The notes below the pieces were generated by a model. It saw only the letters and a list, made by a program, of their open reading frames with translations. It was not told the origin of the DNA and ran no database searches. A program made the translations under genes and the position numbers. DNA of 10,867 nt from an uncultured Desulfobacterales bacterium (lineage in GTDB: Bacteria > Desulfobacterota > Desulfobacteria > Desulfobacterales > UBA11574): assembly GCA_937925895.1 (NCBI GenBank), contig CALANC010000359.1:1-10867 (forward strand). The letters are read 5' to 3'. Of the stretch, positions 1 through 10,867 are shown piece by piece; within the stretch, counting starts at the first letter, position 1; each line of letters opens with the position of its first letter.

Positions 1-1
1 A

Positions 2-691
2 ATCGACAAAGACAACACGACTATTGTTGACGGAGCCGGTTCACGATCTGCTCTTGAGGGTCGCGTAAAACAAATTCGGGCTCAGATCGACGAGACAACA
101 TCTGATTACGACAGGGAAAAACTTCAGGAACGCCTTGCCAAGCTGATTGGTGGTGTTGCTGTCATCAATGTTGGTGCTGCTACCGAGACAGAGATGAAGG
201 AAAAGAAGGCCCGTGTCGAAGATGCATTGAACGCCACCAGGGCTGCAGTTGAGGAAGGTATTGTACCGGGGGGTGGGGTTGCGCTGGTGCGTTGCCTGGA
301 TGTTCTTGAAAAAATTAAAATCAAAGCCGATCAGAAGCTGGGTGTGAAAGTCGTAATAAGGGCCATTGAAGAGCCCCTGCGCCAGATCGCAAACAACGCC
401 GGCTTTGAAGGCTCCGTTGTGATCGACAAAGTAAAGAAGGGAAAGGATGCTTTTGGCTTTAATGCGGAGACCAACACTTATGAAGATCTTATGAAAGCAG
501 GTGTTATCGATCCGACCAAAGTGGTTCGTTATGCGCTGCAGAACGCCGGTAGCGTGGCCTCATTGATGCTGACGACCGAAGCCATGGTCGCTGAGAAGCC
601 TGAAGAAAAGCCGGATATGATGCCCGGCGGCGCTCCAGGAATGGGCGGCGGAATGGGCGGCGGAATGGGCGGAATGGGCGGAATGATGTAA
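2..691 (+). CDS. groEL: Chaperonin GroEL, C-terminal part (5' end outside window)
   Basis: This is the C-terminal 229 residues of the 60-kDa chaperonin, which with GroES folds proteins in the cytoplasm in an ATP-driven double-ring cage. The frame is open from base 2 and ends at a TAA. Visible family hallmarks are [17 protein letters not shown] near the apical/intermediate boundary, then [22 protein letters not shown] (read in two parts, around residues 66-87 of the fragment), [18 protein letters not shown], and the Gly-Met-rich tail that ends GGMGGMM. Compared with the usual length of about 548 residues, roughly the first 320 are missing because the window starts inside the gene, not because the gene is broken. 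The tail is encoded by a run of near-identical GGCGGAATG units. groES would be expected upstream of the window. Identification is firm. Confidence 0.97.
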
Positions 692-728
692 AAACGCCTT
701 CCATTTAAAGCTCACGAAATTTCAATAT

Positions 729-770
729 AAAAGGCCCTCATGTTGTATCGCATGAGGGCCTTTTTATATT
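729..770 (+). terminator. Rho-independent terminator after groEL
   Basis: A perfect 10-bp stem, GGCCCTCATG (733-742) with CATGAGGGCC (751-760), encloses an 8-base loop and is followed by TTTTT. The A-run before the stem and the T-run plus ATATT after it also pair, with a single-base bulge, so the structure could also stop transcription coming from the other direction. It lies 41 bases after the groEL stop. Confidence 0.92.
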
Positions 771-830
771 TAGGCTGCAAATTCGACATCTCATTGATGC
801 CGGCAAGATTAGTGATCCCTGGGTTATATT

Positions 831-1014
831 TAAGGTCATACCATTTTCTTCAAGGCGATATGAACCACGCCGTGCCGGGTGACCCAATATTTGGGATTGA
901 ACAAACAGCTGAGGAGTTGAAAAAGTGCGTACCATCAATCCCAAATATTTGGGTCACTGTGAAAGGCGGAGAAATTGATAAGCATATCGCCTTTCAGAAA
1001 AAGCCATGACCTTA
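831..1014. repeat. Long imperfect inverted repeat 1 (possible MITE-like element)
   Basis: The outer arms 831-862 and 983-1014 match at 27 of 32 positions in inverted orientation. They begin TAAGGTCAT and end ATGACCTTA. A second pair of arms, 879-900 and 935-957, reads GTGACCCAATATTTGGGATT against its reverse complement with a one-base indel. The right inner arm contains a perfect 14-base palindrome, CCCAAATATTTGGG (940-953). The whole could fold into a two-tier cruciform or RNA hairpin about 184 bases long with a loop of about 34 bases. Both outer ends carry TA, which would fit a TA target duplication of IS630/mariner-type elements, but TA ends also follow simply from the symmetry. No transposase fragment is recognisable. 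Confidence 0.7.
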
Positions 1015-1031
1015 CAAAACCGGGGTCTCCG

Positions 1032-1249
1032 GTGAGGCTGGATATTGTTTTTTTAAGGGCAAAATATTTCCGACTTCATTGAAAAAAAGAAAATATTTCA
1101 ATTTATTCTGGCTAGGCGCAATGGAGGTGTCTGTTGAAGACCTATCATTCATTCATTAGTATTAAAGCGATATCGAAATTCTGGCGCCGTGACTAGGGCG
1201 AAAATGGTATTTTAAATTTTGCCTTTTAAAAAATATTATCCAGCCTCAC
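1032..1249. repeat. Long imperfect inverted repeat 2 (possible MITE-like element)
   Basis: The terminal arms 1032-1065 and 1216-1249 match at 30 of 34 positions in inverted orientation. The tips are GTGAGGCTGGATA and its complement TATCCAGCCTCAC (the inner bases of the arms are AT-rich). The interior of about 150 bases has no credible ORF. It contains a small hairpin ATTGAAA/TTTCAAT (1078-1102) and two copies of a TTCTGGC-containing segment near 1107 and 1179. No target-site duplication is evident outside the arms. The arms differ from those of repeat 1, 17 bases upstream, so the two appear to be separate elements that inserted side by side. Confidence 0.65.
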
Positions 1250-1308
1250 TGATCTGACGATTGCGATCAAAGCTAGGGTGCGAAACTTAAATGGTTAAAT
1301 TGAAAAGC

Positions 1309-1338
1309 TTGACAAACCACGCCGTTGCAGGTTACTAA
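1309..1338 (+). promoter_or_regulatory. Weak candidate sigma70 promoter for the LysM gene
   Basis: A perfect -35 hexamer TTGACA (1309-1314) is followed after 18 bases by TACTAA (1333-1338), which matches only three of six -10 consensus positions. It lies just past inverted repeat 2 and about 55 bases before the preferred start codon. The good -35 and the position favour it; the poor -10 does not. Confidence 0.35.
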
Positions 1339-1393
1339 ATTAGCAGGATAAGTGGATAAATTTACAATAATTACTAATAAATCGGAGTATATG

Positions 1394-2437
1394 ATGATCT
1401 GTATGAAAAAAATCCAGGTGGTAGCGTGTGCGTTTATTTTAACCGTCATGATCTTTTTTCCATTTCATCTCTTTGCACAAGAAGAGACCGGGGTTGTAGA
1501 GCAAGAGTCGGGTTTTTACTACACGGTTCAAAAGGGGGACACACTCTGGGATCTTTCGCAGCGATTCTCTGATTCGTATTGGCTGTGGCCTGATTTATGG
1601 CAAGAAAACAAGCAGATTGCCAATCCACATTGGATTTATCCGGGCGAGCGAATTCGTCTATTTCATCGTAAAGGAGCCGAAAGCTTTGCCATCAAACCGG
1701 AAAAACCTAAAGAACTGGCTGTTGTTTCAGAGCAAGAACCGTTGAAAGAACCGCCATATTACTATTACTCCCCGATTAACCGGGTTGGATTCCTCAGAAA
1801 AGAACCTGTGGTTCCCAGAGGGACCATTTTTAAGGTAAAAGATAATAAGGAACTAATAGGTATTGGGGATTTGGTTTATATCAAACAAAAAAATGATAAG
1901 GACCTCATCCTTGGAAACAAATATACCGTCTATAGAACCTTTGAGCCCATCACTGACGAAAAAACAAAAAACCTTGTCGGAACGCAGCACTTTCTGACCG
2001 GTGTTGTCGAAATTACGAAAATTGAGCCAAGTTTTGCCCTGGCCAGAGTCGTCCAATCTTACCGTACCATTGGCGTCAATGACCTGTTAATGCCGTACAA
2101 AAAACGGTCCCCCAAAATTTTCCTGACCCAAAGCCGGAAAGGGTTAAAAGGAAAAATAATTATATTCGAATCCCATGGGAACATCAGCGGAGATAACGCC
2201 ATAGCGTTTATAGACAAGGGGAGGGTGAACGGTGTAAAGCGCGGGCAGTTGTACAGTATTTATTATCAGGAAAGTCAGCGAATTAATCCGGAAAACAAAG
2301 AGGATGTTGTTCTTACACCGGTTGATTACGGCACATTTCTAGTTCTTTATACCGAACAGGAGGCGTCAACCGTACTCATCACCCGATCTGAGCAAAGTAT
2401 TTCCCCGCAAGCTACTTTTCAGAGTCCACCTCACTAA
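1394..2437 (+). CDS. Exported LysM-domain protein
   Basis: The predicted 347-residue envelope protein probably binds peptidoglycan through its LysM domain. Residues 1-28 form a signal peptide: basic MKK, a hydrophobic stretch to FPFHLF, then a likely cut after Ala28 (LFA/QEE). Residues 42-91 form one LysM domain (YYTVQKGDTLWDLSQRF ... NPHWIYPGERIRLF) of the variant with a Trp-rich insertion (YWLWPDLW). The remaining 250 residues have no family I can name; they look beta-rich and contain repeated GIGDLVYI- and GRVNGVKRGQLY-like segments reminiscent of flagellar-assembly/SH3-like folds. Start choice: GGAG at 1384-1387 is 6 bases before ATG 1394. ATG 1391 (3 bases away) and the ATG of MKK at 1403 are alternatives, and a GTG at 1352 would put 14 more residues ahead of the signal peptide. 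Such proteins are common in Desulfobacterota. It is transcribed alone and converges on the pilin gene. The LysM call is firm; the role is inferred. Confidence 0.85.
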   Translation: MICMKKIQVVACAFILTVMIFFPFHLFAQEETGVVEQESGFYYTVQKGDTLWDLSQRFSDSYWLWPDLWQENKQIANPHWIYPGERIRLFHRKGAESFAIKPEKPKELAVVSEQEPLKEPPYYYYSPINRVGFLRKEPVVPRGTIFKVKDNKELIGIGDLVYIKQKNDKDLILGNKYTVYRTFEPITDEKTKNLVGTQHFLTGVVEITKIEPSFALARVVQSYRTIGVNDLLMPYKKRSPKIFLTQSRKGLKGKIIIFESHGNISGDNAIAFIDKGRVNGVKRGQLYSIYYQESQRINPENKEDVVLTPVDYGTFLVLYTEQEASTVLITRSEQSISPQATFQSPPH

Positions 2438-2484
2438 AGTGGTTTTAAATGGTTGTTGAGCCAAGGAGCATTTTTTAAAGGTCT

Positions 2485-2973
2485 TTAGTAGGAGGGAATG
2501 ACGTATATAGCACCGTTCTCGTAAATCATGTAATGATATTCTTTCTTGCCGCTGACAGAGGGCCAATTCGAACCGTTGACACTATAGATCCAGGCATCAA
2601 AATAGTAGCCATTACCGGGGGTTGTGTAGCTTTCCCCTGAAATCCTACCCTTTACTTCCGATGACAAATTGAAAACGGCTGTTCTGGGGTTGCCACCCAT
2701 TGTTGCATCCCCTACCGGACCTGAACTGCCGTCAACAAATACGGAAAAATCGATGTCTTCTTGACCCAAGAATGCATCATTAACGGCGGTCATCAGATTT
2801 CGTCCTTCAGCATAAGCTTGGGAATCGCCCGCGCGTTGTTTAAATATCCCATAATAATTGAATCCCATGGCGGTCAGGATGCTGATGATTGCAATCACAA
2901 CGATGAGTTCAACGAGTGTAAACCCGCCTTTACCTTTGAGTGGCTGAAGGTTCATTTTTTGCTTTTTACCCAT
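2485..2973 (-). CDS. Type IV pilin / type II secretion pseudopilin-like protein
   Basis: This 162-residue protein is a prepilin of the type IV pilus or type II secretion class, processed by prepilin peptidase and assembled at the inner membrane. The class III signal is clear: a basic leader of 17 residues ending KGKGG, cut before Phe18, then FTLVELIVVIAIISILTAMG with the conserved Glu at mature position 5 (Glu22). The hydrophobic N-terminal helix is followed by a small globular domain of about 120 residues without cysteines, so it lacks the C-terminal disulfide loop of many major pilins. That fits a minor pilin or a pseudopilin better than a classic PilA. TAAGGA (2983-2988) provides the ribosome site. 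It begins 21 bases after the stop of the upstream membrane-anchored gene, so the two should be co-transcribed. It ends 47 bases from the convergent LysM gene, and I see no convincing terminator between them. The exact pilus subtype cannot be decided from sequence alone. Confidence 0.88.
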   Translation of the reverse strand: MGKKQKMNLQPLKGKGGFTLVELIVVIAIISILTAMGFNYYGIFKQRAGDSQAYAEGRNLMTAVNDAFLGQEDIDFSVFVDGSSGPVGDATMGGNPRTAVFNLSSEVKGRISGESYTTPGNGYYFDAWIYSVNGSNWPSVSGKKEYHYMIYENGAIYVIPSY

Positions 2974-2994
2974 GGCGTGTTTCCTTACAGCAAT

Positions 2995-3798
2995 TTATTT
3001 TGAGATTTTGTACCACGTTCCGTTGACATTGATATAGTCAATGTGACCTGTCTCGGGATACTGAATATTTCCGAAACCTACGGAGCCGTCTCTGTTTTTC
3101 CACACCAGAAACTCACTGCTGAGTCCTGAGGCAATAATTTCGATTTCGGTTTGGCTTGTATAAGTGATTATCTTTTCACCGGCAGCTTCCTTTTCTTCGG
3201 GAGGGGGAACCATCTCTTCGGGCTTTTTAGCTACTAAAGGCTTGTCTCCTTCCGGTAATAGTCCTAAAGGGAGTTGCGGTTTCGGTATTTTTGCTGCTGC
3301 AATGACAGGGGTCTCTTTAACAGTTGCCGGTTTTGAAGGTTTAACTGCAGCTCCGGCTGTTGGTGCCGCAGCGGGTTTTTGATCAACCATGGCAAACATG
3401 GTATCAGTTCCAAGTCTGATTGTTAAGCTTTTATTAATAGAGGCCACACGCATTTGGTTCCCGAAAGTGGTGCGTTTACTCAGGATGAAGTTGTCACCCT
3501 GTTGCTTATAATCCCAGTCAATCTCATCGATAAACGATTTGTCGCCGATATATTTGGGATATAAGGCGTTGATATTGGACGGATAGGATTTGTTTTCCAA
3601 TTGATATTGTTTTATCGCTCTCGCCATACTGTCCAATCCGGCTCTGGGGCTTTTTTTAGCGGCTTCTGTCAATTGACGAAAGGTATTTTCTTGATGTACC
3701 TTAACATCTTTTTCATTTTTAAAATAATGGTATCCCATGGATCCAGCACCCAGAACGACCACAACCACAAGCACAATGAAAAGATTCTTGCTGATCAT
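2995..3798 (-). CDS. Membrane-anchored protein with pilin-like middle and Pro-rich linker
   Basis: I do not recognise a named family for this 267-residue protein. Residues 4-26 form a single N-terminal membrane helix (very Val-rich). Residues 35-107 include LDSMARAIKQYQLENKSYPS, then a DxDY-like IDEIDWDY. This resembles the post-helix region of pseudopilins, where a residue-length 'how far along the protein' segment (NALYPKYIGD) follows a Tyr/Pro turn. Residues 141-205 form an Ala/Pro/Lys/Glu-rich linker, and residues 209-267 a small C-terminal domain (VWKNRDGSVGFGNIQYPETG, GTWYKISK). It lacks the Gly-Phe-xxx-Glu prepilin cleavage motif, so it is probably a permanently anchored accessory protein rather than a subunit. 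AGGTGA lies just before the ATG. It is the first gene behind the internal promoter at 3833-3860 and is followed 21 bases later by the pilin gene, which suggests a role in pilus assembly. That role is inferred from context only. Confidence 0.75.
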   Translation of the reverse strand: MISKNLFIVLVVVVVLGAGSMGYHYFKNEKDVKVHQENTFRQLTEAAKKSPRAGLDSMARAIKQYQLENKSYPSNINALYPKYIGDKSFIDEIDWDYKQQGDNFILSKRTTFGNQMRVASINKSLTIRLGTDTMFAMVDQKPAAAPTAGAAVKPSKPATVKETPVIAAAKIPKPQLPLGLLPEGDKPLVAKKPEEMVPPPEEKEAAGEKIITYTSQTEIEIIASGLSSEFLVWKNRDGSVGFGNIQYPETGHIDYINVNGTWYKISK

Positions 3799-3832
3799 AT
3801 GTCACCTATTAAGTAGATATAATTTTATTTAA

Positions 3833-3860
3833 TTTATAGTATTTATACGCCACCTGTCAA
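3833..3860 (-). promoter_or_regulatory. Internal sigma70-type promoter for the pilin pair
   Basis: On the minus strand a perfect TTGACA (3860-3855) is followed after 16 bases by TATAAA (3838-3833). Transcription would start about 28 bases before the ATG at 3798. The spacer and surroundings are AT-rich. It lies in the 94-base gap after the DUF4124 gene, where I see no terminator hairpin, so the two downstream genes could be read both from it and from upstream. Confidence 0.65.
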
Positions 3861-3892
3861 CTGAAAAGTGAACTTTGTGCCGCTGTCTTCTG

Positions 3893-4651
3893 TTATTTCC
3901 TTTGCGCCTTATTGTAGGCTTCGGCCTTTTCCTGAAACACCTTTGCCCGTTTCATATAGTCGGCACTGCGTTGGTTGAAGTCGGCCACCCTTTTTTTGTG
4001 GGCTTCGTATTTTTCAGTGGTTGAAAAGACATCAGTTCCTGCGACGATCGCTTCTCGCTCTTTGATCAGCTCCAAGTACTCTCTATCGAGATCATTCTTG
4101 GTTTTGATCAGAGTGTTGGCGACAGGTTCTTTGGGGGTTTGGACTTTAACAATCTCTGTATTTTCAATAATCATAAGCTCTTCAGCCTGTTTTGCATGAA
4201 AAGTATCGACGTTTGATTTAAGTTGGTTTACACGTTTTTCATAATCTGCTCTGCGTTCATTGAAACGGGCTACCCTTTCTTTGAAGGCCTGATATTCTTC
4301 TTCTTTGAAATTTTTTGCAGTTGAAAAAAAAGCCATTTTAGATTCAAGGGCGTCTCGTTCTTTCGTAAGTTCCGCATATTCTTTATCGAGTTCGGTTTTG
4401 GTCTTTTGCAGTTCTTCAGCCAGTGATGTCCCCGGCGGAGAAGGGAGATCGTCTTTTTGAACGTCATCAGCTTCCAACGTCTGCGCTTCTGTATATGGCT
4501 GTACGTTTTCTCGCTGGTTTATGGGGACGTCGGCCAGGTTGTCCGTAAAGCGTTGGACGCCGTTTTCGTCCCTATACTGGTAAAAATCTGCTGAAACACA
4601 TATTGGCAGCAAAATAAGTATAATAAAAATTAGCACCGGCCGTAGTCTCAT
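3893..4651 (-). CDS. Exported DUF4124 protein with duplicated coiled-coil
   Basis: This is a predicted periplasmic protein of 252 residues. Residues 1-21 form a signal peptide (likely cut CVSA/DF). Residues 22-42 show the start of DUF4124: FYQYRDENGVQRFTDNLADVP, a short beta-rich motif found at the N-terminus of many exported proteins of unknown function, often near pilus or cell-wall genes. The rest is mostly charged alpha-helix and contains a tandem duplication: residues 77-155 and 177-250 both read KTKxxLDxEYxELxKER ... FST ... KRVAxFNxRxADYxKR. The start is placed at ATG 4651 because a GAGGA lies 5 bases before it. An upstream TTG at 4663 is excluded because it directly abuts a GAGGAGG motif. 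It follows the selenoprotein gene by 47 bases on the same strand. A structural or scaffold role in the pilus system is a guess from neighbours; the DUF4124 start and the duplication are seen directly. Confidence 0.82.
   Translation of the reverse strand: MRLRPVLIFIILILLPICVSADFYQYRDENGVQRFTDNLADVPINQRENVQPYTEAQTLEADDVQKDDLPSPPGTSLAEELQKTKTELDKEYAELTKERDALESKMAFFSTAKNFKEEEYQAFKERVARFNERRADYEKRVNQLKSNVDTFHAKQAEELMIIENTEIVKVQTPKEPVANTLIKTKNDLDREYLELIKEREAIVAGTDVFSTTEKYEAHKKRVADFNQRSADYMKRAKVFQEKAEAYNKAQRK
3902..4423 (-). repeat. Internal protein duplication in the DUF4124 gene
   Basis: Two copies of a helical unit of about 75 residues, encoded at 4423-4187 and 4123-3902, are separated by a 21-residue linker. 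Shared anchors are KTK, LD[KR]EY, EL.KERE/D, VF/FFST, K[RK]RVA.FN.R.ADY.KR. The second copy lacks about 4 residues after the FST motif. The copies have diverged clearly at the protein level, so the duplication is old. Confidence 0.8.
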
Positions 4652-4656
4652 ATAAA

Positions 4657-4661
4657 TCCTC
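4657..4661 (-). promoter_or_regulatory. Ribosome binding site setting the DUF4124 start
   Basis: GAGGA on the minus strand lies 5 bases before ATG 4651. A stronger GAGGAGG (4670-4664) sits 12 bases before the same ATG. Together they rule out the in-frame TTG at 4663. Confidence 0.7.
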
Positions 4662-4698
4662 AACCTCCTCAGAAGGCTATTGACGTTAAAAAGATTCC

Positions 4699-5541
4699 CT
4701 ATTTCTTTTTAAGCTCTTTATCAATTAATACCTTGAACCCTTCCAGCGTCCGATTTTTTAGCTTTTTCCCGTTGACAAAAATTGTCGGCGTACCCCTTAC
4801 GCCTGCTTTTCTTCCATCCTGGAAATCCTGTCTGACTTTTGCCAGAATTTTAAGATCTTTCTTTTCTGTTTCAAACTTTTCTCGATTTAATCCCAGCTCC
4901 GTGGCGATTTCTTTGATTTTTTGATCATCGAGTTTGCCGAAATTATCGAAAAGCAGGTCGTGAAATTCCCAGAATCTCCCCTGGGTATCGGCGGCCATGG
5001 CGGCTATTGCGGCCTTGGTGGCGAATTTGTGTATTTTGAGTGGAAAGTTCTTGAAAACAATTCTGACCGATTCCGGATATGTATCGAGCACCTGCTCGAG
5101 CAGCGGTAATAGCTTTTTGCAGTACACTCACTGGAATTCACTAAAGACAACAACAGCAACCGGCGCATCCGGAGATCCTTTGAAAGGAGATCCCGAGATA
5201 TTGATATTTTTGACAAATTCAAGCGTAAGAAACTGAACCGTACGGTCTTTTTTGCTGCTCAATAAAAGCATATCTTCCGTCGGACCCGCCTTGATTTGAT
5301 CGACATGTTTTTCGAGCTTAATTTTTTCTTTCAAGCTGCCGTCGCTTGAATAGATAAGCAGATTCCCCTGCTCAGCCAGAACGTAAATAAATTGTCCGTT
5401 ACGCGATATGGCCACGTCAATGGGTGGTGTTTCGAGTTTCAAAGTATTTCTTATATCCCATTCAACCGTGGCAAAACCAGGTGCCGAAAACAGGATAACG
5501 ATTAACAAGATAAACATCTGAATAGAACGCTTTGGTTTCAA
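4699..5541 (-). CDS. Selenocysteine-containing DsbA-like exported oxidoreductase (TGA at 5130-5128 read as Sec)
   Basis: Read through one in-frame TGA, this is a 280-residue thioredoxin-fold thiol oxidoreductase of the DsbA/DsbG type, which would form or isomerise disulfides in the periplasm. Residues 1-24 are a signal peptide (KPKR, hydrophobic core, FSAPGFA/TV). Residues about 38-112 look like two beta-propeller-type blades (PIDVAISRNGQFIYVLAEQG; VDQIKAGPTEDMLLLSSKKD). Residues 115-280 are the DsbA-like domain: GSPDAPVAVVVFSEFQ, then Sec138-Val-Tyr-Cys141-Lys-Lys, the helical insert (RFWEFHDLLFDNFG), and the cis-Pro loop GVRGTPTIFVNG (Pro252). In relatives the motif is FSDFQCPYC, so the TGA falls exactly on the first redox Cys. 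The TTG start is supported by GGGAGG 7 bases upstream, and the ATG at residue 9 would remove the basic signal region. Neither half would work alone: the first lacks the fold and the second lacks a start site and a signal peptide. The gene follows pilY1 by 16 bases. Use of Sec is inferred from motif, frame and the SECIS-like hairpin. Confidence 0.85.
5084..5099 (-). promoter_or_regulatory. Candidate bacterial SECIS hairpin
   Basis: Downstream of the TGA, the mRNA can form a perfect 6-bp stem TCGAGC/GCTCGA closed by the tetraloop AGGT. Thirty-four bases separate the TGA from the loop, inside the 16-37 range reported for bacterial SECIS elements, and the loop has G at its second position, as required by the usual model. 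The G-rich loop resembles the GGTC loop of the E. coli fdhF element. Two further pairs can form below a small internal loop. A competing palindrome CTGCTCGAGCAG overlaps the 5' side but gives a less typical loop. Confidence 0.7.
5128..5130 (-). other. In-frame TGA, predicted selenocysteine codon 138
   Basis: The codons around it read Ser-Glu-Phe-Gln-TGA-Val-Tyr-Cys-Lys-Lys. Both sides stay in one frame, with coding-like sequence for 137 codons before and 142 after, so no frameshift is needed. The TGA occupies the position of the first Cys in the CxxC motif of DsbA-like proteins. Confidence 0.85.
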
Positions 5542-5548
5542 GCCTTTA

Positions 5549-5554
5549 CCTCCC
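5549..5554 (-). promoter_or_regulatory. Ribosome binding site fixing the TTG start of the selenoprotein
   Basis: GGGAGG on the minus strand lies 7 bases before TTG 5541, between the pilY1 stop and this start. It makes the TTG preferable to the ATG eight codons further in. Confidence 0.75.
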
Positions 5555-5557
5555 TTT

Positions 5558-8500
5558 TTATTTTAATTCTCCCCAGCTAGTCCTGCCGGTTTTATATTTA
5601 TTTATGGGTAAATTCGGCTGGGGAATCTCGACGATTGTACCGGTGCTTGTCTGGACAAAGGCTTTGCTGCCTTCCTGCTCACCCACATGAAGGTTTGGTG
5701 TTATGGCCAGACCCCGCCCGAGATCCAAAACGTCTTCGGCATTTTCTTCGGTGGTATCGCCAAAAGCTGACTCATACCATGCGGTTCCCGTCCGGAAATA
5801 CACGCCATAGAGAAAACCCAGTCCTTCAGGCAGGCAGACATCATTATAAGGCTGATAGGTGGTGAATGTCAAAAGCCCTCCTAAAAGGGTGGCTTGACCC
5901 AGGTTCCGTTCTCTGGTTAGAGAAAAGTCCTTGTACCAGCCGTCTTTACCTGTTTCGTAAAGCGCTCTCTCTGCTGCGGTATGGGTCGGGTCATAACAAC
6001 CCGTGCCGGTAATATAGGTATCAAGTTGATTAAACGTGGTGATGCCGGCCGTGATGAGTGCTTCGCAATCCGTGTCCGAGAGCAGGCAGGAGAGGGTCGC
6101 ATCAATGCCGTTAGTGGCCCGTTTTATCAATATTTTATCTACCTGAAGTAAACCCTGGGCTCCGGGCGTTGTATTCCAGCTGCCGGTCTTTTCCACCGTT
6201 TCCCAGGTGAATTCGTCACAATCCCGCGGTTCCTTTATGCCGTAATACGTCTGTTGGGCGTTGCTGCCCGAGTCTGTCTTGTCGTCTGAATCAAAAAACC
6301 GGCCGGTACCGAAATATATCCAGTAATTTTCGAAGTCGGTTCCGATGGAGGCGGCTCCGGTTACGGGTTGGCCGGTGTTTAACAGGTAGAGGGGATTTGA
6401 AAGCCCGGAGGTGCTGAGCAGGGTCGACCACTCGCTCGGTTTGGTAACCACCTGGGTTCCGGCGGTGACTTTCCGTGTTACCAGTCGATACATGCCGCCG
6501 CCCCAGGAGCCCCAGGTGCCCGACACCGTGCCGAAATAGACCGCGTCCGTCTTGTAGAATTCTTCCAATTGGAAGTCCACGGATATCATATCCGAAACAA
6601 AGCTGTTGGCGGTAAGCGTGAACGTGCCGCCTTCGAAACTTGCCACGGTGGGCAAGGCGTCGGTAATTCGGAAGGCTCTTTTGACGCCTCCGGTTTGCCA
6701 GTCGACCAGCCAGTCAAGAGGGAAGACGGCGACCTTGGCGTCTTGGGTGCTCTTGCCGTCCATGTCTGTCGGACCGCTACCCAAAATCAGGTACCAGTTA
6801 ATCTCGTCGGTATCGATCTCTTCCGGGTCGTCGTTGTCCTGTACCCCGTCCGTCAACTCATCGGCCATAACAACGATTGTCGGCATGGGGGTCGTGTAGG
6901 AGAGATCCACATGGCTGGCATCGGTTTTCCGGGTAAATTCCGCCAGCAACACCGGCGGGGCTTCAGGATTTGTAATGTCAAGAATGACGTAAGAGGAGGT
7001 AAATTCGCGTTTGTCGGCGGCAAAATCAGCCGTGGAATCGCCGTTCAGGTCCAGCTCGCCCGGACGCACCTTGGCGCCCCCGAACCGCATGCCCTGAACC
7101 AGGATGGTGCCCCAACCGTCGGTGTGAATGCCGTCCGTGGGATCAAAAATTCTTACATCAAAGACCCTGGGATGCTGATCGACATAGTACTTGTGCTCGT
7201 AACTGGAATCCGTAAGGCAATTCAAGTGGGGAATGAGGTTATAGGGGACATAGGCCCACAGTTCTGCACCCAGCTCAGGGGAGCTTGTTGGATTGGTGCC
7301 TTCATCTGAACAGCTGTCATTGCGGCAGAATCGCTTATTGAACTCATCATAGAACCCGCCGTTAACGGCATGGATCATGCCGTCGTTGCCGCCGAAATAG
7401 ATCATGTGCCGCCGTTTTTTATATGCGGCTACAAATCGGGAGTAGGAGCTGTCACGGTAGAGGAAATGAAAGCCTTCAGCCGGACTGGCTACGGAAATCG
7501 GCGTCGAGTGAATCACATCGCCAAGACGCCAGTAGACGTCGGAGTCTGTGCCGTCCTGATCAAAGTCGTACGGCATCTTCCGTCCCCGTTGGGTTGACTG
7601 GTCCAACCCCCTTACCCACTTGACGATATTATCTGCTTCGGCAAGGGTCTGGACGCCAAAATCCAGGAGCACCGAACCCCGGGAAGCATCGACGGTCAGT
7701 GCAGACCAGTCGGTACCGCCGGTTGTGGCGGAATCGACAAAATTCAGCAATTCGGCACTGTCCACGATGCCGTCATTGTCCAGATCATCCCAGGTGAAAA
7801 TAAACCGCTCTTTGACGTTGGAGATATAATCCGTGGTGGTACCAAGGGACGTTCGATTGGCAAGGATGTCCGTGCTGGCATCCGTGGCAGTGGTGGGACC
7901 GACATTGGCCAGCCACTCCGCTGCGGACCACAAAAATTTCACTTCTTCCAGGTCTTTTGACGTTCCGGTACAGGTGCCGCTCGATACGGTGCCGTAACAG
8001 GCTTTGCTGGCGCCGACTGACTCGTTAAAATAAAATATTACTTTCAAATCGCTGCTGTCCAGGGTCCGGTCGCCGTCCGTGTCTTCGTACAAGTAGCCGT
8101 ATTCGTCAACAAACAGGGAATGGACCTCGCCGATATATTTGACCGTGCCGCCGCCGGACAGCTCGATATTCGGCCAGAAAATCGCCTGGTATGCGGCCCC
8201 TTCGCCGCCGCGGGAAGCAGATATTACCGAAGCAGCCGAACCGGCCGCCGCCCCGGCCCTGATGGCCTCAAAGGCTTCCCTGAGGGTGGCTTCTAACGTC
8301 GAAGGATCCGAAGCGTCGTAAAGCGTGGTTCCCCCGTTGGTGGCAGCCTCGGCCAAAAGAACATCCGGGCTGCATTCATCTGTTCCGGTTACCCGCAGGG
8401 TCCCGGCAACAACAATGTGGGTGGTGATGTTCTGTTTGTCATACCCGTTCAGCTGTGTGGCGTGGAGACTCGTGCTGTTATTGGCATAATAGGTCAGGTC

Positions 8501-10750
8501 GTCCAGGTAGGGGCTGCCGGAAAGATCGCCGCAGTCCGCACCGTCATCCGTGTCGGCGTCATTCTGATTCGCTGTGCCGACGAAGGTGCCGACATCGGTA
8601 TGCTGGTCCGCCGTGGAGGCGCCTTCGGTGATAACCAGGATGTTGTTGTCCTGACAATAGTATTCGATGGGATCGTCGGCAGAGCTGATACTAAAGTCAC
8701 TGCTGTCCAGTCTGAGAGAGCTGTTCTGGGTATAATACCCGATGGCATTATACAAGGCCTCTGCCAGCGGGGTCCACGAGGTGGCTTTGATATCGTTGAT
8801 GGCGTTTACCAGAGCGGTTGTATGCGCGCTGGACTTGTCGATACCGGAGATGATTTTTCCCCCGTCTTTGTTGGACGCGCTGGAGCATTGATAGAGGATG
8901 TGTGTATCTGAATCGTCGCACTCGCTCTTGGCGCCGTCATCGTTAAAGACCATGGCGCCCATGCGGATGTCATCGGTAAATTCCTGGATCAGTCCGGTGG
9001 GGGCTGAAGACTGATCGATTTGCCCCTTCAACGTCGCCAGGGGTTGGCCCATCTGGGCGACCACACCGGAATCGACCAGCACGGCCGGGAAGTTCCAGAA
9101 CTGACCGGTCTCGTCCGCCAGGTCACTGGGATCGATGACTTCGGGTATCTCTACACCACCGCAGTATTCATTCATAGCCGTTTCAATACATTCATCCACA
9201 CCGGCATACCCGGCAGTATCCCAATCCGGGTCTGTACCACCCACGTATTCCCACTGTTTACACTCGCCGGCTTTTGGTCCGCCGGTAAAGTAACCCCCGG
9301 TGCAAGTAAGTACTGCCGCGGTTCCCGGGTTCCAGCAACGTCCCACATACCCTTCGGGATAATCGTCATCATCGTCGGGGAGATACAATCCATAGCAAAC
9401 ATACGCAGGATCATCGGTGGTGACGTTCCACGGTGCTGGTCCTGAATATGTCCCTGTACCGTCATCGTAGGAATACACGTTTTCACAGGCGTTTCTGGTG
9501 GAGGTCACCACGCCCTCGCCGGGCGGCCAGTCTCCCTGTTTGGCCTTGTACCAGCAGTTGTAGATGGCACGGTTGAATGCGGCATTGGAGTTGGCTTCAT
9601 CCGAGCTGCCGCCTCCTTCCGCATAGCCCATGCAGTCATCGATATACGCCTTGAGCTGGCCCTGGTTGGGACTTGTTTTTTTCAGTTCGTCCACGGCATC
9701 CTGGCAGGCACTGTGATCAAACCCGGTCGATGTCACCGTAAAGAGTTCAATGTGGGTCAGGTTGTAGGGCACCCAGTCCGTTATTCCCGTGTCGTCGTCA
9801 ACACCGGTTCCGCTGGCGGTGCCGCCGGCAGCGGTGTAATATAACGTGCCTTCATCAAGCGTATTGTTTTTGCTGGGATCGCTTACCACACTGCCTGCAG
9901 CGTAAGAAGCCCCGTTGGTCCAGATGGTACCCGTGTAAGCCGCCCAGGTGACACCGGTATCGTCGCTGGCACCGGTGCCGTTGGACGTGCCGGCGGTGGT
10001 TGCGATATACAGTTCACCCACATCATTAACAATATTACCCACAGAATAAGCGGTATTGTTCTCCCAGGCGTCAAAGGTCGGTGATATTGGCGAACGAACG
10101 GCAAGGGTGAGGTAGTTGTCTTCAATGACAACATTGCCGCCGGTGTCTTGGTATCTATCAAACTGGATTTTCTTGAGATAGCGCCGATTGGAGCAACCTC
10201 TCGACTCCATGACCAGAAGGTTGTTGGTGGCGTCATGCTTGCCGCCGGTGAGAATCTCTTTTTGCACGTCGATTTTTGAAGCAGCCGCCCAGTTCAAAAA
10301 ATTTCCGTAGGCGACAAATCCGGTCACGCTGGGTGTCGAGTCGATCTTAATCCAGACAGCCGCGGCTAAAGGGAAGCGATAGTACAGGTTGCCGGTGGCA
10401 TTGTACCACTGATCGTCCGTACTCGAATTCCAGACTTCAAATTTTTCCGAGGTCAGATTGTACACATAGAGTATGGTCGGCTGAAAATAGCCGGCATAGG
10501 TGGTCGTCGGGTCATAGGTGTCGTCAAAACACTCGCTGTTGGTTTCAACATAGGCCAGGTCCAGCATGCTGCCGGAGTTGTCGATCATGAGCAACAAGTT
10601 GGGATCCACCCCTGCGGCAAGAAACGGTGGATCGGCAACACCACTGGTGCACGTATTGGTGCCGAAAGCATTCACGGGCATGAGGCCGGTGAACGCCATC
10701 GAAACCAATATAATGAGCATGGGTGAGAAATATTTTTTAGAGAATGACAT
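5558..10750 (-). CDS. pilY1: PilY1/PilC-type pilus-tip protein with VWA-like and propeller domains
   Basis: This 1730-residue exported protein belongs to the PilY1/PilC family, which sits at the type IV pilus tip and controls pilus extension, adhesion and surface sensing. Residues 1-28 form a signal peptide (MPVNA/FG). A von Willebrand A-like domain starts with LLLMIDNSGSM (MIDAS Asp57-x-Ser59-x-Ser61) and resumes after a long insertion with TSWTPLAEALYNAIGYY (655-673) and NNILVITEGAST (702-713). Inserted are two carbohydrate-binding-like repeats (229-329) and a Cys-rich stretch (349-530, ten Cys). The C-terminal half is the PilY1 propeller: YWRLGDVIHSTPI (1073-1085), YFGGNDGMIHAVNG, ELWAYVPYNLIPH, and a calcium loop Asp1234-Leu-Asn1236-Gly-Asp1238-xxx-Asp1242 of the type that controls retraction in Pseudomonas PilY1. 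It has two EF-hand-like loops (890-901, 989-1000) and 28 Cys. PilY1 proteins are usually about 1000-1300 residues, so this one is long. AAGGAGG lies 5 bases before the ATG. The selenoprotein gene follows after 16 bases. Codon use is more GC-rich than in the flanking small genes. Confidence 0.9.
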   Translation of the reverse strand: MSFSKKYFSPMLIILVSMAFTGLMPVNAFGTNTCTSGVADPPFLAAGVDPNLLLMIDNSGSMLDLAYVETNSECFDDTYDPTTTYAGYFQPTILYVYNLTSEKFEVWNSSTDDQWYNATGNLYYRFPLAAAVWIKIDSTPSVTGFVAYGNFLNWAAASKIDVQKEILTGGKHDATNNLLVMESRGCSNRRYLKKIQFDRYQDTGGNVVIEDNYLTLAVRSPISPTFDAWENNTAYSVGNIVNDVGELYIATTAGTSNGTGASDDTGVTWAAYTGTIWTNGASYAAGSVVSDPSKNNTLDEGTLYYTAAGGTASGTGVDDDTGITDWVPYNLTHIELFTVTSTGFDHSACQDAVDELKKTSPNQGQLKAYIDDCMGYAEGGGSSDEANSNAAFNRAIYNCWYKAKQGDWPPGEGVVTSTRNACENVYSYDDGTGTYSGPAPWNVTTDDPAYVCYGLYLPDDDDDYPEGYVGRCWNPGTAAVLTCTGGYFTGGPKAGECKQWEYVGGTDPDWDTAGYAGVDECIETAMNEYCGGVEIPEVIDPSDLADETGQFWNFPAVLVDSGVVAQMGQPLATLKGQIDQSSAPTGLIQEFTDDIRMGAMVFNDDGAKSECDDSDTHILYQCSSASNKDGGKIISGIDKSSAHTTALVNAINDIKATSWTPLAEALYNAIGYYTQNSSLRLDSSDFSISSADDPIEYYCQDNNILVITEGASTADQHTDVGTFVGTANQNDADTDDGADCGDLSGSPYLDDLTYYANNSTSLHATQLNGYDKQNITTHIVVAGTLRVTGTDECSPDVLLAEAATNGGTTLYDASDPSTLEATLREAFEAIRAGAAAGSAASVISASRGGEGAAYQAIFWPNIELSGGGTVKYIGEVHSLFVDEYGYLYEDTDGDRTLDSSDLKVIFYFNESVGASKACYGTVSSGTCTGTSKDLEEVKFLWSAAEWLANVGPTTATDASTDILANRTSLGTTTDYISNVKERFIFTWDDLDNDGIVDSAELLNFVDSATTGGTDWSALTVDASRGSVLLDFGVQTLAEADNIVKWVRGLDQSTQRGRKMPYDFDQDGTDSDVYWRLGDVIHSTPISVASPAEGFHFLYRDSSYSRFVAAYKKRRHMIYFGGNDGMIHAVNGGFYDEFNKRFCRNDSCSDEGTNPTSSPELGAELWAYVPYNLIPHLNCLTDSSYEHKYYVDQHPRVFDVRIFDPTDGIHTDGWGTILVQGMRFGGAKVRPGELDLNGDSTADFAADKREFTSSYVILDITNPEAPPVLLAEFTRKTDASHVDLSYTTPMPTIVVMADELTDGVQDNDDPEEIDTDEINWYLILGSGPTDMDGKSTQDAKVAVFPLDWLVDWQTGGVKRAFRITDALPTVASFEGGTFTLTANSFVSDMISVDFQLEEFYKTDAVYFGTVSGTWGSWGGGMYRLVTRKVTAGTQVVTKPSEWSTLLSTSGLSNPLYLLNTGQPVTGAASIGTDFENYWIYFGTGRFFDSDDKTDSGSNAQQTYYGIKEPRDCDEFTWETVEKTGSWNTTPGAQGLLQVDKILIKRATNGIDATLSCLLSDTDCEALITAGITTFNQLDTYITGTGCYDPTHTAAERALYETGKDGWYKDFSLTRERNLGQATLLGGLLTFTTYQPYNDVCLPEGLGFLYGVYFRTGTAWYESAFGDTTEENAEDVLDLGRGLAITPNLHVGEQEGSKAFVQTSTGTIVEIPQPNLPINKYKTGRTSWGELK
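9764..10066 (-). repeat. Tandem carbohydrate-binding-like modules inside pilY1
   Basis: Two copies, residues 229-272 and 277-329, share the layout W-x5-Y-xx-G-x-[VI]-V ... G-x-L/E-Y-[IY]-x-A ... G-T/S-GTG-x-DDTG-[VI]. The first reads WENNTAYSVGNIVNDVGELY, the second WTNGASYAAGSVVS followed by a short insert and EGTLYYTAAG. The pattern resembles the CBM5/12 (chitin-binding) fold and related modules in phage tail proteins. Family membership is judged from motif only. Confidence 0.6.
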
Positions 10751-10755
10751 TATGT

Positions 10756-10762
10756 CCTCCTT
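10756..10762 (-). promoter_or_regulatory. Ribosome binding site of pilY1
   Basis: A full-consensus AAGGAGG lies 5 bases before ATG 10750, stronger than the sites of the downstream genes. Confidence 0.8.
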
Positions 10763-10766
10763 GTTT

Positions 10767-10865
10767 TTAATAATTACAGGCGCCTTCCTGTCCGATCACA
10801 TGCCTCCAGGAAGTCTGAATGACCGACTCGCTGTTGGCCTCTCCCTGATGCTGAGAAAACAAATC
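10767..10865 (-). CDS. 3' end of an upstream gene (unidentified, probable pilus-cluster gene)
   Basis: One minus-strand frame is open from the window edge to a TAA at 10769-10767, giving 32 residues that end VIQTSWRHVIGQEGACNY. The stop is 16 bases before the pilY1 ATG, the same spacing as between pilY1 and the selenoprotein gene, which supports an operon. Genes just before pilY1 in this position are often minor pilins such as PilX, and a Cys near the C-terminus is compatible, but the fragment is too short to identify. An alternative frame of 23 codons from the window edge ends at TGA and is less convincing. Confidence 0.5.
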   Translation of the reverse strand, partial: DLFSQHQGEANSESVIQTSWRHVIGQEGACNY

Positions 10866-10867
10866 AT

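Follow-up and report, generated by a model that had tools for sequence, protein, structure and literature searches.

An in-frame TGA in a DsbA-like gene of an uncultured Desulfobacterales bacterium: a probable exported selenoprotein with two propeller blades

Organization of the locus

The window, by which we mean the whole 10,867-nucleotide stretch of DNA analyzed, belongs to a MAG (G000) of 2.58 Mb in 481 contigs that is 69% complete. On its minus strand, positions 5541–4699 translate as a single frame of 280 codons that is open but for one in-frame TGA, the reading across the site being TTC CAG TGA GTG TAC TGC. The original prediction described two abutting ORFs in the same frame, and both are present (5541–5128, 137 aa, and 5127–4699, 142 aa); translation of the minus strand places the TGA at 5130–5128 within one 280-residue frame, with the active-site context SEFQ-U-VYC-KK in the product. 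The features of the locus are as follows.

4699–5541, minus strand: complete gene for the DsbA-like selenoprotein, 280 residues, running from a TTG start to a TAG stop (4701–4699) with a single TGA in frame
5128–5130, minus strand: TGA codon for selenocysteine (Sec138), which opens the U-V-Y-C active site, assigned from the TGA/Cys column of relatives
5119–5121, minus strand: resolving Cys141 (TGC) of the UxxC motif, Cys in 94 of 95 sequences compared
5084–5099, minus strand: SECIS hairpin within the coding sequence, identified by comparison; 6-bp stem UCGAGC/GCUCGA, AGGU loop at 5093–5090
5473–5541, minus strand: N-terminal hydrophobic segment, residues 1–23, probable export signal (from the translation; helix 5–17 in the structure model)
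5206–5472, minus strand: two WD40/YVTN-type beta-propeller blades, residues 24–112 (from the model and structure and profile matches)
4702–5217, minus strand: DsbA/BdbD/ScsC-type thioredoxin-fold domain, residues 109–280, with T251-P252 at the expected cis-Pro loop
5549–5554, minus strand: ribosome-binding motif GGGAGG, seen in the sequence 7 nt upstream of the TTG

A gene for a large exported-looking protein precedes the selenoprotein gene by 16 nt, and a DUF4124-like gene follows, with a prepilin further on. The upstream neighbor (5558–10750, minus strand) encodes 1730 aa; the whole protein has no domain match and no convincing solved relative, its C-terminal 647 residues give a marginal PilY1 match (PF05567, 28.4 bits, cut-off 28.1), and it contains the sequence DNSGSM, which we take to be a MIDAS-like motif. 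The downstream neighbor matches DUF4124 below cut-off (20.9 bits versus 22), and between it and the prepilin is a 267-aa ORF (2995–3798, minus strand) whose N-terminal segment is hydrophobic and which matches nothing in Pfam or NCBIfam at E 0.001. A pilus role was considered and is not adopted because these neighbors are not kept in most of the loci examined. A homologue of the 1730-aa protein was found by tblastn beside the gene at one of 80 loci (L091; the best 80 of 479 matches, some with short flanks), and the neighbors that recur elsewhere are PhoH-, YbeY/PdxJ- and acyl-CoA-synthetase-like ORFs, named by eye.

The gene and its TGA in relatives

Both halves of the frame are held at the protein level, as third codon positions are the most divergent on either side of the TGA. 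Measured between the window gene and 24 relatives (without L037, as it does not span the site), divergence at third positions is 0.646 before the TGA, against 0.405 and 0.254 at the other two, and 0.578 after it, against 0.329 and 0.268.

A first scan of genome contigs with the window protein as sole query gave no matches. Sixty genomes, that of the window and those of 59 relatives, were then searched in all six frames. A match was found in 40 of them, and in 20 of the 60, the window's included, the match contains one TGA, the relatives being 38–57% identical; the 25 site-spanning loci that were aligned comprise 20 with TGA and five with Cys. A profile scan of named genomes added further sequences, using the best 80 of 479 confirmed stretches, from which L091–L095, L102, L106, L114, L140 and L148 were removed as copies of contigs already included. 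Across the 95 distinct relatives so obtained, the active-site column is TGA in 52, Cys in 43 and no other residue in any; because only the best 80 of the 479 were used, this 52:43 ratio is no census. The figure of 95 counts sequences and not genomes, with L110/L141, L118/L169, L120/L163 and L149/L161 paired within assemblies by accession prefix, and L037 was again left out. The Cys that the original prediction anticipated at this column of homologues is thus found, and a frame, a TGA and a following Cys common to so many relatives take the observation beyond chance. The second active-site Cys is present in 94 of the 95 (again including the best 80 of 479), the exception being L169 with Thr.

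Several individual loci depart from this pattern. L169 (from position 1404), which shares its assembly with L118 as a second copy, reads UHYT, retaining Sec with the second Cys changed to Thr. L037 (G015, contig C465) is an orthologue in two pieces that is missing approximately residues 134–154, the active-site and SECIS region, through either a deletion or an assembly fault, and L034 (G031) is a TGA-form orthologue with an extra in-frame TAG in the signal-peptide region.

Among the best 80 of 479 matches, the hosts, by record title, are for the most part deltaproteobacteria (Desulfobacterales, Desulfobulbaceae, Desulfuromonadales and other groups), joined by a few Nitrospirota MAGs, and four of the TGA loci (L113, L116, L122 and L150) are in non-MAG records. 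Of 297 genomes drawn evenly from the phylum, 69 have a match at E 1e-40, and 42 matches start at or before model position 16 (three of these are shortened C-terminally); the TGA is present in 13 of the 42, the window's included. Ten shorter matches from this draw, starting at or after model position 101 (e.g. G392, G348 and G168), also have one in-frame TGA, and DsbA-like proteins without this N-terminal part may also hold Sec. A quick tree of these 95 proteins was built after deletion of the alignment columns for the first three residues of the active site. It implies 20 changes between Sec and Cys, compared to a mean of 31.5 for shuffled labels, and at least 10 of the 20 are forced by starred branches.

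A hairpin downstream of the TGA

In the RNA, a stem of six pairs capped by an AGGU loop can form from positions 5099 to 5084 of the window; its start is 31 nt downstream of the T of the TGA. All six pairs are present in 48 of the 52 TGA genes and in two of the 43 Cys genes, and at least five pairs in 52/52 and 12/43, respectively. When the codons were resampled synonymously (1000 redraws), 2.6 of the 52 had all six pairs on average, and never more than 9. The Cys genes lie slightly above their own null (mean 3.70 pairs versus 3.53, sd 0.13; all six pairs in 2 versus 0.19), a small excess that we read as recent losses. Compensatory changes of G-C to C-G, G-C to U-A and C-G to U-A are seen in the tables of 11 and 52 sequences, and the loops of the 52 TGA genes are AGGU (46), AGUU (5) and GGGU (1). 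Codons +11 to +13 are identical wherever the amino acid matches in every pair of 20 TGA genes, against a gene-wide mean of 0.49. The Cys form L024 nests among the close TGA forms L026, L028 and L029, and its loop-closing pair is broken (C-G to C-A), as expected if the hairpin is retained only for Sec.

Bacterial SECIS elements are hairpins shortly past the TGA in which a G lies close to where the small apical loop begins, and this is the arrangement in the window gene and its TGA-form relatives; judged by this conservation, the hairpin is a bacterial SECIS signal. Its loop is 34 nt after the UGA, which is towards the long end for bacterial SECIS elements. The case for a SECIS rests on comparison among genes, and not on folding energy. 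A 28-nt piece of the window folds into the hairpin, with 16 of 200 shuffles folding at least as well (z −1.50), as does a 57-nt piece, with 104 of 200 shuffles folding at least as well (z 0.17); the minimum-energy fold of a 66-nt piece including the TGA is another structure. An Rfam search of the window gave no match to a SECIS family up to E 1, and the three matches returned, all far below their gathering scores, were taken as chance.

The hairpin also bears on whether the TGA is genuine. An error of sequencing or assembly, the true codon being TGC or TGT, might be entertained in view of the fragmented MAG and the Cys forms among the 95 relatives, but the TGA recurs in 20 of 60 genomes and in the four non-MAG records, and the window has the hairpin that is mostly absent from Cys forms; we consider an error scarcely credible. 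The column of TGA and Cys supports the original proposal of a TGA read as Sec in a DsbA-like protein with a UxxC motif, and the hairpin, which does not feature in that proposal, is independent evidence for it.

The redox domain and propeller fragment

The assignment of the protein as DsbA-like is borne out by matches well over cut-off to PF13462 (Thioredoxin_4; 93.1 bits, cut-off 23.2) and PF01323 (DSBA; 68.8 bits, cut-off 25.6), and by the structure model, in which residues 109–280 fold as a DsbA/BdbD/ScsC domain. By sequence, the family has both the UxxC/CxxC motif and the Pro of the expected cis-Pro loop, and P252 is invariant across the 31 rows of alignment A3. The N-terminal hydrophobic segment is seen in the translation and includes a helix at residues 5–17 in the model.

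No NCBIfam model reaches its cut-off with the window protein. The best match is NF041057 (Rcas_1661 family thioredoxin-like (seleno)lipoprotein; E 1.9e-22), which matches the redox domain alone (residues 111–275) with 80 bits, compared to the curated cut-off of 190; as in the family described here, its name implies both Sec and Cys forms. It matches all 31 members of A3 at E 0.001 or better, with a best E of 1.2e-29 among the other 30 rows. DsbA-like and DsbG-like selenoproteins occur in deltaproteobacteria, and the window protein shares with these the DsbA fold, the UxxC motif and deltaproteobacterial hosts. In contrast, BdbD of Bacillus subtilis, 3gyk of Silicibacter pomeroyi and ScsC of Proteus mirabilis have Cys in place of the Sec of the window protein. 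Their matches begin at model residue 109 and leave the blades unmatched. ScsC trimerises through a different N-terminal segment.

Residues 24–112 form seven strands in the structure model, making up two propeller blades. They resemble in both sequence and fold the blades of YVTN/WD40 propellers (1l0q, a surface layer protein, and 6r5z, a three-bladed fragment) and of the 80-residue designs Cake2 (6tjb) and v13Bagel2 (8pr9); these four are complete rings or self-assembling fragments, and their titles name no redox domain. The similarity of the two blades to each other is only suggestive (hhalign probability 75.9 over 19 columns). The original prediction had envisaged an exported product of 280 residues with a propeller-like N-terminal part, and the length and the blades stand; the propeller is refined to two blades, too few for a closed ring within one chain. 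It is plausible that the fragment self-assembles into such a ring.

Selenocysteine machinery

The genes for Sec decoding are well represented in relatives of the window's genome. In 34 genomes selected from the 60, the window's MAG among them, selA is over cut-off in 30, selB in 24, selC in 20 and selD in 25. Each of these selD matches itself has one in-frame TGA, and four of the over-cut-off selC loci, run through ARAGORN, are tRNA-Sec with anticodon TCA. The presence of selB does not discriminate between forms, as it is found in 20 of 25 TGA-form and 22 of 25 Cys-form genomes. In L033 (G056, contig C202), selA (16792–18168), selB (25364–27256, on the other strand) and the Sec-DsbA gene (27806–28648) lie within 12 kb.

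The original prediction also looked to the window's own genome for selA, selB, selC and selD, and none of the four is found in the 69%-complete MAG. There are no selA or selD matches over cut-off (at E 1e-10 or better, from which short fragments could escape), and two matches to the selD model, at 86.1 and 42.7 bits against a cut-off of 125, were regarded as paralogues. None of five SelB-like matches is over cut-off, one of which (L005) is EF-Tu by eye. No selC was found among the 150 of 199 candidates scored, six tRNA-Sec-like matches all being tRNA-Leu, -Ser or -Glu by ARAGORN, and BLAST with the tRNA-Sec of a relative gave no match in the MAG. The chance of missing all four genes is approximately 1% (0.31^4), assuming unlinked genes and a MAG that covers 69% of the genome. 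These absences carry less weight because of the incomplete and fragmented state of the MAG.

Single sel genes are often missed in the assemblies of relatives, with only selD over cut-off in G014 and only selA in G023. The tRNA-Sec is cut at contig base 1 in G030 (L177) and G055 (L179), and in G015 (L178) the match covers bases 34–94 only, 94 bases from the contig end; tRNA-Sec may be a frequent assembly break point.

Other genes of the same MAG also contain in-frame TGAs. The six partial matches to formate-dehydrogenase alpha are all below cut-off and have no TGA. FlpD-type proteins may contain Sec, and of seven FlpD/MvhD matches, five have a single in-frame TGA: L190 (C414), L191 (C236, two genes), L192 (C284) and L193 (C182). 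In an alignment of the seven, three of the TGAs coincide with a column at which the remaining four genes have Cys; at the column of the other two TGAs, four of the five remaining genes have Cys and the most distant one (C173) has Asn. With five TGA-bearing genes of this type at Cys columns, the window's genome very likely decodes TGA as Sec.

Three further readings of the TGA can be weighed here. The first is that the TGA is a nonsense mutation in a decaying pseudogene. It draws on the failure to find Sec machinery in the MAG, and is opposed by the same codon in 52 of the 95 relatives with the frame continuing past it, by the protein-type pattern of codon positions on either side and by the constraint that the hairpin places on synonymous sites 3′ of the TGA; we give it virtually no credence. 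A reassigned code, with TGA read as Trp or another residue, or plain read-through in place of Sec, is also very improbable. Nothing was found to support it, and an open frame alone cannot separate read-through from Sec; the 43 relatives without TGA have Cys and never Trp, the selC loci examined are tRNA-Sec with a TCA anticodon, and the FlpD TGAs of this MAG are at Cys columns. The third is that the window's lineage has recently lost Sec decoding, such that a former selenoprotein gene now yields a 137-residue fragment of signal and blades. This agrees with the four sel genes going unfound, and among these alternatives it is the least improbable, though still a very unlikely one: five further TGA genes with open frames are present in the same MAG, sel genes are patchily missed in relatives too, and the tRNA-Sec is cut at contig base 1 in two of them.

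Discussion

We favor a Sec-decoded protein of the DsbA fold, at a probability of about 93%. The stop codon that seems to interrupt the gene very probably leaves it intact, with an exported disulfide enzyme containing selenium as its product. The UGA would be decoded by SelB and Sec-tRNA, directed by the hairpin with its AGGU loop, to which SelB presumably binds. Following export through the N-terminal signal, the product would act as a thiol-disulfide oxidoreductase with the Sec of U-V-Y-C as its nucleophile, Sec being a faster nucleophile of low pKa compared to Cys. The best reading of its function is an exported Sec-dependent disulfide reductase or isomerase, with the redox role and export predicted from its domains and signal.

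The two-blade propeller fragment may self-assemble, for example with three chains forming a six-bladed ring or four an eight-bladed one, and the ring would present several Sec domains for reducing or isomerising disulfides of envelope proteins. More specifically, and tentatively, as we think it somewhat doubtful, the protein could be a selenoenzyme scaffolded by a propeller that is closed only by oligomerisation, with three or four Sec DsbA domains arrayed around one rim, and thus a disulfide isomerase or reductase on a split propeller. To our knowledge, such a scaffold is a design not known in the Dsb family.

Gene calling with the standard code splits this gene in two, and a subfamily of probable envelope redox proteins thereby readily escapes notice in assemblies of Desulfobacterota and some Nitrospirota. 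The enzyme is very probably common to many sediment bacteria. With repeated Sec/Cys changes among 95 sequences, and the hairpin mostly gone in Cys forms, the retention and loss of Sec become testable within one enzyme, and the half-propeller suggests a new mode of oligomerisation for a disulfide enzyme.
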